From positions 1-64,000 of the forward strand of contig KL370852.1 in the NCBI GenBank assembly GCA_000702025.1: a stretch of 64,000 nt of DNA, written 5' to 3'. Under the pieces are notes generated by a model that saw nothing but the letters and a program-made list of their open reading frames with translations, ran no database searches and was not told the origin of the DNA. Both the position numbers and the translations under genes were made by a program. Source of the DNA: Blautia schinkii DSM 10518 (GTDB lineage: Bacteria > Bacillota > Clostridia > Lachnospirales > Lachnospiraceae). Shown in pieces: positions 1 to 64,000 of this stretch (position 1 is the stretch's first letter; each line of letters opens with the position of its first letter).

Positions 1-165
1 CTCGTAAGTGATATAACTCTGGTGGCGTGGGTCATCCAGTCGTTTCAACATGGACAGGAGTCCGGGGAAATAGTGGCGGATCACCTTTACCAGTTCGCAT
101 GCCAGATGAAACTGGGCCAGGTGTTCCCTTGTATCTTTTCTGGTTACCTTTGCTTTTGTTTTCAT
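1..165 (-). CDS. Transposase, N-terminal fragment (cut by window edge)
   Basis: The minus strand encodes 55 codons from an ATG at 165, preceded by a good AAGGAGG ribosome binding site, and runs off the left edge. The visible protein is basic and ends with a DPRHQSYITYE-like stretch, which resembles the start of ISNCY-type transposases of Lachnospiraceae, where a DPR..SYI.Y motif precedes the catalytic part. This family match is from memory of the motif, not a search. It is probably part of an insertion sequence inserted just downstream of the penicillin-binding protein gene. Whether it is intact cannot be seen here. Confidence 0.5.
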   Translation of the reverse strand, partial: MKTKAKVTRKDTREHLAQFHLACELVKVIRHYFPGLLSMLKRLDDPRHQSYITYE

Positions 166-233
166 GATAAAAACCTCCTTTCTTTATGCGGTTGCGAAGA
201 AATAATCCTTTGGTCAGTTTTATTATCTCGCAA

Positions 234-260
234 TCCCACATAAAGTGGGAGGTTTTTTTT
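234..260 (+). terminator. Short hairpin plus T-run next to the transposase
   Basis: TCCCAC (234-239) and GTGGGA (245-250) form a 6-bp stem with a 5-nt loop, followed by GG and eight T on the plus strand. It lies between the transposase start and the end of the penicillin-binding protein gene, and no plus-strand gene precedes it. It may be an end structure of the insertion sequence that blocks transcription. Confidence 0.35.
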
Positions 261-277
261 AAAAATTAATTTAATCG

Positions 278-2041
278 TCAAAGCTGAGGCGTGGGAGTCA
301 CATTTTCCGGCTCCGCTGTTTTCTCGATTCCCAGGTACGGCAGAACATTGGCGAAGATGCTGCGGACCACCGGAGCGGCAATGGTGCCCCCGTAATACAC
401 GCCCTGGGGATTGTGGATAATGCACAAGGCCAGCACCTTGGGATCCTCCGCCGGAGCAAAACCCAGGAAGGAGGAAATATAGCGGTTGGCGCTTCTCGGC
501 AGGGTCTGGGAGGTAGCGGTCTTGCCCCCGATAGTGTAGCCTTCAATCTTGGCATTCTTCCCCGAGCCCTCAGACACCACATGCTCCAGAATGTAGCGCA
601 CCGTCTCCGAGGTCTTCTCTGATACAATTCCTGTTTCCACCGGATATTCCAGCTTTTTCACATAGGTCCCGTCCGGACTCTGCACCGTCACGCCAAAGTG
701 GGGCGTCACCCGGTTCCCCCCGTTGATGAGAGAGCTTACCGTGGTGGCAAGCTGGATGGGCGTGATCTGGAAGGACTGGCCAAAGGAAACCGTCGCCAGC
801 TCCACATCCCCCATATTATCCTTTTTGTGCATGATGGTCCCCGCCTCGCCGGGCAGGTCCACACCTGTTTTCTTCATAAGTCCGAACTGCTGGAAATATT
901 TATAGTAATTGTCTACGCCAAGGCGGAGTCCCACCTCAATAAACACAGGGTTGCAGGAATTTTCCGCGCCTTTGAGGAAATCCTCCGCACCGTGTCCGTT
1001 TCGGTTCGCGCAGTGGATTCGCCTGTCATCCACCACCTTGTAACCCGGGCAGTAGAAGTTGTCGTTCAGAGAAACCACGCCCTCCTCAAGCCCTGCGGAC
1101 ATAGTGATGATCTTAAAGGTGGAGCCCGGCTCATACGTATCATTGAGGCAGGGATTCCTCCACATCTGGTTCAGAAGGTCCTGCTTTTGTTTTTGGTCCA
1201 GACCCGAGGTGTCCTCCTCCGTGTTAAGTGTAAATGGTTCATTGAGATTAAACTCCGGCACATTGACACACGCATAGATTTCTCCGTTCTGTGGATTCAT
1301 GAGAAGGATGGACACACGGTCTGCCTGCTTTTCCTCCATCACCTTTAAGGCTGCCTGCTGGACGAACTCCTGGATATTGATATCCAGACTGATCTGCAGA
1401 TTGTCACCTGCCACCGGGTCGATACGGCTCTCTCCAATCTCGTCAATTTCCACACCGCGGGCATCCGTGGTAGTCAGTATTTTACCGGGTGTACCGCTTA
1501 AAATATCTTCATACTTGACTTCCAGGCCGATAATGCCCTGATTGTCGCCACCCGTAAAACCCAGCACCTTGGAGGCAAGAGAATCAAAGGGATAATAACG
1601 CTTGTAATCCTCGTCCACCTTCACACCCGGAAGCTCATAATCTCGGATGGTATCGCCAACACTCTTTTCCACGTTTGTCTTGATGCGCTCAATGGAAGAA
1701 ACCTTTTCCACTCTTTTCCGTACTGCAGCCTCATCCATTTCCAGTTCTTTTGTAAGCACGGAAATCACCTTTTCCGGGTCCTTGACCTGACTATGGATGA
1801 CCGAGATGGTACACACCGTCTTATTTGCCGCCAGCACCTTGCCGCCCGCATCGATGATCTGTCCCCGGGCAGCCTTGATGTCCCTCTCCCTCTCGTGGAG
1901 ATCCGTCGCCTTTTCATAATAGTAGTCAGAGCGGAAACCCATGAGATATACCAGCCTGCCGATCAGCCCCAGCAGCAGGACGGTGCAGCAGAGAAAAACC
2001 ACCCACACCTTTTTCTTGTGGAATGTCTTATTTTTTTTCAT
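278..2041 (-). CDS. Class B penicillin-binding protein (SpoVD/FtsI type) with KTA instead of KTG
   Basis: This is a D,D-transpeptidase that cross-links peptidoglycan at the septum or during sporulation. The 587-residue protein has a short basic tail, one membrane segment (about residues 12-34), a PBP dimerisation domain and a transpeptidase domain. Active-site motifs are STFK (Ser near 307) and SCN (Ser near 362). The third motif reads GGKTATSQ near 507, where KTG is the rule. No PASTA domain is present, although SpoVD proteins often carry one. It is the last gene of mraZ-rsmH-ftsL-pbp-pbp, the position of spoVD in Bacillus. The start is chosen at 2041, just after a hairpin with a T-run; an in-frame ATG at 2065 is possible, and neither start has a strong ribosome binding site. 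Confidence 0.88.
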   Translation of the reverse strand: MKKNKTFHKKKVWVVFLCCTVLLLGLIGRLVYLMGFRSDYYYEKATDLHERERDIKAARGQIIDAGGKVLAANKTVCTISVIHSQVKDPEKVISVLTKELEMDEAAVRKRVEKVSSIERIKTNVEKSVGDTIRDYELPGVKVDEDYKRYYPFDSLASKVLGFTGGDNQGIIGLEVKYEDILSGTPGKILTTTDARGVEIDEIGESRIDPVAGDNLQISLDINIQEFVQQAALKVMEEKQADRVSILLMNPQNGEIYACVNVPEFNLNEPFTLNTEEDTSGLDQKQKQDLLNQMWRNPCLNDTYEPGSTFKIITMSAGLEEGVVSLNDNFYCPGYKVVDDRRIHCANRNGHGAEDFLKGAENSCNPVFIEVGLRLGVDNYYKYFQQFGLMKKTGVDLPGEAGTIMHKKDNMGDVELATVSFGQSFQITPIQLATTVSSLINGGNRVTPHFGVTVQSPDGTYVKKLEYPVETGIVSEKTSETVRYILEHVVSEGSGKNAKIEGYTIGGKTATSQTLPRSANRYISSFLGFAPAEDPKVLALCIIHNPQGVYYGGTIAAPVVRSIFANVLPYLGIEKTAEPENVTPTPQL

Positions 2042-2092
2042 AAAAAACCCCGCAGAGATTGTCATAGTAATATATGACCTTTATCTGCGGGG
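2042..2092 (-). terminator. Terminator-like hairpin between the two penicillin-binding protein genes
   Basis: On the minus strand CCCCGCAGA (2092-2084) pairs with TCTGCGGGG (2056-2048). An inner stem GTCATA/TATGAC lies inside, and six T end exactly at the ATG at 2041. The shape is that of an intrinsic terminator or attenuator placed inside the operon. The alternative start codon at 2065 would be buried in the inner stem. Confidence 0.6.
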
Positions 2093-2108
2093 GTATGCTT
2101 ATGGTTTC

Positions 2109-4352
2109 TTATTCCAGTCCGGCTTCCTCGTTGGTAAGTCCTTCGCTTTCCATGTCATTGCCCTGGATGGGGTCTGAATCATCCTCCAGCGGACCGGGGG
2201 CGCTTGGATTGGACACAGCCTCCGGGAGGTCGTCCGAACCTTGGGCTCCGGCAGCACCGATATTCTGTGACATGATATATTCGCCGTTCTCGTCAAGAAC
2301 GTAATCACCGTTTTCGTTCAGAAGATATCCACTCTCGTCGATACGATTGCCTTCAAGGTCAATGCGGTTGCCTTCGCCGTCCACCAGATTTCCTTCCTCG
2401 TCCACATCCGCGCCGGAAGTACTCTTTAAGTGGCCGTTGAAGTTTTCCCATATCTCTGTCTCCGGCACATAGCCGTCCTCTCCTACTTCATCGGGAGCAA
2501 TGTTCAGATAAGGTAGAAGCTCGTTCATAATTGCCTGAGCGATATACTGCGGGAATTTACTGTCTGCCTGATCCTCTGTGTTAGGTTCATCCACTACCAC
2601 GTAAATGACTACCTGGGGATTCGCTACCGGCGCAAAGCCAATGAAAGATACCAGGTATTTATGATTGCCTCGCGGCAGCTTTTCCGCTGTACCAGTCTTA
2701 CCGCCGGAGCTGTAGCCCAGGACCTTGGAATGGCGGCTGGTACCCTGCTGCACACTCAACTCCATGTAACTGCGAATATCTGCAGAAATACTGGCGGAGA
2801 TGGTCTGCTTAAGGAGCGTAGGGGTAACGTTTTTAATTATTCCGCCGCTGCTGTCCTTAATACTTGTCACGAAATGCGGCTGGTAATAATAACCTCCGTT
2901 AATGACAGAACACATAGCGTTTATTTCCTGAATCATCGTACAGGTAAAACCCTGTCCGAATGCAGAGCAGGCAAGCTCTGTCTCACCCATGGTATCGGTT
3001 GTATGGATGATACCTGCGCCCTCATTCGGAAGGTCAATGCCGGTCCTGGTTCCAAAATTAAACAAACTCTGAGTTTTGATAAACTGCTCGTTGCCCATTT
3101 TCGCCGCAATCTGCATCATACCGTCATTGCAGGAATTGGCAATGACCTCAGCCAAGGTTTCTGTTCCGTGAGCATCAGGATACGCGGCACATTTGATGGT
3201 CGTGATGCTGCCTTCTGCACCGAAATTTTGGAAACCATCACACACAAAGTTATCAGAGGAAGAAATACTTCCCTTCTCCAGTGCGGATGCCATAACAATA
3301 GGCTTTACCGTGGAACCTGGCTCGTAAGCATCCGTGATGCAGTAATTACTCCACATTGCATTGAGCGCATCCACAGTCTCCGCATCGTTCATTTCCTTGA
3401 TTTCCTCTTCGGTATGCACATTGGACATATCGCGGGGATTGTTCAGATCATAGCGGTCACCGCCGTCCATGGCAATAATCTCACCTGTCGAGGGATCCTC
3501 CACGATGACGCCTATATTCTTAGCACCCATCAGCTCGTTGAAGCCGTTTACATATTTCTCAACAATCTGCTGGGCACCGATGTCGATCGTTGTCTCTATA
3601 CTTCTGCCGTTTACCGGCTCAATAATGGTCTGCTCTACATCGGAATTATTATTAAAATATCCGTACTGTCTGCCGTCCACACCTGTAAGCGTACTGTTAT
3701 AATATCCCTCAAGTCCCCAGTCAGCCACGTCTCTGTCAAAGGTAAAGCCGATGGTATCGCACGCAGTCTCATTGAAAGGATATATGCGGAGATAATCTTC
3801 CTCAAACCACACGCCCTTTACATTGTTCCGCTCTTTAATCTGTGCGTCTGTGAGATCTGTATCCTCAGGGATGGTCACATATGCCTCAAATGCTTTCTTA
3901 TCATCCATGGAGAGTTGCTTCTTCAATATCTGATACTGGCTGTTCTTCGTGCTGTCGGAGCTCAAGCGGGTCCGTATGTCGTCTTCATCCAGGCCGAGGA
4001 CCTCCACCAGCGCGCGGACTGTAGGCTCCACATAATCCTCGAGAGAATTCACAGCCTTACAGTCGAGTATCACATTGTAAACCTTATTACTGGTAGCCAG
4101 AAGATTGCCGTTGCGGTCATAGATATCGCCCCGCTTGGCAGGAAGCACCCGGCTCTCATACCGCTGCTGCGCCTGGCTTAATACCTGTTTTTTATATTTA
4201 TTCCCACTGGTGGCATTGATGTAAGTAATTCTTGCCGTCAAGCCAACTAAAGCTAATAATACTGTTCCGAACAGTATCACTAGCTTTTTTCTCATCTGAT
4301 AATTTATTTTTCTCTTTGGTTTTCTTTTAATTCTCTTTCTTGTATTGCCCAA
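2109..4352 (-). CDS. Class B penicillin-binding protein with acidic repeat tail
   Basis: This 747-residue transpeptidase is the first of two in the division cluster, the place of pbpB/ftsI in Bacillus. It has a very basic N-terminus, a membrane segment near residues 27-45, a dimerisation domain, and transpeptidase motifs STVK (Ser near 347), SCN and GGKTGT (Lys near 552). After the catalytic domain, about the last 110 residues hold six degenerate 7-residue units of the form D-x-x-G-N-x-I, instead of PASTA domains. The likely start is TTG at 4352, with AGGTGA four bases upstream overlapping the ftsL stop codon. An internal ATG at 4295 would still keep the membrane segment. Confidence 0.9.
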   Translation of the reverse strand: MGNTRKRIKRKPKRKINYQMRKKLVILFGTVLLALVGLTARITYINATSGNKYKKQVLSQAQQRYESRVLPAKRGDIYDRNGNLLATSNKVYNVILDCKAVNSLEDYVEPTVRALVEVLGLDEDDIRTRLSSDSTKNSQYQILKKQLSMDDKKAFEAYVTIPEDTDLTDAQIKERNNVKGVWFEEDYLRIYPFNETACDTIGFTFDRDVADWGLEGYYNSTLTGVDGRQYGYFNNNSDVEQTIIEPVNGRSIETTIDIGAQQIVEKYVNGFNELMGAKNIGVIVEDPSTGEIIAMDGGDRYDLNNPRDMSNVHTEEEIKEMNDAETVDALNAMWSNYCITDAYEPGSTVKPIVMASALEKGSISSSDNFVCDGFQNFGAEGSITTIKCAAYPDAHGTETLAEVIANSCNDGMMQIAAKMGNEQFIKTQSLFNFGTRTGIDLPNEGAGIIHTTDTMGETELACSAFGQGFTCTMIQEINAMCSVINGGYYYQPHFVTSIKDSSGGIIKNVTPTLLKQTISASISADIRSYMELSVQQGTSRHSKVLGYSSGGKTGTAEKLPRGNHKYLVSFIGFAPVANPQVVIYVVVDEPNTEDQADSKFPQYIAQAIMNELLPYLNIAPDEVGEDGYVPETEIWENFNGHLKSTSGADVDEEGNLVDGEGNRIDLEGNRIDESGYLLNENGDYVLDENGEYIMSQNIGAAGAQGSDDLPEAVSNPSAPGPLEDDSDPIQGNDMESEGLTNEEAGLE

Positions 4353-4356
4353 TTAA

Positions 4357-4926
4357 TCACCTGCTTTTTACATCCGGAACATCCTGGTACTGTCTTACAT
4401 AGCTCCCGCCTTCTGTGCTATAGGTAATAGTCTGCTCATCTGTCGGATATTTCATACCCAAACGGCCGATGGCGATTTTTTTAATGGAACGGAGGTCCAC
4501 ATTGGAAGTGACCTGGCTGTAATAAGCGTCATTGTCCTCCCGAAGCTGGGTAAGTTCCGATTCCAGTGTAGCTACATTCTTCATTTTCCCTGTAATCTGC
4601 GATTTGAGCTGCAGATAATTAATACAGCAAAAAAGTATAGCTACGGATATCACTGCCAAAAATACAACAAATCCCGGACTCATGCCCATGGCTTTTTCCC
4701 TGTTTTTCCGGGCTTCTTTGCTTACCTGGCGGCTTCTGACTGCAGCTTCGCGTGTCTGCTGCTGTACTGCGCGGTTCCTCCTGGCCGGCGGCTGCTGGCG
4801 GTAATTCCTCCTCTCAGGAAGCTCCTGCAGTCTCCTGGCTGTATTTCCTTCAACATACATCCCCTTGTTGACTCTGGCGGTATTTGTATTTCTTCTGGCT
4901 GTAGTCGTCCTGTTTGTCTTCGCCAT
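4357..4926 (-). CDS. ftsL: FtsL-like cell-division protein
   Basis: This small divisome protein is expected to work with DivIC/FtsB and FtsI at the septum. The 189 residues comprise a long Arg/Gln-rich cytoplasmic N-terminus of about 100 residues, one membrane helix near 105-125 and a short extracellular coiled coil of leucine-spaced heptads. Sequence in this family is poorly conserved; the call rests on topology and on position between rsmH and the penicillin-binding proteins. The ATG at 4926 has AAAAGGGG seven to eight bases upstream. The basic N-terminal tail is longer than in Bacillus FtsL. Confidence 0.8.
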   Translation of the reverse strand: MAKTNRTTTARRNTNTARVNKGMYVEGNTARRLQELPERRNYRQQPPARRNRAVQQQTREAAVRSRQVSKEARKNREKAMGMSPGFVVFLAVISVAILFCCINYLQLKSQITGKMKNVATLESELTQLREDNDAYYSQVTSNVDLRSIKKIAIGRLGMKYPTDEQTITYSTEGGSYVRQYQDVPDVKSR

Positions 4927-5007
4927 TTTCTGCCCCTTTTATAACTGTCATGAAAGCCGGCTGTACTGCACTTACGTACAGCGTTTATACCAAACTTCCA
5001 TTGTGAA

Positions 5008-5943
5008 TCACAAAGTTCTCTCGAAAATTCTCAGCTTTGCGCTTTTGGAGCGTGGGTTTTCCTCCATCTCCTCTTTGCTTGGAAGAATCGGCTTTCTGGT
5101 GATCACTTTCCCCTTCGGCTTCTTCCCGCATACGCAAACCGGAAAATCCGGCGGACAGGTACAGGGATTTTCATTTTTCCGGAATATAGTTTTTACAATC
5201 CGGTCCTCCAGCGAGTGGAAGGTGATAATGCAAATCCTGCCTCCGTCGTCCAGCATATCAATCATTCCATCCAAGGATTCCCGCAGCACATCAAGCTCCC
5301 GGTTCAGTTCGATACGGATGGCCTGAAAAGTACGTTTGGCCGGATGGCCGCCCGCTGCCTGTATCTTCATCGGAATGGCTCTGCGGATAATCTCTGTCAG
5401 CTCCCCTGTTGTCTGAATGGGTGACTGCGCTCTGGCAGCCACGATATGCTTCGCAATATTTTTTGCAAATTTATCTTCTCCGTAATCACGGATGATACGG
5501 TATAATTCTTTTTCTTCGTAGCCGTTTACAATATCTCCGGCTGTGAGGCTCTGCCTCTGGTCCATGCGCATATCTAGCGGCGCATCTGTGCGGTAGGTAA
5601 AACCGCGCTGCTCATTGTCAAGCTGATAGGAAGATACTCCCAAATCCAGGAGAATCCCGTCTACTTTATGGATTCCACGGTTTCTCAATTCTTGTGCCAT
5701 GTAACAATAATTGCTGCGAATGATTGCTGCCTGTTCATAGGCAGCAAGCCGTTCACTCGCAGCAATTATTGCATCTTGGTCTTGATCTATGCCAATAAAT
5801 CTCCCCTTGGCAGAAAGTTTCTTACATACCTCTACGGCATGTCCCGCTCCTCCTAAAGTACCGTCCACGTAGATTCCCTCGGGCTTTACCCTTAAGCCCT
5901 CAATGGTTTCTTCCAGTAATACAGATTTGTGTTTGAATTCCAT
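5008..5943 (-). CDS. rsmH: 16S rRNA (cytosine-1402-N4) methyltransferase RsmH
   Basis: RsmH (MraW) is an S-adenosylmethionine-dependent enzyme that methylates N4 of C1402 in the 16S decoding centre. The 311-residue length is normal. The N-terminus HKSVLLEE, the SAM loop [10 protein letters not shown] and the [13 protein letters not shown] motif are all present, as is the C-terminal SLEDRIVK block. The ATG at 5943 follows AGGAGA. It sits 35 bp after mraZ, the usual order in the dcw cluster. Confidence 0.98.
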
Positions 5944-5978
5944 ATCCGTCTCCTGTTGGATCTGACTTAGCGTAATGC

Positions 5979-6410
5979 TCAGATGACGATTCCCATGTCT
6001 TGCATACCCTCTGCAATACTATCCATATCGTCATAATTGCAGTTCTCGCTCCACTTCTCTTTGCTCCAGACTTCAATCCGGTTCAGGTTACCCGTCAACA
6101 CTACATCCTTATCCAGACCAGCGAATTCCCGTAACGTCTGAGGTACGAGGATTCTCCCCTGCTTGTCCAGTTCACAGGTCGTAGCACCTGCCACAAAGAA
6201 TCGTGAGAAGGTTCTTGCGTTTTTGTTTGTAAGTGGTAATGCTCTGAGTTTCTCTTCAAAGGCTGTCCATTCGTCCATAGGATAAATGGAAAGACAACCA
6301 TCAAGCCCTTTAGTCAGGACAAACTCTTCCCCTAAGAGTTCCCTGAATTTAGAGGGGATAATCAGACGCCCCTTCGCGTCGATCGTGTGATTGTATTCTC
6401 CCATGAACAT
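5979..6410 (-). CDS. mraZ: Transcriptional regulator MraZ
   Basis: MraZ is a SpoVT/AbrB-like DNA-binding protein that binds repeats upstream of its own gene and tunes the division operon. The protein is 143 residues and begins [15 protein letters not shown], the standard N-terminus, with two tandem AbrB-like half domains. The start is supported by AGGTGA six bases upstream. Matching direct repeats are found at 6481-6527, just after a promoter. Confidence 0.98.
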
Positions 6411-6430
6411 GTGAACTCACCTACTCTCCT

Positions 6431-6457
6431 GGAGTACGAATCTCCCCTTCGTACTCC
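6431..6457 (-). promoter_or_regulatory. Perfect hairpin in the mraZ 5' leader
   Basis: GGAGTACGAA (6431-6440) and TTCGTACTCC (6448-6457) are perfect 10-bp complements with a 7-nt loop. On the transcript the loop reads GGGGAGA. The hairpin lies between the MraZ boxes and the ribosome binding site. No T-run follows, so it is more likely an mRNA stability or translation element than a terminator. Confidence 0.5.
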
Positions 6458-6480
6458 GTGGATGCAAATGGTCTTGTCTG

Positions 6481-6527
6481 CCACTTTCCCTCCATTCGCC
6501 ACCACTAATCTCCACTTTCTACCACTT
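6481..6527 (-). promoter_or_regulatory. MraZ-box array (operator of the division operon)
   Basis: On the minus strand five GTGG-like units recur every 10-11 bp, most as AAGTGG or AAAGTGG. Bacterial MraZ proteins are known to bind such short direct repeats ahead of mraZ. The array begins a few bases after the expected transcription start, so binding should block initiation or clearance. Confidence 0.7.
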
Positions 6528-6534
6528 ATGTGTT

Positions 6535-6563
6535 ATTCTAAACCATTTAGGATGAAAATACAA
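6535..6563 (-). promoter_or_regulatory. Probable sigma-A promoter of mraZ operon
   Basis: On the minus strand TTGTAT (6563-6558), a 17-bp spacer and TAGAAT (6540-6535) match a housekeeping promoter, directly upstream of the MraZ boxes. Confidence 0.6.
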
Positions 6564-6601
6564 GTGGGAATGAAAGATTTTTTTAATTTACCAAATGTTG
6601 G

Positions 6602-6889
6602 ATGGGACCCCGCAAAGTTGTTGAACGGCGAGGAGATGGGGATTGGGGGTGGGGCAGGCTATGTGTGTGGGCGGCAGTTGCACGCTTCCCTTCAACTAAT
6701 TGTCAACTGCGACTAAGGCGCTCACGAAGAGCGTTCGCGCCTAAGTCTTAGTAGACAATGGATTTTCAGGGGCGCTTTCGCAAAACTGCCGCCCACACAC
6801 ATAGCCTGCCCCACCCCCAATCCCCATCTCCTCGCCTGCCTCTACGTTTGCACCCCTCGGTTGGTGATGTGCGTTTTCGCCGGGAGGGT
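6602..6889. repeat. Palindromic element, copy A: conserved core in perfect inverted arms
   Basis: Left arm 6627-6679 and right arm 6784-6836 are perfect 53-bp inverted repeats. They enclose a 104-nt core (6680-6783) that itself folds: 6688-6690 with 6769-6771, 6699-6704 with 6754-6759, 6711-6720 with 6738-6747 (one mismatch), and a GCTC/GAGC tip. Short flanks (about 6602-6626 and 6837-6889) also recur in copy B near 36.6 kb. The element lies after the lgt terminator and before the mraZ promoter. The left arm strand is G-rich. No protein-coding frame is convincing. The family is not one I recognise. Confidence 0.85.
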
Positions 6890-6957
6890 GTTGGATAGTT
6901 GTTATATAGGACTTTTGTTGGAGACTGGTAGAAGATATTGGAGTACTTTCTTTTAAG

Positions 6958-7006
6958 ATAAAAAACAAGGCGGGAAACACACCGCATTTGCAATGTGTTT
7001 CCCGCC
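6958..7006 (-). terminator. Intrinsic terminator after lgt
   Basis: A perfect 13-bp stem (6969-6981 with 6994-7006) with a 12-nt loop is followed on the minus strand by TTGTTTTTT. It ends the ychF-lgt transcript about 80 bp after the lgt stop codon. Confidence 0.85.
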
Positions 7007-7087
7007 TATAGGCGTTTTATTATAATCTGCTGTAACAGACATGTACGTTTTTCCTAAGCAAGTTCTTGAAAACGCGAAATGAGTTTG

Positions 7088-8560
7088 TCAAGCTTTTGGC
7101 TCAGAGTCAGATTCTTCTGTAAATCTTGTCTGGTCCGTATTCTGCTGTCCAGTCTCTTTCGGGTTTTTTGGATTCTTAAATATAAAATCCGCCGCCGAAT
7201 ATTCTTCGGATGTAATATCCTCCACTCGTCCCCACCGCTGACGGGGGCGCATATACCATTCGTCCTCGGCAGATTCCGGGTGCTCTGCAGTTCCTGGTTT
7301 ATCTGAGGCGTGCGGTTCTTCTGTGCTTTCCGAGTCTGATGTGGGGTTTGCATTTGTGGTGCGCTCTGCACGTGTTGCACGCCAGGCATCGTCGGTATGG
7401 GCGGCATCTTGGTTCCACTCATCTGTTTCGTGAGGCTTCCAGGCTTCTGCATTTTTCTGTGCTGGGTCTTGGATGTCGGGGTTGTTTTGTTTGGAAATTT
7501 CGCTCTGTTGACCTTCCGGTGTATCCAACTGTTCTTCGGCCTGCATGGAATCCTGCTGCAGGTCTTGAGTATTAAGTCGTGACTCCTGCATGTTTTCGCC
7601 GGCAGGTTCCATATGCTGTGCGGCTTCATCGGCAAGGTCCATCTCCCGGGCGGCTTTTTCCTCTGCTTCATAGGTTTCCTCTCTCCTGCGTTTTCGTAGT
7701 TCTGCACGTTTTTTCACCATGGCACGGCGGACGAATACAGTGACGCCGAAGATGATGAAGAGCAGTGCGGATACGATTTGGGAAACCGCAATTTTGGTGC
7801 CTGGGAATGTGAGCTGGTCGGTGCGCAGCCATTCGATGAAAAAGCGTCCGAATCCGTATCCGGCCAGGTAACGCATGAAGAGCTCGCCCTGGAATCGTTT
7901 TCTCCGCCGCCACGCCAGAAGAAGTAGGAATAAAAGCAGGCACCAGAGACTCTCGTAAAGGAATGCTGGATGCACCTGGATGTAGGAAATTCCGTCAATG
8001 GTGACCAGGTTTTCCCGCATCTGTGTGGTGACCTCGCTGGCCCGCACAGCGGAAAGCGGAAGCTGCATGGCGAAAAGGCTGTCCGTATATTCTCCGAAGG
8101 ACTCTCTGTTAAAGAAGTTTCCCCACCTTCCTATTATCTGGCCAATGAGGATTCCCATACTGGCAGTATCTGCCATCTGCCAGAAGTTTGCCTTTTTAAT
8201 GCGGCAGAATAGAACTGCGGCCAGCACACCTCCTAAAATCCCGCCGTACAAAGCCATTCCACCGCTTCTGGTATTAAAAATCTGCAAAATATTCCCTTTG
8301 TATAGACTCCAGGAAAACGCCACATAGTAAAGACGGGCGCCGATCACCGCCGCCACCAGTGACAGGATCACCATGTCAAGGTACATGTCCTGATTCTGGT
8401 TGCGCCGCTTGGCCTCCAGCACCACAAAGGCTATGCCAAGAAGCATTCCCACTGCAATGAGGATTCCGTATATGGTGATTTCAAACCCAAAAATGTGGAG
8501 GGATTTCCCAACATAATCCAGTTCCAGTCCCAAGTGTGGGAAACGAATCGACATATCCAT
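7088..8560 (-). CDS. lgt: Prolipoprotein diacylglyceryl transferase with long acidic tail
   Basis: Lgt moves diacylglycerol from phosphatidylglycerol to the lipobox cysteine of prelipoproteins at the membrane. The first roughly 280 residues are a normal seven-helix Lgt, with the signature around GRWGNFFNRESFGE and the GGMALYGGI block. About 200 further residues, rich in Glu, Gln, Asp and Asn and without membrane segments, follow the last helix. That makes 490 residues, against about 270-300 usual. The ATG at 8560 follows ACAGGTG and lies 12 bp after ychF. Confidence 0.95.
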   Translation of the reverse strand: MDMSIRFPHLGLELDYVGKSLHIFGFEITIYGILIAVGMLLGIAFVVLEAKRRNQNQDMYLDMVILSLVAAVIGARLYYVAFSWSLYKGNILQIFNTRSGGMALYGGILGGVLAAVLFCRIKKANFWQMADTASMGILIGQIIGRWGNFFNRESFGEYTDSLFAMQLPLSAVRASEVTTQMRENLVTIDGISYIQVHPAFLYESLWCLLLFLLLLAWRRRKRFQGELFMRYLAGYGFGRFFIEWLRTDQLTFPGTKIAVSQIVSALLFIIFGVTVFVRRAMVKKRAELRKRRREETYEAEEKAAREMDLADEAAQHMEPAGENMQESRLNTQDLQQDSMQAEEQLDTPEGQQSEISKQNNPDIQDPAQKNAEAWKPHETDEWNQDAAHTDDAWRATRAERTTNANPTSDSESTEEPHASDKPGTAEHPESAEDEWYMRPRQRWGRVEDITSEEYSAADFIFKNPKNPKETGQQNTDQTRFTEESDSEPKA

Positions 8561-8572
8561 AAAACACCTGTT

Positions 8573-9670
8573 TTATACGTTGAAGCGGAATAAAATCACA
8601 TCGCCGTCCTGCACAACGTACTCTTTACCTTCCATACGCACCAGTCCCTTTTCTCTGGCGCCTGCGTAGGAACCGCAGTCCAGAAGGTCCCGGTAATTGA
8701 CAACTTCTGCTTTGATAAAACCTCTCTCAAAATCTGTGTGGATCTTACCTGCTGCCTGCGGCGCTTTCGTACCTATTTTGATGGTCCAGGCACGTGTCTC
8801 GTCCTCGCCGGAGGTAAGGAAGCTCATAAGTCCCAGAAGGTGATAGCTTGCTTTCACCAGCTTCTCAAGTCCTGACTCCTTAAGGCCCAGGTCCTCCAGG
8901 AACATTTTCTTCTCATCGTCGTCAAGCTCTGCAATCTCCTGCTCAATCTGCGCGCAGATGACAAAGATCTCACTGTTCTGCTCCTGGGCGAACTTGCGGA
9001 CCTCCTGCACATAGGCATTAGATTCTCCGTCATCTGCCAGATCATCCTCCGCTACATTCGCTGCGTAAATCACCGGCTTCCAGGTGAGCAGATTGTAGGT
9101 TCCCATCAGGGCTTCCTCATCCTCATTGGCAAGCTCCATGGTGATCGCCATGCGGCCATCCTCCAGGTGTGCCTTGACTTTACCAAGAAAATCAAGCTCT
9201 TTGGCAGCGTCCTTATCCATGCGGGCTGTTTTGGTAACCTTGGCAATTCTTCTCTCCAGAATCTCCAGGTCTGAGAAAATCAACTCCAGATTAATTGTTT
9301 CAATGTCACGCAGCGGATCGATCTCGCCGTCCACATGAACCACGTTGGAATCCTCAAAGCAGCGAACCACATGTACAATGGCATCCACTTCACGGATGTT
9401 TGCCAAAAACTGGTTTCCCAGCCCCTCGCCCTTGGACGCTCCTTTTACTAAGCCTGCAATATCTACAAACTCGATCACTGCCGGGGTTACTTTTTTTGAG
9501 TTATAAAAATCCCCCAAAAGTTTCAGTCTCTCATCCGGTACTGTCACCACGCCCACATTGGGATCAATGGTACAGAACGGATAGTTGGCTGATTCCGCCC
9601 CTGCCTTTGTCAGTGAATTAAACAGTGTACTCTTTCCTACATTTGGTAATCCTACGATTCCGAGCTTCAT
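8573..9670 (-). CDS. ychF: Ribosome-associated ATPase YchF
   Basis: This is an Obg-family P-loop protein that prefers ATP, binds ribosomes and affects stress responses and translation fidelity. The 365-residue protein starts [15 protein letters not shown], has the switch motif [17 protein letters not shown], a coiled-coil insertion and the C-terminal TGS domain. The start at 9670 is chosen over a longer frame because AAAGGGA precedes it at the right distance and the family starts here. A promoter candidate lies just upstream. Confidence 0.97.
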
Positions 9671-9705
9671 AGCAAGTCCCTTTCTTTCTACAATTTCTTC
9701 CAAAT

Positions 9706-9734
9706 ATTTTACCATAACCAATTTCTATAAGCAA
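9706..9734 (-). promoter_or_regulatory. Probable promoter of ychF-lgt
   Basis: On the minus strand TTGCTT (9734-9729), a 17-bp spacer and TAAAAT (9711-9706) lie 36 bp before the ychF start codon, in the only clear gap of this gene series. Confidence 0.5.
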
Positions 9735-9753
9735 GCATCCCTTGCGTGTGCGC

Positions 9754-10425
9754 TTAATCCCTGGACATGATCATGAGCAGGCTTCCTTTTTCAAAGCTCA
9801 CTTTCGCTTTTTCTGCGATAATCTCGTTGCTCACGGTAAGTCCGCTGTCGGAAACTGTGAGATAATGTCCGTTAAGCGGGTATTTAAAGCCTTCCAGCAC
9901 AAGTCCGGGCACATCGCCGCCCACCGGGAAGAAGGACACGAACCGGCCGAACTGCTCATTTTTTCTAAGCTCTGTGCCGCTCTTTATAAGACGTATATAA
10001 TTGTTGGCATCCAGTATGGATATGTCAGCTCCCCGTTCTTTTCCCATTGTTAAAAGACCAAGGTTTGCCAGCACATGATCCACCCGGCTGCCCAGCGCGC
10101 CCAAAAGAAGAATCTCCCGTGCGCCCATTTCCAGAGCCAGGTCGACCGCAGACTGTGTGTCAGAATCATCCTTTTCCGGTTTCAGCCTCTTCACCTGTAC
10201 GGATTCCAATGTTGCCAGATATTTACGGCCACTGGCGGAAAGACTGTCAAAATCTCCCACCGCCGCATCCGGTGTAAGTCCGGTTTCCATAAAGAATTCC
10301 AGGCCTCTGTCTGCCGCGATCAGGCAGAGCTTTTCCCTGCCCGTTTTCTTCATTATTTTATCCAAAAAATCGAGGGCAAAACCTGTTTGGATATTGCCCC
10401 CGCTTACTACTACTGTATCGATCAT
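9754..10425 (-). CDS. thiN: Thiamine pyrophosphokinase
   Basis: It transfers pyrophosphate from ATP to thiamine to make the cofactor thiamine diphosphate. The protein has 223 residues from the ATG at 10425, which follows GAGGAACAGC. It carries the DRGLEFF block, the AVGDFDSL metal-binding motif and the DKDDSDT-like PEKDDSDTQSAV motif, all typical of this family, with a C-terminal beta-barrel. It follows rpe in the same order seen in many Firmicutes (rsgA-rpe-thiN). Confidence 0.95.
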   Translation of the reverse strand: MIDTVVVSGGNIQTGFALDFLDKIMKKTGREKLCLIAADRGLEFFMETGLTPDAAVGDFDSLSASGRKYLATLESVQVKRLKPEKDDSDTQSAVDLALEMGAREILLLGALGSRVDHVLANLGLLTMGKERGADISILDANNYIRLIKSGTELRKNEQFGRFVSFFPVGGDVPGLVLEGFKYPLNGHYLTVSDSGLTVSNEIIAEKAKVSFEKGSLLMIMSRD

Positions 10426-10470
10426 GCTGTTCCTCAATCGCAACCGTTCAGAATCTCTAAACCGTTACCT

Positions 10471-11142
10471 TCAATCAACTACTTCACTAATATCTGCAAT
10501 TTTCTGTTTGATCCGTCTCACATTGGAGGCCAGGTCGCCGTTAAATACATAAGAACCTGCCACAAGAAGATTGGCTCCGGCCTTCATGACTGTTTCCAGT
10601 GTATCATCATTGATTCCGCCGTCTACCTGGATATTTACCTGATGGCCTTCGTTCTCGATCAGCTCACGGAGCTCCTGGATTTTTTCTGTACACTCGTCCA
10701 GATATTTCTGGCCGCCAAAGCCAGGCTGTACAGTCATCACCAGCACGGTATCCACATCGTCCAGAAGATGGCTGATATCATTCACCGGGGTGGCCGGCTT
10801 GATGGAAACGCCTGCCTGCACACCTGCGTCACGTATCTGCTCAATCGCACGCTCCAAATCCTCACACGCCTCAGCGTGTACTGTGATGGAATCTGCTCCG
10901 CTGTCCACAAAGTCCTGGATATAGCGTTCCGGCGCGGACACCATCAGGTGCACATCAAAGAACATCTTCGACTCCTTGCGGATAGACTTGATCACCGGCA
11001 TACCAAAAGAGATGCTCGGCACAAAATCACCGTCCATCACATCAATATGAAGCCATTCAACACCTTCTTTTTCCAAAATCTTGATCTGTTCGCCCAGGCG
11101 GTTAAAATCCGCCGACAAGATGGAAGGGCACAACTGATACAT
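10471..11142 (-). CDS. rpe: Ribulose-phosphate 3-epimerase
   Basis: It interconverts ribulose 5-phosphate and xylulose 5-phosphate in the pentose phosphate pathway. The 223-residue TIM barrel begins CPSILSADF and shows HIDVMDGDFVP, the metal-binding HLMV block, and VQPGFGGQ. AGGAGA precedes the ATG. The gene starts 2 bp after the end of rsgA, so the two are almost certainly cotranscribed. Confidence 0.98.
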   Translation of the reverse strand: MYQLCPSILSADFNRLGEQIKILEKEGVEWLHIDVMDGDFVPSISFGMPVIKSIRKESKMFFDVHLMVSAPERYIQDFVDSGADSITVHAEACEDLERAIEQIRDAGVQAGVSIKPATPVNDISHLLDDVDTVLVMTVQPGFGGQKYLDECTEKIQELRELIENEGHQVNIQVDGGINDDTLETVMKAGANLLVAGSYVFNGDLASNVRRIKQKIADISEVVD

Positions 11143-11144
11143 AT

Positions 11145-12023
11145 TTAGTATCTCCTTTTCTCTTTTAATTCTTCGTACAATCCCAGATAATCTTCATATC
11201 TGAGCGTACTAATCTCATGGTTCTCCAAAGCTTCCTTGACCGCACAGCCGGGCTCATGAATGTGGCGGCAGCCCTGGAAGCGGCACTGGCCCTCGAATTT
11301 CCGAAACTCAGGAAAGTAGTCCTTAAGCTCCTGCTCCTCCATCTCAGTGAGATAGAGGGAGGAAAAACCAGGTGTATCAACCAGATAAGTATCCTCCGCA
11401 ATGGGAATCACCTGGGAGTGCCGGGTCGTATGACGGCCCCGCTTAAGCTTCCTGCTGATCTCGCCTGTCTCCATTTGGATATCCTCCTGCAGACAGTTGG
11501 TAAGCGAAGATTTCCCCACACCGGAGGGTCCGGCCACAACGGTCGTCTTTCCCTTTAATATCTCGCGGATCTCATCAAGACCTTCCTCCTTAAGAGCACT
11601 GGAAAGAATCACCTGATAACCGCAATTTTGATACGTATGATATAAATATTCCAATTCTTCCTCTGCAGCAAGGTCCTTTTTGTTAAAGCACACCACCGCA
11701 GGTACGCCTTCCTGCTCCATCATTATGAGGAAGCGGTCCAACAGCATAAAGTTCGGCTTGGGATCCTCCATGGCAAATATGACAAACGCCTGGTCCACAT
11801 TGGCCACCGCGGGCCGGATGAGGGAGTTCTTCCGGGGAAGGATGTCAGTAAGGTTTCCCTCCTTTTCCTTCTCGTCAAGAACCGTAATCTCCACGTTATC
11901 CCCCACCAGAGGCTTTTGGTTGTCCTTACGGAAAATGCCCTTTGCCTTACATTCATATATCTCGCCGTCCTCCGCATAAATATAATAGAATCCGGCAATT
12001 CCTTTTATGATTTTTCCACGCAT
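11145..12023 (-). CDS. rsgA: Ribosome small-subunit-dependent GTPase RsgA
   Basis: RsgA is a circularly permuted GTPase that helps late maturation of the 30S subunit. In its 292 residues an OB-fold is followed by G4 (FNKKDL), then G1 (GPSGVGKSSL), then G3 (DTPGFSS), the permuted order that marks the family. The C-terminal zinc site uses Cys and His in CRFQGCRHIHEPGC. It lies downstream of prkC, as in Bacillus, where PrkC phosphorylates it. Confidence 0.97.
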   Translation of the reverse strand: MRGKIIKGIAGFYYIYAEDGEIYECKAKGIFRKDNQKPLVGDNVEITVLDEKEKEGNLTDILPRKNSLIRPAVANVDQAFVIFAMEDPKPNFMLLDRFLIMMEQEGVPAVVCFNKKDLAAEEELEYLYHTYQNCGYQVILSSALKEEGLDEIREILKGKTTVVAGPSGVGKSSLTNCLQEDIQMETGEISRKLKRGRHTTRHSQVIPIAEDTYLVDTPGFSSLYLTEMEEQELKDYFPEFRKFEGQCRFQGCRHIHEPGCAVKEALENHEISTLRYEDYLGLYEELKEKRRY

Positions 12024-12039
12024 ATATCACTCTGCCCGC

Positions 12040-14244
12040 TTATACTTTACTAAAAGTAATCGGATAATGGCCAAGCTCCACATACTCTCCGTCAATCTGC
12101 TCGGACAGATACAGTGTACCGTCCACAACACCCGGCGCTCCTGTGATGTCGAGCTGGTATGGGAACTGTACCTGCTGCCCCTCGAGTACTACGGAAGCAG
12201 ACGGCTGACCGTTTACATTCTGTACCAGTTCCAGACGGACAGGTCCGTTGCGGTATCCCTCCGGAGTATTCAGGCGCTGGGTACATTTCCAGACTTCTCC
12301 TGCAGCAGCGGCAGTATTGTCTGTTGTCTGGGCTGCAGCTGCATTATCGGTTGTCTGCGTACCTGCCGCATTGTCTGACTGAGCCTGCGCTCCCGGTTCC
12401 TGATCGCCTGTACTCACTGTAATCGTCATGGGCAGATCCGGGTCTGCATAACTGCCTGCCTCCGGGTCCTGTGAAATCACTTCACCGGCGGTAATATCAG
12501 GATTCCTCTGCTCCACAATATTAATATCAATAAATTTACCTAAGGTCGTCAGCGCCTCATCCTTAGCCACTCCCACTACATTGGGAACCTCCGCGCTGTC
12601 GCCGTAATCCACACCACGGCTTACCACAAGGGTAACTGTATCTCCGGATTTGGCAGTAGTACCCGCCTCCGGGGTAGTATAATATGCATAGCCCGGGTCC
12701 ACGAAAGGATATCCATCTTCATCGAGCTCGCTGTATTCCTTCTGTACTTCCACCTTCAGTCCCATATCCTCAAGCATCTGCTGTGCTTCAATACCTGTAC
12801 GGCTGTCCACATCAGGTATGGTTACTTCCTGCGCGCCCTTGCTGATATAGTACTTAAGGGTAGAGTATGCCTGAACCTTCGTACCAGGCTCAATATCCTG
12901 GGAGGAAATTCTTCCCTTCTCCTGGTCAGAAGCCTCTTCACCTATCATCTGGATGCCAAGATGCACATCGTTGGTAAGCGCTCTTGCCTCTTCCTCAGTT
13001 CTGCCCACCAGATTCGGCACCTCCACCAGGCTCTCGTCCGTATCGTCCTTGGGCTGCTCCTGCTGCGGGACTTGCGGATCCTTGTCTCCGCCGATAAGGC
13101 CGGAGGCACGTCCGATAAATACAATCAACACAACAAGGATAATTGCACCCACGAGAAGCGCTGCAATGGTCAGTGCCCGGCTGGCGCTCCTATTCTTTCT
13201 GCGGCGGCTGGTCTGACGACGCTGCTTCTGTCTCTGCTTACGCTGGTACTCCTCATCCTCTGAATCATCATAATCTGTATCATATACCTCTTCCTCCTCA
13301 AGAGCCTCCACCTTCGGCTTAGCTCCTTGTTTGGGGGAATGCTTGATTTCACCTAATTCCTCATCGGAAATCACAACGGTTTTAGCGTCATTGTCCACAG
13401 AGGAAAGCTTCACAAAATCGCCCTGGGGATCGATGAGAGAATGCTTCAGATCCGCAATCACTTCTTCCATACGCCCATAACGGCGGTCTACACTCTTCTG
13501 TGTACATTTTGCAATGATCTGCTCCAGACTATACGGCAGATCCGGTGCATAGATGCTCGGAGGAACCATCTCCTCCTGCAGATGCTTGATGGCGATCGCC
13601 ACGGTGGTATCTCCGTCAAAAGGCACCTTCCCGGTCACCATCTCATAGAGCGTGATACCAAGTGAATACACATCACTCTTCTCGTCGCTGTAGCCGCCGC
13701 GCACCTGCTCCGGAGAGCTGTAATGCACAGAGCCCATGACATTTGAGCTGATGGTATTGGAGGATGCGGCCCTGGCTATCCCGAAGTCCGTCACCTTAAC
13801 CTTACCGTCTGTAGAAATTATGATATTCTGCGGTTTCACATCCCTGTGTACAATCCCGTGGCTGTGCGCCGCTTCCAGGCCCATGGACACCTGTATGGCA
13901 ATACTTGTAGCCTCTTTGATGGAGAGCTTTCCTTTTTTAGAAATATACTCCTTAAGAGTGATGCCCTCGATGAGCTCCATGACAATGTAGTTGACGCCTT
14001 CATCGTCTCCTACATCGAACACATTGACAATATTAGGGTGTGTAAGCCCTGCCGCTGCCTGTGCTTCACTCCTGAATTTGCGGATAAAGGTCTTATCCTC
14101 ACTAAATTCCGGTTTCAGGACCTTGACTGCCACGTAACGGTTAAGCTTGTGGTCTTTTGCCTTATATACGTCCGCCATTCCACCGGTACCGATTTTACCT
14201 AATATCTCATAGCGCTCGGCTATGATCATTCCCGTCTTTAACAT
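12040..14244 (-). CDS. prkC: PASTA-domain Ser/Thr protein kinase PrkC
   Basis: This membrane kinase senses cell-wall fragments and phosphorylates cytoplasmic targets. Residues 1-270 are the kinase: glycine loop GTGGMADVY, VAVKVLK lysine, catalytic HRDVKPQN and DFG. A basic linker leads to one membrane helix near 357-380. Three extracellular PASTA repeats follow (about 395-465, 465-535 and 540-605), then an Ala/Thr/Asn-rich linker and a C-terminal domain of about 80 residues that I do not recognise. GAGGTGG precedes the start. The gene overlaps the phosphatase gene by 7 bp. Confidence 0.97.
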   Translation of the reverse strand: MLKTGMIIAERYEILGKIGTGGMADVYKAKDHKLNRYVAVKVLKPEFSEDKTFIRKFRSEAQAAAGLTHPNIVNVFDVGDDEGVNYIVMELIEGITLKEYISKKGKLSIKEATSIAIQVSMGLEAAHSHGIVHRDVKPQNIIISTDGKVKVTDFGIARAASSNTISSNVMGSVHYSSPEQVRGGYSDEKSDVYSLGITLYEMVTGKVPFDGDTTVAIAIKHLQEEMVPPSIYAPDLPYSLEQIIAKCTQKSVDRRYGRMEEVIADLKHSLIDPQGDFVKLSSVDNDAKTVVISDEELGEIKHSPKQGAKPKVEALEEEEVYDTDYDDSEDEEYQRKQRQKQRRQTSRRRKNRSASRALTIAALLVGAIILVVLIVFIGRASGLIGGDKDPQVPQQEQPKDDTDESLVEVPNLVGRTEEEARALTNDVHLGIQMIGEEASDQEKGRISSQDIEPGTKVQAYSTLKYYISKGAQEVTIPDVDSRTGIEAQQMLEDMGLKVEVQKEYSELDEDGYPFVDPGYAYYTTPEAGTTAKSGDTVTLVVSRGVDYGDSAEVPNVVGVAKDEALTTLGKFIDINIVEQRNPDITAGEVISQDPEAGSYADPDLPMTITVSTGDQEPGAQAQSDNAAGTQTTDNAAAAQTTDNTAAAAGEVWKCTQRLNTPEGYRNGPVRLELVQNVNGQPSASVVLEGQQVQFPYQLDITGAPGVVDGTLYLSEQIDGEYVELGHYPITFSKV

Positions 14245-14984
14245 TTCTCCACCTCATTTGTGAATGGTTCTATCAATACAATTGCAATGTTATCCTTACC
14301 ACCGTTCTGGTTTGCTTCCCGCATCAGTGACTCACCTTTCTGTGTAAGATCCGCATCCGGGTCTAGAATGATCTCCTGCATCTTACCGTCCTCAACCATG
14401 TTACTCAGTCCGTCTGAACACATTAAAATGACGCAGCCCGGTTCCAGCTTCATGTCAAAAAAATCAATATCTACGGTTTTCTCAGCTCCCAGCGCCCTTG
14501 TGATGATATTTTTGTCAGGATGGTTCCGTGCTTCGTCAGCATTGATTTCTCCCATCCTTACCATCTCCTGCACTAATGAGTGGTCTTTTGTTACCTGTTG
14601 AATCTGTTCCTGGATTACGTATAAGCGGCTGTCCCCTACGTTTGCCACATAGGCGTAATGTCCGACAATCGTCGCCACTACCATAGTGGTTCCCATTCCC
14701 CGGAGCCCTTCATCATTCTGTGCCTGATCTACTATTTCCGTATTCGCAGTCTCAATGGCATGACGGATCACCTTAACAGGATTAAAATCCGCGTCCTCCC
14801 GAATCTCGTCTACTAGCTTCTGAACAGCATGGGAGGATGCGAAATCTCCGGCATTGTGGCCGCCCATTCCATCCGCTACTACAAACAGATTCGGAAGATT
14901 TCCTACCGGGCTTTCCGAGACGAACACGTAATCCTGGTTCATCTTCCGCTTCTGCCCTACATCAGTAGCTGAATATATCCTCAT
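14238..14984 (-). CDS. prpC: PP2C-type Ser/Thr phosphatase, partner of PrkC
   Basis: It removes phosphate from PrkC and its substrates. The 248-residue PPM fold has the metal-binding motifs NQDY near the start, VADGMGGHNAGD, GDSRLY and the late DNI. It lies directly upstream of prkC with a 7-bp overlap, the standard kinase-phosphatase pair. The start ATG at 14984 is two bases before the rlmN stop, so translation is likely coupled. Confidence 0.96.
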   Translation of the reverse strand: MRIYSATDVGQKRKMNQDYVFVSESPVGNLPNLFVVADGMGGHNAGDFASSHAVQKLVDEIREDADFNPVKVIRHAIETANTEIVDQAQNDEGLRGMGTTMVVATIVGHYAYVANVGDSRLYVIQEQIQQVTKDHSLVQEMVRMGEINADEARNHPDKNIITRALGAEKTVDIDFFDMKLEPGCVILMCSDGLSNMVEDGKMQEIILDPDADLTQKGESLMREANQNGGKDNIAIVLIEPFTNEVEKC

Positions 14985-14985
14985 G

Positions 14986-16032
14986 TCACTTCTCGCTTTC
15001 TGTTTTTTGCATATAACTTTTTCTCAGTTGCCCACAGGCACCGTCAATATCGCTGCCCATTTCCCTTCTTATAGTACCATTTATCCCACATTTTTCAAGT
15101 TTTATTTTAAAATTCTCCACAGCCTCCCGTGTAGAACGCACAAAAGAACGCTCTTTGATTGGGTTTACGGGAATCAGATTTACATGGCAGTTCATTCCTC
15201 TGATGCGCCCGCAAAGCTCGGCCGCGTCCTCGTCACTGTCATTCACTCCTGCCACAAGGCTATACTCGAAGGTAATCCTGCGCCCTGTTTTATCGAAATA
15301 ATCACGGCACGCATCAAGCACTTCGTCCATACTATACCGTCTGGCAATGGGCATAAGTTCCTGTCGCTTCGCATCGTTTGGAGCATGCAGGGACAACGCC
15401 AGCGTAATCTGGAGCTTCTCCTTAGCCAGCTCATGTATCTGCGGCACAAGCCCGCAGGTGGACACAGTGATATTCCGCTGGCTGATATGAAGCCCGCCCT
15501 CGGCTGAGAGGATATGGATAAAACGTAATAGATTATCGTAATTGTCCAACGGCTCTCCGGTTCCCATCACCACCACATTGGACACACGCTCTCCCGTAAT
15601 ATCCTGAATCCGATATATCTGGTCCAGCATTTCTGAGGCCATGAGATTTCTCGTAAGCCCGCCGATGGTGGAGGCACAGAAGCGGCATCCCATACGGCAT
15701 CCTACCTGTGAGGAAATGCACACCGAATTCCCGTGCTTATAGCGCATGAGTACACTCTCGATTACGTTACCGTCACTTAAACAAAACAGATACTTCCTGG
15801 TTCCGTCCAGCTTGGAAACCTGCACATCTGCCACCTGAAGCGCTGTGATCGGATATGCGGAAAGCTTTTCTCTAAGTGCTTTGGGGAGGTTTGTCATCTC
15901 ATCATAAGAGGTCACAAGATGCTCATGAAGCCAGCTATACACCTGCTTTGCCCGAAAGGGCTTGTCCCCTAGTTGTGTCATCAGGCTGCTTAGTTCCTCT
16001 ATATTCATCGACTTAATGTCTGTCATATTCAT
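14986..16032 (-). CDS. rlmN: Dual-specificity rRNA/tRNA methyltransferase RlmN
   Basis: This radical-SAM enzyme methylates C2 of A2503 in 23S rRNA and of A37 in some tRNAs. The 348-residue protein has the cluster motif CRMGCRFC and the downstream conserved Cys regions (GACGQL near the C-terminus holds the methyl-carrying Cys). The length is typical. It lies between rsmB and the phosphatase with almost no spacing. Confidence 0.97.
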   Translation of the reverse strand: MNMTDIKSMNIEELSSLMTQLGDKPFRAKQVYSWLHEHLVTSYDEMTNLPKALREKLSAYPITALQVADVQVSKLDGTRKYLFCLSDGNVIESVLMRYKHGNSVCISSQVGCRMGCRFCASTIGGLTRNLMASEMLDQIYRIQDITGERVSNVVVMGTGEPLDNYDNLLRFIHILSAEGGLHISQRNITVSTCGLVPQIHELAKEKLQITLALSLHAPNDAKRQELMPIARRYSMDEVLDACRDYFDKTGRRITFEYSLVAGVNDSDEDAAELCGRIRGMNCHVNLIPVNPIKERSFVRSTREAVENFKIKLEKCGINGTIRREMGSDIDGACGQLRKSYMQKTESEK

Positions 16033-16039
16033 TTTTCAC

Positions 16040-17392
16040 TTATTTCCTTCTGAATTTTGCAATGAAGAACCCGTCGGTCTTATGTACGCCGGGCAGAAGC
16101 TGCAGATACCCGAGTCTGGTGGTCTCCGAATGGAGTTCCTCCGGAAGATATGGGTCCAGGCTTTCCAGACGGAATGGATAATTATTTAAAAACCACATCA
16201 TATTTTCTTCATTTTCTTCTTTTGCAATGGTACAGGTGCTGAATATCAGCGCCCCCCTGGACTTCACATATTCAGATGCCCGGTCGAGTATGGTGCGCTG
16301 CAAAATCACCAGCTCATCCTGTTTCTGCGGTGTGGCGCGGTACTTGATGTCCGGCTTCTTGCCGATCACTCCGTAACCGGAACATGGCACATCTGCAAGC
16401 ACAATATCTGCTTTATACTCAGAATCCACATCGAACACAGTCGCATCCTGGACCTTGGCCTGTACGTTGATGGAACCGGTACGCTGGATGTTCTCCTCAA
16501 TAAGGTCCACCTTATACTGGCTCACATCTCTTGCATCCACAGTGCCGTAGCCCTCCATCTTGTCGCCGATATGCAGACTTTTCCCGCCCGGCGCGGCACA
16601 GAGGTCAATCACATAATCTCCACGCTTAGGGGCAGCCACCTCGGCCACCAGCATAGAGCTCACATCCTGAACCTGGATTTTTCCTTTGATAAACGCATCT
16701 AATGCAAGGATGTGGTTAAAGCCGGAAATCTCAACAGCATACGGCAGATAAGGAGCCGGCTTGACCTCCACGCCCTGATCCGTAAGGCTCTGACAGATTT
16801 CCTCCTTTGAGCTTCTGTAGGTACGGCAGCGCACGGTCAAGGGTTTCTCCGTAAGAAAATCCGCCAAAATCTTCTCTGTCTTTTCTTCTCCATAATCCCC
16901 CAGCCAGCGGATTACAAGCTGTTCCGGCATGGAATATTTGACGGACAGATACCGGATTAAATTCTCCTCCCTCGGAGGATATTGGAAATTACCGAGCTCT
17001 CTCGCTACAGTGCGGAGCACTCCGTTTACAAAAGGCTTCAGATTATAGAAGCCCTTTCTCTGCGCCAGCTTCACAGCTTCGTTGCACACCGCGCTGTCCG
17101 GCACGCTGTCCATGAATTTCAGCTGATACACAGCGCTTCGCAGAATTTCTCTGATCACAGGCTTCATCTTATCCACAGTGATTTTGGAATAGGAATCAAT
17201 GAGATAATCAATGAGAATCCTGTATTCCAGCGTCCCTTCACACACTCTGGTGACAAATGCGCGCTCCTGCTTGGGAAGGAACTGATATTTGGAGAGGGCA
17301 TTGCGGATGGCAATGTGGCTGTGCTCTCCCTCCTCCTCGATTTCCAGCAGTATTTCCAGGATCATCTCCCTGGTATTGATTCCATTAGTCAC
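16040..17392 (-). CDS. rsmB: 16S rRNA (cytosine-967-C5) methyltransferase RsmB
   Basis: It methylates C967 of 16S rRNA. An N-terminal NusB-like domain (to about residue 140) is followed by the Rossmann methyltransferase. The SAM motif DLCAAPGGKSLH, the PCSGYG motif with the releasing Cys and the TCTI motif with the catalytic Cys are all present. The start is GTG at 17392, with GGAGGA at good spacing, overlapping the end of the metallopeptidase gene by 8 bp. Confidence 0.96.
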   Translation of the reverse strand: MTNGINTREMILEILLEIEEEGEHSHIAIRNALSKYQFLPKQERAFVTRVCEGTLEYRILIDYLIDSYSKITVDKMKPVIREILRSAVYQLKFMDSVPDSAVCNEAVKLAQRKGFYNLKPFVNGVLRTVARELGNFQYPPREENLIRYLSVKYSMPEQLVIRWLGDYGEEKTEKILADFLTEKPLTVRCRTYRSSKEEICQSLTDQGVEVKPAPYLPYAVEISGFNHILALDAFIKGKIQVQDVSSMLVAEVAAPKRGDYVIDLCAAPGGKSLHIGDKMEGYGTVDARDVSQYKVDLIEENIQRTGSINVQAKVQDATVFDVDSEYKADIVLADVPCSGYGVIGKKPDIKYRATPQKQDELVILQRTILDRASEYVKSRGALIFSTCTIAKEENEENMMWFLNNYPFRLESLDPYLPEELHSETTRLGYLQLLPGVHKTDGFFIAKFRRK

Positions 17393-18092
17393 GGTTTCTT
17401 CCTCCGGCTAGTATAATGAGTCTTAAAAGCTGTAATATAGAAGCAGCCAATGCCGCCACATAGGTGAGTGCCGCCGCGGTAAGCACTTTTCTCGCGCCCG
17501 CATTCTCCTCCACTCCGAGGATACCTGTACTTCCCAGCATCTGAAGCGCCCGGGAGGAGGCGTTAAACTCCACCGGAAGGGTGATAAGCTGAAAGAGCAC
17601 TGCCAAAGAAAACAGCACGATTCCCACTGTCAGAAGAGGCCGGATTGAAAAAATCAGTCCCGCAAGGAACAGCGGCCATGACAGGGTGGAGCCTATATTT
17701 GCAACAGGTACAATAGCAGAGCGCAGGTTCAGCGGCGCGTAATTCACCGCGTGCTGTACGGCATGACCGCACTCATGGGCGGCAACACCTACAGCAGCCA
17801 GTGAGGTGCGGTTATACACATCCTCTGAAAGACATACCTTCTTCGTCCTCGGATCATAATGGTCGGTAAGACTGCCGGAAATGGGCACAACCTGCACATC
17901 CGTAATTCCCGCGGCACGCAGAACCCGCTGGGCTGTCTCCGCCCCGGTAAGCCCTGAAGCACTGCGGATCTTTTTATACGTGGCAAAGGTGCTTTTCATC
18001 TTGGCAGAGGCTGCCAAAGAAAGCAGCATACCGATGATCAAAAGTAAATACGTAGGGTCAAATCCAAAAAATCCATAACGATATCCGTACAT
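17385..18092 (-). CDS. YugP-like membrane zinc metallopeptidase
   Basis: This is a 235-residue membrane protein with an HECGHAVQ zinc-protease motif near residue 110 and about four hydrophobic segments. It matches the YugP/neutral zinc metallopeptidase family common in Firmicutes; its substrates are unknown. AAGGAG precedes the ATG. It is tied by overlap to rsmB and lies after fmt, a common arrangement (def-fmt-yugP-rsmB-rlmN). Confidence 0.9.
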   Translation of the reverse strand: MYGYRYGFFGFDPTYLLLIIGMLLSLAASAKMKSTFATYKKIRSASGLTGAETAQRVLRAAGITDVQVVPISGSLTDHYDPRTKKVCLSEDVYNRTSLAAVGVAAHECGHAVQHAVNYAPLNLRSAIVPVANIGSTLSWPLFLAGLIFSIRPLLTVGIVLFSLAVLFQLITLPVEFNASSRALQMLGSTGILGVEENAGARKVLTAAALTYVAALAASILQLLRLIILAGGRNRD

Positions 18093-18183
18093 TCTTTCAC
18101 TCCTTATTATTGCGATTGCGCCAACGCATAGGCGGGGAGCAACCGTCCTTGATTAATCATGCTTCTCCGTCAGCAGCCATATT

Positions 18184-19161
18184 TCAGACTGATGCCGGAT
18201 TGCCCAACTTGCCGCCAGGCTGCAGAGAATAACCACGCAGGAAAGCGTCTGCATCCATACGTTTCTTACCCTCAAGCTGAACCTCTGTGAGAACAAGCAC
18301 ACCCTGGCCGCAGGCCACATGTATGCCCTCCTTATCAATGGCAGTTACAGTACCAGGCTCAGCACTATCCAGTTCTGCACTACCCGGCTCAGCATCCGCC
18401 TCCCCGGCTCCCACACGGCTTTTCCATACTTTAAGGGTCTTTCCGTTCAGGTACGTATAAGCGCTTGGCCACGGGTTAAGTCCCCGGACAAGCCGCTCAA
18501 GCTTTTCTGCACTGTTTGTGAAGTCCATAAGCCCCATCTGCTTCGTAATCATAGCAGCATAAGGCGTGGGGCTCTCCTCAGGCTGCTTCTCATATACAGC
18601 CGTGCCGTCAAAAATAGAAGGCAGGGTTTTCACTAATAATTCTGCCCCCGCTGAAGCTAATTTATCAAACAAACTTCCGCCTGTTTCATCTGTTGAAAGC
18701 GGTACAACAGCCTTGGCGATCATGTCTCCCGTATCCAGTCCGGTACTCATCTTCATGATAGTTACGCCGGATTCCTTCTCCCCGTCGATCACTGCCTGCT
18801 GGATTGGCGCAGCTCCCCGGTATTTCGGAAGCAGCGATGCGTGGATATTGATGCAGCCAAAACGCGGCAGGTCAAGAATCGCACTTGGGATGATCTGTCC
18901 AAAAGCAGCTACCACAATAATATCCGGGTCAAGCTCTTTAAGCAGGCTTAAAAATTCCGGGTCCCTCACCTTAATCGGCTGATAGACAGTCAGACCATGC
19001 TTCAGGGCTTCTTCCTTTACCGGAGTTGGCATCAATGTTTTCCCCCGGCCCTTGGGCTTATCAGGCTGTGTGATAACGGCAGCCACCTCGTAGCCTGCCT
19101 CCACCATAGCATGAAGCGGCGCTACTGCAAAATCAGGCGTTCCCATAAAAACAATCTTCAT
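18184..19161 (-). CDS. fmt: Methionyl-tRNA formyltransferase
   Basis: It formylates initiator Met-tRNA with 10-formyl-tetrahydrofolate. The protein starts MKIVFMGTPDFAV at 19161, 4 bp after the def stop and preceded by GAGGAG; a longer in-frame start would overlap def. The folate-binding and catalytic block HASLLPKYRGAAPIQ is present. A short insertion rich in Ala, Glu and Asp near residues 260-280 interrupts the C-terminal OB fold and is absent in most homologues. Confidence 0.97.
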   Translation of the reverse strand: MKIVFMGTPDFAVAPLHAMVEAGYEVAAVITQPDKPKGRGKTLMPTPVKEEALKHGLTVYQPIKVRDPEFLSLLKELDPDIIVVAAFGQIIPSAILDLPRFGCINIHASLLPKYRGAAPIQQAVIDGEKESGVTIMKMSTGLDTGDMIAKAVVPLSTDETGGSLFDKLASAGAELLVKTLPSIFDGTAVYEKQPEESPTPYAAMITKQMGLMDFTNSAEKLERLVRGLNPWPSAYTYLNGKTLKVWKSRVGAGEADAEPGSAELDSAEPGTVTAIDKEGIHVACGQGVLVLTEVQLEGKKRMDADAFLRGYSLQPGGKLGNPASV

Positions 19162-19165
19162 TCGA

Positions 19166-19642
19166 TCACTCCTCATCGTCGTCATAGGTTACCCGGTGAA
19201 GCTCACCTTCTACCAGGTCTGTATACATTTTCCCATCCAGATGGTCTATCTCGTGACAGAAAGCACGTGCAAGCAGCTCCTCACCCTCGTACTCTACCTC
19301 CTGCATATGAATGTCCAGAGCCTTCACCTTCACGTGATTCGGTCTTGTAACCTGCCCGGACATTCCCGGCACGCTTAAGCAGCCCTCGTCTCCGGTCTGC
19401 TCCCCGGAAGCCTCCACGATCTCCGGGTTGATCAAAACAATGGGACCATCCCCCACATCAATCGTCACGATTCTCTTAAGGATTCCAACCTGGGGAGCAG
19501 CGAGTCCTACGCCCATAGCATCGTACATGGTATCCAGCATATCCACAATCAACTCGCGGATGCGCTGCGTCATCTCCTCCACCGGTCTGCTCTTTTTGTA
19601 AAGTACGGGGTCTCCCTCTGTTCTGATAGTTCTAAGTGCCAT
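19166..19642 (-). CDS. def: Peptide deformylase
   Basis: It removes the formyl group from new proteins. The 158-residue metal enzyme shows all three motifs: GVGLAAPQVG, EGCLSVPG and HEIDHLDG. The start at 19642 (MALRTIRTEGDP) follows AAAGGGAG, and the family begins there. An upstream in-frame Met would overlap the priA end and is less likely. It is next to fmt, its functional partner. Confidence 0.97.
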   Translation of the reverse strand: MALRTIRTEGDPVLYKKSRPVEEMTQRIRELIVDMLDTMYDAMGVGLAAPQVGILKRIVTIDVGDGPIVLINPEIVEASGEQTGDEGCLSVPGMSGQVTRPNHVKVKALDIHMQEVEYEGEELLARAFCHEIDHLDGKMYTDLVEGELHRVTYDDDEE

Positions 19643-19661
19643 TTTTCTCTCTCCCTTTCTG

Positions 19662-21881
19662 CTAACTAAAGTCAAATTGTATGTATATTTTCCGGAAACC
19701 AGAATTAATCTCAATGTATTTCTCTAACTTATCCTTGATATCTACAAGACAACTGTAATCCACATGCTTCAGATATAGGACCTGCTTATAAATGTCCTTC
19801 ACTTTTCCCACTGCAGCATAGGCAGGACCGATCACATGCAGATCCTCACCCTGGTGTACCTTGCGGACGAATCTTTCTATATAATGCATGGCTTGTGAAA
19901 GAAGCTCTTCCTCCGGGCAGGCGCCGAACACAGCCATCATGTGAGATGCCGGCGGATAATCAAGCAGTGTACGGTAGCTGATCTCCTCCTGGTAAAACGC
20001 CTCATAATCCTGGACCGCTGCCGCCTGGATACTATAATGCTCCGGGTGGTAGGTCTGTATCACAGCTTCCCCGGCCTTTCTGCCTCTGCCCGAACGCCCC
20101 ACCGCCTGGGTGAGCAGCTGGAAGGTACGCTCCGCGCACCTGTAATCCTCCGCGTTCAAAGACATATCAGCAGCGATCACTCCCACTAGCGTCACGTCAG
20201 GAAAATCATGTCCTTTGACAATCATCTGGGTGCCAATCAGCACGTCGGCCTGGTGTTCCGCGAAAGCTGACAATATATTTTCATAGCTTCCCTTGGCCCT
20301 GGTGGTGTCGTAATCCATACGCAGCACCCGCGCCTGCGGGAAATTCTTCTGTATCACCTGTTCAATCTGCTGAGTCCCGGCCTTGAAGCCGCCGATATAA
20401 GGCGAGCCGCATACCGGACATTTGGAGGGCTTACGCTCCTCATGGCCGCAGTAATGGCAGATCAGCCTTCCATTATTATGCTCTGACAAGGATACATCAC
20501 AGTGCGGACATTTCATCACATGGCCGCAGGAACGGCAGGACACAAAACCAGCGTAACCTCTGCGGTTTAAAAAAAGCATTGCCTGCTCCCCGCGGTTCAG
20601 CCTGTCCTCCAGCGCTTCCTTTAACTGTGCGCTTAAAACCGAACGGTTTCCTCTTTTTAATTCTTCCCTTAAATCTACAATTGATACCTTTGGCAGCGGT
20701 CTTTCACCGTACCGGGCTTCCAGTCTCACCAGTGCATATTCCCCGGACATTGCCCGGCTGTACGACTCCAGTGACGGCGTGGCCGAGCCCATCACCACTT
20801 TCGCCCCTTCCATTTCCGCCCTTTTGACTGCTGTTTCCCGGGCATGGTAACGGGGACTGTTTTCGCTTTTATAGGTGGACTCGTGCTCCTCGTCTATAAT
20901 AATAATCCCAAGTTGTGAAAACGGTGTGAAGAGAGCAGAACGGGGACCTACCATTACCTGGATTTCCCCGCGCTTTGCCCGCTTAAACTGATCGTACCGC
21001 TCGCCTTGGGAAAGCCGGGAATTCAGCACCGACACCTTATCCCCGAATCTGCCATAGAATCTGCGCACCGTCTGATAAGTAAGTGCAATCTCCGGGATGA
21101 GAACAATCGCTTGTTTCCCCTGGGCGATCACCTGCTCAATCAGCTTCATGTACACCTGCGTCTTACCGCTCCCGGTCACACCACTGATCAGCACTGGGCG
21201 CGGGGACGGCTGCTCCCACTCACTGAGGATCACACTCACCGCATGCTCCTGCTGGGGACTTAAAGGCAGCTCCGCTTCCCTGGACATTTCATCCCCGTCC
21301 ACGGACATCCGGTAAACCTCGCTGTGCTCCACACAGATCACACCCTGCTCCGTAAGTTTACTGATCACAGAGGGCGTAGTTCCAAGCTTCTGGGAAGCCT
21401 CTGTGTAGTCAATCGGCTCCTCTGAAAGCAAGGCAAGAAGAAGTCTGGCCCTTGCCTTACAGCGGCTGCCCTCCAGCTCTTCATAGAGCTTTTTGGCCTC
21501 TTCCACAGGAATGTTCAGACATATCCGGCGTTTTTCCTTTGCTTTTATCTTCTCCTGAATGGGCAGTACGGTTCGCAACGCCTGTATCATGGTGGATCCA
21601 TAATTTTCCTTCATCCAGGAAGCCAGCGCGATTAGTCTGGACTCTGTGGTCTCCTCATCACTGCAAAGGCCTGTGATAGCTTTCATCTTATTCACCGCAT
21701 ATTTCGGTTCATCGGAAAGCCCCACCACATATCCTTTTCGTATATGATTCCCATTTCCAAAGGGGATAGATGCCACCATCCCCACACGGATCTCCGTCTC
21801 CAGCTCCCGGGGAACCAGGTACTGAAAGCTTCGGTCCAGCTTTTCATGAGAAATATCTATAATAATATCAGAATAAATCAT
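19662..21881 (-). CDS. priA: Primosomal replication-restart helicase PriA
   Basis: PriA binds stalled forks and reloads the replicative helicase. The protein has 739 residues from the ATG at 21881, 4 bp after the murE stop, with GGAAAG upstream. It has an N-terminal 3'-end-binding domain, Walker A in GVTGSGKTQVY, the DEEH box and four zinc-binding CxxC pairs (CRSCGHVMKCPHC to CPVCG). The helicase motif near QAVGRSGRG is intact. Confidence 0.97.
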   Translation of the reverse strand: MIYSDIIIDISHEKLDRSFQYLVPRELETEIRVGMVASIPFGNGNHIRKGYVVGLSDEPKYAVNKMKAITGLCSDEETTESRLIALASWMKENYGSTMIQALRTVLPIQEKIKAKEKRRICLNIPVEEAKKLYEELEGSRCKARARLLLALLSEEPIDYTEASQKLGTTPSVISKLTEQGVICVEHSEVYRMSVDGDEMSREAELPLSPQQEHAVSVILSEWEQPSPRPVLISGVTGSGKTQVYMKLIEQVIAQGKQAIVLIPEIALTYQTVRRFYGRFGDKVSVLNSRLSQGERYDQFKRAKRGEIQVMVGPRSALFTPFSQLGIIIIDEEHESTYKSENSPRYHARETAVKRAEMEGAKVVMGSATPSLESYSRAMSGEYALVRLEARYGERPLPKVSIVDLREELKRGNRSVLSAQLKEALEDRLNRGEQAMLFLNRRGYAGFVSCRSCGHVMKCPHCDVSLSEHNNGRLICHYCGHEERKPSKCPVCGSPYIGGFKAGTQQIEQVIQKNFPQARVLRMDYDTTRAKGSYENILSAFAEHQADVLIGTQMIVKGHDFPDVTLVGVIAADMSLNAEDYRCAERTFQLLTQAVGRSGRGRKAGEAVIQTYHPEHYSIQAAAVQDYEAFYQEEISYRTLLDYPPASHMMAVFGACPEEELLSQAMHYIERFVRKVHQGEDLHVIGPAYAAVGKVKDIYKQVLYLKHVDYSCLVDIKDKLEKYIEINSGFRKIYIQFDFS

Positions 21882-21885
21882 CTTT

Positions 21886-23343
21886 TTACTTTCCGGCCAG
21901 AATATCGGCAATCAGCACACGCTCATCCATCGGATATTTTTTGCCCTTAATCTCCTGGTAATCTTCATGGCCTTTTCCAGCCAGGATTATGATATCCCCC
22001 GGCTCACCGTGCTGTATGGCGTAAGCAATGGCTTCCTTGCGGTCAATGATCTCCACATATTTCCCTTCGGTCTTAGCCATCCCTACTTTAATATCGTCAA
22101 TAATAGCCTGCGGTTCTTCATTTCGCGGATTGTCTGAGGTAATGATAGTCAGATCCGCAAGTCTGCCGGACACCTCGCCCATCTCATAACGGCGCAGCTT
22201 GGAACGGTTGCCCCCGCAGCCGAACAGGCAGACCAGTCTGTGAGGTTTATATTCCTTCAGCGTGGTGAGAAGGCTCTCCAATGCCATGGCATTATGTGCA
22301 TAATCAATCATCAGAGTAAATTCGTCAGAAACCTTGACCATTTCAATGCGTCCCTTAACCTTCGCCACCTTGAGCGCCCGGATGATATTCTCCTCCGAAA
22401 CCTGGAAATGGCGGCAGATTGCAATGGCTGTCAGGGAATTGTAAATGCTGAATTTACCCGGAATATCAATCTCCACAGGAAAATCCAAAAGCCCTCTGAG
22501 ATGATAGGAAATTCCCAGATATCCCTTAGCACCTACCAGCTTCGCGTCTTCCGCGCGCAGGTCAGCCTTGGGGGAAAATCCATAAGTTTCAAGCTCACAG
22601 GTGTGTCCTTCTATAATTTTGTCAAAATGCTCATCATCACGGTTCACAATTCCTACCCGGCACTGCTTAAGAAGCATAGCCTTGCAGGACAGATAATGTG
22701 CAAAATCCTTGTGTTCGTTCGGCCCGATATGGTCCGGTTCTATATTGGTAAAAATCCCGAAATCAAATACAAAGCCCTGGGTGCGGTGCAGCATCAATCC
22801 CTGAGAGGACACCTCCATCACCACACAGTCACAGCCTTCATCCACCATTTCCCGGAAATATTCCTGGATCACATAAGATTCCGGTGTAGTATTGGCAGCC
22901 GGGATCACCCTGTCTCCGATAATGGCCTCAATCGTTCCGATCAGTCCCACCTTATATCCTGCGTTCTCCAGAATGGATTTCACCATGTATGTAGTCGTGG
23001 TCTTACCCTTGGTTCCTGTGATGCCGATCGTCTTCAGCTTCTCGGCAGGATGACCGAAATATGCGGCAGAAATAAAAGCCAGGGCATAGCGGGTATCCTT
23101 GACCTGGATCACAGTCACATCCTCCTGTACCTCCACAGGCTCCTCCACAATCAGAGTTTTGGCCCCTTTCGACACCACATCCGGGATAAATTTGTGTCCG
23201 TCCACAACTGCTCCGCGGATACACACAAACAAGGTTCCCTCCTGTACTTTTCTGGAATCATAGGCCACTGTGGTCACTTCCCGGTCAACACAGCCTTGAA
23301 TACAGGTATATTCCAGACGCTCTAATAAGGATGATAATTTCAT
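21886..23343 (-). CDS. murE: UDP-MurNAc-tripeptide synthetase MurE
   Basis: It adds the third amino acid to UDP-MurNAc-L-Ala-D-Glu. The 485-residue protein has the ATP loop GITGTKGKTTT, the carbamoylated-Lys region and late motifs including SDNPRNEEP, the DNPR box of meso-diaminopimelate-adding enzymes. That fits with dapF elsewhere in the window. The start at 23343 follows TGGAGGA. It opens a transcription unit reaching to thiN. Confidence 0.96.
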   Translation of the reverse strand: MKLSSLLERLEYTCIQGCVDREVTTVAYDSRKVQEGTLFVCIRGAVVDGHKFIPDVVSKGAKTLIVEEPVEVQEDVTVIQVKDTRYALAFISAAYFGHPAEKLKTIGITGTKGKTTTTYMVKSILENAGYKVGLIGTIEAIIGDRVIPAANTTPESYVIQEYFREMVDEGCDCVVMEVSSQGLMLHRTQGFVFDFGIFTNIEPDHIGPNEHKDFAHYLSCKAMLLKQCRVGIVNRDDEHFDKIIEGHTCELETYGFSPKADLRAEDAKLVGAKGYLGISYHLRGLLDFPVEIDIPGKFSIYNSLTAIAICRHFQVSEENIIRALKVAKVKGRIEMVKVSDEFTLMIDYAHNAMALESLLTTLKEYKPHRLVCLFGCGGNRSKLRRYEMGEVSGRLADLTIITSDNPRNEEPQAIIDDIKVGMAKTEGKYVEIIDRKEAIAYAIQHGEPGDIIILAGKGHEDYQEIKGKKYPMDERVLIADILAGK

Positions 23344-23411
23344 GCTTTTTCCTCCAAATTCTCTCCTGCCGCCTGAGCAGGCGGGAGGCATAGTACACTA
23401 TATTCTTTTAT

Positions 23412-23440
23412 AGAATAGCACACCTCCCCCGCCATTTCAA
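23412..23440 (-). promoter_or_regulatory. Probable promoter of the murE-priA-def-fmt unit
   Basis: On the minus strand TTGAAA (23440-23435), a 17-bp spacer and TATTCT (23417-23412) lie about 70 bp before murE. A GC-rich hairpin follows in the leader around 23367-23390. Confidence 0.5.
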
Positions 23441-23473
23441 TTATTGTTTCGTACTTCCTTATTATAAGGAGTC

Positions 23474-25366
23474 TTAGCAGCTTCGCCTTCTTCTCCCTCT
23501 TCTATATCTCAGCAGCCCGGCCACTGCCGCAGAAGAACCCAGCATAACCGCAGCCAGGTATCCCGGCCTTGATGAATCCCCGGTTTTCGGATAAGAGGAG
23601 GTCTTGCTTGCCAGGGAACCGCCGCTTTTGGTCCCCGCACCCGACTGGTATAGTGCCGGGGTCGGAGACACTGTGGGAACGGGCGCCTGTATCGTTACTC
23701 CCGCCTGGGACTGTACGCTTCTGCTGCCCGTCTCTTTTGCAACTACAGTCACTTGATTAATAAGCTCCTGGCTTGTGAAATTCTGAGGCAGAGTAACCAC
23801 CGCCTCCAAAGCAAACGCTTCTCCCGGCATAATTTGGGAAATGAGCGCCTGGTTTCTGCTTCCATTCAGCACAACCCCTGCCTTTTCCACAAATTGAGCA
23901 TAAACTCCGGCGCTTAAGAATCGTTCCGTGCTGACCACAGAATGCAGGGTGCGTTCGCCTGTATTGCGGATACAGATTTGATAGGTGATTGTATCACCCG
24001 GTACTGCTATCGTACGGTCTGCGGTTTTCTCCACCGTAAAATCGACTTTCAGGGCCGTGACAGGTATATGCAGCGCTGCCTCACGGCTGATAAGTTCATC
24101 TGTCGCTCCAGGCCGGAAAGTTTCCGCTGCTACCGTCAGGTCTAAATTCCCTTCCGCCTCCTCAGGGAGCTGTACACTGAGCGCCAATGCCCTTACCTCC
24201 CCTTTTCCCAAAGATGTAAGTAGTACCTGGTTCCCCTCAATCTCCAAACCATCTGCCGGTTCCCACACAGCAGTAAAATCCCGTTGCTTAAACACAGGGC
24301 TCAAACGGATGCCGGACAGCGCCGCCGTACCTGTATTTGTGACAACCAGCTCATAGTTGACTGTTTCCCCCGCTTTCACATCAGAGGAAGAGGCTTTTAA
24401 TTCCAGGACAAAATCTGCCTGCACAGCTAAAACCTCCAACAACGGAGAGGCCGTCTGTGCCAAAACCTGGGAGCTGCTCCCGTCCCCGCTGTCAGCAGGC
24501 AGTTCAATAAAGGCCCCTGCTCCGGGCCGGTCCTTTTCCAGAGGGGCGTCCTGAGAGACCGGATATTTGACATTATCTCCAGGCGTACGGTACTCCTCAC
24601 GCAGGATGACCGGAATACGCAGAGATATTGTATCCGTTGTTAAATTCTGCAGATCTATCGGATAAGTAACTTTTTCAATAACAGTCTGTCCGCCATCCTG
24701 GGTATGCACAGGTATCGTATCCACTGTGCAGCCCGCAGGCGGAGACTGTCCGTCTAACTGAAAATACTCAGAAATATAATTTACCAGATAAAGTAAATCC
24801 GGCACTGACGCACGATAAAAATCCTCAAAGCCTGCTTCCGTCTCCTCAATTTCTATCCCCTGGGCTCCAATTTCTCCGGCTATATTCTCTCCGGCCCCAA
24901 TTTCTCCGGCTCCAAGCTCTTCAGATGCAAGCTCTCCAGATGCAAGCTCTTCACATTCAATCTCTTCAAATCCAAAATTCTCAACTGCACTTCTATCAAT
25001 ACCTTCCGCTCCAATTTGGATACCATCCGTTTCATCGTTCTCAGTTCTGGTTTCTCCATCTCCAATTACCTCAGCTTCACTCCCAGAAAACTCGTCAATC
25101 ACATTATCTTCCGTCGACATTGTTTCTGCCGATGGCTGGGGCGGAGCATTTTTATAATTCATCAAACCGCTGACTTCCATTGTAATTTCCGCGCGGCAGC
25201 TATTCTCGTCCGTCCACACTGCTTTCTGGGTGAGCTTAATCCCTGTGTTATCCACATCCGCTGCAAAAACCTTCGGTATCTGTCCCCAATTTCCAAATAT
25301 TGCGGTCGTCAAAAGAAAGGCCATGATTCCAAGCCCTGCGACCTTATTGATCATTCTATTTTTCAT
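23474..25366 (-). CDS. Sortase-type surface protein with DUF11-like repeats
   Basis: This 630-residue exported protein has a signal peptide (helix about 11-25, likely cut after VFA), a region very rich in Glu with short Glu-Leu-Ala-Ser units (about residues 75-140), and two or three beta-sandwich repeats of the DUF11 type (about 315-540). It ends with a sorting signal: YPKTG, a hydrophobic stretch and an Arg-rich tail. YPKTG replaces the usual LPXTG. No sortase lies nearby. The start at 25366 follows AGGAGA. Its role is unknown; cell-surface structure or adhesion is a guess. Confidence 0.8.
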   Translation of the reverse strand: MKNRMINKVAGLGIMAFLLTTAIFGNWGQIPKVFAADVDNTGIKLTQKAVWTDENSCRAEITMEVSGLMNYKNAPPQPSAETMSTEDNVIDEFSGSEAEVIGDGETRTENDETDGIQIGAEGIDRSAVENFGFEEIECEELASGELASEELGAGEIGAGENIAGEIGAQGIEIEETEAGFEDFYRASVPDLLYLVNYISEYFQLDGQSPPAGCTVDTIPVHTQDGGQTVIEKVTYPIDLQNLTTDTISLRIPVILREEYRTPGDNVKYPVSQDAPLEKDRPGAGAFIELPADSGDGSSSQVLAQTASPLLEVLAVQADFVLELKASSSDVKAGETVNYELVVTNTGTAALSGIRLSPVFKQRDFTAVWEPADGLEIEGNQVLLTSLGKGEVRALALSVQLPEEAEGNLDLTVAAETFRPGATDELISREAALHIPVTALKVDFTVEKTADRTIAVPGDTITYQICIRNTGERTLHSVVSTERFLSAGVYAQFVEKAGVVLNGSRNQALISQIMPGEAFALEAVVTLPQNFTSQELINQVTVVAKETGSRSVQSQAGVTIQAPVPTVSPTPALYQSGAGTKSGGSLASKTSSYPKTGDSSRPGYLAAVMLGSSAAVAGLLRYRRGRRRRSC

Positions 25367-25644
25367 GTGTTCTCTCCTATTTCTTTTCATTTCTTTACAA
25401 ATATCCGCTTAAAAGCCTACTTTACTTCTCCTTGCATCCTTCATCGAGCAGATATATGGGCATAAAGCAGCTCCCAAAACCTGCTCCTAACCTTCCGTAA
25501 TCCGTCAACAAACACTTCAAACAGACATAGGCATCACCCCTTCCGTTCTGACTTAAATTGCAACAATTGGATTTCCACGCCGAAGCGGCGCTTTAAGATA
25601 ATGAATTTTTCCATCTCCGCAGAAAGCAGAAATGAGATGAATAC
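25367..25644 (-). other. Long untranslated leader of the surface-protein gene
   Basis: If the promoter candidate at 25645-25673 is used, the mRNA has a leader of about 270 nt. It holds a GCCGC-TTCG-GCG(T)-like hairpin near 25575-25595 and a GAGCAG/CTGCTT pair near 25460-25490. I could not match it to any riboswitch class I know. Confidence 0.35.
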
Positions 25645-25673
25645 AGTGTAACACTTTTCTTTTACGAACACAA
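25645..25673 (-). promoter_or_regulatory. Candidate promoter of the surface-protein gene
   Basis: On the minus strand TTGTGT (25673-25668), a 17-bp spacer and TACACT (25650-25645) resemble a sigma-A promoter. The match is moderate and the distance to the gene is long. Confidence 0.35.
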
Positions 25674-25778
25674 TATGGTACAGAAATTATAAACTTTCTT
25701 TAAATATTGTTTATAGATTTTCGATTTCTTTTAGAAAGCCGACACACTTTGCACACATTTAACCTATATAATAGGTTT

Positions 25779-25858
25779 TGGATAGATGAATAACCACTCT
25801 CTATCTCCCCCCTCAAAAAAGCAGCAGCCTCCGCAGTAATGCGGGGGCTGTTTGTTTT
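25779..25858 (+). ncRNA. Probable small RNA, tandem copy 1
   Basis: A perfect TATAAT (25767-25772) precedes a short transcript that would hold a 5' hairpin (GATAGA 25781-25786 with TCTATC 25800-25805), a run of six C (25807-25812), an A-rich linker and a terminator (25825-25834 with 25841-25850) ending TTTGTTTT. The C-run could pair with Shine-Dalgarno sequences, as known C-rich Gram-positive small RNAs do. A second copy lies 186 bp downstream. Confidence 0.6.
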
Positions 25859-25964
25859 ATCACATAGTTTTATTTTAAAGGGATTTAAGAATTCTTTAAT
25901 AAATTTTCGATTTCTTTCAGAATCTAGACATACTCTGCACACATTTAGCCTATATAATAGGTCT

Positions 25965-26047
25965 TGGATAGATGAATAACCACTCTCTATCTCCCCCCTC
26001 AAAAAAGCAGCAGCCTTCGCAGTAATGCGAAGGCTGTTTGTATTTTC
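25965..26047 (+). ncRNA. Probable small RNA, tandem copy 2
   Basis: This repeats copy 1 with a 186-bp period: TATAAT at 25953-25958, hairpin 25967-25972 with 25986-25991, six C at 25993-25998 and terminator 26011-26020 with 26027-26036. Against copy 1 the terminator stem carries a compensatory C-G to T-A change and a T-G to T-A change, so the fold is kept while sequence drifts. It ends about 75 bp before the double winged-helix regulator. Confidence 0.6.
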
Positions 26048-26120
26048 CAAACTTTCATTCATATGGTATCCATGTTATACTAATTCACATATAAAATTGA
26101 TCTGAGTTGAGGTGACCCTT

Positions 26121-27569
26121 ATGAAATGTAATATGGAACGGTATCAAGTAGTCTACAGCGTTTTAAAAACACAAATCCAGTTTGGATTCTACAAATTTGG
26201 CGACGTTCTGCCTTCTATAGAAAACGCCGCCGCGGATTTCTTTGTCTCTGTCGATACAACACGAATAGCTTATCGGCAGCTGCAGCGCGAAGGATTTGTC
26301 ACCATCTCCACAAATGTAGGGACTACCGTCATTAAAGATTATGGAAAACAGGAAATTGCACAAAACATCCAGAGATTCTATGCCCAGCGTAAAAATATCC
26401 TCATTGATCTGAGTGAATCCCTACCGCTACTGCTGGCCAATGCGCAATGGATTGGGTTTCAAAATGTCCCATCTGAGATTTACAGTAATCTCCGCCAGCC
26501 TGACCCCGGCAGCACAGTCTCCCAATTAATCATGTCAGAACATATCGTACGGGCCTACATTTCATTGGAAAACGCTCTTCTTTTCCGGATTGTCTGGCAA
26601 ATTTTTATGTTTTGTGAAATCCCGTTTTTTAATATACCGGATAACCCGTGGCGCACCTTTATAATCAAAGAATTCTCCCCATGTTCTCTGGATTACTGCA
26701 TAAAACAGGACTGGGATTCCCTCCGAGAATTAGTTTATACTTCTCAGAGCAGATTATCCCTGGTACTGTGCCGGTTTTATGACGAAAAAATCACGATGTC
26801 TCCGCAGCAGCAAGAATCGGCTTTTCAATGGAATTTTTATAATAAAGCATCTCAGATCTGTTATTCGCTGGCCATGGATTTACTTATTTCAATCAACAAC
26901 GGCACATACCCTCCCAACACGTTCCTTCCCTCACTTAACAAAATGTCCCGTGAGAAACAAGTTTCTGTGAGCACAGTCCGCAGGGCACTTTCTCTGCTTA
27001 ACAGTGTTGGCGCAACAAAGTCTATCAAACGTATCGGCACAAGGGTCCTCCCTTCACAAGAGATTGCAAAGAACTGCGACTTTACAAACTCCGGAGTGCG
27101 CAAACGCCTCCTGGACATGGCAGAAAGCCTGCAGTTTCTAACCTTATCCTGCCGTGACATTGCTGAAAGTACCATCCAGGCAATCACAGACGACGACCTG
27201 CAAACCTGCAGAAAACGTTTGGCAGCCTTGAAGAATCAACAGCGGTACCAAATGATCGGTTTCACAGCACTTGATCTGCTTAAATGCTTTGCCCCTTATC
27301 AAGCCATTCGCACTCTCTACAAAGAGCTGCTTCAGCTGCTTTTCTGGGGCTACTCCCTGAAGGATATGTGCAAAGCAGATGAGAACAGGATTGCCTACTA
27401 TCTTTCCTGTTTCGAAGAGTTTGACCGTTTTCTGTCACAAAAGGATGTGGTTCGTTTTTCAAGTAAATTGGAGGAGCTCATCAGCCGGGAGTTTCGTTTT
27501 ACCATAAAAATCATGATTTCACTTGGTATTCATGAAGCAGAAAAACTTCTGGTTGTTAGATTCCCTTAA
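26121..27569 (+). CDS. GntR-like regulator with two winged-helix domains
   Basis: This 482-residue protein has a GntR-type winged helix at about residues 5-70 (GDVLPSIENAAADF and a recognition helix with DTTRIAYRQLQREG) and a second one at about 265-320 (FLPSLNKMSREKQVSVSTVRRALSLLNSVG). Neither FCD nor UTRA ligand domains are recognisable; the remaining parts are helical. The ATG at 26121 is chosen because GAGGTG lies six bases upstream. Targets are unknown; the tandem small RNAs just upstream and the hybrid kinase downstream are candidates by proximity only. Confidence 0.75.
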   Translation: MKCNMERYQVVYSVLKTQIQFGFYKFGDVLPSIENAAADFFVSVDTTRIAYRQLQREGFVTISTNVGTTVIKDYGKQEIAQNIQRFYAQRKNILIDLSESLPLLLANAQWIGFQNVPSEIYSNLRQPDPGSTVSQLIMSEHIVRAYISLENALLFRIVWQIFMFCEIPFFNIPDNPWRTFIIKEFSPCSLDYCIKQDWDSLRELVYTSQSRLSLVLCRFYDEKITMSPQQQESAFQWNFYNKASQICYSLAMDLLISINNGTYPPNTFLPSLNKMSREKQVSVSTVRRALSLLNSVGATKSIKRIGTRVLPSQEIAKNCDFTNSGVRKRLLDMAESLQFLTLSCRDIAESTIQAITDDDLQTCRKRLAALKNQQRYQMIGFTALDLLKCFAPYQAIRTLYKELLQLLFWGYSLKDMCKADENRIAYYLSCFEEFDRFLSQKDVVRFSSKLEELISREFRFTIKIMISLGIHEAEKLLVVRFP

Positions 27570-27621
27570 CTCTTCCGTGTATTTCAATACGAAGTACCGC
27601 CACACCGCTTTAATAACAGTC

Positions 27622-30399
27622 TCAGGCCAGCCATTTATGCAGAACATCTACCAAATGCTCTATGTCAATCGGCTTTGAAACGTGATCATTCATGCCTGCG
27701 TTATGGGCTTTCCCCAAATCCGACGCAAAAGCATTGGCGGTCAGCGCAATGATCGGTATCTCCCGAGCATCTTCCCGTGAAAGGACGCGTATCGCCTCTG
27801 TTGCCTGATCCCCATCCATAACCGGCATCTGGATATCCATCAATATACAGCTGTAGTTCCTGATTTCGGAGGCCTGAAACCGTTCCACTGCCTGTTTGCC
27901 GTTATCTACTGTCTCCACGAGAAGCCCCTGCATCCGAAGCAGCTCAGTCGCAATCTCGCGGTTTAACTCATTATCCTCCACCAGCAGAACGCGCTTACCG
28001 GCCAGTCCAGATTTCTTGTCTTTTGTCAGGGCCTCCCGCTCCGCTTTGTTTCCACGGCAGAATTTGTGGAATGTGCAGACCATCCTTGACTTGAACAGCG
28101 GCTTTGCTATAAAAGCATCAGCGCCTGCCAGCAAAAATTCCTCCTCAATATCAGAGTAATCGTATGCTGATATAATGATGATAGGCACATTACTGCCCAG
28201 TTTCTTTCGGATTGCCCTGACCGTATCAAGCCCGTCCATATCCGTCATCTGCCAGTCCAGAATTACAAAATAGTAATCCTCGCCTCTGTCGTGCGCATCT
28301 GCAATCCGGACTACTGCCTCTCTCCCGGACAACACCCAGTCCCCATGCATCCCCAGGTTCTTCAATAACTCAACAGCGCTCTCGCACACCACTTGGTCAT
28401 CGTCAACCACCAATACCGGGAGCCCGTCTAACTCATTTCCGCATAGTTCTTCTTCCTCGCAGATTTCAAATGAAACTGCAAAGATAAACGTACTGCCCTT
28501 TCCAAGCCTGCTCTTGACTTCTATAGTCCCGTTCATCATACGAACAATATTCTCTGTAATGGTCATACCCAATCCCGTTCCTTGTATCATACTGATACGG
28601 GAATCCTCCGCCCTCGAAAACGGCTCAAAAATATGCTGTACAAAGTCCTCAGACATCCCAATCCCATTATCTGCGACAACAAATTCATACTGCCCCCGTC
28701 CAGGCACAATGGAAGGTAGCTCTCTTAGCCTCAGGCTGACGGTCCCTTCCTCCTGAGTGTATTTCACCGCATTGGACAGCAGGTTCATCAATACTTGCTG
28801 CAGCCGGCCCGAATCCGTTATCACCTTCTCGTGATGTATATGGTCTGCACTGATAAAAAGCCGCTGATGTTTCTCGGCGGACAACGGACGGCAGATTCCA
28901 ATCACTTCTTCTACCAAATCCGGCAGATAAACCGATTCAGAGCACAAATCCACTTTTCCGCTTTCTATTTTAGACATATCCAGTACTTCATTAATCAGGC
29001 CCAGAAGATGTCTGCCGGAGACTCCTATCTTGCTTAAACAGTCTGCCAGCTTCTCCCGATTTCCAAGGTTGGCTTGGGCAATCACAGCCATACCCATAAT
29101 CGCGTTCATGGGTGTACGGATATCGTGGGACATGGCAGAAAGAAAATTGGTCTTGGCATCATTGGCTATCCGGGCAGCCTGATAGGCCTCCTCCAGGGCC
29201 TGGCGCTGACGCGTCTGTTCCTCTCTTTCTTTGGTAACATCAATACCGACGCTATAGAAAGATGCGATGCCGTCCCAACTGTCCTCTGCGCTTACATAGG
29301 TATAGGTCATGGTCAGAATTTTCACGGTCCCGTCTCGGGTAACAATCCGTCCTTCTGCCACGCTTTTTTTACCGGTTACCCGGGAGTTTTCCATGATTTC
29401 GGAGGCCCGATTAAGATCCTCTTGATGTACATAGGTTACCCGGCTGTAAAGCTCATTCTCAAATTCTTCTTTTGTATATCCGATCATCTCCAGGAAACCG
29501 CCGCCATACCAGAGGACCGTCCTTAAGTCCCTTGCGTCTATCCGGGCAAATCCACCCGGAACTGCCTGGATGATTGCATTTCTCTCCTGATCCTTTTTCG
29601 CCAGCTTAAATTCCGCACTCTGCATATCATGGGACAGTTCGATTCGTGCGCGGTGGTTGTCCCACTCGATCATCCGGTTTTTTATCATAAAGGTCTTATG
29701 TAAAACCGGATTGTCAAACTCCCAGTCATAGTCTATATCTTCCCGAAGCTTATCATTGGTGCAGAAGGGACAGGGAGTATTTCTGCCCTGAATCACCTCA
29801 TAGCATTTACCTCCGAGCAGTTGGCCCGCTGGTCTTCCCAATGTTTCACAGGAATTCCGGTTCAGATACAACAGCTCATAGGTATCCATATCGCTGATAT
29901 ACACATTTCCAATGTATGTATCTAACATCCAATTAAAATACTGCTGTTTCTGCCTGTAAAGATAATCCAGCTCTTCCTTTTCGGCTGCCAGTGCATCTAT
30001 GTTTGTGAATTCACACTGGACCACGCGGCATCCTGACACACTCCCCTTTATTACCGAGCAAAATAGCCGCGCCCATAAAAAGCCTCCTCCTTTCATGGGC
30101 AGCCGCACCGTCATAGCAGTTGGAAGCAATCCCTCTTCTTCGGACTGCAGCAAAGTCTGGTGAATCATCTGGAAATCCTCAGGAAATCCGGCGTAATATT
30201 GTACCAGGTCCTGATAAAGCCCGCAATATTCCTCCCTGGAATAATGAGTTTCGTTAAAAAAGCTGGTATTTCCCCATAAAAAGGTCAGCCTCTCATCCAA
30301 CAGGCAGCTGATCACACAGGTACGAAGTGTATCGATTGCCGCCGGACATGAAAACAATGTACCCTCAGAATGCTTCTGTCCTGTAAATTCCGTTTCCAT
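27622..30399 (-). CDS. Orphan hybrid sensor histidine kinase with two receiver domains
   Basis: This 925-residue cytoplasmic-looking protein lacks clear membrane helices. PAS-type domains span roughly 150-395; the first holds a CPFC cysteine pair. The HisKA box SHDIRTPMNAI is near residue 420, followed by an ATPase domain (N box NLLSNAVKYT, GTGLGM). Receiver 1 (about 665-785) has its Asp in ILDWQM, and receiver 2 (about 800-920) in LMDIQMPVMDG. There is no Hpt domain and no partner regulator next to it, so output must go through another protein. The plus-strand regulator at 26121 converges on it. Confidence 0.92.
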   Translation of the reverse strand: METEFTGQKHSEGTLFSCPAAIDTLRTCVISCLLDERLTFLWGNTSFFNETHYSREEYCGLYQDLVQYYAGFPEDFQMIHQTLLQSEEEGLLPTAMTVRLPMKGGGFLWARLFCSVIKGSVSGCRVVQCEFTNIDALAAEKEELDYLYRQKQQYFNWMLDTYIGNVYISDMDTYELLYLNRNSCETLGRPAGQLLGGKCYEVIQGRNTPCPFCTNDKLREDIDYDWEFDNPVLHKTFMIKNRMIEWDNHRARIELSHDMQSAEFKLAKKDQERNAIIQAVPGGFARIDARDLRTVLWYGGGFLEMIGYTKEEFENELYSRVTYVHQEDLNRASEIMENSRVTGKKSVAEGRIVTRDGTVKILTMTYTYVSAEDSWDGIASFYSVGIDVTKEREEQTRQRQALEEAYQAARIANDAKTNFLSAMSHDIRTPMNAIMGMAVIAQANLGNREKLADCLSKIGVSGRHLLGLINEVLDMSKIESGKVDLCSESVYLPDLVEEVIGICRPLSAEKHQRLFISADHIHHEKVITDSGRLQQVLMNLLSNAVKYTQEEGTVSLRLRELPSIVPGRGQYEFVVADNGIGMSEDFVQHIFEPFSRAEDSRISMIQGTGLGMTITENIVRMMNGTIEVKSRLGKGSTFIFAVSFEICEEEELCGNELDGLPVLVVDDDQVVCESAVELLKNLGMHGDWVLSGREAVVRIADAHDRGEDYYFVILDWQMTDMDGLDTVRAIRKKLGSNVPIIIISAYDYSDIEEEFLLAGADAFIAKPLFKSRMVCTFHKFCRGNKAEREALTKDKKSGLAGKRVLLVEDNELNREIATELLRMQGLLVETVDNGKQAVERFQASEIRNYSCILMDIQMPVMDGDQATEAIRVLSREDAREIPIIALTANAFASDLGKAHNAGMNDHVSKPIDIEHLVDVLHKWLA

Positions 30400-30578
30400 A
30401 ATTTAAATCCGTCTCCTAAATCTCTTTTTCGTGGAATGTACCGTATCATGATCAATGTCCGGCGCTTCCTTTGTTCACATACCACTTAATCAGCTAAGTA
30501 TAACAAAAATGGACAAAGATATCAATCCTTCTTTTTGCCGGCCTTATCCTTGCATATCCGATATTACGGAAGATTCTA

Positions 30579-30607
30579 TTGCAATTCCAACCACAGTCTT
30601 TTATAAT
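30579..30607 (+). promoter_or_regulatory. Probable promoter of carbamate kinase-yfhO
   Basis: TTGCAA (30579-30584), a 17-bp spacer and TATAAT (30602-30607) form a near-consensus sigma-A promoter 40 bp before arcC. The rest of the 248-bp gap to the kinase gene shows nothing clear. Confidence 0.65.
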
Positions 30608-30647
30608 GAAACTTATCAATAAAAATACAAATAAAGAGGTATTCCCT

Positions 30648-31580
30648 ATGAGCGAAAGAATTGTAGTAGTTGCATTGGGTCACAGAGCATTAGGCAACAC
30701 CCTGCCTGAACAGAAAATTGCCACTAAGAAAGCTGCTAAAGCGATTGCAGACCTGGTGGAAGAAGGCACACGCGTGGTCATCTCTCACAGCAACGGCCCG
30801 CAGGTAGGCATGATCCACACTGCCATGAATGAATTCGGCAAGGCACATCCAGATTATACCTTTGCCCCCATGTCCGTATGCTCTGCCATGAGCCAGGGCT
30901 ATATCGGATACGACTTACAGAACTCCATCCGCGCAGAATTGATCTCCCGCGGTATTTATAAGCCTGTCAGCACAGTCCTCACGCAAGTAGTGATAGACCC
31001 TTATGATGACGCCTTTGCTGAGCCGGAGAAAATCATCGGCCGTGTACTCACCGCAGAGGAGGCTGAGACAGAGGAGGAAAAGGGCAACTATGTAACTGAA
31101 CTTCCTGAGGGCGGTTTTCGCAGGATTGTCGCTTCTCCTAAGCCGCAGCGAATTGTGGAGCTGGAGACCATCCGCACATTAGCAGATGCGGGACAGGTTG
31201 TAATTGCAGCCGGTGGCGGCGGAATCCCGGTGATGGAACAGGGCATTGACCTTCACGGTGCAAGTGCCATTATTGAAAAGGACTTTGCAAGCGGCCTGAT
31301 GGCTGAGGAATTAAAGGCAGACACCCTTCTCATCCTCACCAGTGTAGAAAAGGTCAGCCTGAATCTCGGCACAGAGAAAGAGGAATTCCTGGATACGATT
31401 ACTGTTGGGCAGGCCAAAAAGTATATGGAAGACAACCAGTTTGCCCCAGGTTCCATGCTTCCTAAATTTGAAGCCGGAATCTCCTTTATCGAAAAAGGTG
31501 AAGGACGCCGCACTATCATCACCGATATTGCCCACGCAAAAGACGGCTACCGCGAAAAAACCGGAACTATTATTAAATAA
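30648..31580 (+). CDS. arcC: Carbamate kinase
   Basis: It catalyses carbamoyl phosphate plus ADP to ATP plus carbamate, usually the energy-yielding last step of arginine, agmatine or purine-derived breakdown. The 310-residue amino-acid kinase fold has ALGHRAL near the start (usually ALGGNA), SNGPQVG, the VVIAAGGGGIPV block and a late FEAGISFIEKGEGR. The start at 30648 follows AAGAGGT. No arginine deiminase or carbamoyltransferase lies nearby. The stop is 2 bp before the next gene. Confidence 0.94.
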   Translation: MSERIVVVALGHRALGNTLPEQKIATKKAAKAIADLVEEGTRVVISHSNGPQVGMIHTAMNEFGKAHPDYTFAPMSVCSAMSQGYIGYDLQNSIRAELISRGIYKPVSTVLTQVVIDPYDDAFAEPEKIIGRVLTAEEAETEEEKGNYVTELPEGGFRRIVASPKPQRIVELETIRTLADAGQVVIAAGGGGIPVMEQGIDLHGASAIIEKDFASGLMAEELKADTLLILTSVEKVSLNLGTEKEEFLDTITVGQAKKYMEDNQFAPGSMLPKFEAGISFIEKGEGRRTIITDIAHAKDGYREKTGTIIK

Positions 31581-31582
31581 TT

Positions 31583-34273
31583 ATGAGAAAAAAAGCACGC
31601 CGCACCTATATACTTGCGTATACAATATTGTTCTGCTTGTTTGCAGGCATTATTTATGCATACTTTGCCATCCAGGGAAAGTCCTTTATCTGGGGCCCCC
31701 AGTCCGATGGTATGCGCCAGCACTATATCAGCCTTGTATATTATGGGGAATTTCTCCGTAGCCTTCCAAGGCAGATTTTTGTGGAGCACACCTTTCCCAT
31801 GTGGGATTTCCAGATGGGGTATGGCGCGGATATTCTCACCACACTTCATTACTATACGATCGGCGACCCGCTGAATCTGCTTTCTGCCCTGGTACCGCCA
31901 CGATACACCGAATATCTCTATGATTTTCTGATACTGCTCCGGATGTATCTGGCGGGGGCGGCTTTTTCGGCCTACTGCCTGTACCGCGGCAGAACACATG
32001 CCGCCACATTACTGGGAGCCATCATTTACACCTTTTCCGGGTGGATTCTGTTTTGTGGATTCAGACATCCTCTTTTTATCAATCCCTGTATCTACTTTCC
32101 TCTGCTCCTTTTGGGCGTGGAGAAAATATTCCGTGGAACACCCAGGAAAACTGCCTCCTGGCTCTATGTAGGTATGGTCGCAGTCTCTGCATTGTCAAAT
32201 TTTTACTTTTTCTATATGATAGGGATTCTCGTTGTGGCATACGGGATTTTCCGATATTTTTCACTCTTCGGGAGGCGCGGACTGAAAAGCGCTCCAGGTT
32301 GGGCACTTCGGTTTGCACTTTACTCTGTGACCGGAATTCTGATCGCCATGCCGATACTGCTGCCCGTTTTGAGTGCCGTAGCGGAGACAGGAAGACTAAA
32401 CGCCGGACCATACGTCCCGGGGAGCTACTCTTCCTATTATTATTTCAATCTCATCCCGGCGCTCTTTGGTAAATTCCAGTCCCACCACACCATTATCGGT
32501 GTGTCGGTGATCTGTCTGCCATGTCTGGCAATCTTATTCCTGCGCAAGGGAAAATGGGCGCTGAAAGCCGGATTTTTGTTCCTGCTTATGCTATTATGTG
32601 TCCCATTTGCCGGCCATATTTTAAACGGTTTCACCTATGCCACCAACCGTTTTAGCTGGGCAATGGTGCTCATGCTTTCTTATTTGTTTGTACTGGGTTA
32701 CCCGTATCTTTTCCGGCTCAAGCCAAGATTACATCTCTTGGCGGCCTTATCCTTGCTTCTATATGCTGCATATGTAACCTTCGTCCCTGTCCTGCGTGAT
32801 GCCTGGAGCCTTAAGACAGCTGTCCTCGCAGCAGCTACAGCACTTATCCTGCTGGCCGCACGCACGCCCCTTCGCAATAACCGCAGTCTCCAATTTGTTT
32901 TTGCGTTTGTGGCTGCAACAGCAGGAATCCTGGTAAATGTGAATTACAATTTTTCCCCTCAGAGCAATCCGCGCTCAGCCATCAAGGATTTCGTGGATTC
33001 CGGTACTGCGTATGACCTGGCATACAGCTCTCTGTCAGAGGAAATTGCCAAGCTGCCTGATATTGCAGATTACCGTTTCGAACAGATGGGCACTGAGCTT
33101 CAGTTTAATGCCTCTCTTCTCACGCGGCAAAACAGCGGACAATATTTCTTTTCGCTGGTGAACGGAAATTTTAACCGCTATCAGGAAGAGACCGGATTTA
33201 ACAAACCCTATGAACAACGTATGCAAAACCAGAACGGCCGTGCCTTTCTCATGAAACTTGCCTCCATGCGTTATTTCACCGGACGGCAAAAATATGTACC
33301 CTACGGCTATGAGAAGCTGTCTGATTTTGAAGGCCCAGACCCCACGCCGGGAGAAACAAGTAATGCCGTAATCTGCGAGGACAAAAATGCGCTGCCCTTT
33401 GCCTACACCTATGACCGCTATATCCCCAGAGATACCTATCTGTCTATGAGTATGGCAGCCCGCCAACAGGCTATGCTTCAGGGTGTGGTACTTGAGGAAA
33501 GTGCCCTGCCTGTATGTACACCCGAGGATTTATCCGAGAATCGCCCCTATCTCATCGCAGCCTCCGACGGACTTACTTTAGATGGAAATAAAGTGGAGGT
33601 ACACAAGCGGGGCGCTTCTCTCACGCTGTCCTTCAATGGTCTGCCTCGCTGTGAGACGTATGTGGTATTTGAGGGCCTTAACTTTTCCGGTCCCACCAGT
33701 GCCAGAGGAAAAACCGAGACAATCCTCAATCTTCAATTATCCGGCACTGCGGGCAAAAAGACAGTGGAACGCATGTTGTCCTTTGTATCAGAGAAGAACA
33801 ATTTCTACAGCGGCCGCAGAGATTTCATCGGTAATCTCGGATATCAAAAAAAGGCCTTTTCCAAGGTCAAAATAACTTTCCCTGAAAAAGGCCTTTATTC
33901 ATTTGATCAGATGGAAATCTGCTGCCAGCCTATGACGCGCCTGAACGATTATGCTGCCGCACGCCGGGCTAATGTCCGCAGCCTGCCACGTTTCTCCACA
34001 AACCAGGTGCAAATGGACCTCCATCTCGACACTTCACGGGCAGTTGTGTTTTCCATTCCGTATTCTAAGGGCTGGAAAGCATGGATAAACGGTAAGTCCA
34101 CAGAACTGAAACAGGCAAACACCCTCTATATGGCCGTGGAAGCCGCCCCCGGTGACACAGAAATACTTCTGCGCTACCAAACGCCGGGACTTTTGCCCGG
34201 GCTCGGACTCTGTATTCTGGGAATCCTGCTTGCCCTGGGGATGCGCTTCATCAGGTCGAAACAGCCTACATAG
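31583..34273 (+). CDS. YfhO-family polytopic membrane protein
   Basis: This 896-residue membrane protein has about a dozen hydrophobic segments in its first half, a GT-C-like layout and a large extracellular part. A C-terminal segment (VVFSIPYSKGWKAWINGK) is typical of bacterial YfhO proteins, after which a last membrane helix near 870-890 follows. Bacillus YfhO is linked to lipoteichoic-acid glycosylation, so a role in surface-polymer sugar transfer is likely but inferred. It starts 2 bp after arcC with no strong ribosome binding site, implying coupling. Confidence 0.85.
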   Translation: MRKKARRTYILAYTILFCLFAGIIYAYFAIQGKSFIWGPQSDGMRQHYISLVYYGEFLRSLPRQIFVEHTFPMWDFQMGYGADILTTLHYYTIGDPLNLLSALVPPRYTEYLYDFLILLRMYLAGAAFSAYCLYRGRTHAATLLGAIIYTFSGWILFCGFRHPLFINPCIYFPLLLLGVEKIFRGTPRKTASWLYVGMVAVSALSNFYFFYMIGILVVAYGIFRYFSLFGRRGLKSAPGWALRFALYSVTGILIAMPILLPVLSAVAETGRLNAGPYVPGSYSSYYYFNLIPALFGKFQSHHTIIGVSVICLPCLAILFLRKGKWALKAGFLFLLMLLCVPFAGHILNGFTYATNRFSWAMVLMLSYLFVLGYPYLFRLKPRLHLLAALSLLLYAAYVTFVPVLRDAWSLKTAVLAAATALILLAARTPLRNNRSLQFVFAFVAATAGILVNVNYNFSPQSNPRSAIKDFVDSGTAYDLAYSSLSEEIAKLPDIADYRFEQMGTELQFNASLLTRQNSGQYFFSLVNGNFNRYQEETGFNKPYEQRMQNQNGRAFLMKLASMRYFTGRQKYVPYGYEKLSDFEGPDPTPGETSNAVICEDKNALPFAYTYDRYIPRDTYLSMSMAARQQAMLQGVVLEESALPVCTPEDLSENRPYLIAASDGLTLDGNKVEVHKRGASLTLSFNGLPRCETYVVFEGLNFSGPTSARGKTETILNLQLSGTAGKKTVERMLSFVSEKNNFYSGRRDFIGNLGYQKKAFSKVKITFPEKGLYSFDQMEICCQPMTRLNDYAAARRANVRSLPRFSTNQVQMDLHLDTSRAVVFSIPYSKGWKAWINGKSTELKQANTLYMAVEAAPGDTEILLRYQTPGLLPGLGLCILGILLALGMRFIRSKQPT

Positions 34274-36401
34274 ATTTACGTTCCGCGATTTCCGCCATCT
34301 TTGCCTCATTGAGTCTTGTGTCACCGTGGACACGGCTGTAGGAAAGATATCCGTTCATACGGTCAATCTTAGTGAGGTTGGTGGAACCGCACACCGGACA
34401 CACATCCATCTCAAGCTCCTCGTGTCCGCAGTCGTCGCAATACGCCAGGGACAAATTGACGCCCTCATAATATCCAAGTGCCATGGCGCGTCGGATCAAA
34501 GTGCGGATTGCTTCGTGGTTGTAACCGATGGGATAACGTACATACTGAATCTTGCCGCCGTTACAAAGCTCCCAGAAGCGTCCCTCTAAATCCTGCTTTT
34601 CTATAGGCGTCACATCTTCGGTCACATGACAGTGGAAGCTGTTGCTCACGTATGGACGGTCGGAAACCCCTTCCACAATTCCGTACATCTTACGGAACTG
34701 CTCTACCTGCAGACCACAGAGGCTCTCTGCCGGTGTACCATAGATTGCGTAGAGGTTTCCGTCCTCCTGCTTAAACTGGTTCACCTTATCATTGATATAT
34801 TTCAATACCTCAAGCGCAAACTGGCCGTCCTCGGCAATGGATTTGCCATTGTACAGCTCCTGAAGCTCATTGAGGGCCGTGATGCCGAAAGAGGCAGTCA
34901 TGGGCTTAAGTATCTTACTGATTTTCTCATGTGGCTTGAGATGTCCGCCATAGAAACCGCCCTCACAGTAAGCAAGAGGATTGGTGGACGCTCTCATCTG
35001 TCCTAAATATTCATAAGTACGGATATGCAGACTCCGTATCATTTCCAAATAAAAATCAAGAACTTCATAGAAATCCCGGCTCTCCGCACGTGCCTTGGCA
35101 AGAATCATGGGCAGATGCAGACTTACCGCACCCACATTGAAGCGGCCTACAAATACAGGGGAATCGTTCTCATCCGCCGGGTACATGCCGCCCCGCTCAT
35201 ACCACGGACTTAAGAAAGCACGGCATCCCATAGGGCTGATCACTTTCCCGTAGCGCTTATACATGCTGGAAATATAACCCTCACCGGACATGGAAAGCCA
35301 GTCTGGATACATGGTCTTTGCCGAGCAGTCAACTCCGGCCTCAAACACATCCTCACAGCATTTTCCGGTTCCGTGAATGTTTTCATCATAAAGAAATACG
35401 ATTTTGGGGAAAAGTACGGGCTTTTTGTGGCCTTCTTTTCCCTGTCCGCCCTTGTGTACTTCCAAAAGAGAAATGGTGCACATTTTCTCAAACTGTGTGG
35501 TCCCAAGTCCCAGAGTGACGGTCACAAAGGGGTAGTCCCCGCGGGAGGAGCCTACAGTATTCAGCTTGTATTCGATTCCCTGCCAGCCCTGGTCAAAGTC
35601 TCTGCGCACCTTGTCAAGTGCGTATTCAATCGCCTTTTCCTCGCGGCCGGACCAGCTCTCATCAGCATATTTCAGGAATTCCCGCACATATTTGTCATAG
35701 CTTTTTTGTGCGTAGGGAGCCAGGATCTTGTCAACCTCCGGCACTGTGAAGCCGCCGTACTGCTGGGCTGCGGTGCTGAGGATGATATCGCCCATCACGT
35801 CAAAGGCCGTATCCAGCGTTTTCGGCTCATTGTACCACACATTTCCCATCTCGAAGCCGTCCCTGAGCACGGACGCCACGTCAAACAAGCAGCAGTTCAT
35901 GGTATCAAGGCGTGCGGACTGGTCATGGATGTAGATATAACCGTCTTTGCAGGCCTGGAGCTCATTGCGGTTCATGAAAAATTTGCGGTAAAGCTCTTTG
36001 TTCAGTTCATTGAAGATCAGACTGCGCTTCGTGGCTACCAGCGCACTGTCTGTGTTTGCGTTGCTTTTATCGCCGATGTAGCGGATGGCCTGGCTCTTGG
36101 TATATACATCGTCCATCATATGTATGAAATCAAGCTTGTAATTGCGGTAATCCCGGTAGCTCTTCGCCACGGCCGGATTCACACGCTCTAAGGCGCCCTC
36201 CACAATATTGTGCATTTCCTGGATGGCAATCTCTTCCTTACCGAGGGAATATGCGTGCTCCTCGGCAAAGCGGCAGATGAAGTCCTTCTCCTCCTGGGAA
36301 AAGGTGTACAGAATGCGGGCGGCTGATTTGTTTACGGCGGCCACTATCTTTTTGGAATTGAACTCTTCTCTTGTTCCGTCTTTTTTTGTCACATAAATCA
36401 T
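34266..36401 (-). CDS. nrdD: Anaerobic ribonucleoside-triphosphate reductase
   Basis: This class III enzyme reduces ribonucleotides to deoxyribonucleotides without oxygen. The 711-residue protein has an N-terminal ATP-cone (about 1-90), the catalytic barrel, a zinc site with two CxxC pairs near residues 658-676 (CDDC, CPVC), and the glycyl-radical site in MNGYLSYSR near the C-terminus. Its activase gene nrdG is not adjacent. The gene converges on yfhO with an 8-bp overlap. GGAGAAG precedes the start. Confidence 0.97.
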   Translation of the reverse strand: MIYVTKKDGTREEFNSKKIVAAVNKSAARILYTFSQEEKDFICRFAEEHAYSLGKEEIAIQEMHNIVEGALERVNPAVAKSYRDYRNYKLDFIHMMDDVYTKSQAIRYIGDKSNANTDSALVATKRSLIFNELNKELYRKFFMNRNELQACKDGYIYIHDQSARLDTMNCCLFDVASVLRDGFEMGNVWYNEPKTLDTAFDVMGDIILSTAAQQYGGFTVPEVDKILAPYAQKSYDKYVREFLKYADESWSGREEKAIEYALDKVRRDFDQGWQGIEYKLNTVGSSRGDYPFVTVTLGLGTTQFEKMCTISLLEVHKGGQGKEGHKKPVLFPKIVFLYDENIHGTGKCCEDVFEAGVDCSAKTMYPDWLSMSGEGYISSMYKRYGKVISPMGCRAFLSPWYERGGMYPADENDSPVFVGRFNVGAVSLHLPMILAKARAESRDFYEVLDFYLEMIRSLHIRTYEYLGQMRASTNPLAYCEGGFYGGHLKPHEKISKILKPMTASFGITALNELQELYNGKSIAEDGQFALEVLKYINDKVNQFKQEDGNLYAIYGTPAESLCGLQVEQFRKMYGIVEGVSDRPYVSNSFHCHVTEDVTPIEKQDLEGRFWELCNGGKIQYVRYPIGYNHEAIRTLIRRAMALGYYEGVNLSLAYCDDCGHEELEMDVCPVCGSTNLTKIDRMNGYLSYSRVHGDTRLNEAKMAEIAERKSM

Positions 36402-36419
36402 ACTATTCTTCTCCTATAT

Positions 36420-36489
36420 ACCACATCTGGTAATTATTATTAATATATCCCCTTATTATCCCCAATATCTGGTACGAATATAGAGTATA
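36420..36489 (-). promoter_or_regulatory. nrdD promoter region with two NrdR-like dyads
   Basis: On the minus strand a -10-like TATACT (36489-36484) is followed by two related dyads, CCAGATATTGG (36472-36462) and ACCAGATGTGGT (36431-36420). Their centres are close to four helical turns apart. NrdR binds paired boxes upstream of reductase genes, but these only partly match its consensus. Confidence 0.35.
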
Positions 36490-36523
36490 GCATATCTTTA
36501 GGGAAAATGGAAGTAGGAAACTG

Positions 36524-36828
36524 AGGGAACCCCGGAAAGTTTTTGGGGACGGGAGGGAGAAGGAAATCGGGTGCGGGGCGGCGGTGGTTTGGCTCTGTCT
36601 TGTCAGGCATTGCTCGCTTGCCTTCAACTAATTGCCAACTGCGACTAAGCAGCTCACGAAGAGCGTTCGCAGCTAAGTCTTCGTAGGCAATGGATTTTCA
36701 GGCGCGCTTCCGCAAAATGCCTGACAAGACAGAGCCAAACCACCGCCGCCCCGCACCCGATTTCCTTCTCCTGGCCTCTCACTACGTTTCCGCACCCTAT
36801 GGGTGGAGTGTTGTTTTCGCAGGGAGGT
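36524..36828. repeat. Palindromic element, copy B: conserved core in perfect inverted arms
   Basis: Left arm 36556-36611 and right arm 36716-36771 are perfect 56-bp inverted repeats; they enclose the 104-nt core at 36612-36715. The core matches copy A at 93 of 104 positions, while the arms differ from copy A, with only loose likeness in the outer half. Flanks near 36529-36541 and 36782-36828 match those of copy A. As with copy A, it lies between two minus-strand genes, directly upstream of the promoter of the downstream gene (nrdD). Confidence 0.85.
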
Positions 36829-36867
36829 TACTGGTGAATTTTGTAGTATTAGGAATCGTAAGTGTGG

Positions 36868-37626
36868 TTATTTGGTGTATTCTTTGATTAGATATAGTTT
36901 TACTTCACGGTCTTCGGTGTCTACGTTGTGCAGTGAGAAGGTGTCTCCTGTTTGTAGATCGACCGACAGTTGCTTATCGCCTGTAAGGTAAACCGTCTCG
37001 AACGAATCTTCGTGTTGGATTTCGATGCTGCAGTAGCCTTCGTCGATGACTGCTATGTATCGACCGGCGGGGATCCATTGGCCGGCGGTTACTTCTCCGT
37101 CTTGTTTGGAGAGGAAGCCGTAGACTGTGTAGCCATCCAGGTCTTTATTTTTGAATATGGCGGACAGTTCGTAGGCGAAGTGTTCTTTTGCGAAGTCTAT
37201 GCCGGCTGGTAGTAGGGTACAGATGATTACGATGATCGTGATGATGATCGCTGTGATGTTTCTTTTTTTCTCGCCCTTAGCCGGCGGGTTGCTGGGTTTT
37301 GTATAGTATCTTGAGGTTGTAGGGGGTGTAGGCGGCTTTGCGGCGGTGCGTTTGAGAGTGGATGGGGTCGCAGGGGTATGTTTGGGGGTGTTTATTTTTT
37401 TGCCTGCTTCCATGCTGGCGGTCAGTATTTTTTTCGCCTTGTCTCCCAATGGGATTTCGCTCTCTTTAAGCTCTCTGCGTGCTTCTGGTGTGGCGTGGCG
37501 GAGGTGGTCGCTGCGGTTCTCGTTTAAGTGATAGAGCACTTCGTCATTGCGGTACGGCATTCCGCATAGTTTGCATCTTCCGTTTACAATTGGTCCGTCA
37601 CATATCTGGCATTTGGTTTTATTCAT
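36868..37626 (-). CDS. Zinc-ribbon single-pass membrane protein, function unknown
   Basis: The 252 residues comprise an N-terminal zinc ribbon (CQIC near 6 and CKLC near 18), a charged stretch, a Pro/Thr/Lys-rich linker (about 80-120), a membrane helix near 126-145 and an outside domain of about 100 residues that looks all-beta. Similar short zinc-ribbon membrane proteins are common in Lachnospiraceae without known function. AGGGGG precedes the ATG. It ends about 40 bp from palindromic element B. Confidence 0.7.
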   Translation of the reverse strand: MNKTKCQICDGPIVNGRCKLCGMPYRNDEVLYHLNENRSDHLRHATPEARRELKESEIPLGDKAKKILTASMEAGKKINTPKHTPATPSTLKRTAAKPPTPPTTSRYYTKPSNPPAKGEKKRNITAIIITIIVIICTLLPAGIDFAKEHFAYELSAIFKNKDLDGYTVYGFLSKQDGEVTAGQWIPAGRYIAVIDEGYCSIEIQHEDSFETVYLTGDKQLSVDLQTGDTFSLHNVDTEDREVKLYLIKEYTK

Positions 37627-37773
37627 ATCTATGCCCCCTTTTCTCTGCTCTTCGGCAGCTTATCTGCGTACTTAAGGTGTTTTGTCTGGTGATATCTGCG
37701 CTATCATTTCTATCTCTGTTCACTATTGTTACATCCATTGTATCTATTTTAAGTAAATCTTTCAAGCTGTAAA

Positions 37774-37802
37774 TTGCCAAGCGGGGATTTTCCTGCTATA
37801 AT
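37774..37802 (+). promoter_or_regulatory. Probable promoter of asnA
   Basis: TTGCCA (37774-37779), a 17-bp spacer and TATAAT (37797-37802) lie 32 bp before the asnA start. The leader is too short for a T-box. Confidence 0.7.
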
Positions 37803-37834
37803 AGGCTAATATTATTTTTTAAGGAGGGCTTTCC

Positions 37835-38842
37835 ATGGAACAAATTAAAATTCCTTTGGGTTATCATGCGGATTTGAATCTTCATGATACTCAGGTAGCA
37901 ATCAAGACAGTGAAAGACTTTTTTCAGCAGACGCTGGCGCAGAAATTGAATCTGCTGCGTGTATCCGCGCCTATATTCGTCAATCCCAGCTCGGGCCTTA
38001 ATGATAATCTGAATGGTGTGGAGCGTCCGGTGAGCTTTGATATCAAGGGTCAGGATGAAAATGCGGAAATCGTTCACTCTCTGGCAAAGTGGAAACGTTA
38101 TGCCCTGAAAAAATACGGATTTTCCGAAGGGGAAGGCTTGTATACGGACATGATCGCCATCCGCCGCGATGAGGATCTGGATAATATCCATTCTGTTTAT
38201 GTGGATCAGTGGGACTGGGAGAAGATCATTACCAAGGAAGAGCGCAATATGGACACTCTGGTACATACAGTTCGTACCATTTACAGTGTTCTGCGTAAAA
38301 CTGAGAAATATATGGCTGTTCAGTATGACTATATTGAGGAGATTCTCCCCAGGGAGATTGCTTTTGTGAGTACGCAGGAGCTGGTGGATATGTACCCTGA
38401 GTGCACCCCGAAGGAACGTGAATATAAGATTGCGAAGGAAAAAGGCGCTGTTTTCCTCATGCAGGTAGGTAAGACCTTAAGCAACGGCGAACGCCACGAC
38501 GGGCGTGCACCGGATTATGATGACTGGGAGTTAAACGGTGATATTCTTGTTTACTATCCGGTGCTGGATATCGCTCTGGAGCTTTCCTCCATGGGTATCC
38601 GCGTGGATGAGGAGGCTCTGGACCACCAGCTCTCTGTTTCCGGATGTGACGAGCGCCGTGAGCTTGATTTCCAGAAGGCTGTGCTTAATAAGGAGTTGCC
38701 GTATTCCATCGGCGGCGGAATCGGCCAGTCCCGAATCTGTATGTTCTTCCTGCGCAAGGCACATATCGGAGAGGTGCACGCTTCCCTTTGGCCGAAGAGC
38801 GTATTGGAGGAAGCTGCTGCGAACGGTATTCAGCTTCTGTAA
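37835..38842 (+). CDS. asnA: Aspartate-ammonia ligase
   Basis: It makes asparagine from aspartate, ammonia and ATP. The 335-residue class II synthetase-like protein has typical blocks: an N-terminal LRVSAPIFV, the DQWDWEK motif, YPDLDI-like YYPVLDIALELSSMG, and the final GGGIGQSR motif 3. AAGGAGG lies seven bases before the ATG. It is a single-gene unit with its own promoter and terminator. Confidence 0.97.
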   Translation: MEQIKIPLGYHADLNLHDTQVAIKTVKDFFQQTLAQKLNLLRVSAPIFVNPSSGLNDNLNGVERPVSFDIKGQDENAEIVHSLAKWKRYALKKYGFSEGEGLYTDMIAIRRDEDLDNIHSVYVDQWDWEKIITKEERNMDTLVHTVRTIYSVLRKTEKYMAVQYDYIEEILPREIAFVSTQELVDMYPECTPKEREYKIAKEKGAVFLMQVGKTLSNGERHDGRAPDYDDWELNGDILVYYPVLDIALELSSMGIRVDEEALDHQLSVSGCDERRELDFQKAVLNKELPYSIGGGIGQSRICMFFLRKAHIGEVHASLWPKSVLEEAAANGIQLL

Positions 38843-38900
38843 ATCTCCCATGAAGCTTATAATAAGATTTTAAATATGTGTCCATGTTCATAACTTTATA

Positions 38901-38940
38901 TGCCCGCAAAGCCTTAATTATAGGCTTTACGGGCATTTTT
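38901..38940 (+). terminator. Intrinsic terminator after asnA
   Basis: TGCCCGCAAAGCCT (38901-38914) pairs with AGGCTTTACGGGCA (38922-38935) with one mismatch, followed by five T. Confidence 0.85.
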
Positions 38941-38998
38941 ACTATAAGTAGATACTTCGTATCCCGCCGCTCGTTAACGTATCAATACACTTTTGGGG

Positions 38999-39052
38999 TT
39001 GACGTTCTTTGATTTATGCGGTATATTTATATTATTAAGATATAAATATACC
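38999..39052 (+). promoter_or_regulatory. Promoter with overlapping operator-like dyad
   Basis: TTGACG (38999-39004), a 17-bp spacer and TATATT (39022-39027) form a promoter. A perfect 13-bp dyad, GGTATATTTATAT (39020-39032) with ATATAAATATACC (39040-39052), covers the -10 and the start region. The XRE-type regulator encoded by the second gene of the unit is the natural candidate to bind it. Confidence 0.6.
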
Positions 39053-39069
39053 ACATTGGAGGGAATGTT

Positions 39070-39435
39070 ATGAAAGTTCGAAGATATTTATATGGTTCAA
39101 TGGGACTACTTTCTTTATTAGGATTTATCGGAATATTTACCGATGAAAAAGGATTTCTTGGATTCTTTGCATTTGTAGTTGATTTTGAATATTTTTTTAT
39201 AAAATCTGATGAAATGCTGGAAGAATACATGAACAAGTCAGCTTCAAGAGCTTTCTATTGTGGAATGATCATGACTGCAATTGCTGCTCTTTTAAATTTT
39301 ATTTGTTTTAATCAAACAGGGCATAAAGCATTGACAATAGGCTTTGCAGCGGGATGGGCTGTGTCTGTTATGGTTTACGCCTTATCAACTGCATTTTATG
39401 GTTTTAAGGCAAACTGGGGATTAAGTAATGATTAG
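39070..39435 (+). CDS. DUF3796-type small membrane protein
   Basis: This 121-residue protein has about four hydrophobic segments (near 7-27, 30-45, 65-82 and 88-110). It resembles the DUF3796 family, which in Firmicutes is usually coded next to a small XRE repressor, as here. Its function is unknown. GGAGGG precedes the ATG. It overlaps the regulator gene by 8 bp, and the pair is AT-rich compared with its neighbours, which suggests transfer as a unit. Confidence 0.75.
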   Translation: MKVRRYLYGSMGLLSLLGFIGIFTDEKGFLGFFAFVVDFEYFFIKSDEMLEEYMNKSASRAFYCGMIMTAIAALLNFICFNQTGHKALTIGFAAGWAVSVMVYALSTAFYGFKANWGLSND

Positions 39436-39628
39436 AAATAGAATTAAAGAATTTCGAGCAAAAAATGATATGAAACAAGAGGAGTTAGCTAAATTAGTTG
39501 GGGTCCGCAGAGAAACCATTGGTAATTTGGAGAAGGGACGGTATAACCCTTCATTGGTGCTTGCTTGGAAAATTGCCAAAGTATTTCATGTATCTATCGA
39601 AGAAATATTCACTATTACAGACGATTGA
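39428..39628 (+). CDS. Small XRE-family transcriptional regulator
   Basis: The 66 residues are almost entirely one helix-turn-helix domain (RIKEFRAKNDMKQEELAKL, then VRRETIGNLEKGRYNPSL), the layout of compact YozG/Cro-like repressors with no ligand domain. It is cotranscribed with the DUF3796 protein. Autoregulation through the dyad at 39020-39052 is likely by analogy. Confidence 0.88.
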   Translation: MIRNRIKEFRAKNDMKQEELAKLVGVRRETIGNLEKGRYNPSLVLAWKIAKVFHVSIEEIFTITDD

Positions 39629-39685
39629 TAAAGCAGAATGAAAAAAAATAATATACTAATTTGTGAATTCACATAAAACAAAAAC

Positions 39686-39736
39686 AGACAAAAAGACCAG
39701 GCTAAGGAATTACCCCAAGTCTGGTCTTTATTTTAT
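39686..39736. terminator. Bidirectional intrinsic terminator
   Basis: AAAGACCAG (39692-39700) and CTGGTCTTT (39721-39729) form a 9-bp stem with T-rich tracts on both sides. It separates the XRE unit from the convergent symporter gene. Confidence 0.8.
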
Positions 39737-39822
39737 TGCTGCTCTCAGGCAAATAGCCTGCAGCAGTTGCCGAATGGATGCGCAGACCTGTCCACCCGGC
39801 TCGTTGTCGGCGTAGATAAAAT

Positions 39823-41223
39823 CTATTCCTTCCAGCACGTCGTATTCTTTATCCCCAACTCGTCAGGCCGGAAAACCGGGTCGTTTCCTTTTGCCCTCTG
39901 TGCACTGTAGTCTTTGAGAATCTTCACTGCCGTTCCGCCAAGCAGCAAAATCGCGATGATATTCACGATTGCCATGAAGCCCATCAGAACGTCGGCCAGA
40001 TTCCAAACCGTATCAAAATTCGCCTGTGCGCCCACAAAGACCACGGCCACACACACCAGCCGGAATACAAACAGAAGCCGTTTGTCGTCTTTGATAAATT
40101 TCAAATTCGATTCTGCATAGCAGTAATTTCCCACCAAAGAGCTGAAAGCAAACAGAAAGATTGATATGGTGATAAAGTGAATTCCCATTTCACCTACCGC
40201 AAACTTTACTGCCTCCTGCACAAAAGGCATTCCCGTAAGCTCCGGGTCGATTACTCCGTAATTCAGCAGCATCATGGCTGTGGTGGAGCATATTAAAATC
40301 GTGTCAATGAACACCGAGAGCATCTGTACAAGCCCCTGCTTTGCGGGGTGGGACACGTCTGCCGTGGCCCCCGCATTTGGCGCAGAGCCCATACCTGCCT
40401 CGTTGGAAAACAGTCCCCGCTTAATGCCCAGCATCACACAGGAGCCGGCAAAGCCTCCCGCGATGGAACGAATATCAAATGCCTCAGAAAATATCATGGC
40501 AAAGATTCCCGGCAGCTTTCCGACATTCGTGATTGTGATAAACAATCCTAACGCGATATACAGCACAGCCATCACAGGAACAAGCCCGGAGGTGATCACA
40601 CCAATTCTGTGTACACCGCCGAAAATCACCAGAGCAGTAGCCACCGCCAGAACCGCACCAATCACAGCCGGTACTGCTGTGGACGCATAATCGCTTCCGA
40701 AATAGTATGCAAAGGCCGAGCTTACATTATAGGACTGCAGAGCATTAAACCCAAAGGCAAAGCACGCAATCAGCAGAATTGAAAAAACAATCCCCAGCCA
40801 GCGCTTTCCCAGGGCATACTGGATATAGTAAGCCGGACCTCCGCGGAAGGTTTTCCCATCCTTTGTCTTATATGCCTGGGCAAGAGTGCTTTCTACAAAG
40901 GCAGATGCACTTCCGATGATTGCCAGCAGCCACATCCAGAAAATCGCTCCCGCACCGCCCGCGGCCAAAGCGGTGGCAACCCCGGCAATATTTCCGGTCC
41001 CTACCCGGGATGCCGTGGAAATCATCAAAGCCTGGAAAGACGATACGCTGTGGTCATCCTTTTTCTTTTCTGTAAGCACGCGCACTGCTTCAGGAAGCAT
41101 ACGTATCTGCACAAACTTCGTGCGGACGGTAAAATACACCCCGGTCCCCACCAATAAAACAATCAAAATATACGTATAAAGATACTCACTCAGCGCACCA
41201 ATTATTTCGTTTAGAATTGTCAT
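39823..41223 (-). CDS. Sodium:alanine (AGCS) symporter
   Basis: The 466-residue transporter has about 10-11 membrane helices and imports alanine or glycine with sodium. It shows the family signatures: ISTASRVGTGNIAGVATA near residue 70, GGPAYYIQ near 128 and the GLFSNEAGMGSAPNA block near 270. GGGGGAAATGT precedes the ATG. It is a single-gene unit between two terminator or promoter regions. Which substrate it prefers cannot be told. Confidence 0.95.
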   Translation of the reverse strand: MTILNEIIGALSEYLYTYILIVLLVGTGVYFTVRTKFVQIRMLPEAVRVLTEKKKDDHSVSSFQALMISTASRVGTGNIAGVATALAAGGAGAIFWMWLLAIIGSASAFVESTLAQAYKTKDGKTFRGGPAYYIQYALGKRWLGIVFSILLIACFAFGFNALQSYNVSSAFAYYFGSDYASTAVPAVIGAVLAVATALVIFGGVHRIGVITSGLVPVMAVLYIALGLFITITNVGKLPGIFAMIFSEAFDIRSIAGGFAGSCVMLGIKRGLFSNEAGMGSAPNAGATADVSHPAKQGLVQMLSVFIDTILICSTTAMMLLNYGVIDPELTGMPFVQEAVKFAVGEMGIHFITISIFLFAFSSLVGNYCYAESNLKFIKDDKRLLFVFRLVCVAVVFVGAQANFDTVWNLADVLMGFMAIVNIIAILLLGGTAVKILKDYSAQRAKGNDPVFRPDELGIKNTTCWKE

Positions 41224-41359
41224 ACATTTCCCCCTTTTTGTGTGATGTTTTTTTCAGGCAGAACCACCTATTTTATCCAGATTTCGCATGTGGTATTCTA
41301 TACGAAATCAGCCTGATTTGCAAGCCCTAAATTTTCCAAAAATTTAATAATTCAGCTTA

Positions 41360-41399
41360 TTGACATCATAGTACCCACATACTATCATAAACATGTGGG
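41360..41399 (+). promoter_or_regulatory. Promoter of the CBS-domain gene with dyad over the -10
   Basis: TTGACA (41360-41365), a 17-bp spacer and TATCAT (41383-41388) form a strong promoter. CCCACAT (41374-41380) and ATGTGGG (41393-41399) are perfect inverted halves flanking the -10, as in an operator. Confidence 0.65.
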
Positions 41400-41458
41400 C
41401 TTATGGTATTTAGCTGTACAGTTGCCCGTAAACTGAAAGAACGAATGAGGTACTCATT

Positions 41459-41869
41459 GTGAATATTTTATTTTTTTTGACACCCAAAAGCGAAGTAGCA
41501 TACATATTTGAGGACGAAACCCTCCGCCAGACTCTCGAAAAGATGGAGCACCGTAAATTCTCCTGTATCCCGATTCTGAGCCTTGACGGACAATACACCG
41601 GTACCATTTCCGAGGGCGACCTGCTCTGGGGTATGAAACGCTTCGGGATCACGGACATGAAGGATGCCGAGAATATACCGATCATGGCAGTTCCCCGGCG
41701 CGCCACATACAAGCCCGTGCACGCAGACTCCAATATGGAGGACCTTCTTGACCGGGCCATCAACCAGAATTATGTGCCGGTAGTGGACGACCAGGGTGCT
41801 TTCATTGGTATTATTACCCGTAAAGCCATTATCAAATACTGCTATAATGAAATGAAGAAGATAACCTAA
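41459..41869 (+). CDS. Two-CBS-domain protein
   Basis: This 136-residue stand-alone Bateman module has two CBS motifs (about 5-62 and 70-130). Such proteins bind adenine nucleotides or c-di-AMP-like ligands and regulate partners. The start is probably GTG at 41459 behind ATGAGG. No fused effector domain is present; the protein resembles the CcpN/YtoI-linked or CbpB/DarB-type small CBS proteins. That c-di-AMP receptor role is only a possibility. Confidence 0.85.
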   Translation: MNILFFLTPKSEVAYIFEDETLRQTLEKMEHRKFSCIPILSLDGQYTGTISEGDLLWGMKRFGITDMKDAENIPIMAVPRRATYKPVHADSNMEDLLDRAINQNYVPVVDDQGAFIGIITRKAIIKYCYNEMKKIT

Positions 41870-41900
41870 GAGCCCATCCTCTTACAATTAAACCAAAAAG

Positions 41901-41971
41901 AAAAATAGAAATATCCCGCGGAGAATCGTATGCTGACAGGCACCCGGTTCCACGGGATATTTCTATTTTTT
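41901..41971. terminator. Long-stem bidirectional terminator
   Basis: AAAAATAGAAATATCCCG (41901-41918) pairs perfectly with CGGGATATTTCTATTTTT (41953-41970), with T-rich ends on both strands. Confidence 0.85.
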
Positions 41972-42072
41972 CCGAACTACATAATCAAGTTGACCGATTA
42001 TAGACTTTTTTCCGGTAATCTTAAAAATATTTGAACGCATAAGTCATAAGTAAATATAGAAAGGAACACAAT

Positions 42073-42747
42073 ATGATAAAAAAACTTTTGTTTGTAGACG
42101 ATGAGGATGCTATTTGTAACCTTGTCAAACTGCATTTTCAGACTGAAGGTTATCTTGTCTATACCGCGTCTGACACGGAGGAAGCTGCTCAGATGCTTTC
42201 CCATGCTCCTGACTTAATTCTGCTGGACATCAATATGCCGGAGATTGACGGGCTGGAATTTTGCAAAAAAATACGCAATCACATTAACTGCCCTATTATC
42301 TTTCTTACCTCCCGCATTACGGAGCAGGACAAGATTACCGGCTTGCGGGCCGGCGGGGACGATTACATCACCAAGCCGTTCAGCCTGGAGGAATTGACGG
42401 CCCGTGTAGAAGCCCATCTCCGAAGAGAAGTCCGCACACAGCACAGCGGCAATACAAGAATGTTCGGCGACCTGTTCATTGATTATGCAGGACGGTGCGT
42501 GTACTGCAATGAACAGACTATCCCATTCTCAAAAAAGGAATTTGACATCATCGAATTTCTATCACTTAACGCCGGACAGGTTTTTGACCGGGAACGGATT
42601 TATGAGCGGCTTTGGGGATATGAGGCGGAAGGAAACAGTGACATACTAAAAGAGCATATCCGCAGAATACGCACAAAACTGGCGAAAGTAACCAGCAAAA
42701 ATTATATCGAAACCGTTTGGGGGTGCGGATATAAATGGATAAATTAA
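42073..42747 (+). CDS. OmpR-family response regulator
   Basis: The 224 residues hold a receiver domain (acidic pair DDED near 10, phospho-Asp in LLDINMPEIDG near 53, Lys in TKPF near 102) and a C-terminal winged helix (about 128-222). It opens an operon with a kinase and an ABC transporter, the usual layout of antimicrobial-peptide or envelope-stress sensing and export modules. AAAGGAAC precedes the ATG. The kinase gene overlaps by 13 bp. Confidence 0.95.
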   Translation: MIKKLLFVDDEDAICNLVKLHFQTEGYLVYTASDTEEAAQMLSHAPDLILLDINMPEIDGLEFCKKIRNHINCPIIFLTSRITEQDKITGLRAGGDDYITKPFSLEELTARVEAHLRREVRTQHSGNTRMFGDLFIDYAGRCVYCNEQTIPFSKKEFDIIEFLSLNAGQVFDRERIYERLWGYEAEGNSDILKEHIRRIRTKLAKVTSKNYIETVWGCGYKWIN

Positions 42748-43937
42748 AAAATCTATCTATTAAAAAGAGCTTCTTTTTGATTGTTGCGGTCACTGCTATG
42801 ATGGTCATACTTTTTTCCGCAGTTTCTGTGCGGGTTTGCTCTACAATCCGGGATCAGATTTTGTTATCTCACGCATTCATTTTGAAGCCTGCTGTGATTA
42901 ATCCGGAGGATGGCGGGAGCTATATTTTAGAAGCGGAGGGCGGTGTTACAGACAATGAGCCGGCCGAATTCACGCACAGAGAGGTGATTGCATTTAAGAC
43001 CGCTCAAACACTGATCATTCTCTTGCCTGTCCTTTTCTCTTTTGCGGGCATCGCCTTTGCCGGTTCTCTGTTCTATCGCATTAAGCTGAAAGAACCGCTG
43101 GACGCACTCAAACAGGGGATTGTGCATATTGCACACAATGATTTATCTTTCTCCATGAGTTATCAAAAACAGGATGAATTAGGGCAGCTTTGCGGTGCGT
43201 TTGAAACAATGCGCAAGGAATTGCTGAATAATTATCGGCAGATGTGGGCATTGGCAGATGAACGCAAAAAGATTAATGCCAGCATTTCCCATGACCTGCG
43301 CACCCCTATCACCGTCATAAAGGGATATAGTGAATATCTTGACAAGAACATCGGCAAGGATGTACTTACTGAGGAAGGGACGAGGGAAATAGCCGCATAC
43401 ATCCATCAAGCAGCCGGCAGATTAGAAGATTACGCCAATTCCGTCCATGAGGTGCAAGCCTTGGAGGATATGAGCCTGGATTATAAAGATATCCCGTTGA
43501 ACGACCTGATGAAGGAACTGCAGACCCAGCTTTCCATTCTGGCTAAACAAAGCCAAACAAAAATCACCATTTCCTCACATTTGCCCGCACAGACGGTTTC
43601 CATCGCTCCCGCCGCTGTATTTCGCATTGTAGAAAATATCCTTTCCAATTCCCTGCGGTACTGCAAATCGCAGATAATCTTGGATTTTTCATATTCGCAG
43701 CCTTTTTTTACCATTATCATAACAGATGATGGAAAAGGCTTTTCCGCACAGGACCAGGACGAGGCGGTCAATCACTTCTATAAAGGAAAGAAAGAGAAAG
43801 AACATTTTGGGATCGGTTTGACAATCTGCAGGATTTTAGCAGAGAAGCACGGCGGTTCTATCACTCTTAACAATACGTCGCAGGGCGGAGCAAAAGTCAC
43901 CGTAAAACTTAAAATTAAAGAAATCTCTCCATTGTGA
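42735..43937 (+). CDS. Sensor histidine kinase with two membrane helices
   Basis: The 400-residue protein has a membrane helix near 10-32, an outside loop of about 60 residues, a second helix near 97-118, HAMP, the phospho-His in ISHDLRTPITVIKGY near residue 190, and an ATPase domain with ENILSNSLRY, DDGKGFS and GIGLTICRILAEKHGG. It is the partner of the upstream regulator. The stimulus is unknown. Confidence 0.95.
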   Translation: MDKLKNLSIKKSFFLIVAVTAMMVILFSAVSVRVCSTIRDQILLSHAFILKPAVINPEDGGSYILEAEGGVTDNEPAEFTHREVIAFKTAQTLIILLPVLFSFAGIAFAGSLFYRIKLKEPLDALKQGIVHIAHNDLSFSMSYQKQDELGQLCGAFETMRKELLNNYRQMWALADERKKINASISHDLRTPITVIKGYSEYLDKNIGKDVLTEEGTREIAAYIHQAAGRLEDYANSVHEVQALEDMSLDYKDIPLNDLMKELQTQLSILAKQSQTKITISSHLPAQTVSIAPAAVFRIVENILSNSLRYCKSQIILDFSYSQPFFTIIITDDGKGFSAQDQDEAVNHFYKGKKEKEHFGIGLTICRILAEKHGGSITLNNTSQGGAKVTVKLKIKEISPL

Positions 43938-43961
43938 CGAAATGTAGACCTTTCTCCGTTA

Positions 43962-43996
43962 AACTCTCCTTATCAATTTGAAAGGAGAGTTTTTCT
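43962..43996 (+). promoter_or_regulatory. Hairpin that buries the ABC-ATPase ribosome binding site
   Basis: AACTCTCCTT (43962-43971) pairs perfectly with AAGGAGAGTT (43982-43991), followed by TTTTC. The right arm contains the GGAG ribosome binding site of the gene starting at 43998, so the fold acts as a terminator, a translational block, or both. Confidence 0.55.
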
Positions 43997-43997
43997 T

Positions 43998-44693
43998 ATG
44001 GAAATACAAATCCAAGCCCTCAATAAAAGCTTTGGAAAAACAAAAGTTCTGGACAATATTTCCCTCACCATTGGAAACGGTATGTTCGGTCTGCTGGGAC
44101 GAAACGGGTCGGGAAAGACAACGCTGATGCAGATATTAGCCACCCTGGAGAAACCAACCTCCGGTACAATTACATTCGATAAAATCCCCCTTGGAGATAC
44201 ACGGCAGGTCCGGTCACTCATCGGCTATCTGCCCCAGGAATTTTCCCTATACCCAGATATGTCAGTGTTGGAAATCATGCGCTATCTGGCCGCACTCTCC
44301 AATCTTCCGGTAAAGGTACAGCACCAGCGCATCCCTGAACTCCTGAAGAAAGTAAATCTCTGGGAGGACCGGGAGAAAAAGGTGCGTAAGCTGTCCGGGG
44401 GTATGAAACGTCGGCTGGGCATCGCCGGGGCCCTGCTCCATAACCCCCGGATATTGATTGCCGACGAGCCGACGGCTGGCCTTGACCCCCTGGAGAGACT
44501 CCGCTTCTATACTCTGCTGAATGATTTTTCCACAAATCGCATCGTTATCGTGTCCTCCCACATTGTCAGCGATATTGAGGCCATGTGCGAAAAGGCGGCC
44601 GTATTGGACACCGGGAAACTTTTGTTCCATGGAACTGTGGAGGATGACTACATGAAAATGCTTCGGCAGTTAGAGCAGGAGGTGAAAAAATAA
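43998..44693 (+). CDS. ABC transporter ATP-binding protein (exporter type)
   Basis: The 231-residue ATPase has Walker A in GRNGSGKTTLMQ, Q loop, signature RKLSGGMKRRLGIAGALLHNP and Walker B ILIADEPTAGLDP. The GMKRRLG signature is typical of drug and peptide exporters with ABC-2 type permeases. It follows the two-component pair in the operon and overlaps the permease gene by one base. Confidence 0.93.
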   Translation: MEIQIQALNKSFGKTKVLDNISLTIGNGMFGLLGRNGSGKTTLMQILATLEKPTSGTITFDKIPLGDTRQVRSLIGYLPQEFSLYPDMSVLEIMRYLAALSNLPVKVQHQRIPELLKKVNLWEDREKKVRKLSGGMKRRLGIAGALLHNPRILIADEPTAGLDPLERLRFYTLLNDFSTNRIVIVSSHIVSDIEAMCEKAAVLDTGKLLFHGTVEDDYMKMLRQLEQEVKK

Positions 44694-46111
44694 TGTTTCT
44701 TTTCGGAATGGAGTGCAGAAAAATAGCCAGGAGCATCTTATACTGGGTGCTTGTCCTGACCTTATTAGCTGTCAGCTTTTTTCAATATGAGCCCATTGTG
44801 AAAAGCGAACTTCAGCGTACCGACAATCCCAATTCGGTTTTCTATATCACAACAAGCGGCAGTTATGCTGATGAACAAAACAGCATTCCCGATGAAGATA
44901 TGGAACGCGCTATGATGGCCGGGGCTACAAACCGGCTGATAGACAATTACCGTAACAACCGATACGAGTATTACCCCTTTGGTTATGTGAAAGAGAAAAC
45001 CATGTCTGCACAGGAGCAGTCCGTAATTTTGCAATATCTGATGGAGCTGACCGGACTTAACGAGCAGGAATTAAACGGAAACCCAAACGAGACAGATACC
45101 TCCCAAATCGGCGATGTATCAATATCCGGCGGCGGTGCGTTTATTCTGGAACCGGGCAAAGGGAGTACAAACGAAGGCGGACAGTTTATCGTAGAACCGG
45201 ATGACTGGCAATATGTACCCAGCCATGGAGAATCCTCCGAGACACCAAATAACACAGACAATAGCTTTGAAATACAAGTGTCATTTGAGAGATTCAAAGA
45301 AATCATGGAGGAGGTAAGCCGGCTGATTGGGCGCAATTCCTATTTTAGCCGCACAATGCTGACCCTGTACTATTTTGGAAACGACATGGAAGATACTCCA
45401 ATTACAGAACAACAGCACCGGGATTTTTATGAAGGGGACCGTGTGACCGGGGCATTCGCCCGGTACTACTGTGACAGTATTTCCCTTGTGATACTGTTCC
45501 TCCCGGCCTTTGTGATCATCGACCTGATGCTGCGGGACAAGAAGCGCAAAATGCAGAGCTTGATTTATCCAAGGACAATTTCAAGCACAAAGTTAATCTG
45601 CATTCGTTATGCAGCCGCTGTATGCATGACAATGCTTCCTGTCCTTATCCTGCCCATAAAATCCCTGTTTGTGCTGATGCGATACTGTAGGAGTATTGGT
45701 GTTCAAGGGGATGTACTTGCCTTTGCGAAATACACCCTTGCATGGATTTTACCTACGGTAATGCTGGTTACGGCTTTGAGCCTGTTGGTAACCGTCTTGA
45801 TGGAAAACTATACGGCAATTCTGCTTACCGGACTTATGTGGCTGGTCTGCAGGCCGTCTGTAGATAAGATTGCAGGCGGAAATTATGGACTTTTTGACCT
45901 TATTATCCGGCATAACACACTGAAAGGCTATGGGCGGATGATGGAGAATGTTCAAATGCTGGCACTGAACAGGATATGCATTACTGTTATGGCCTTTGGG
46001 CTTGTGGGCCTGTCTGCCCTTGTATACAGTGTAAAACGGAAAGGGGGGCTGGTTTTTGGAAGCCGGAAATCTACTCACAATCACTGGTTCAAACTTTCGT
46101 CTTATCATTAA
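44693..46111 (+). CDS. ABC-2-like membrane subunit with large outside domain
   Basis: This 472-residue membrane protein has a first helix near 14-32, then an extracellular region of about 210 residues rich in Gly, Ser, Asn and Glu, then six or so helices. The layout fits the large-loop permeases of export systems controlled by kinases. Sequence alone does not show the substrate. The stop overlaps the next gene by 56 bp in another frame. Confidence 0.75.
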   Translation: MFLFGMECRKIARSILYWVLVLTLLAVSFFQYEPIVKSELQRTDNPNSVFYITTSGSYADEQNSIPDEDMERAMMAGATNRLIDNYRNNRYEYYPFGYVKEKTMSAQEQSVILQYLMELTGLNEQELNGNPNETDTSQIGDVSISGGGAFILEPGKGSTNEGGQFIVEPDDWQYVPSHGESSETPNNTDNSFEIQVSFERFKEIMEEVSRLIGRNSYFSRTMLTLYYFGNDMEDTPITEQQHRDFYEGDRVTGAFARYYCDSISLVILFLPAFVIIDLMLRDKKRKMQSLIYPRTISSTKLICIRYAAAVCMTMLPVLILPIKSLFVLMRYCRSIGVQGDVLAFAKYTLAWILPTVMLVTALSLLVTVLMENYTAILLTGLMWLVCRPSVDKIAGGNYGLFDLIIRHNTLKGYGRMMENVQMLALNRICITVMAFGLVGLSALVYSVKRKGGLVFGSRKSTHNHWFKLSSYH

Positions 46112-46658
46112 GCAGACACTTTTTCCCGCAATTATCCTTCTGTTGGTGATTCCGCTGATATACGGGATTCCCAACCTGGACAGCATAAAGTCTGCGGCTT
46201 GTCTGGAACGAATGGTGGCTTTGATCGGGCTTCCCATGTTCGTTCCGCTTCTAAAACCGGAGCAGGACGGCGGCATGGATGCAATTATCACCTTGCGGCC
46301 TTTTCCTTATGGCGGAATCGTTGTTCTGCGAATAGGGCTTTCCATACTCTGCACATTTTCCCTCATCCTCATTTTCGAGGGATATCTGCGTCTTAGCGGA
46401 TGCTCATTCCCGGTTTATGTTTACGCATACCGTACGCTGGCAGTCACTATGACACTTGGAGCTGTAGGGCTTGTGGCAAGCGCAGTATCCAGAAACACGG
46501 CCGTTGGATTTTTGGTATCCTTTTGCTGGTATCTGTTTCTGCAAATAGAGGGCTTTGGTCATAGCTTCAAATCCGTTTCAAACGGCATCAGCGTTTCTCA
46601 AGCCCTGCTTTTGCTTGGATGCGGTGCCGCAAGCATTTTCTTTAGCAAGAAATCCTAA
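46056..46658 (+). CDS. Second membrane subunit of the ABC exporter
   Basis: This 200-residue protein has five to six hydrophobic helices. The start is TTG at 46056, with AGGGGGG seven bases upstream, inside the 3' end of the previous gene. Later starts would lose the first helix. It is probably the half-size permease partner of the 472-residue subunit, or an accessory membrane protein. I do not recognise its family. Confidence 0.65.
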   Translation: MEAGNLLTITGSNFRLIIKQTLFPAIILLLVIPLIYGIPNLDSIKSAACLERMVALIGLPMFVPLLKPEQDGGMDAIITLRPFPYGGIVVLRIGLSILCTFSLILIFEGYLRLSGCSFPVYVYAYRTLAVTMTLGAVGLVASAVSRNTAVGFLVSFCWYLFLQIEGFGHSFKSVSNGISVSQALLLLGCGAASIFFSKKS

Positions 46659-46746
46659 CGTCAGACAAAGCATTGACTATCGTCTATGGCGCATAGCAAA
46701 AAAGGCCGGTTATCCTTGTACCCGCCGCCGTCCCTTCTATATTAAA

Positions 46747-46785
46747 AATCTCGTAACTGTTCATTACCTACACAGTTACGAGATT
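46747..46785. terminator. Hairpin terminator between convergent ABC operons
   Basis: AATCTCGTAACTGT (46747-46760) pairs perfectly with ACAGTTACGAGATT (46772-46785). A short T-tract follows on the minus strand, so it ends the amino-acid transporter operon and perhaps the exporter operon too. Confidence 0.7.
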
Positions 46786-46811
46786 CCTTAATATGATCAC
46801 AATATTTCTAG

Positions 46812-47558
46812 TTATAATACCTTTGACAGGAAATCCTTCAATCTGGGATTCTTCGGATTGCTGAAGAATTCCTCCGGCGTATTCTCCTCCTGAATCTTTC
46901 CGTCATCAATGAAAATCACGCGGGTGGCCACCTCTTTGGCAAAGCCCATCTCATGCGTTACCACCACCATGGTCATACCGGAGTTTGCCAGCTCCTTCAT
47001 AAGCTCCAGAACCTCTCCTACCATCTCCGGGTCAAGGGCCGAGGTCGGCTCGTCAAAGAGCATGACGTCCGGATTCATGGCCAATGCCCTGGCAATGGCG
47101 ATACGCTGCTTCTGTCCACCGGAAAGCATATCCGGGTAAGTGTCCGCCTTTTCAGGAAGTCCTACCCGCTTAAGGAGCTCATCCGCACGGGCAGACGCCT
47201 CCTCCTTAGTCATAAGCTTCAGCTTGACCGGCGCCAGCATAATATTTTCCTTCACGGTCTTATGCGGAAAAAGATTAAACTGCTGGAATACCATGCCGAT
47301 TTTCTGACGGTGGCGGTTGATATCCACCTTTGAATCCGTAATGTCGGTTCCCTCGAAAAGGATTTTCCCTCCTGTAGGCTCCTCCAGAAGATTCAGCGAA
47401 CGGAGAAACGTCGACTTGCCGGAGCCGGACGGCCCGATGATTACCACAACCTCGCCCTGGCAAATGTCTGTGGAAATCCCGTCAAGGACCTGATTGCTCC
47501 CAAAAGCCTTTTCCAGGCCCTGTACTTCAATCAAAACCTGATTCTTATTTACGCTCAT
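46812..47558 (-). CDS. Polar amino-acid ABC transporter ATP-binding protein
   Basis: The 248-residue GlnQ/TcyN-type ATPase has Walker [16 protein letters not shown], the family QxFNLFPH loop, signature [16 protein letters not shown] and Walker [15 protein letters not shown]. It overlaps the permease gene by 14 bp. The three genes (binding protein, permease, ATPase) make a complete importer for a polar amino acid such as glutamine or cystine; the substrate is not determined. Confidence 0.95.
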
Positions 47559-48258
47559 TGGTCCTCAGTCTCCTTTCCAGCTTGTTCATAAGATATGTAA
47601 GCACCAATACCAAAGCAAGGTAAATGGCCGCGGCTGCCACCAGAGGCCATGTCGCGTCGTAGGTACGGCTCTGAATGAGCATAGCGCTCTTTGTCAGATC
47701 CATCATGCCAATATAACCTACAATGGATGTCTCTTTAATCAGCACGATAAACTCATTCACAAGGGCCGGCAGCACATTTTTGAACGCCTGCGGCATAATG
47801 ATCAGACGCATAGTCTGAGAATAATTTAAACCAAGGCTGCGTCCTGCCTCTGTCTGCCCCTGGTCAATGGACATGATTCCGGAACGCACGATTTCTGCCA
47901 CATAAGCACCGGAGTTGATACCAAAGGAAAGACCGCCGACAATAACCTTGTTCAAGGGCACAGCGCGGAATACCACAAGACTCATAAACAAAATTTGAAT
48001 CATAGTTGGCGTACCACGGATAACTGTCAGATATACACGGCATATGATATTAAGCACCTTGAACTTCCCTGTTTTATCATGTGCAGAACGGATGATCGCC
48101 ACAATAAATCCAATGATAATACCCAGGATTACCGCAAAAATGGTAATCTCCAGGGTAGTCTGCAGACCCTGCAGCAGCCAGATATAACGGTCATCCTCAA
48201 TAAAGTTGAAATAGAACCCATCTGCCAGGTTCTTAAAAAATCCTACTATTTTATCCAT
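47545..48258 (-). CDS. Polar amino-acid ABC transporter permease
   Basis: This is a HisM/GlnP-type permease of 237 residues from the ATG at 48258, chosen because GAGGA lies seven bases before it. It has about five helices and the EAA-like loop around [25 protein letters not shown], which docks with the ATPase. Confidence 0.93.
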
Positions 48259-48349
48259 GAAATATCCTCTATTCCGAAAATAGAGCTGTTGGCGAATTGT
48301 CAACAGCTCTGTTTACCTCAATCAACTTTCATAATCAGTGCGGCAATCC

Positions 48350-49132
48350 TTATTTCTTAACAATGATTACCTGGCTTGCGTTCGCATAGGTATCTGTGAA
48401 GTTTACGCTTCTCAGACGGTCCTCTGTAACGGTCATGCCTGCTGCGCCGAAGTCTGCCTTACCGGACTGGATAGCCGGCAGGATAGAATCGAATTCCATA
48501 TCTTCGATTTGCAGCTCATATCCCAGCTTATCGCAGATAGCCTGTGCAATGTCTGCGTCAATACCTATAATATCGTCTCCCTCATGATATTCATAAGGCT
48601 CGAACTCTGCGTTTGTAGCCATTACAAGAGTACCATTAGAACGGTCTACATCCTCCGGAGATTCATACGGTGTCTTACCGATTTCATCACCAATGTAGTT
48701 GGACATGATGCTGTCGATAACACCTTCCTCTTTCAGTTCCTTAAGTGCGCCGTTGATTTTCTCCAGAAGGTCCTCGTTATCTTTCTTTAAACAGATAGCA
48801 TATTCTTCCTCTACAAACGGATCGTCAAGAATAGTCAAATCCTCGTTCTTCTCCACGAATTTCTGAGCCGGCTGGGAGTCAATGATCACGCAGTCAAGCT
48901 GTCCTGCATTTAATGCCATAACTGCCTCGCTGCCCTTGCTGTAACGCTCAACTGTAGCGCCGTCCTTCTCATATTCAGAAGCTTCCAAATCCCCTGTTGT
49001 ACCAAGCTGTACACCGATTTTCTTGCCTGGCAGATCATCCTTAGACTCCACCGCTGCGGAAACACTTGCCGCTAAAGAAACTGTCATGGCTGCGCTCAAT
49101 GCCAGAGCCGCAAATTTTTTCATGTTTTTCAT
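48350..49132 (-). CDS. Amino-acid ABC transporter substrate-binding protein without lipobox
   Basis: The 260-residue SBP_bac_3 protein has a signal peptide ending near SAAVESKDD and no Cys at the cleavage site, so a lipid anchor is not predicted. The C-terminal half shows family blocks such as GIDADIAQAI and ILPAIQSGKADFGAAGMTVTEDR. GAGGAGG precedes the ATG. In Gram-positive bacteria such proteins are normally lipoproteins, so membrane attachment here is unexplained. Confidence 0.92.
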   Translation of the reverse strand: MKNMKKFAALALSAAMTVSLAASVSAAVESKDDLPGKKIGVQLGTTGDLEASEYEKDGATVERYSKGSEAVMALNAGQLDCVIIDSQPAQKFVEKNEDLTILDDPFVEEEYAICLKKDNEDLLEKINGALKELKEEGVIDSIMSNYIGDEIGKTPYESPEDVDRSNGTLVMATNAEFEPYEYHEGDDIIGIDADIAQAICDKLGYELQIEDMEFDSILPAIQSGKADFGAAGMTVTEDRLRSVNFTDTYANASQVIIVKK

Positions 49133-49232
49133 TCTTTTTTCCTCCTCATGATTTTAACTGCTCGTAATAAAAGTATCTGGGCTGTTACATAATTATGCAT
49201 CTATACTGTATAATCCTTACATCGTGCTTTTA

Positions 49233-49260
49233 ATTGTACCATGTTTTTTACAAAAAGCAA
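49233..49260 (-). promoter_or_regulatory. Candidate promoter of the amino-acid transporter operon
   Basis: On the minus strand TTGCTT (49260-49255), a 16-bp spacer and TACAAT (49238-49233) lie about 100 bp before the gene. A short palindrome CATAATTATG lies downstream near 49187-49196. Confidence 0.4.
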
Positions 49261-49410
49261 GAGGATAGTTTAATAAAATAAGAGAGAAATATTGAATGAC
49301 TTAAACCTTCCGTAGTGGTAAAATGAATCCAGATACTTCACTGCGCACAGCTTTAAGCTCTGCCATATCGTGGCCGGTCCGCCGCAAGGCCGGCAGTAAA
49401 GGAGATTATT

Positions 49411-50745
49411 ATGGGAATGAATCAGACTCCCGCATCCGAGCGGGTACATATCAGCTTTTTCGGAAAACGGAATGCCGGAAAATCAAGCATTATCAACGCA
49501 GTCACCGGACAGAACCTGGCCATCGTATCTGATGTGAAAGGAACCACCACTGACCCGGTATACAAAACCATGGAACTGCTGCCTCTGGGTCCGGTTATGG
49601 TCATCGACACCCCCGGCATCGACGATGAGGGCCCCCTCGGCGCCCTCCGGGTGAAAAAGAGCTACCAGGTACTGAATAAAACAGACATCGCCGTGCTGGT
49701 GGTAGACGGCACAATAGGCAAAACCCAGGAGGAGGAAGCGCTCATCGCCCGCTTCAAGGCAAAGAGCATTCCCTACCTTGTAGTATATAACAAACTCGAT
49801 CTGCTGCCAGAGGGAACGGCGGCGGTGAATCTCGAAAACTGCGCTGCCCCCTGCCCGGATAGGGGTGCCGCACACATCCTGGAAACCAACGCTGCCCTCA
49901 GCCGTGAAATTCACGCTGCTTCTGAGCCTTCGGACAACAGTCGGAACAATAACGAGCCTCACGTTTGGGTAAGCGCCGCTGACAACACGAATATTTATGC
50001 ATTAAAAGAGAAAATTGCCTCCCTCAAGCAGGAGGACACCCACAAATTCCCAATTATTGCCGACCTAATCGCCCCGCTGGACCTTGTAATCCTGGTGATT
50101 CCTATTGATAAGGCAGCGCCCAAAGGACGGCTTATCCTGCCTCAGCAGCAGACAATCCGGGATATTCTGGAGCGCGGCGCTCTCTCCCTGGTCGTCCGTG
50201 ATGTTGAACTAAAAGCCACTCTGGAGCATTTTCGCAGCCAGGGCATCCTTCCCAAACTGGTAGTCACCGACAGCCAGGCTTTTGCCAGAGTGTCCAAGGA
50301 TACCCCTGAGGATATTACTCTCACCTCTTTCTCCATCCTATTCGCCCGCTACAAAGGTGATCTGGAAACCACCGTGCGCGGAGCTGCAGCTCTGGATACC
50401 ATAAAGGACGGAGATAAAATACTGATTGCAGAGGGCTGCACCCACCACCGCCAGTGCGACGATATCGGAACATATAAAATCCCCAAATGGATTCGCGAAT
50501 ATACAGGCAAAAGTCCGGAATTTGAATTTGTCTCAGGCACAGAATTCCCGGATGATGTTTCTTCCTATAAAATGGTGGTCCACTGCGGCGGCTGCATGCT
50601 CAACGAACGGGAGATGAAATACAGGCTTGCGTGCTGTGCGGACCAGGGCGTACCCGTGACCAACTACGGCATCCTCATCGCCCAGGTAACCGGAATCCTG
50701 CGGAGAAGCCTGACGCCATTTCCAGATATTCTGAAATTTTTATGA
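49411..50745 (+). CDS. hydF: [FeFe]-hydrogenase maturation GTPase HydF
   Basis: HydF is the scaffold that carries the H-cluster precursor made by HydE and HydG. In 444 residues it has an Era-like GTPase domain (GKRNAGKSSIINA, DTPGIDDEG, NKLD), a dimerisation domain and a C-terminal cluster-binding domain with CTHH and the late HCGGCML, the expected iron-sulfur ligands. About 35-40 extra residues of low complexity near 140-180 split the GTPase domain. The gene stands alone; hydE, hydG and a hydrogenase are not in the window. AAAGGAG precedes the ATG. Confidence 0.95.
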   Translation: MGMNQTPASERVHISFFGKRNAGKSSIINAVTGQNLAIVSDVKGTTTDPVYKTMELLPLGPVMVIDTPGIDDEGPLGALRVKKSYQVLNKTDIAVLVVDGTIGKTQEEEALIARFKAKSIPYLVVYNKLDLLPEGTAAVNLENCAAPCPDRGAAHILETNAALSREIHAASEPSDNSRNNNEPHVWVSAADNTNIYALKEKIASLKQEDTHKFPIIADLIAPLDLVILVIPIDKAAPKGRLILPQQQTIRDILERGALSLVVRDVELKATLEHFRSQGILPKLVVTDSQAFARVSKDTPEDITLTSFSILFARYKGDLETTVRGAAALDTIKDGDKILIAEGCTHHRQCDDIGTYKIPKWIREYTGKSPEFEFVSGTEFPDDVSSYKMVVHCGGCMLNEREMKYRLACCADQGVPVTNYGILIAQVTGILRRSLTPFPDILKFL

Positions 50746-50846
50746 TGTGTTCACGGAATGATAACATTTCCCCTTTATCATAAAGAATGGTAAAAAGGTA
50801 CATTTAGGATAACAGAGTAAGTGTTTGACTATGTTATCCTGTATGA

Positions 50847-50999
50847 GGGAAAGGATGGAAACATTCGTAGCACGAGGGGAACGGACGGATGGCTTCCGTA
50901 GCACGAAGGGAAAGGGCGGATGGTATCCGTAGCACGAGGGAAAAGGACGGATAGCATCCATATCACGAGGGGAAAGGATAGCACCATCCGTAACAGGAG
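50847..50999. repeat. Tandem repeat, five units of about 31 bp
   Basis: Units start at 50847, 50877, 50908, 50939 and 50970, each beginning GGRAA and most ending GTAGCACGAG or similar. Most units hold an internal dyad ACGGA...TCCGT. The array fills most of the hydF-dapF gap and ends 80 bp before dapF. There are no unique spacers, so it is not CRISPR. Confidence 0.85.
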
Positions 51000-51078
51000 T
51001 ATAAAAATGGAATAAGGAGTCCGGGAAGTATCCGGCTCCGGCATTGGCTGCGTCAGCAGTGTTAGGAGGACAGTTATT

Positions 51079-51933
51079 ATGAAATTTACAAAAATGCAGG
51101 GTATCGGCAACGATTATGTATATGTGAACTGCTTTGAGGAGACAGTAAAAGACCCTTCGGCAGTAGCAAAATTTGTCAGTGACCGCCATTTCGGCATTGG
51201 TTCCGACGGTCTGATTCTCATTAAGCCGTCAGAAATCGCTGACTGTGAGATGGATATGTATAACCTGGATGGTTCCCAGGGCGCAATGTGCGGCAACGGC
51301 ATCCGCTGTGTGGCAAAATATGCCTATGATTACGGCATTGTGGACAAAACCAGCATCAGCGTAGCCACCAAAAGCGGAATCAAATACCTGGACCTCACCG
51401 TAGAGAACGGCAAGGTTTCCCTGGTTAAAGTAAACATGGGTTCGCCCATTCTCCACGCCAAGCAGATTCCTGTGGTCGCGGAAACCGAGCAGGTGATCGA
51501 CGCTCCCATCGAGGTGGACGGAGAAACCTACTGCATCACAGCAGTTTCCATGGGAAATCCTCATGCCATCGTATTTATGGATGACATTGAAAACCTGGAA
51601 ATCGAGAAAATTGGTCCAGCATTTGAGAACCATATGTTCTTTCCGGATCGTGTAAACACGGAATTTGTCAAGATAATCGATGAACATACCGTACAGATGC
51701 GCGTGTGGGAACGTGGCTCCGGAGAGACACAAGCATGCGGCACTGGAGCCTGCGCAGTAGCCGTAGCCAGCATCTTAAACGGACGTGTAGACGGCGATTC
51801 CCCGGTGACGGTGAAGCTTTTAGGCGGCGATTTACAGATTTTCTGGAGCCGCCAGGATAACCTCGTATACATGACAGGACCTGCAGCTACGGTGTTTGAT
51901 GGGGAGATCGATTTGTCATTTTTAGGTGAATAA
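51079..51933 (+). CDS. dapF: Diaminopimelate epimerase
   Basis: It converts LL- to meso-diaminopimelate for lysine and peptidoglycan. The 284-residue protein has both catalytic cysteines, in MCGNGIRC near residue 73 and in ACGTGAC near 219. GGAGGA precedes the ATG. Its product is the substrate of the MurE found at 21.9-23.3 kb. Confidence 0.98.
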   Translation: MKFTKMQGIGNDYVYVNCFEETVKDPSAVAKFVSDRHFGIGSDGLILIKPSEIADCEMDMYNLDGSQGAMCGNGIRCVAKYAYDYGIVDKTSISVATKSGIKYLDLTVENGKVSLVKVNMGSPILHAKQIPVVAETEQVIDAPIEVDGETYCITAVSMGNPHAIVFMDDIENLEIEKIGPAFENHMFFPDRVNTEFVKIIDEHTVQMRVWERGSGETQACGTGACAVAVASILNGRVDGDSPVTVKLLGGDLQIFWSRQDNLVYMTGPAATVFDGEIDLSFLGE

Positions 51934-51971
51934 TACACCTATTATTAAAACAAACATACTGCACAGATAAA

Positions 51972-52016
51972 ATGAGCGGAGGCTAATGGATTGGTTAGCC
52001 CCCGCTCATGCATTTT
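51972..52016. terminator. Intrinsic terminator after dapF
   Basis: ATGAGCGG and GGCTAA (51972-51986) pair with TTAGCC and CCGCTCAT (51993-52009) with a small bulge, followed by TTTT. It can also serve the convergent nucleoside hydrolase operon. Confidence 0.75.
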
Positions 52017-52038
52017 AAATATGATTCTGTGCTTAGTC

Positions 52039-52983
52039 TTAAGCACTAAAATAAAACTGGAATTTCTCAAACATATCACGGATGATAAACCGGTTGTCCA
52101 CAGAATCATAAACCCGGATTTTGCGGTTTCCCGGCTTACTGAATTCGTAGTTTCCATCATCCGTAAGACTGCAGGGTGCTTCCTGCATATGAAAGTTTCC
52201 GAGTGTATTGTTCATCATCAGTCCCACACACACCGAATCCCCCAGTGACCACAATTCTCCTCCAAAAGAGGTAATTGCAGCCCCTTTCGACATTTCCGGT
52301 CCTCTGCTTCCGATTACCTTATCCGAAATTCCCCCGCTCACTTCCATGGTATGTTCCACCAGATATCTGCCAATGTCCCCATAGGGATACACCTGATTCA
52401 ACAATTCAAAGAATCCAACTTTCATAGTGGTATAGACATTCATAGGTACCTGCCACAGTTCCAACTCTGACTGAAACAATGTACGGGCCGCGTTTAAATC
52501 ATTATTCTGATTAAACTCAAATCCTCCCTGCGGATATCCCCTGCCGCCAATCCAGATCACCACTATTTTTTCCGCTATTTTCGGTTCCAAAAGATATGCA
52601 GAAGCCACATTTGTTGCAGCCGCCTGCCCGCACACAAACAGCGGCCTTTCATCTTCCCGCATAGCCTCTTCGATAATAAAGCGGGCGCCTTCGCTGTCAA
52701 CCGGCACCGATTCGTCTTTCATCGGAGCTTTTGCCCCGTGGAAAACGTTTACTTCATCTTTCAGCCCCATTAACTCTGTAATGCGCTGTATCTCCTCATA
52801 GCTTTTCTTCTCAGAATTTTCCTCATTATAATGCTCCGCAATAATTCCCCGCACATCAAATCTGGGTGTCATGAGCATATGAGCGATGCAAAACTGGTCA
52901 TCGCACTCGCAGTTACAGTCCGTATCCGCAATCACACGAATGGTTTTGTCTGTCGGAAATTCCAATGGTCTTTTTTTCAGCAT
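52039..52983 (-). CDS. Nucleoside hydrolase-family protein
   Basis: The 314-residue protein has the N-terminal calcium-binding acidic motif in a longer form (DTDCNCECDDQF, against the classic DTDPGxDD), which marks a distinct subgroup of inosine/uridine-type hydrolases. Such enzymes split N-ribosyl bonds of nucleosides. It is the last gene of the sugar transporter-GH43 operon and overlaps the GH43 gene by 7 bp. The substrate may be a nucleoside or a nucleoside-like glycoside; this is inferred. Confidence 0.82.
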   Translation of the reverse strand: MLKKRPLEFPTDKTIRVIADTDCNCECDDQFCIAHMLMTPRFDVRGIIAEHYNEENSEKKSYEEIQRITELMGLKDEVNVFHGAKAPMKDESVPVDSEGARFIIEEAMREDERPLFVCGQAAATNVASAYLLEPKIAEKIVVIWIGGRGYPQGGFEFNQNNDLNAARTLFQSELELWQVPMNVYTTMKVGFFELLNQVYPYGDIGRYLVEHTMEVSGGISDKVIGSRGPEMSKGAAITSFGGELWSLGDSVCVGLMMNNTLGNFHMQEAPCSLTDDGNYEFSKPGNRKIRVYDSVDNRFIIRDMFEKFQFYFSA

Positions 52984-54425
52984 ATCTCTTCCTCTTCCAG
53001 TATAAACGCCTGAAAATCTATACTACCGGTTCCTTCATAAACAAACCACAAGGCAATAATCTGATCCGACAACTCTACGGCCGATGCGGACACCTCCTGC
53101 CAGAGTCCAGACGGCTTCACCGGAATTTCGGCAATACAGTCTCCCTGACAGTCCGTTTGTACGCGGAATATACCCGAACCATTCCCCCTTATAACTACCG
53201 CAATCCTCCGCAGAGCTTTTACGAAAAAATATTTATATCCCGCTTTTGCTCCGCTTCGCATATTGGTTATGTACTGACACTGTTCATCCTCTTTATCCTG
53301 CGTGATAAAGGGATGTTCCTCGGAAATCTGTGTGTTTGCCAAATATGGAGCGGCTCCGGTGCCGCTCATCAGGCCGCACGCGATTCCTGCCGGATACCTG
53401 CCATTCCCCGGAAGAGGTCCCTGGTTCAGTCCACAAGAAGTCATTTCCACCTGTGGAATACTTCCATCTTCACATATTGTGATTTTTTCTGCGCAGCCCT
53501 GCCGAGAGTAAGGGTTTCCGTTGGTCTGCCTATGATAAAATATATACCACTGCTCCCGGATTTTTTCAATACTTCCGTGATTCGTACCTGTATAATTTAG
53601 AGGTTCCCTGCGTCCTTCGTAGCCAATATCTCCGTTGGAAATCAGTACCCCACCGTACCGGAAGTCTCTATCTGGATACCGGGAAACAGCATAACACAAT
53701 TCATGCCCGTTTTCTGAGGAGTAGATGAAATAATAATCATCTCCGACTCTGCGTACAGATGCAGCTTCAAAAAAACCATGTCCCTCGAACTCTGTTCCGG
53801 CGGCCTGTCCGGCACACGGTAGAAATATGCAGGGGCCTTTTTTCACAGTCAGCATATCCCCTTCAAGCTCCGTCACCATAGCGCCCGGTGCCGTAGGCTT
53901 TGCAAAGGAAAAACGTTTGCTCATCTCGCCCTCCGGACGGAAGCCTGTGTAAAGAAAAACCTTTCCATTTTTCTCACACAAAACTCCGGGATCATACTGG
54001 AAATAATCATCCTCTTTGGTTCCCAGCACCGTGCCATCCGCATAATGGACATGTCCATAATATTCATAAGTCCCCGCCGGAGTATCGCACACCGCCACCC
54101 CGATAACCCCGGAAAAATCAAATGCATAATACAGATAGTATCTCCCATCCGGCCCCTGCTGCACATCAGGCGCAAAGAGCCTCCGACTCGCAGCATCCTC
54201 CAGATAGGCGTCCTGTTCTTTCCGATAAATCACGCCTTCATATTTCCAGTCAGTCAGATCATTTGTTGGTGCCGACCACCCTACGTAGTCATTTACACAA
54301 AAGGCATTCCCCCCGAACTGGTCATGACTTCCATATACATAGACTCTGTCTCCAAACACATGAGGCTCTCCGTCCGGTACATATTCATAGCTTGGCAAAT
54401 ACGGGTTAAATACCAGCTTGCTCAT
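52977..54425 (-). CDS. Glycoside hydrolase family 43-type enzyme
   Basis: The 482-residue protein begins with the five-bladed propeller (YVPDGEPHVFGDRVYVYGSHD carries the first acidic position), continues through YDPGV and a YYFIYSSENGHELCYA block with further acidic sites, and ends with a beta-sandwich of about 130 residues. GH43 enzymes act on arabinosides or xylosides. There is no signal peptide, so it works inside the cell on an imported sugar. It is cotranscribed with the transporter. Confidence 0.85.
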   Translation of the reverse strand: MSKLVFNPYLPSYEYVPDGEPHVFGDRVYVYGSHDQFGGNAFCVNDYVGWSAPTNDLTDWKYEGVIYRKEQDAYLEDAASRRLFAPDVQQGPDGRYYLYYAFDFSGVIGVAVCDTPAGTYEYYGHVHYADGTVLGTKEDDYFQYDPGVLCEKNGKVFLYTGFRPEGEMSKRFSFAKPTAPGAMVTELEGDMLTVKKGPCIFLPCAGQAAGTEFEGHGFFEAASVRRVGDDYYFIYSSENGHELCYAVSRYPDRDFRYGGVLISNGDIGYEGRREPLNYTGTNHGSIEKIREQWYIFYHRQTNGNPYSRQGCAEKITICEDGSIPQVEMTSCGLNQGPLPGNGRYPAGIACGLMSGTGAAPYLANTQISEEHPFITQDKEDEQCQYITNMRSGAKAGYKYFFVKALRRIAVVIRGNGSGIFRVQTDCQGDCIAEIPVKPSGLWQEVSASAVELSDQIIALWFVYEGTGSIDFQAFILEEEEIC

Positions 54426-54459
54426 CTTTTATTCCTGCTTTCCTTCATTTATATTTCTG

Positions 54460-55974
54460 TTATTGGTCAGCAATAGCCGCTTTCATGATTGCGGACTGTG
54501 CTGCTTCATCATGGTCAAACTCACCGGTAATGCGCCCGTTGCTCAGAACCAGTATCCGGTCACTCATAGAAATCAGCTCCGGCATATCCGAGGACACCAT
54601 TATAATAGAAACCCCGGCACACGCAAGCTCATCCATGATTTTATAAAACTCCGCTTTTGCCCCAACATCAATTCCCTTTGTAGGTTCATCTATAAAAAGA
54701 ATTTGTGGATTTTTCATTAACCATTTGCCCAGCACAACCTTCTGCTGGTTTCCGCCGGATAGATTGACTACCATCGTCTCCATGGACGGTGCTTTCACCT
54801 TCATCCTGCCAAAAATAGCTCCGGCTTTTTCGTCTTCCACACCTCTGTCAATAAAATATCTTTTTGGCAGATCATACAAAGAGATCAGGCTTAAATTATG
54901 ACGGATAGACATGGTCTGGATAAATCCTGTCCGCTTTCTCTCTTCTGTCACAAATCCGATTCCAGCTTTGATGGCGTCCTTGGGGCTATTGATCGTCACC
55001 TCTTGTCCGTTAATCTTAACCTGCTTGGTAACTCCTTTTGTAAATTGCCCGAAAACAGCTCCCAGTGCCTCGCTCCTGCCTGCCCCGACCAAACCTCCGA
55101 TTCCCAGGATTTCACCCCTTTTCAGAGAAAAACTGATGTCGTCCACAATATTCCGGTTATCAATTGTAGGGTGGGGTACTGAAAGATGATTTACCACAAG
55201 TACCGTTTCTCCAATCTTATGGCTGCTTTTCACGTACATATTCTCAACTTTTCTGCCAATCATCCCTTCTACCAGGGAATTCTGATCAAAATCGCCGATA
55301 TTTCCTGTTGTGATCACGTTTCCGTCCCGGATGATAGTCACCCGGTCACAGATTCGGAAAATCTCCTCCAGCTTATGAGAAATATAAATGCACGCCACTC
55401 CGTCACTTCTAAGTCTTTCCAGGAAATTCATAAGAATATCCACCTCTGAATCTGTCAGAGCTGTCGTAGGCTCATCAAATACAATGATTCTGGGATTTAC
55501 TGCAATCGCACGCACGATAGACATCAGCTGCAGCTGTCCGCTGTTCAGTGATCCTGCCAATGTTTTAGGAGTGACCTCAAGGCCGAGTTGGTCCAGAAGC
55601 TCCTGCGTTTTTGTATACAGCATTTTGTAATCTACTACATGGCTGCCCGGAAGATTTCCCACAAAAATATTCTCCGCCACACTTGCCTCATACATGGCGT
55701 TCACTTCCTGATAGACCATTTCAATGCCGACCTTTTTAGCGTCAGCCACGGATGTAAAGGTTTGCTTCTTGCCGTCAATCCAAATTTCGCCTTCGTATTC
55801 TTTGTTTGTATAGCTACCGCTCAGCACCTTCATCAGTGTAGATTTACCGGCGCCGTTTTCTCCTACAATACCAAGGATTTCACCTTTTTTCACATCAATG
55901 GAAACATCATTTAACGCAATCACACCGGGAAATTTCTTGGTCACATGCTTCATTTCTAGAATTGTATCACCCAT
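54460..55974 (-). CDS. Sugar ABC transporter ATP-binding protein (tandem ATPase)
   Basis: The 504-residue RbsA/MglA/XylG-type protein has two ATPase halves. The first has Walker A GENGAGKSTLMKVLSG and Walker B RIIVFDEPTTALTDSEVD. The second has the usual degenerate GLVGAGRSE loop and LSGGNQQKVVLGKWL. It energises the monosaccharide importer with the next two genes. AGGAGG precedes the ATG. Confidence 0.95.
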   Translation of the reverse strand: MGDTILEMKHVTKKFPGVIALNDVSIDVKKGEILGIVGENGAGKSTLMKVLSGSYTNKEYEGEIWIDGKKQTFTSVADAKKVGIEMVYQEVNAMYEASVAENIFVGNLPGSHVVDYKMLYTKTQELLDQLGLEVTPKTLAGSLNSGQLQLMSIVRAIAVNPRIIVFDEPTTALTDSEVDILMNFLERLRSDGVACIYISHKLEEIFRICDRVTIIRDGNVITTGNIGDFDQNSLVEGMIGRKVENMYVKSSHKIGETVLVVNHLSVPHPTIDNRNIVDDISFSLKRGEILGIGGLVGAGRSEALGAVFGQFTKGVTKQVKINGQEVTINSPKDAIKAGIGFVTEERKRTGFIQTMSIRHNLSLISLYDLPKRYFIDRGVEDEKAGAIFGRMKVKAPSMETMVVNLSGGNQQKVVLGKWLMKNPQILFIDEPTKGIDVGAKAEFYKIMDELACAGVSIIMVSSDMPELISMSDRILVLSNGRITGEFDHDEAAQSAIMKAAIADQ

Positions 55975-55989
55975 TGATTTCCTCCTGCA

Positions 55990-56958
55990 TCAGGCTTTCG
56001 CCAGTTTGCTGCGTTTAAAAATATCGATAAACAATGCAACGATCAGAATCGCGCCATATACAACATTCTGCCAGGTTGTAGGAACCCCCATAACCAGCAA
56101 CGCATTGGTAATGGTTGCAAACAAAATACAGCCAAGTATAGAACCTGTCACTGTACCGGTACCGCCGCGGAGACTTGTTCCACCGATGATACAGGAAGCA
56201 AGGATTGTAAGCTCTGTACCGCTCCCCGCCGTAAGCTGTGCACTTGCAAATCTTGAACAATGCAGACATCCTGCAACAGCCGCAAAAATCCCTACCAGAA
56301 TAAACAGCTCGGAGTGTCTTCTTTTTACATCGATACCGGCAAGATTAGCAGTTTCGGGATTTCCGCCGACTGCCAGTGTGGAACGGCCGTATTTTGTTCT
56401 GCTTAAAATAAGCTGTCCGATCACTCCGATGATCAATGCATAAACAATTGTAATCCAAATACTCCCGCCAATCCTGGTTTTTGCAATTGTCTGGAATGCA
56501 TCGGAAATCCCGCTGACAGGATTATTATTAGTTAGTACAGAAGCAATTCCCTTTACTACGTAAGAGGTTGCCATTGTTGCAATAAATCCCGGCATATCGA
56601 ATTTTTCTACTAAAATACTGTTTGCAAAACCAACAAGCGCTCCTACCACAAGAGCAAGCAGAATGGAAAATACCAAAGGCACACCGTTAGTTTCTGCCAA
56701 TGCAGCGACCAGACCACCAAGTGTGGTAGTTGCGGCTATGGATAGATCCATTCTTCCCGATGCCATCAAAAACGTAAGTGGAACTGCAATCATGGCATTA
56801 AAGCTGGAAGTTCTTAATACATCAAGAATATTACTCATCCTCAAGAATGAAGGGTTTACCAGCATAGCAACAATGATTAGTACCAGCAGTGGAAGGATAA
56901 CGCTGATTTCTTTTATTTGGAGCAGATTTTTCACTTGAAATTTTTTGTTTTTTTCCAT
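55990..56958 (-). CDS. Sugar ABC transporter permease
   Basis: This is a 322-residue RbsC/XylH-type permease with about eight to ten helices. It has the family region ANSILVEKFDMPGFIATMAT and the conserved GGTSLRGGTGTVTGSILGC near 265-285. AAAGGAA precedes the ATG. It lies between the ATPase and the binding protein. Confidence 0.94.
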   Translation of the reverse strand: MEKNKKFQVKNLLQIKEISVILPLLVLIIVAMLVNPSFLRMSNILDVLRTSSFNAMIAVPLTFLMASGRMDLSIAATTTLGGLVAALAETNGVPLVFSILLALVVGALVGFANSILVEKFDMPGFIATMATSYVVKGIASVLTNNNPVSGISDAFQTIAKTRIGGSIWITIVYALIIGVIGQLILSRTKYGRSTLAVGGNPETANLAGIDVKRRHSELFILVGIFAAVAGCLHCSRFASAQLTAGSGTELTILASCIIGGTSLRGGTGTVTGSILGCILFATITNALLVMGVPTTWQNVVYGAILIVALFIDIFKRSKLAKA

Positions 56959-57006
56959 GATTTTTTCCTTTACTGGGTTCCTTTACTGAAATATCCTGTG
57001 TACAGT

Positions 57007-57969
57007 TTACTGTAATTCAATTCCGTTTTCTTTGCAGTAGCTTTCTACTTCATCCGGCATAACCCAGATTTTCTGAGCAGGATTGCTGTATTCATAATCT
57101 TCTCCATTAAGGATTTTCTGCGCTACATAACAGAAGTTTTTGCCGATTCCTACGGAGTCAACAGAAGAGGTTGCCATCAGATCGCCGTCAAGCACACGGT
57201 TAAACGCATCCGGTGTCAGTTCCAGACCGGTAGCAATAAATTCTCCCTTCAGCCCATTCTCAGACACAAACTGCGCAGCGCCTAAAGCTCCGTACAAATC
57301 AGCGCATCCAACTGCATTCAGTTCCGGATTTGCCAGATACAGCGCGCTTAATTTATCCTGTGCGGTTGCTGCGTTACTATCTGTAGCTGCAATATCAATT
57401 TCATTAATTTTTCCATCGTAGTTTGCAGCTATACCTTCCGCAATGCCTTCCCTGTTTTTCAACTGTGACGCATTGTCTGTGGTAGACATAAGCGTTACAT
57501 AATTCACTTCCTCGTATCCCAGCTCGTTTGCAAATTTGGCAATCTGCTCTCCCTGGGAATAACCGCTGGCATAGGAATCAATCCCTACAAATGCATCACA
57601 GTTCTCCTCTCCCACATCTGTAAGAGAAATGAGCTTAACGCCTTCTTCCTTTGCTCTTTTAATAATGTCACCATACATATCAAGATCATTGATTTCCATA
57701 CAGATCACATCATACCCCTGGGTCAGTGCGTTCTCTGCAAGCTGTACCATCTCAGAATCATTGCCCGCATTCTGTGGGGTCCAATAATCGCCTTCCCAGC
57801 CAAGTTCCTCACAGGCCGCTGTAAAGCCCTGTTCAATATTTCCCCAATAAGATCCTCCGCTCTGTACGCCTATGGTGGCAATCTTCACCGTGTCGTCTGC
57901 AGAGACGGTCATTGCCGCTGCCGAAATCGTCATTGCTGCTGTTAATGTGATAATTACTGTTTTTTTCAT
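57007..57969 (-). CDS. Sugar-binding protein (RbsB type) without lipobox
   Basis: The 320-residue type I periplasmic-binding protein has a signal peptide ending ...TVSADDT and no lipobox Cys, so it looks secreted rather than lipid-anchored. Ligand-binding blocks GGSYWGNIEQGF, the CMEIND region and the VGIDSYASG stretch are visible. It is the first gene of the operon, behind a strong promoter and LacI-like sites. The sugar is unknown; the GH43 and nucleoside hydrolase genes suggest a pentose or pentoside. Confidence 0.92.
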   Translation of the reverse strand: MKKTVIITLTAAMTISAAAMTVSADDTVKIATIGVQSGGSYWGNIEQGFTAACEELGWEGDYWTPQNAGNDSEMVQLAENALTQGYDVICMEINDLDMYGDIIKRAKEEGVKLISLTDVGEENCDAFVGIDSYASGYSQGEQIAKFANELGYEEVNYVTLMSTTDNASQLKNREGIAEGIAANYDGKINEIDIAATDSNAATAQDKLSALYLANPELNAVGCADLYGALGAAQFVSENGLKGEFIATGLELTPDAFNRVLDGDLMATSSVDSVGIGKNFCYVAQKILNGEDYEYSNPAQKIWVMPDEVESYCKENGIELQ

Positions 57970-58000
57970 TTTACTTTCCTCCTGGATTATGGTTTGTAAG

Positions 58001-58065
58001 TCGTGCTATTTGCCCGTGCACGAAATTTAATATTATCAAAATATTTTTTCGTCTCTTCGTGCCCG
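58001..58065 (-). promoter_or_regulatory. Candidate LacI operators in the transporter leader
   Basis: TCGTGC recurs at 58001-58006 and 58057-58062, and GCCCGTGCACGAAA (58012-58025) contains the perfect palindrome CGTGCACG. TTCGTGCCCG occurs here (58056-58065) and again at 58221-58230 near the lacI-type gene. The sites lie just downstream of the transporter promoter, a place where a repressor would act. Confidence 0.5.
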
Positions 58066-58081
58066 TTCACTATGTGGTTTG

Positions 58082-58110
58082 ATAATAACAATGTTTTAGT
58101 TTTATGTCAA
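58082..58110 (-). promoter_or_regulatory. Promoter of the sugar transporter operon
   Basis: On the minus strand TTGACA (58110-58105), a 17-bp spacer and TATTAT (58087-58082) match the sigma-A consensus closely. Confidence 0.75.
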
Positions 58111-58211
58111 TATAATTATTAATTTTTAGCATTTTAAACATTATTTACTTGCATTTTTTATGCATATTTTACATTTAATGCAAAACAAGTTGCATATATT
58201 CATTTTTCATT

Positions 58212-58230
58212 ACGTGCCTTTTCGTGCCCG
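58212..58230 (+). promoter_or_regulatory. Candidate LacI operator near the regulator promoter
   Basis: ACGTGC (58212-58217) is followed by TTCGTGCCCG (58221-58230), identical to the site at 58056-58065. It is about 35 bp upstream of the regulator's -35 box. Confidence 0.4.
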
Positions 58231-58265
58231 CACCCGTTTTTATGTATTTTATTTGTGTTTTCGTA

Positions 58266-58294
58266 TTGACGCAGTACTAATATTTCACTATAAT
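58266..58294 (+). promoter_or_regulatory. Promoter of the LacI-type regulator
   Basis: TTGACG (58266-58271), a 17-bp spacer and TATAAT (58289-58294) form a near-perfect sigma-A promoter, about 90 bp before the ATG. Confidence 0.8.
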
Positions 58295-58384
58295 AGAGGA
58301 TAAATACAGAGGATGCATACGATCTGTGGCTGTATGCGGTTGCACCATTTCCAAAGAATATAGAAACTTACAGGAGGCTTTCAT

Positions 58385-59416
58385 ATGGCTACCATAAAAC
58401 AAATTGCAGAAATTACAAACGTTTCAAGAGGCACCATAGACCGTGTACTCAATAACCGGGGAGGCGTGAGTCCCGAAACTGAGAGAAAGGTTCGGGCCGC
58501 TATGGAAGCATTAAATTATCTTCCGAACAAGGCTGGAAAAAACCTAGCTATCCGAAGGAAAAAGTTAAAATTTGGATTCATACTTTTTTCACCCAACAGC
58601 TACAACCCCTTCTTTTCCGACGTCGAAGCAGGAATTCGCAAAAAAGCCCTGGAGCTGGAAGAATTCGGCGTAACTGTGGACATTCGTTTCACCTCTATCA
58701 ATGAAACCGTAAGGCAATTAGAGCTTCTGGACTCTTTTGCCGCCAATGATTACAATGGCATTGCCATCGCTGCCCTGAACACTCCCCCTATCGCAGAAAA
58801 GATTAGGGAAATATCCTCTAAAGGGATTCCAATCGTCACAGCAAATACAGACATCCCCGATTCCGGACGTCTGGCTTATGTAGGAAGTAATTATTATCAA
58901 TGCGGGCAAGTAGCTGCCAATTTAATGGGACTCATCACCGCCGGAAAAGCAAAAATCGGAATCATCAGTGGTTCCGAAAATATCATGTGCATCACCGAAC
59001 GAAACGCCGGTTTTCAGAAATATTTGTCAGAAAATTACTCAGAATCGAAAATCGTCAGTATAACTGCCAACAATTCCTATGACGAAGTGGAAAGTTACCT
59101 TATCACCAAAAAAATGCTGGGAGAAAACCCGGAAATTGATGCTCTGTACCTCTCTGCAGCAGGCGTACACGCTGCATGTAAAGCGGTGGGCGAGTGCGGA
59201 CGAAAGATTACCGTAATATCCAACGACTGTACTCCCGCAACCCAAAAACTACTGGAGGAAAAAGTGATTGCCGCCACGATTGACCAGGAACCCGGCTATC
59301 AAGGAGCGAAACCTCTGGAAATTCTATTTGAAGCAGTCAACGGAAATACTTCCATTCAGGAATATTACTATACAGACGCAATCATTAAAATACGCAGCAA
59401 TCTTTCTATTGAGTAG
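58385..59416 (+). CDS. LacI-family regulator of the sugar operon
   Basis: The 343-residue protein has an N-terminal helix-turn-helix and hinge (TIKQIAEITNVSRGTIDRVL) and an RbsB-like sugar-binding domain from residue 60. AGGAGG precedes the ATG. It is divergent from the transporter operon with shared repeat sites in between, so it probably controls that operon in response to the imported sugar. A membrane-protein gene follows 40 bp downstream. Confidence 0.93.
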   Translation: MATIKQIAEITNVSRGTIDRVLNNRGGVSPETERKVRAAMEALNYLPNKAGKNLAIRRKKLKFGFILFSPNSYNPFFSDVEAGIRKKALELEEFGVTVDIRFTSINETVRQLELLDSFAANDYNGIAIAALNTPPIAEKIREISSKGIPIVTANTDIPDSGRLAYVGSNYYQCGQVAANLMGLITAGKAKIGIISGSENIMCITERNAGFQKYLSENYSESKIVSITANNSYDEVESYLITKKMLGENPEIDALYLSAAGVHAACKAVGECGRKITVISNDCTPATQKLLEEKVIAATIDQEPGYQGAKPLEILFEAVNGNTSIQEYYYTDAIIKIRSNLSIE

Positions 59417-59455
59417 TACACCAAGCTCAATTAACAATACTGTGAAGGAGTTATC

Positions 59456-60139
59456 ATGAATATAGTACAAAAGTTTTTACGCTTTACTTTTTATATTATG
59501 GGTGCTGTACTTCTGGCCATTGGAATTACCTTAAGCACAAAAACTGGGCTTGGAGTGTCTCCAATCATCTCAGTGCCCTTTTCTATTGCAAGCATATGGA
59601 ACCTAAATTTTGCCGCTATGACATTTATTGTCTATACACTTTTGGTAGGAATACAGATTTTGTTAAAATCACCGCATTTTGCTCCTATTGATCTTTTGCA
59701 GATTCCTTTCAGTCTGGTTTTCAGCTTTTTTCTGAATATCTTTGAGAAGCTTTTCCGTATGGAATTTATACACCTGTGGCAGAACCTTATTCTGCTGCTC
59801 ATTGCCATTATTCTTACCGGCATCGGAGCCGCCGTTATGGTGGATATGAAACTTACCCCTAACCCCGCCGACGGTCTGGCCGCCACCGTCGGCGAAGTCA
59901 CTCGCAAAGGCATGGGGTTTGGCAAAAACTTAATTGATTTTTCCAGTGTAGCTCTCAGTTGCATGATAGGTCTAGTGTTTTCCCAAAAGCTGGAGGGAAT
60001 TGGAGTCGGTACTATCATTGCCATGATAGGTGTAGGACGGACAATCGCACTGTTTAATCATTTTTTTAAAGAGAAAATTGTTTTCATTGCTGGTCTGCAG
60101 GAATTTAGATGCACATCCTCATCTCTTCTCCACCCTTAA
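59456..60139 (+). CDS. YczE/YyaS-like membrane protein
   Basis: The 227-residue protein has about five helices and blocks typical of YczE-type proteins: GITLSTKTGLGVSPIISVP near 25 and PADGLAATVGE near 140. YczE-type proteins are predicted transporters or regulators with little known. GAAGGAG precedes the ATG. It likely shares the LacI transcript. Its 3' end overlaps the convergent glycosidase gene by 35 bp, an unusually long convergent overlap. Confidence 0.82.
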   Translation: MNIVQKFLRFTFYIMGAVLLAIGITLSTKTGLGVSPIISVPFSIASIWNLNFAAMTFIVYTLLVGIQILLKSPHFAPIDLLQIPFSLVFSFFLNIFEKLFRMEFIHLWQNLILLLIAIILTGIGAAVMVDMKLTPNPADGLAATVGEVTRKGMGFGKNLIDFSSVALSCMIGLVFSQKLEGIGVGTIIAMIGVGRTIALFNHFFKEKIVFIAGLQEFRCTSSSLLHP

Positions 60140-62357
60140 GCGTAATCTCTTTTTTCTCCTCCCCTATCTCAACCCATCCATGATAGTTGTTGTGTGCCCA
60201 AATCCTTATTTCCACCTGTCCGTTATCCCAGGTTATGTCCACGCTTAATCCCCCGCGGGCACAAAGTCCCAGAGCGCATCCTTTCTTCCATGCCACAGGC
60301 AATGCCGGAAGAATCCGAAGTATTTCTCCATGACTTTGGAGAAGCATTTCCGCAATCCCTGCAGTCAGGCCTGTATTTCCGTCCAACTCATAGACATCTG
60401 CAAAGGATCCCGCCCCACGCGTAGGCGGATGCATGATCATCTGGTTAGGCGCTTTCAGTTTTCTCATCATAGTACGCACATGACGAAGAGCCTGTTCGCC
60501 GTCATGAAGCCTTGCACTGTACAAAACCAGCAAAGCCCGCGCCCAGCCAGTATCCTCCCAATTGCTCTCCGGTTCCAATTTTCTCCTGATTGTCCTGCTT
60601 GCCGCCTCAGCCAATTCCGGCGTATCCTCAGGCGTAATCTGGCAAAACGGATAAAGCCCTAAAAGGTGGCTGGTGTGCCTATGCTGCGGGTCGGTCTGCT
60701 GCTTATCCTCTCTCCATTCCCCCAGCGTCCCATCCCTATTCACCGGATAATGGGGCAGAAACTCCAACTGGTGCTTTACCTTTTCCTCACGCCCGTCGGA
60801 AATCTCCAGAAGTCTGCAGCACTCCAAAAAAATCATATAAAGTTCCCGCACCATCAATACCTCATATGTACAAGCATTTTCGAGATAATGCACCTGTCCG
60901 TCTCTGCCGATAAAACTGTTTTCAGGCGAAATAGAAGGTCCGGTAAGGTAATGTCCCTCTTTTTCATCCCAGAAAAGATAATCCACAAAGAAATCCACCG
61001 CTCCGCTGATCACTGGAAATACATGCTCTCTTAAAAACTCCCGGTCACCCGTAAAAAGATAATGCTCCCACAAATGTACTGCCGTCCATACGCCCCCGGT
61101 AGGGCAGGGCGATATCGGAATATCCCAGTATGGCGCTGTATAAGACCAGGCATTAGATACAAGCTCCGCCACCCAGCCCTTAAGCCCATACGCTTCCCTG
61201 GCCGTAATCTGCCCAGAGCGAACCAAATCCTCCTCTACCCAGCGAAAAAGCGGCATTGCACATTCAGAAAGTCCGGTAATCTCCGCGGGCCAATAATTCA
61301 TCTGTGTGTTAATATCAAGATGCATATCGCAGGTCCAGCCAATCCGGCAGGCCACATTATCATTCCATACTCCCTGCAGATGTGCCGGCAAAAGTGAATC
61401 CTCCCGTGATGAGGACAGGAGCAGATATCTTCCATATTGGTACATCAGCGAAATTTCCTCTCCCAACCCTTCCTCATCTTCAATCTCCAACCGGGAACGT
61501 CTCATATATTTGCCGAAATCCCGGCAATGCTCTTCCTTCCATTTTAAATATGGAGGCTCTGCTCTATTCTCCCCCATAAGCTCATGCTTCAGTTTTCCAC
61601 ATAATAGAGGGTAATCCAGTGCCTTTTCCCCAAAATCAGTGACCATTTTAATCTGCAGTATGAGCCATCCTGCGCCCAGGATACGTATCACTCCCGCATC
61701 AGCAGCACAGGTACCATCCGTCCAGACCTGCACTGTCCCTGTCAGCCTCACGCCTGTCATTCCGTCACTGTGCATAGATTCATGGGCTTTTACAGAAAAA
61801 ATAATTCCCCTGTCCAAATATACAATTTTATCATTTCCTTCCTGATGCGGCAAAAAGGATAGTTCGTAATCCTCTTTTCTATTTTGACTGCTGCGTTTAT
61901 ACACAAATGCATTTTCCGGGTGAGTGGCAAAACACTCCATATGAGCATGACTGCTGCCAATATTATAATCCGCACATGCGATGCCGTTCTCCAGATCAAG
62001 CGAACGTACATACTCACGGTGCTCTGTCTCACAACTGCTTGTAGTTTCCAGCACCATCCTCCCCACCGGCAGATTTGTCCCGTAATTCTCTCTTCGCCCC
62101 ACAAAACTCTTTTGAATCTCTTCCGCTCCGCTATAATCCCCATTACTTACCAATTCCCGCATCCTGTAGAAGCAGCCGGGCGCTGTCTCCTGGTTGGAAA
62201 ATGCTCCCGGCTCCCCACTGAAAAAAGTATTCTCAGATAAATAAATCTCCTCCCGCTGCGGGTTCAAAGAAACCATCGCACCAAGATGCCCGTTGCCCAG
62301 GGGAAAACACTCCTTCCAAGTTTTCCCCGCACTTTTTTCCTTAAATATCATAGTCAC
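60105..62357 (-). CDS. Glycoside hydrolase family 95 (fucosidase-type) enzyme
   Basis: The 750-residue protein has no signal peptide. The N-terminal beta domain (to about 250) includes LGNGHLGAMV. The (alpha/alpha)6 barrel contains the hallmark HLDINTQMNYWP near residue 335, whose Asn and Asp residues are catalytic in GH95. A late beta domain has GLCARGGLSVDITW. The family comprises alpha-1,2-L-fucosidases and alpha-L-galactosidases. The start is GTG at 62357 behind GAGGAG, overlapping the regulator stop; ATG at 62351 is possible. It is cotranscribed with the YesMN-type regulators. Confidence 0.9.
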   Translation of the reverse strand: MTMIFKEKSAGKTWKECFPLGNGHLGAMVSLNPQREEIYLSENTFFSGEPGAFSNQETAPGCFYRMRELVSNGDYSGAEEIQKSFVGRRENYGTNLPVGRMVLETTSSCETEHREYVRSLDLENGIACADYNIGSSHAHMECFATHPENAFVYKRSSQNRKEDYELSFLPHQEGNDKIVYLDRGIIFSVKAHESMHSDGMTGVRLTGTVQVWTDGTCAADAGVIRILGAGWLILQIKMVTDFGEKALDYPLLCGKLKHELMGENRAEPPYLKWKEEHCRDFGKYMRRSRLEIEDEEGLGEEISLMYQYGRYLLLSSSREDSLLPAHLQGVWNDNVACRIGWTCDMHLDINTQMNYWPAEITGLSECAMPLFRWVEEDLVRSGQITAREAYGLKGWVAELVSNAWSYTAPYWDIPISPCPTGGVWTAVHLWEHYLFTGDREFLREHVFPVISGAVDFFVDYLFWDEKEGHYLTGPSISPENSFIGRDGQVHYLENACTYEVLMVRELYMIFLECCRLLEISDGREEKVKHQLEFLPHYPVNRDGTLGEWREDKQQTDPQHRHTSHLLGLYPFCQITPEDTPELAEAASRTIRRKLEPESNWEDTGWARALLVLYSARLHDGEQALRHVRTMMRKLKAPNQMIMHPPTRGAGSFADVYELDGNTGLTAGIAEMLLQSHGEILRILPALPVAWKKGCALGLCARGGLSVDITWDNGQVEIRIWAHNNYHGWVEIGEEKKEITLKGGEEMRMCI

Positions 62358-63454
62358 ACATTCTCTCCTCTTTCACATTTTTCTCTCTTCATATAAGAAC
62401 TGGGCGACATGCCCGTACAATTCTTAAACACCTTGCTAAAATATAATTGGTCGCTGTATCCCACCCGCTGCGCTACCTCCTTCAGCAGCATTCCGCAGTC
62501 CGATGATAAAAGCCTACGGGCCAACTCCATTTTCTTTTCCAGTACATAACGGCTCGGCGTTACTCCAAGCTTCTCTTTAAAAACTGCTGTGATATATTTT
62601 TCGTTATAACCAAAAATGCGATTAAATTCTTTGTACGAAATCTCTTCTGCAAAATGTATATCTAGATATTCCCTTACCCGTTCCACCAACATGCTGCTCC
62701 TTTCGGATGCTTTTGGCTCATTGAGGCAAAGCACAGTACAAAGCTCCAGAAATAGCTGTTCTGCCAAATCCTCGTAAGAGTATGCCTGGTAAAGAAATTC
62801 CATAGGTTCTATTCTGTGATGGATTTTTGGATTTTCAAATAAAAATCGCAATTCCTCCTGCAGAGCCACCTGGGTCATCCCCGTCTGTTTCCAATATTGA
62901 CAGCAATCATCCAAGATTCTTTTTAGCTGTGCTTTATCCATGGACATATGAATCTCGTCCACAACCTGTTTCACAGTACAGCTTGGTTTTGTCTTCTCAA
63001 AACCTTTTCCCGGAAAGCACAGAATTTTATTTTCCCCAAACACGATACGTGCGGGAAGCTCACAGTACAACTCTCTAAGCTTTTCCCGAAGCACAGAAGG
63101 CGGTTTTCCTTTTCCAGTATAGCACACAGTTACAAAACTGTGTGCAGAACAAAGACTGTGTCCGATGTACTCTGCCGCTTCAGAGATTCGCCTCAGATGT
63201 GGTGTTTCAGAAGGTATCACAAAGAGATGATCATTGGCATAGTGACCTGGAAAATGATAGATTTCCTTTCCCAGACTCTTCTCAAGCTCCTTAACAAAAC
63301 CAAAATCAATCTCCCGGATAATATCCGAAGCCGGATGAAACTCATAGCTGCCACTGCGTCCCATGGTCCCCCACACCGCAGCCGCAAACAGATAATAAGG
63401 AGCCGCACCTTCCTGAACCGCTGTTTTACGCTCATCCACAATACCCCTGATCAC
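62354..63454 (-). CDS. AraC-type DNA-binding half of a YesN-like response regulator
   Basis: The 366 residues comprise a middle domain of about 250 residues and a C-terminal AraC double helix-turn-helix (about 262-362, including EEISYKEFNRIFGYNEKYITAVF). It is in the same reading frame as the receiver domain upstream; only a TAG at 63476-63478 and eight codons separate them. Joined, they make a regulator of about 500 residues, the usual YesN length. If expressed alone it would start at GTG 63454, right after AGGAGG at short spacing. It probably controls the GH95 gene. Confidence 0.8.
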   Translation of the reverse strand: MIRGIVDERKTAVQEGAAPYYLFAAAVWGTMGRSGSYEFHPASDIIREIDFGFVKELEKSLGKEIYHFPGHYANDHLFVIPSETPHLRRISEAAEYIGHSLCSAHSFVTVCYTGKGKPPSVLREKLRELYCELPARIVFGENKILCFPGKGFEKTKPSCTVKQVVDEIHMSMDKAQLKRILDDCCQYWKQTGMTQVALQEELRFLFENPKIHHRIEPMEFLYQAYSYEDLAEQLFLELCTVLCLNEPKASERSSMLVERVREYLDIHFAEEISYKEFNRIFGYNEKYITAVFKEKLGVTPSRYVLEKKMELARRLLSSDCGMLLKEVAQRVGYSDQLYFSKVFKNCTGMSPSSYMKREKCERGENV

Positions 63455-63475
63455 TTCCTCCTGCTGCTTTCGCCG

Positions 63476-63478
63476 CTA
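63476..63478 (-). other. In-frame TAG splitting the YesN-like regulator
   Basis: Reading on from the receiver domain, the codons are GCG TAG CGG CGA AAG CAG CAG GAG, and the frame stays open into the AraC part. A single C-to-T change of a CAG codon would explain it. It may be a nonsense mutation, a sequencing error, or a true stop with reinitiation. Confidence 0.85.
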
Positions 63479-63862
63479 CGCAAGGATATCCTCCCGCATT
63501 TCCTGAAGCAGTTCTCCAAGCTCCTGGAAATCCACGGGCTTCAGCAAATATTTCGTCACTCCGATATCAACAGCCTTCTGCGCATATTTAAATTCCCCAT
63601 ATCCGCTAAGCAGAATATATTTTGCCTGTACCCCCTGTGTTTTTGCTCTTTCTATCATTTCCAGTCCGCCCATCTGCGGCATAACAATATCAGATATCAC
63701 AATATCAGGACGGCATTCCATCATCTTATCCAAAGCCTCTTTTCCGTCATAGGCCTTTGCCGCCACATAAAACTCCTCACCGTACTGTTCAATTCCTCTT
63801 TTGATGGAACGCAGGATTACAGGTTCATCTTCCACAATCATGATCTTAATTTGGTCATTCAA
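63476..63862 (-). CDS. Receiver domain of the YesN-like response regulator
   Basis: The 128 residues form a complete CheY-like receiver: acidic EDE near 11-13, phospho-Asp in IVISDIVMPQMGG near 57, and Lys in YLLKPVDF near 107. The start is TTG at 63862 with AGGTGG upstream, overlapping the kinase stop by 8 bp; a later ATG would remove the first strand. The protein ends right after the receiver at TAG, unlike normal YesN proteins, which go on to an AraC domain. Confidence 0.8.
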   Translation of the reverse strand: MNDQIKIMIVEDEPVILRSIKRGIEQYGEEFYVAAKAYDGKEALDKMMECRPDIVISDIVMPQMGGLEMIERAKTQGVQAKYILLSGYGEFKYAQKAVDIGVTKYLLKPVDFQELGELLQEMREDILA

Positions 63863-64000
63863 GTATCACACCACCTATCTCAACTACCGTCCAGGCATCC
63901 TCTGTACGGATATCCCAGTATGCCTCAGTTCCGTACTGGATGTACAGCCTTTTTAGGGTATTCTCTAATCCAAGTCCCGTAGGCTCCGCTTCTTCCGCGT
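63855..64000 (-). CDS. Sensor histidine kinase, C-terminal end (cut by window edge)
   Basis: The last 47 or so codons of a kinase are visible, ending with the ATP-lid motif GLGLENTLKRLYIQYG and a short beta strand. This form, with GLGL and R-L-x-x-x-Y-G, is typical of YesM-type kinases. It overlaps the receiver gene, so the two are a cognate pair. Everything before the G2 motif lies outside the window. Confidence 0.8.
   Translation of the reverse strand, partial: AEEAEPTGLGLENTLKRLYIQYGTEAYWDIRTEDAWTVVEIGGVILE

Follow-up and report, generated by a model that had tools for sequence, protein, structure and literature searches.

On sequence comparison, two long hairpins (copies A and B) in the 64-kb stretch of Blautia schinkii DSM 10518 DNA analyzed here, referred to below as the window, are two members of a large, dispersed family of non-coding hairpin elements. 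The best explanation, to which we gave a probability of about 0.56, was that this would be a mobile family of long-hairpin DNA in which one arm templates the correction of the other, either in place or at transposition. Copies occupied differing intergenic surroundings in the B. schinkii genome, and by its pattern of dispersal the family would be a mobile element.

Copy A was located between lgt and mraZ, and copy B was located between nrdD and an open reading frame (ORF) without a Pfam match. The earlier note, which was made from the window sequence, had named mraZ (5979 to 6410, minus strand) and nrdD (34266 to 36401, minus strand) as the neighboring genes, and both identities were confirmed by Pfam (PF02381, E = 6.6e-44, and PF13597, E = 4.3e-112, respectively); both genes adjoin the hairpins and lie outside them. 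The core of copy B (36612 to 36715, plus strand), which contains the middle joint, the inner helices and the tip loop AAGAG, matched the core of copy A (6680 to 6783, plus strand) at 93 of 104 positions, and BLAST of the core against its own genome gave at least 40 matches (the best 40 of 165 candidates). The copy-specific left arm of copy B (36556 to 36611, plus strand) was complementary to its right arm (36716 to 36771, plus strand) at 56 of 56 positions. A 53-bp perfect run flanked the core of copy A on either side (left arm, 6627 to 6679; right arm, 6784 to 6836; plus strand; 53 of 53 paired). Among the 11 core differences between the two copies were three swapped pairs (6688/6771 versus 36620/36703, 6703/6755 versus 36635/36687, and 6718/6740 versus 36650/36672) and one pair hit on both sides (6719/6739 versus 36651/36671), at which copy B has A.A. 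The earlier note's count of core identities, its arm coordinates for copy B and its list of compensated pairs were thus all reproduced. Comparison of the fold with shuffled sequences gave z values of -14.6 on the plus strand and -17.0 on the minus strand, with none of 100 shuffles equaling it on either strand.

Copy B is bounded on the left by an outer conserved segment (36524 to 36555, plus strand) with a GGAACCCCGGAAAGTTTTTGG-type joint, which was conserved in 75 aligned left flanks from the same genome, and on the right by a second outer conserved segment, CACTACGTTT...GTTGTTTTCGCAGGGAGG (36772 to 36828, plus strand), seen in the right flanks of copies among those listed in the alignment. 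Within the core, the left strand of the inner mismatched joint is AACTGCGACTAAG (36637 to 36649, plus strand); in a core alignment of 25 sequences (alignment A1), 12 of its 13 columns were either invariant or conserved at 90% or more. The right strand, CTAAGTCTTCGTA (36673 to 36685, plus strand), pairs with the left strand save for four family-conserved mismatches and has, in comparison with the typical pairing, a T in place of a C at one further position.

Copies read from several genomes had a common rod-like plan, and the length of the element, as read from several copies, was roughly 200 to 380 bp. From the outside inward, the order was an outer joint (GGACGC opposite GCTGTG in several genomes, with CCCCGGAAAGGTGTTGAACGG and CTACCACTACGTTT types in the B. 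schinkii genome), a long copy-specific arm, a middle joint (GAACTAA opposite TGGATTT in many copies), a short helix of variable sequence, an inner joint (AACTGCGACTAAG opposite CTAAGTCTCCGTA, containing four conserved mismatches) and the tip, in which NNG pairs with CNN around AAGAG. As judged from these copies, the conserved sequence is that of the mismatched joints and the tip, and the arms are free in sequence and conserved in structure.

The number and distribution of the elements were examined with patterns of differing stringency. An exact core pattern detected 56 matches in the B. schinkii genome, and a wider core pattern allowing up to three mismatches detected 113. Of 64 genomes from the genus, 4 were matched by the wider pattern and 60 were not. 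In BLAST searches of 61 relatives with the core, six genomes were positive, including that of B. schinkii, all of them from the same genus, and no match was detected in 24 genomes from 24 other families of the order. A covariance model of the core, built from 25 cores, matched 23 of 299 Lachnospiraceae genomes among the matches listed and 3 of 246 genomes drawn from the order, all three of which belong to the same family as the host. Three other genomes contained 34, 37 and 18 matches, among the matches listed and with fewer genomes per search, and the element was present in four of five genomes of one other genus (G189, G591, G593 and G594, the fifth, G592, giving no match), also among the matches listed. 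Carriers named by the narrower exact pattern were an uncultured Dorea sp. and two uncultured Lachnospiraceae metagenome-assembled genomes. The element had no match in a plasmid collection or in a phage collection, and a plasmid or phage origin was not supported. Among the open-access papers listed in literature searches, none was recognized as describing this family. At least 10 contigs of the B. schinkii genome (C1, C2, C18, C24, C26, C33, C34, C37, C43 and C57) start inside a copy or no more than about 100 bases from one, and the element therefore probably breaks assemblies.

Arm pairing was quantified in copies from the B. schinkii genome. Both flanks were available for 74 copies, of which 66 passed the landmarks; three of these were dropped for a misplaced landmark, leaving 63. 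Watson-Crick pairs accounted for 3226 of the 3303 arm pairs, with 11 gap events, and the number of mismatches per copy ranged from 0 to 5, with none in 19 of the 63 copies. Arm length varied between 42 and 65, and the lengths of the left and right arms were closely correlated (r = 0.98). The mean identity of left arms between copies was 62.6%. Core pairing was analyzed in alignment A1, which comprised 25 of the 42 listed cores. Double changes were detected in 13 of 21 pairs, with 87 double-change cells versus 6 one-side cells, and the covariation score was reached by none of 500 shuffles. Covariation was strong on four of five measures, the exception being the number of pair types, which was as high in 227 of 500 shuffles. 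The earlier note had proposed, from copies A and B, that pairing and not sequence is kept and had suggested aligning many copies for covariation. This proposal held up in the shuffle-controlled covariation, in the arm-length correlation and in the mirrored indels and rewritten half-joints described below. Neither of the observations that the note had named as counting against it, freely diverging unpaired arms or a loss of covariation with more copies, was made.

Evidence of copying between the arms was of two kinds. Alignment of six copies from one other genome (G220, with 34 matches) revealed three indels in the arms (9, 1 and 3 bases long), every one of which occurred in the left and the right arm alike. 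In two copies from the B. schinkii genome, one strand of the inner joint had been rewritten: the left inner-joint strand of L007- was the exact complement of the right strand, the right inner-joint strand of L062 (5169) was the exact complement of the left strand, and all four mismatches were gone in each case. Mirrored indels and rewritten half-joints are what template switching predicts, and the suggestion in the earlier note that the arms are homogenized in this way was thereby favored. Taken at the level of these alignments, they are clear evidence for joint change of the two arms and for the rewriting of half-joints from the partner strand.

The proposal that template switching gives rise to compensatory changes in RNA genes has been made in the accessible text of PMC8794818. 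Quasi-palindromes altered by template switching resemble the present elements in undergoing compensatory changes in one event by arm-to-arm copying, as described in the accessible portions of PMC8794818 and PMC7202029; the argument of the former, in that text, concerned RNA genes, whereas the present case concerns a multicopy family of mobile DNA whose arms reach 65 bp and in which indels are mirrored. Template switching within a strand predicts an excess of G-C and T-A over C-G and A-T pairs, according to the same part of PMC8794818, and this asymmetry was not found in four genomes (G000, G189, G591 and G593). G-C exceeded C-G in the left arm in all four, and A-T exceeded T-A in the three other genomes and was about equal to it in the B. 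schinkii genome. The left arm was purine rich in the three other genomes and G rich in the B. schinkii genome.

The time course of arm change bears on when copying between the arms would occur. One alternative, which we regard as possible, is that correction happens solely on movement: the second arm would be newly made on the first, by hairpin-primed or self-templated synthesis, and young copies would be perfect and then decay one-sidedly. The small number of mismatches per copy, despite a mean arm identity of 63%, is consistent with this alternative. Furthermore, the closest pair of copies in the B. schinkii genome (96% arm identity) had no two-sided and two one-sided differences, so that all of the differences in this pair were of the kind expected from decay after movement. 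The 25 closest pairs, which overlap and are not independent, contained 142 two-sided and 64 one-sided columns, and their indels comprised 12 that were two-sided and 20 that were one-sided or ambiguous.

Orthologous loci of genomes G189 and G591 were then compared. With pairs derived from RNAfold, all 21 candidate locus pairs together exhibited 62 two-sided and 182 one-sided changes. Twelve of the 21 were retained for direct alignment of the arms, those left out having a missing hairpin or split or poorer matches; flank divergence among the twelve was 2.3 to 13.4%, one retained pair (L268/L299) was also split, and another (L262/L283) differed at 23 of 85 core positions. In this set, 439 arm pairs were unchanged, 20 had a one-sided change, 4 had a two-sided change and 1 was gapped, and pairing was kept in the 4 two-sided changes. 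All four fell in L249, L265 and L268, whose flanks were the most diverged of the twelve (9.2, 11.0 and 13.4%) and which together had 11 one-sided changes besides. The other nine loci, with flanks diverged by 2.3 to 8.8%, had nine one-sided changes and no two-sided change. The excess of one-sided changes, both overall and at these nine loci, speaks for correction solely on movement. Against it, the four two-sided changes in 463 arm pairs exceeded the 0.59 expected if both sides were hit independently at the rate of the flanks (P = 0.003), and also the 0.44 expected for the three loci alone at 11% divergence (P = 0.001), though these three are the least certain orthologs. Movement-only correction would also need, in view of the conserved flanking segments and the few close sisters, repeated cycles that leave no sisters.

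One-sided changes at orthologous loci thus far outnumbered two-sided changes, and the latter were confined to the most diverged loci; therefore, in-place correction at these loci, if real, would be slow at best. The arms changed about half as fast as the flanks (28 of 926 versus 556 of 8905 bases; p = 2.8e-5), and so selection against unpaired copies or a reversion bias would also be needed.

For correction templated by the opposite arm, in place or at transposition, the following course can be envisaged. A mutation would first arise in one arm, and synthesis templated on the opposite arm would then copy the change across or revert it. The route could be template switching, as at quasi-palindromes, or hairpin-primed copying, and it could act either on resident copies in the course of replication or during the copying step of transposition. 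The transposing enzyme would read the joints and not the arms, probably on a folded single strand. A bolder version, which we consider rather doubtful, is that the element is a hairpin transposon that would transpose in folded single-stranded form, with one arm resynthesized on the other at each copying and only the joints being inherited as signals. If this were true, the arms would change without limit, and the element would be mobile DNA whose identity is its shape and not its sequence.

A different source for the compensatory changes would be a structured RNA, or RNA from both strands, with helices that evolve by compensatory mutation under selection. The strong covariation seen with controls, the stable fold and the conserved tip and internal loops, which are features of structured RNAs, would be accommodated by this explanation. 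A selected RNA strand should, however, show more G.U than A.C mismatches. In the landmark-bounded arms of the 63 B. schinkii copies, 24 G.T and 30 A.C mismatches were detected, and G.T/A.C ratios of 17:21, 25:19 and 9:4 were observed in three other genomes, where 31 of 33, 35 of 36 and 11 of 11 loci, respectively, were counted (77 of 80 in all; L278, L281 and L310 fell below the arm score). The pooled ratio for the four genomes was 75:74. When 68 copies were counted over their inner 40 columns alone, 22 G.T and 18 A.C mismatches were obtained, and an arm alignment that reached into the outer joints of 69 copies gave 99 and 79. As G.T was not favored over A.C, a transcribed RNA is unlikely. The scarcity of one-side cells in the core in comparison with double-change cells and the mirroring of indels in both arms also argue against an RNA. 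Furthermore, the 64-kb window had no Rfam match at the gathering score, and a search of ten loci returned nine matches, all below threshold and mostly to eukaryotic hairpin families. We therefore consider structured RNA improbable. Equal numbers of G.T and A.C mismatches, mirrored indels and rewritten half-joints showed, insofar as sequences can, that the pairing is maintained as Watson-Crick DNA rather than as RNA. Compensatory stem changes are commonly taken to prove that an RNA is functional; in this natural family of many copies, covariation appears without G-U tolerance and with mirrored indels. The family can consequently be used to test how far templated copying between arms, rather than selection, generates covariation.

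A role for the host was considered with respect to gene context. The earlier note had linked the two window copies to essential-gene promoters. In a crude ORF survey of 63 copies with loose core anchors, the neighboring gene at the left end was oriented away from the element in 40 and towards it in 22, with 1 uncalled. This orientation was mixed, and a promoter link of the mraZ/nrdD type is therefore weak or due to chance. Nothing was found in favor of the arms being copy-specific barcodes, as the note had also suggested. DNA hairpins selected by the host as boundary, terminator or nucleoid sites, with unpaired arms selected against and an ordinary transposase spreading the copies, would fit the slower change of arms than of flanks at orthologous loci and the frequent position of left ends near gene ends in the crude survey, but are very improbable given the weak bias in neighbor orientation, the absence of matches, at the sensitivity of these searches, from 60 of 64 genus and 276 of 299 family genomes (among the matches listed) and the unlikelihood of compensatory indels of equal length arising independently.

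Mobility of the elements was also assessed from the arrangement of close pairs. All 20 close pairs of B. schinkii loci (gap of <1000 bp) were tail to tail, as were 24 of 27 from the wider searches (starts no more than 800 bp apart), giving 44 of 47 overall among the matches listed (p = 2e-23 against a quarter). Neighbors more than 800 bp apart and overlapping matches on both strands were left out of the doublet tally. In genome G594, nine doublets, one of them with an internal deletion, could be aligned over their full length, and similarity was lost beyond both ends. As far as these alignments go, the doublet is shown to be a dispersed unit in G594. Outer ends resembling AGTATACTTTTTTGT were present on both sides in several to most of the nine doublets, and the ends diverged in L220, L222 and L227. 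A 15-base end pattern with up to one mismatch had 27 matches in this genome versus 4 for a reversed control. The G594 doublets had a palindromic GTATAC at both ends, so that any target-site duplication is ambiguous.

In one locus of the same genome, L243 (G594:C24), AAAAAAGTATAG-like repeats resembling the doublet ends were observed around a promoter-like stretch before a small ORF; this may simply be a resemblance to an operator.

No transposase with the same ends was seen in 11 stretches of G594 around matches to the end pattern (ORFs were listed in one), and neither a transposase nor a target duplication nor a clean empty site could be established for the element. L250/L312 was considered as an empty site and rejected, the other genome retaining 10 bp of arm, which reads as a deletion. 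Matches to the Y1 transposase family (PF01797) in the B. schinkii genome were two in number and partial (profile positions 68 to 120 and 1 to 43 of 121). The hairpin nuclease subunit SbcD scored above the cutoff in the B. schinkii genome and in 26 of 30 genomes tested. Among these 30 were 14 carriers of the element, and SbcD was above the cutoff in 12 of them, below it in G144 and without a match in G317. Tolerance of the long hairpins is therefore not generally due to the loss of SbcCD, and this loss was rejected as its cause.

Comparison with known systems revealed both similarities and differences. REP, REPIN and BIME sequences (GTAG and CGTC repeats) are, as described in the accessible portions of PMC3733652 and PMC3116915, likewise high-copy, dispersed intergenic palindromes with inverted doublet units and varying stems, and an inverted arrangement was also found here in the 44 tail-to-tail pairs of 47 among the matches listed. 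REP units are palindromes of 20 to 40 bp in the accessible text of PMC3733652, whereas the arms alone of the 63 copies exceed this size, and the whole element, at roughly 200 to 380 bp, differs from REPs and REPINs in having mismatched joints in its interior and a tip into which further hairpins can be accommodated; to the RAYT (Y1) transposase, which REP repeats flank, the B. schinkii genome had the two partial matches given above. In the main text of PMC3733652, words beginning with Clostridi, Firmicutes or Lachnospir are absent. Bacterial MITEs are similar in being non-coding and dispersed and in having inverted ends, and terminal inverted repeats were found in most of the nine aligned doublets of G594, the comparison having been made in that genome and not with the window copies. 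In contrast to MITEs, the hairpin element is conserved in its internal joints and tip, beyond the ends alone, its arms differ between nearly all copies, and neither a parent transposon was seen nor a target duplication established. The attC sites of integrons are recognized as a folded single strand, with a structure that is kept, a stem that varies and unpaired bases that matter. By analogy, the hairpins may be likened to attC sites in folded recognition, kept structure and variable stem, but their copies lie all over the chromosome. The family works like mobile repeats of the REPIN or MITE type and, given the size difference from REP units and the lack of a demonstrated transposase, it was filed under neither. 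With structure conserved and arm sequence not, it is a mobile element that ordinary repeat searches could miss.

Departures from the common plan were observed in several copies. Six copies of the B. schinkii genome (L021, L044, L047, L059, L062 and L069) carried an extra hairpin module in the core tip (TAATTTTCCATCGG... in those compared), and these modules had paired arms of their own that varied in sequence. Inverted-repeat inserts of about 160 bp were present inside two hairpin elements of G189 (L270, at about 1542 to 1704, and L278, at about 1285 to 1442), one in the tip and the other in a joint with CTAG on both sides; both were absent at the orthologous loci of G591. The left end region was present as a 65-bp tandem array in L086 and L092 of genome G014 (from about -447 to -29 of the core), and shorter left-end duplications were seen in other copies, including L024-, L030+ and L062+ of the B. 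schinkii genome. In L062 on the minus strand and one further B. schinkii copy, the left arm was seemingly absent, with the core meeting unrelated sequence just before CTAA. In L085 (G024:C115), the middle joint was as in the B. schinkii genome and the apical part was different and longer, and from this copy the elements look modular.
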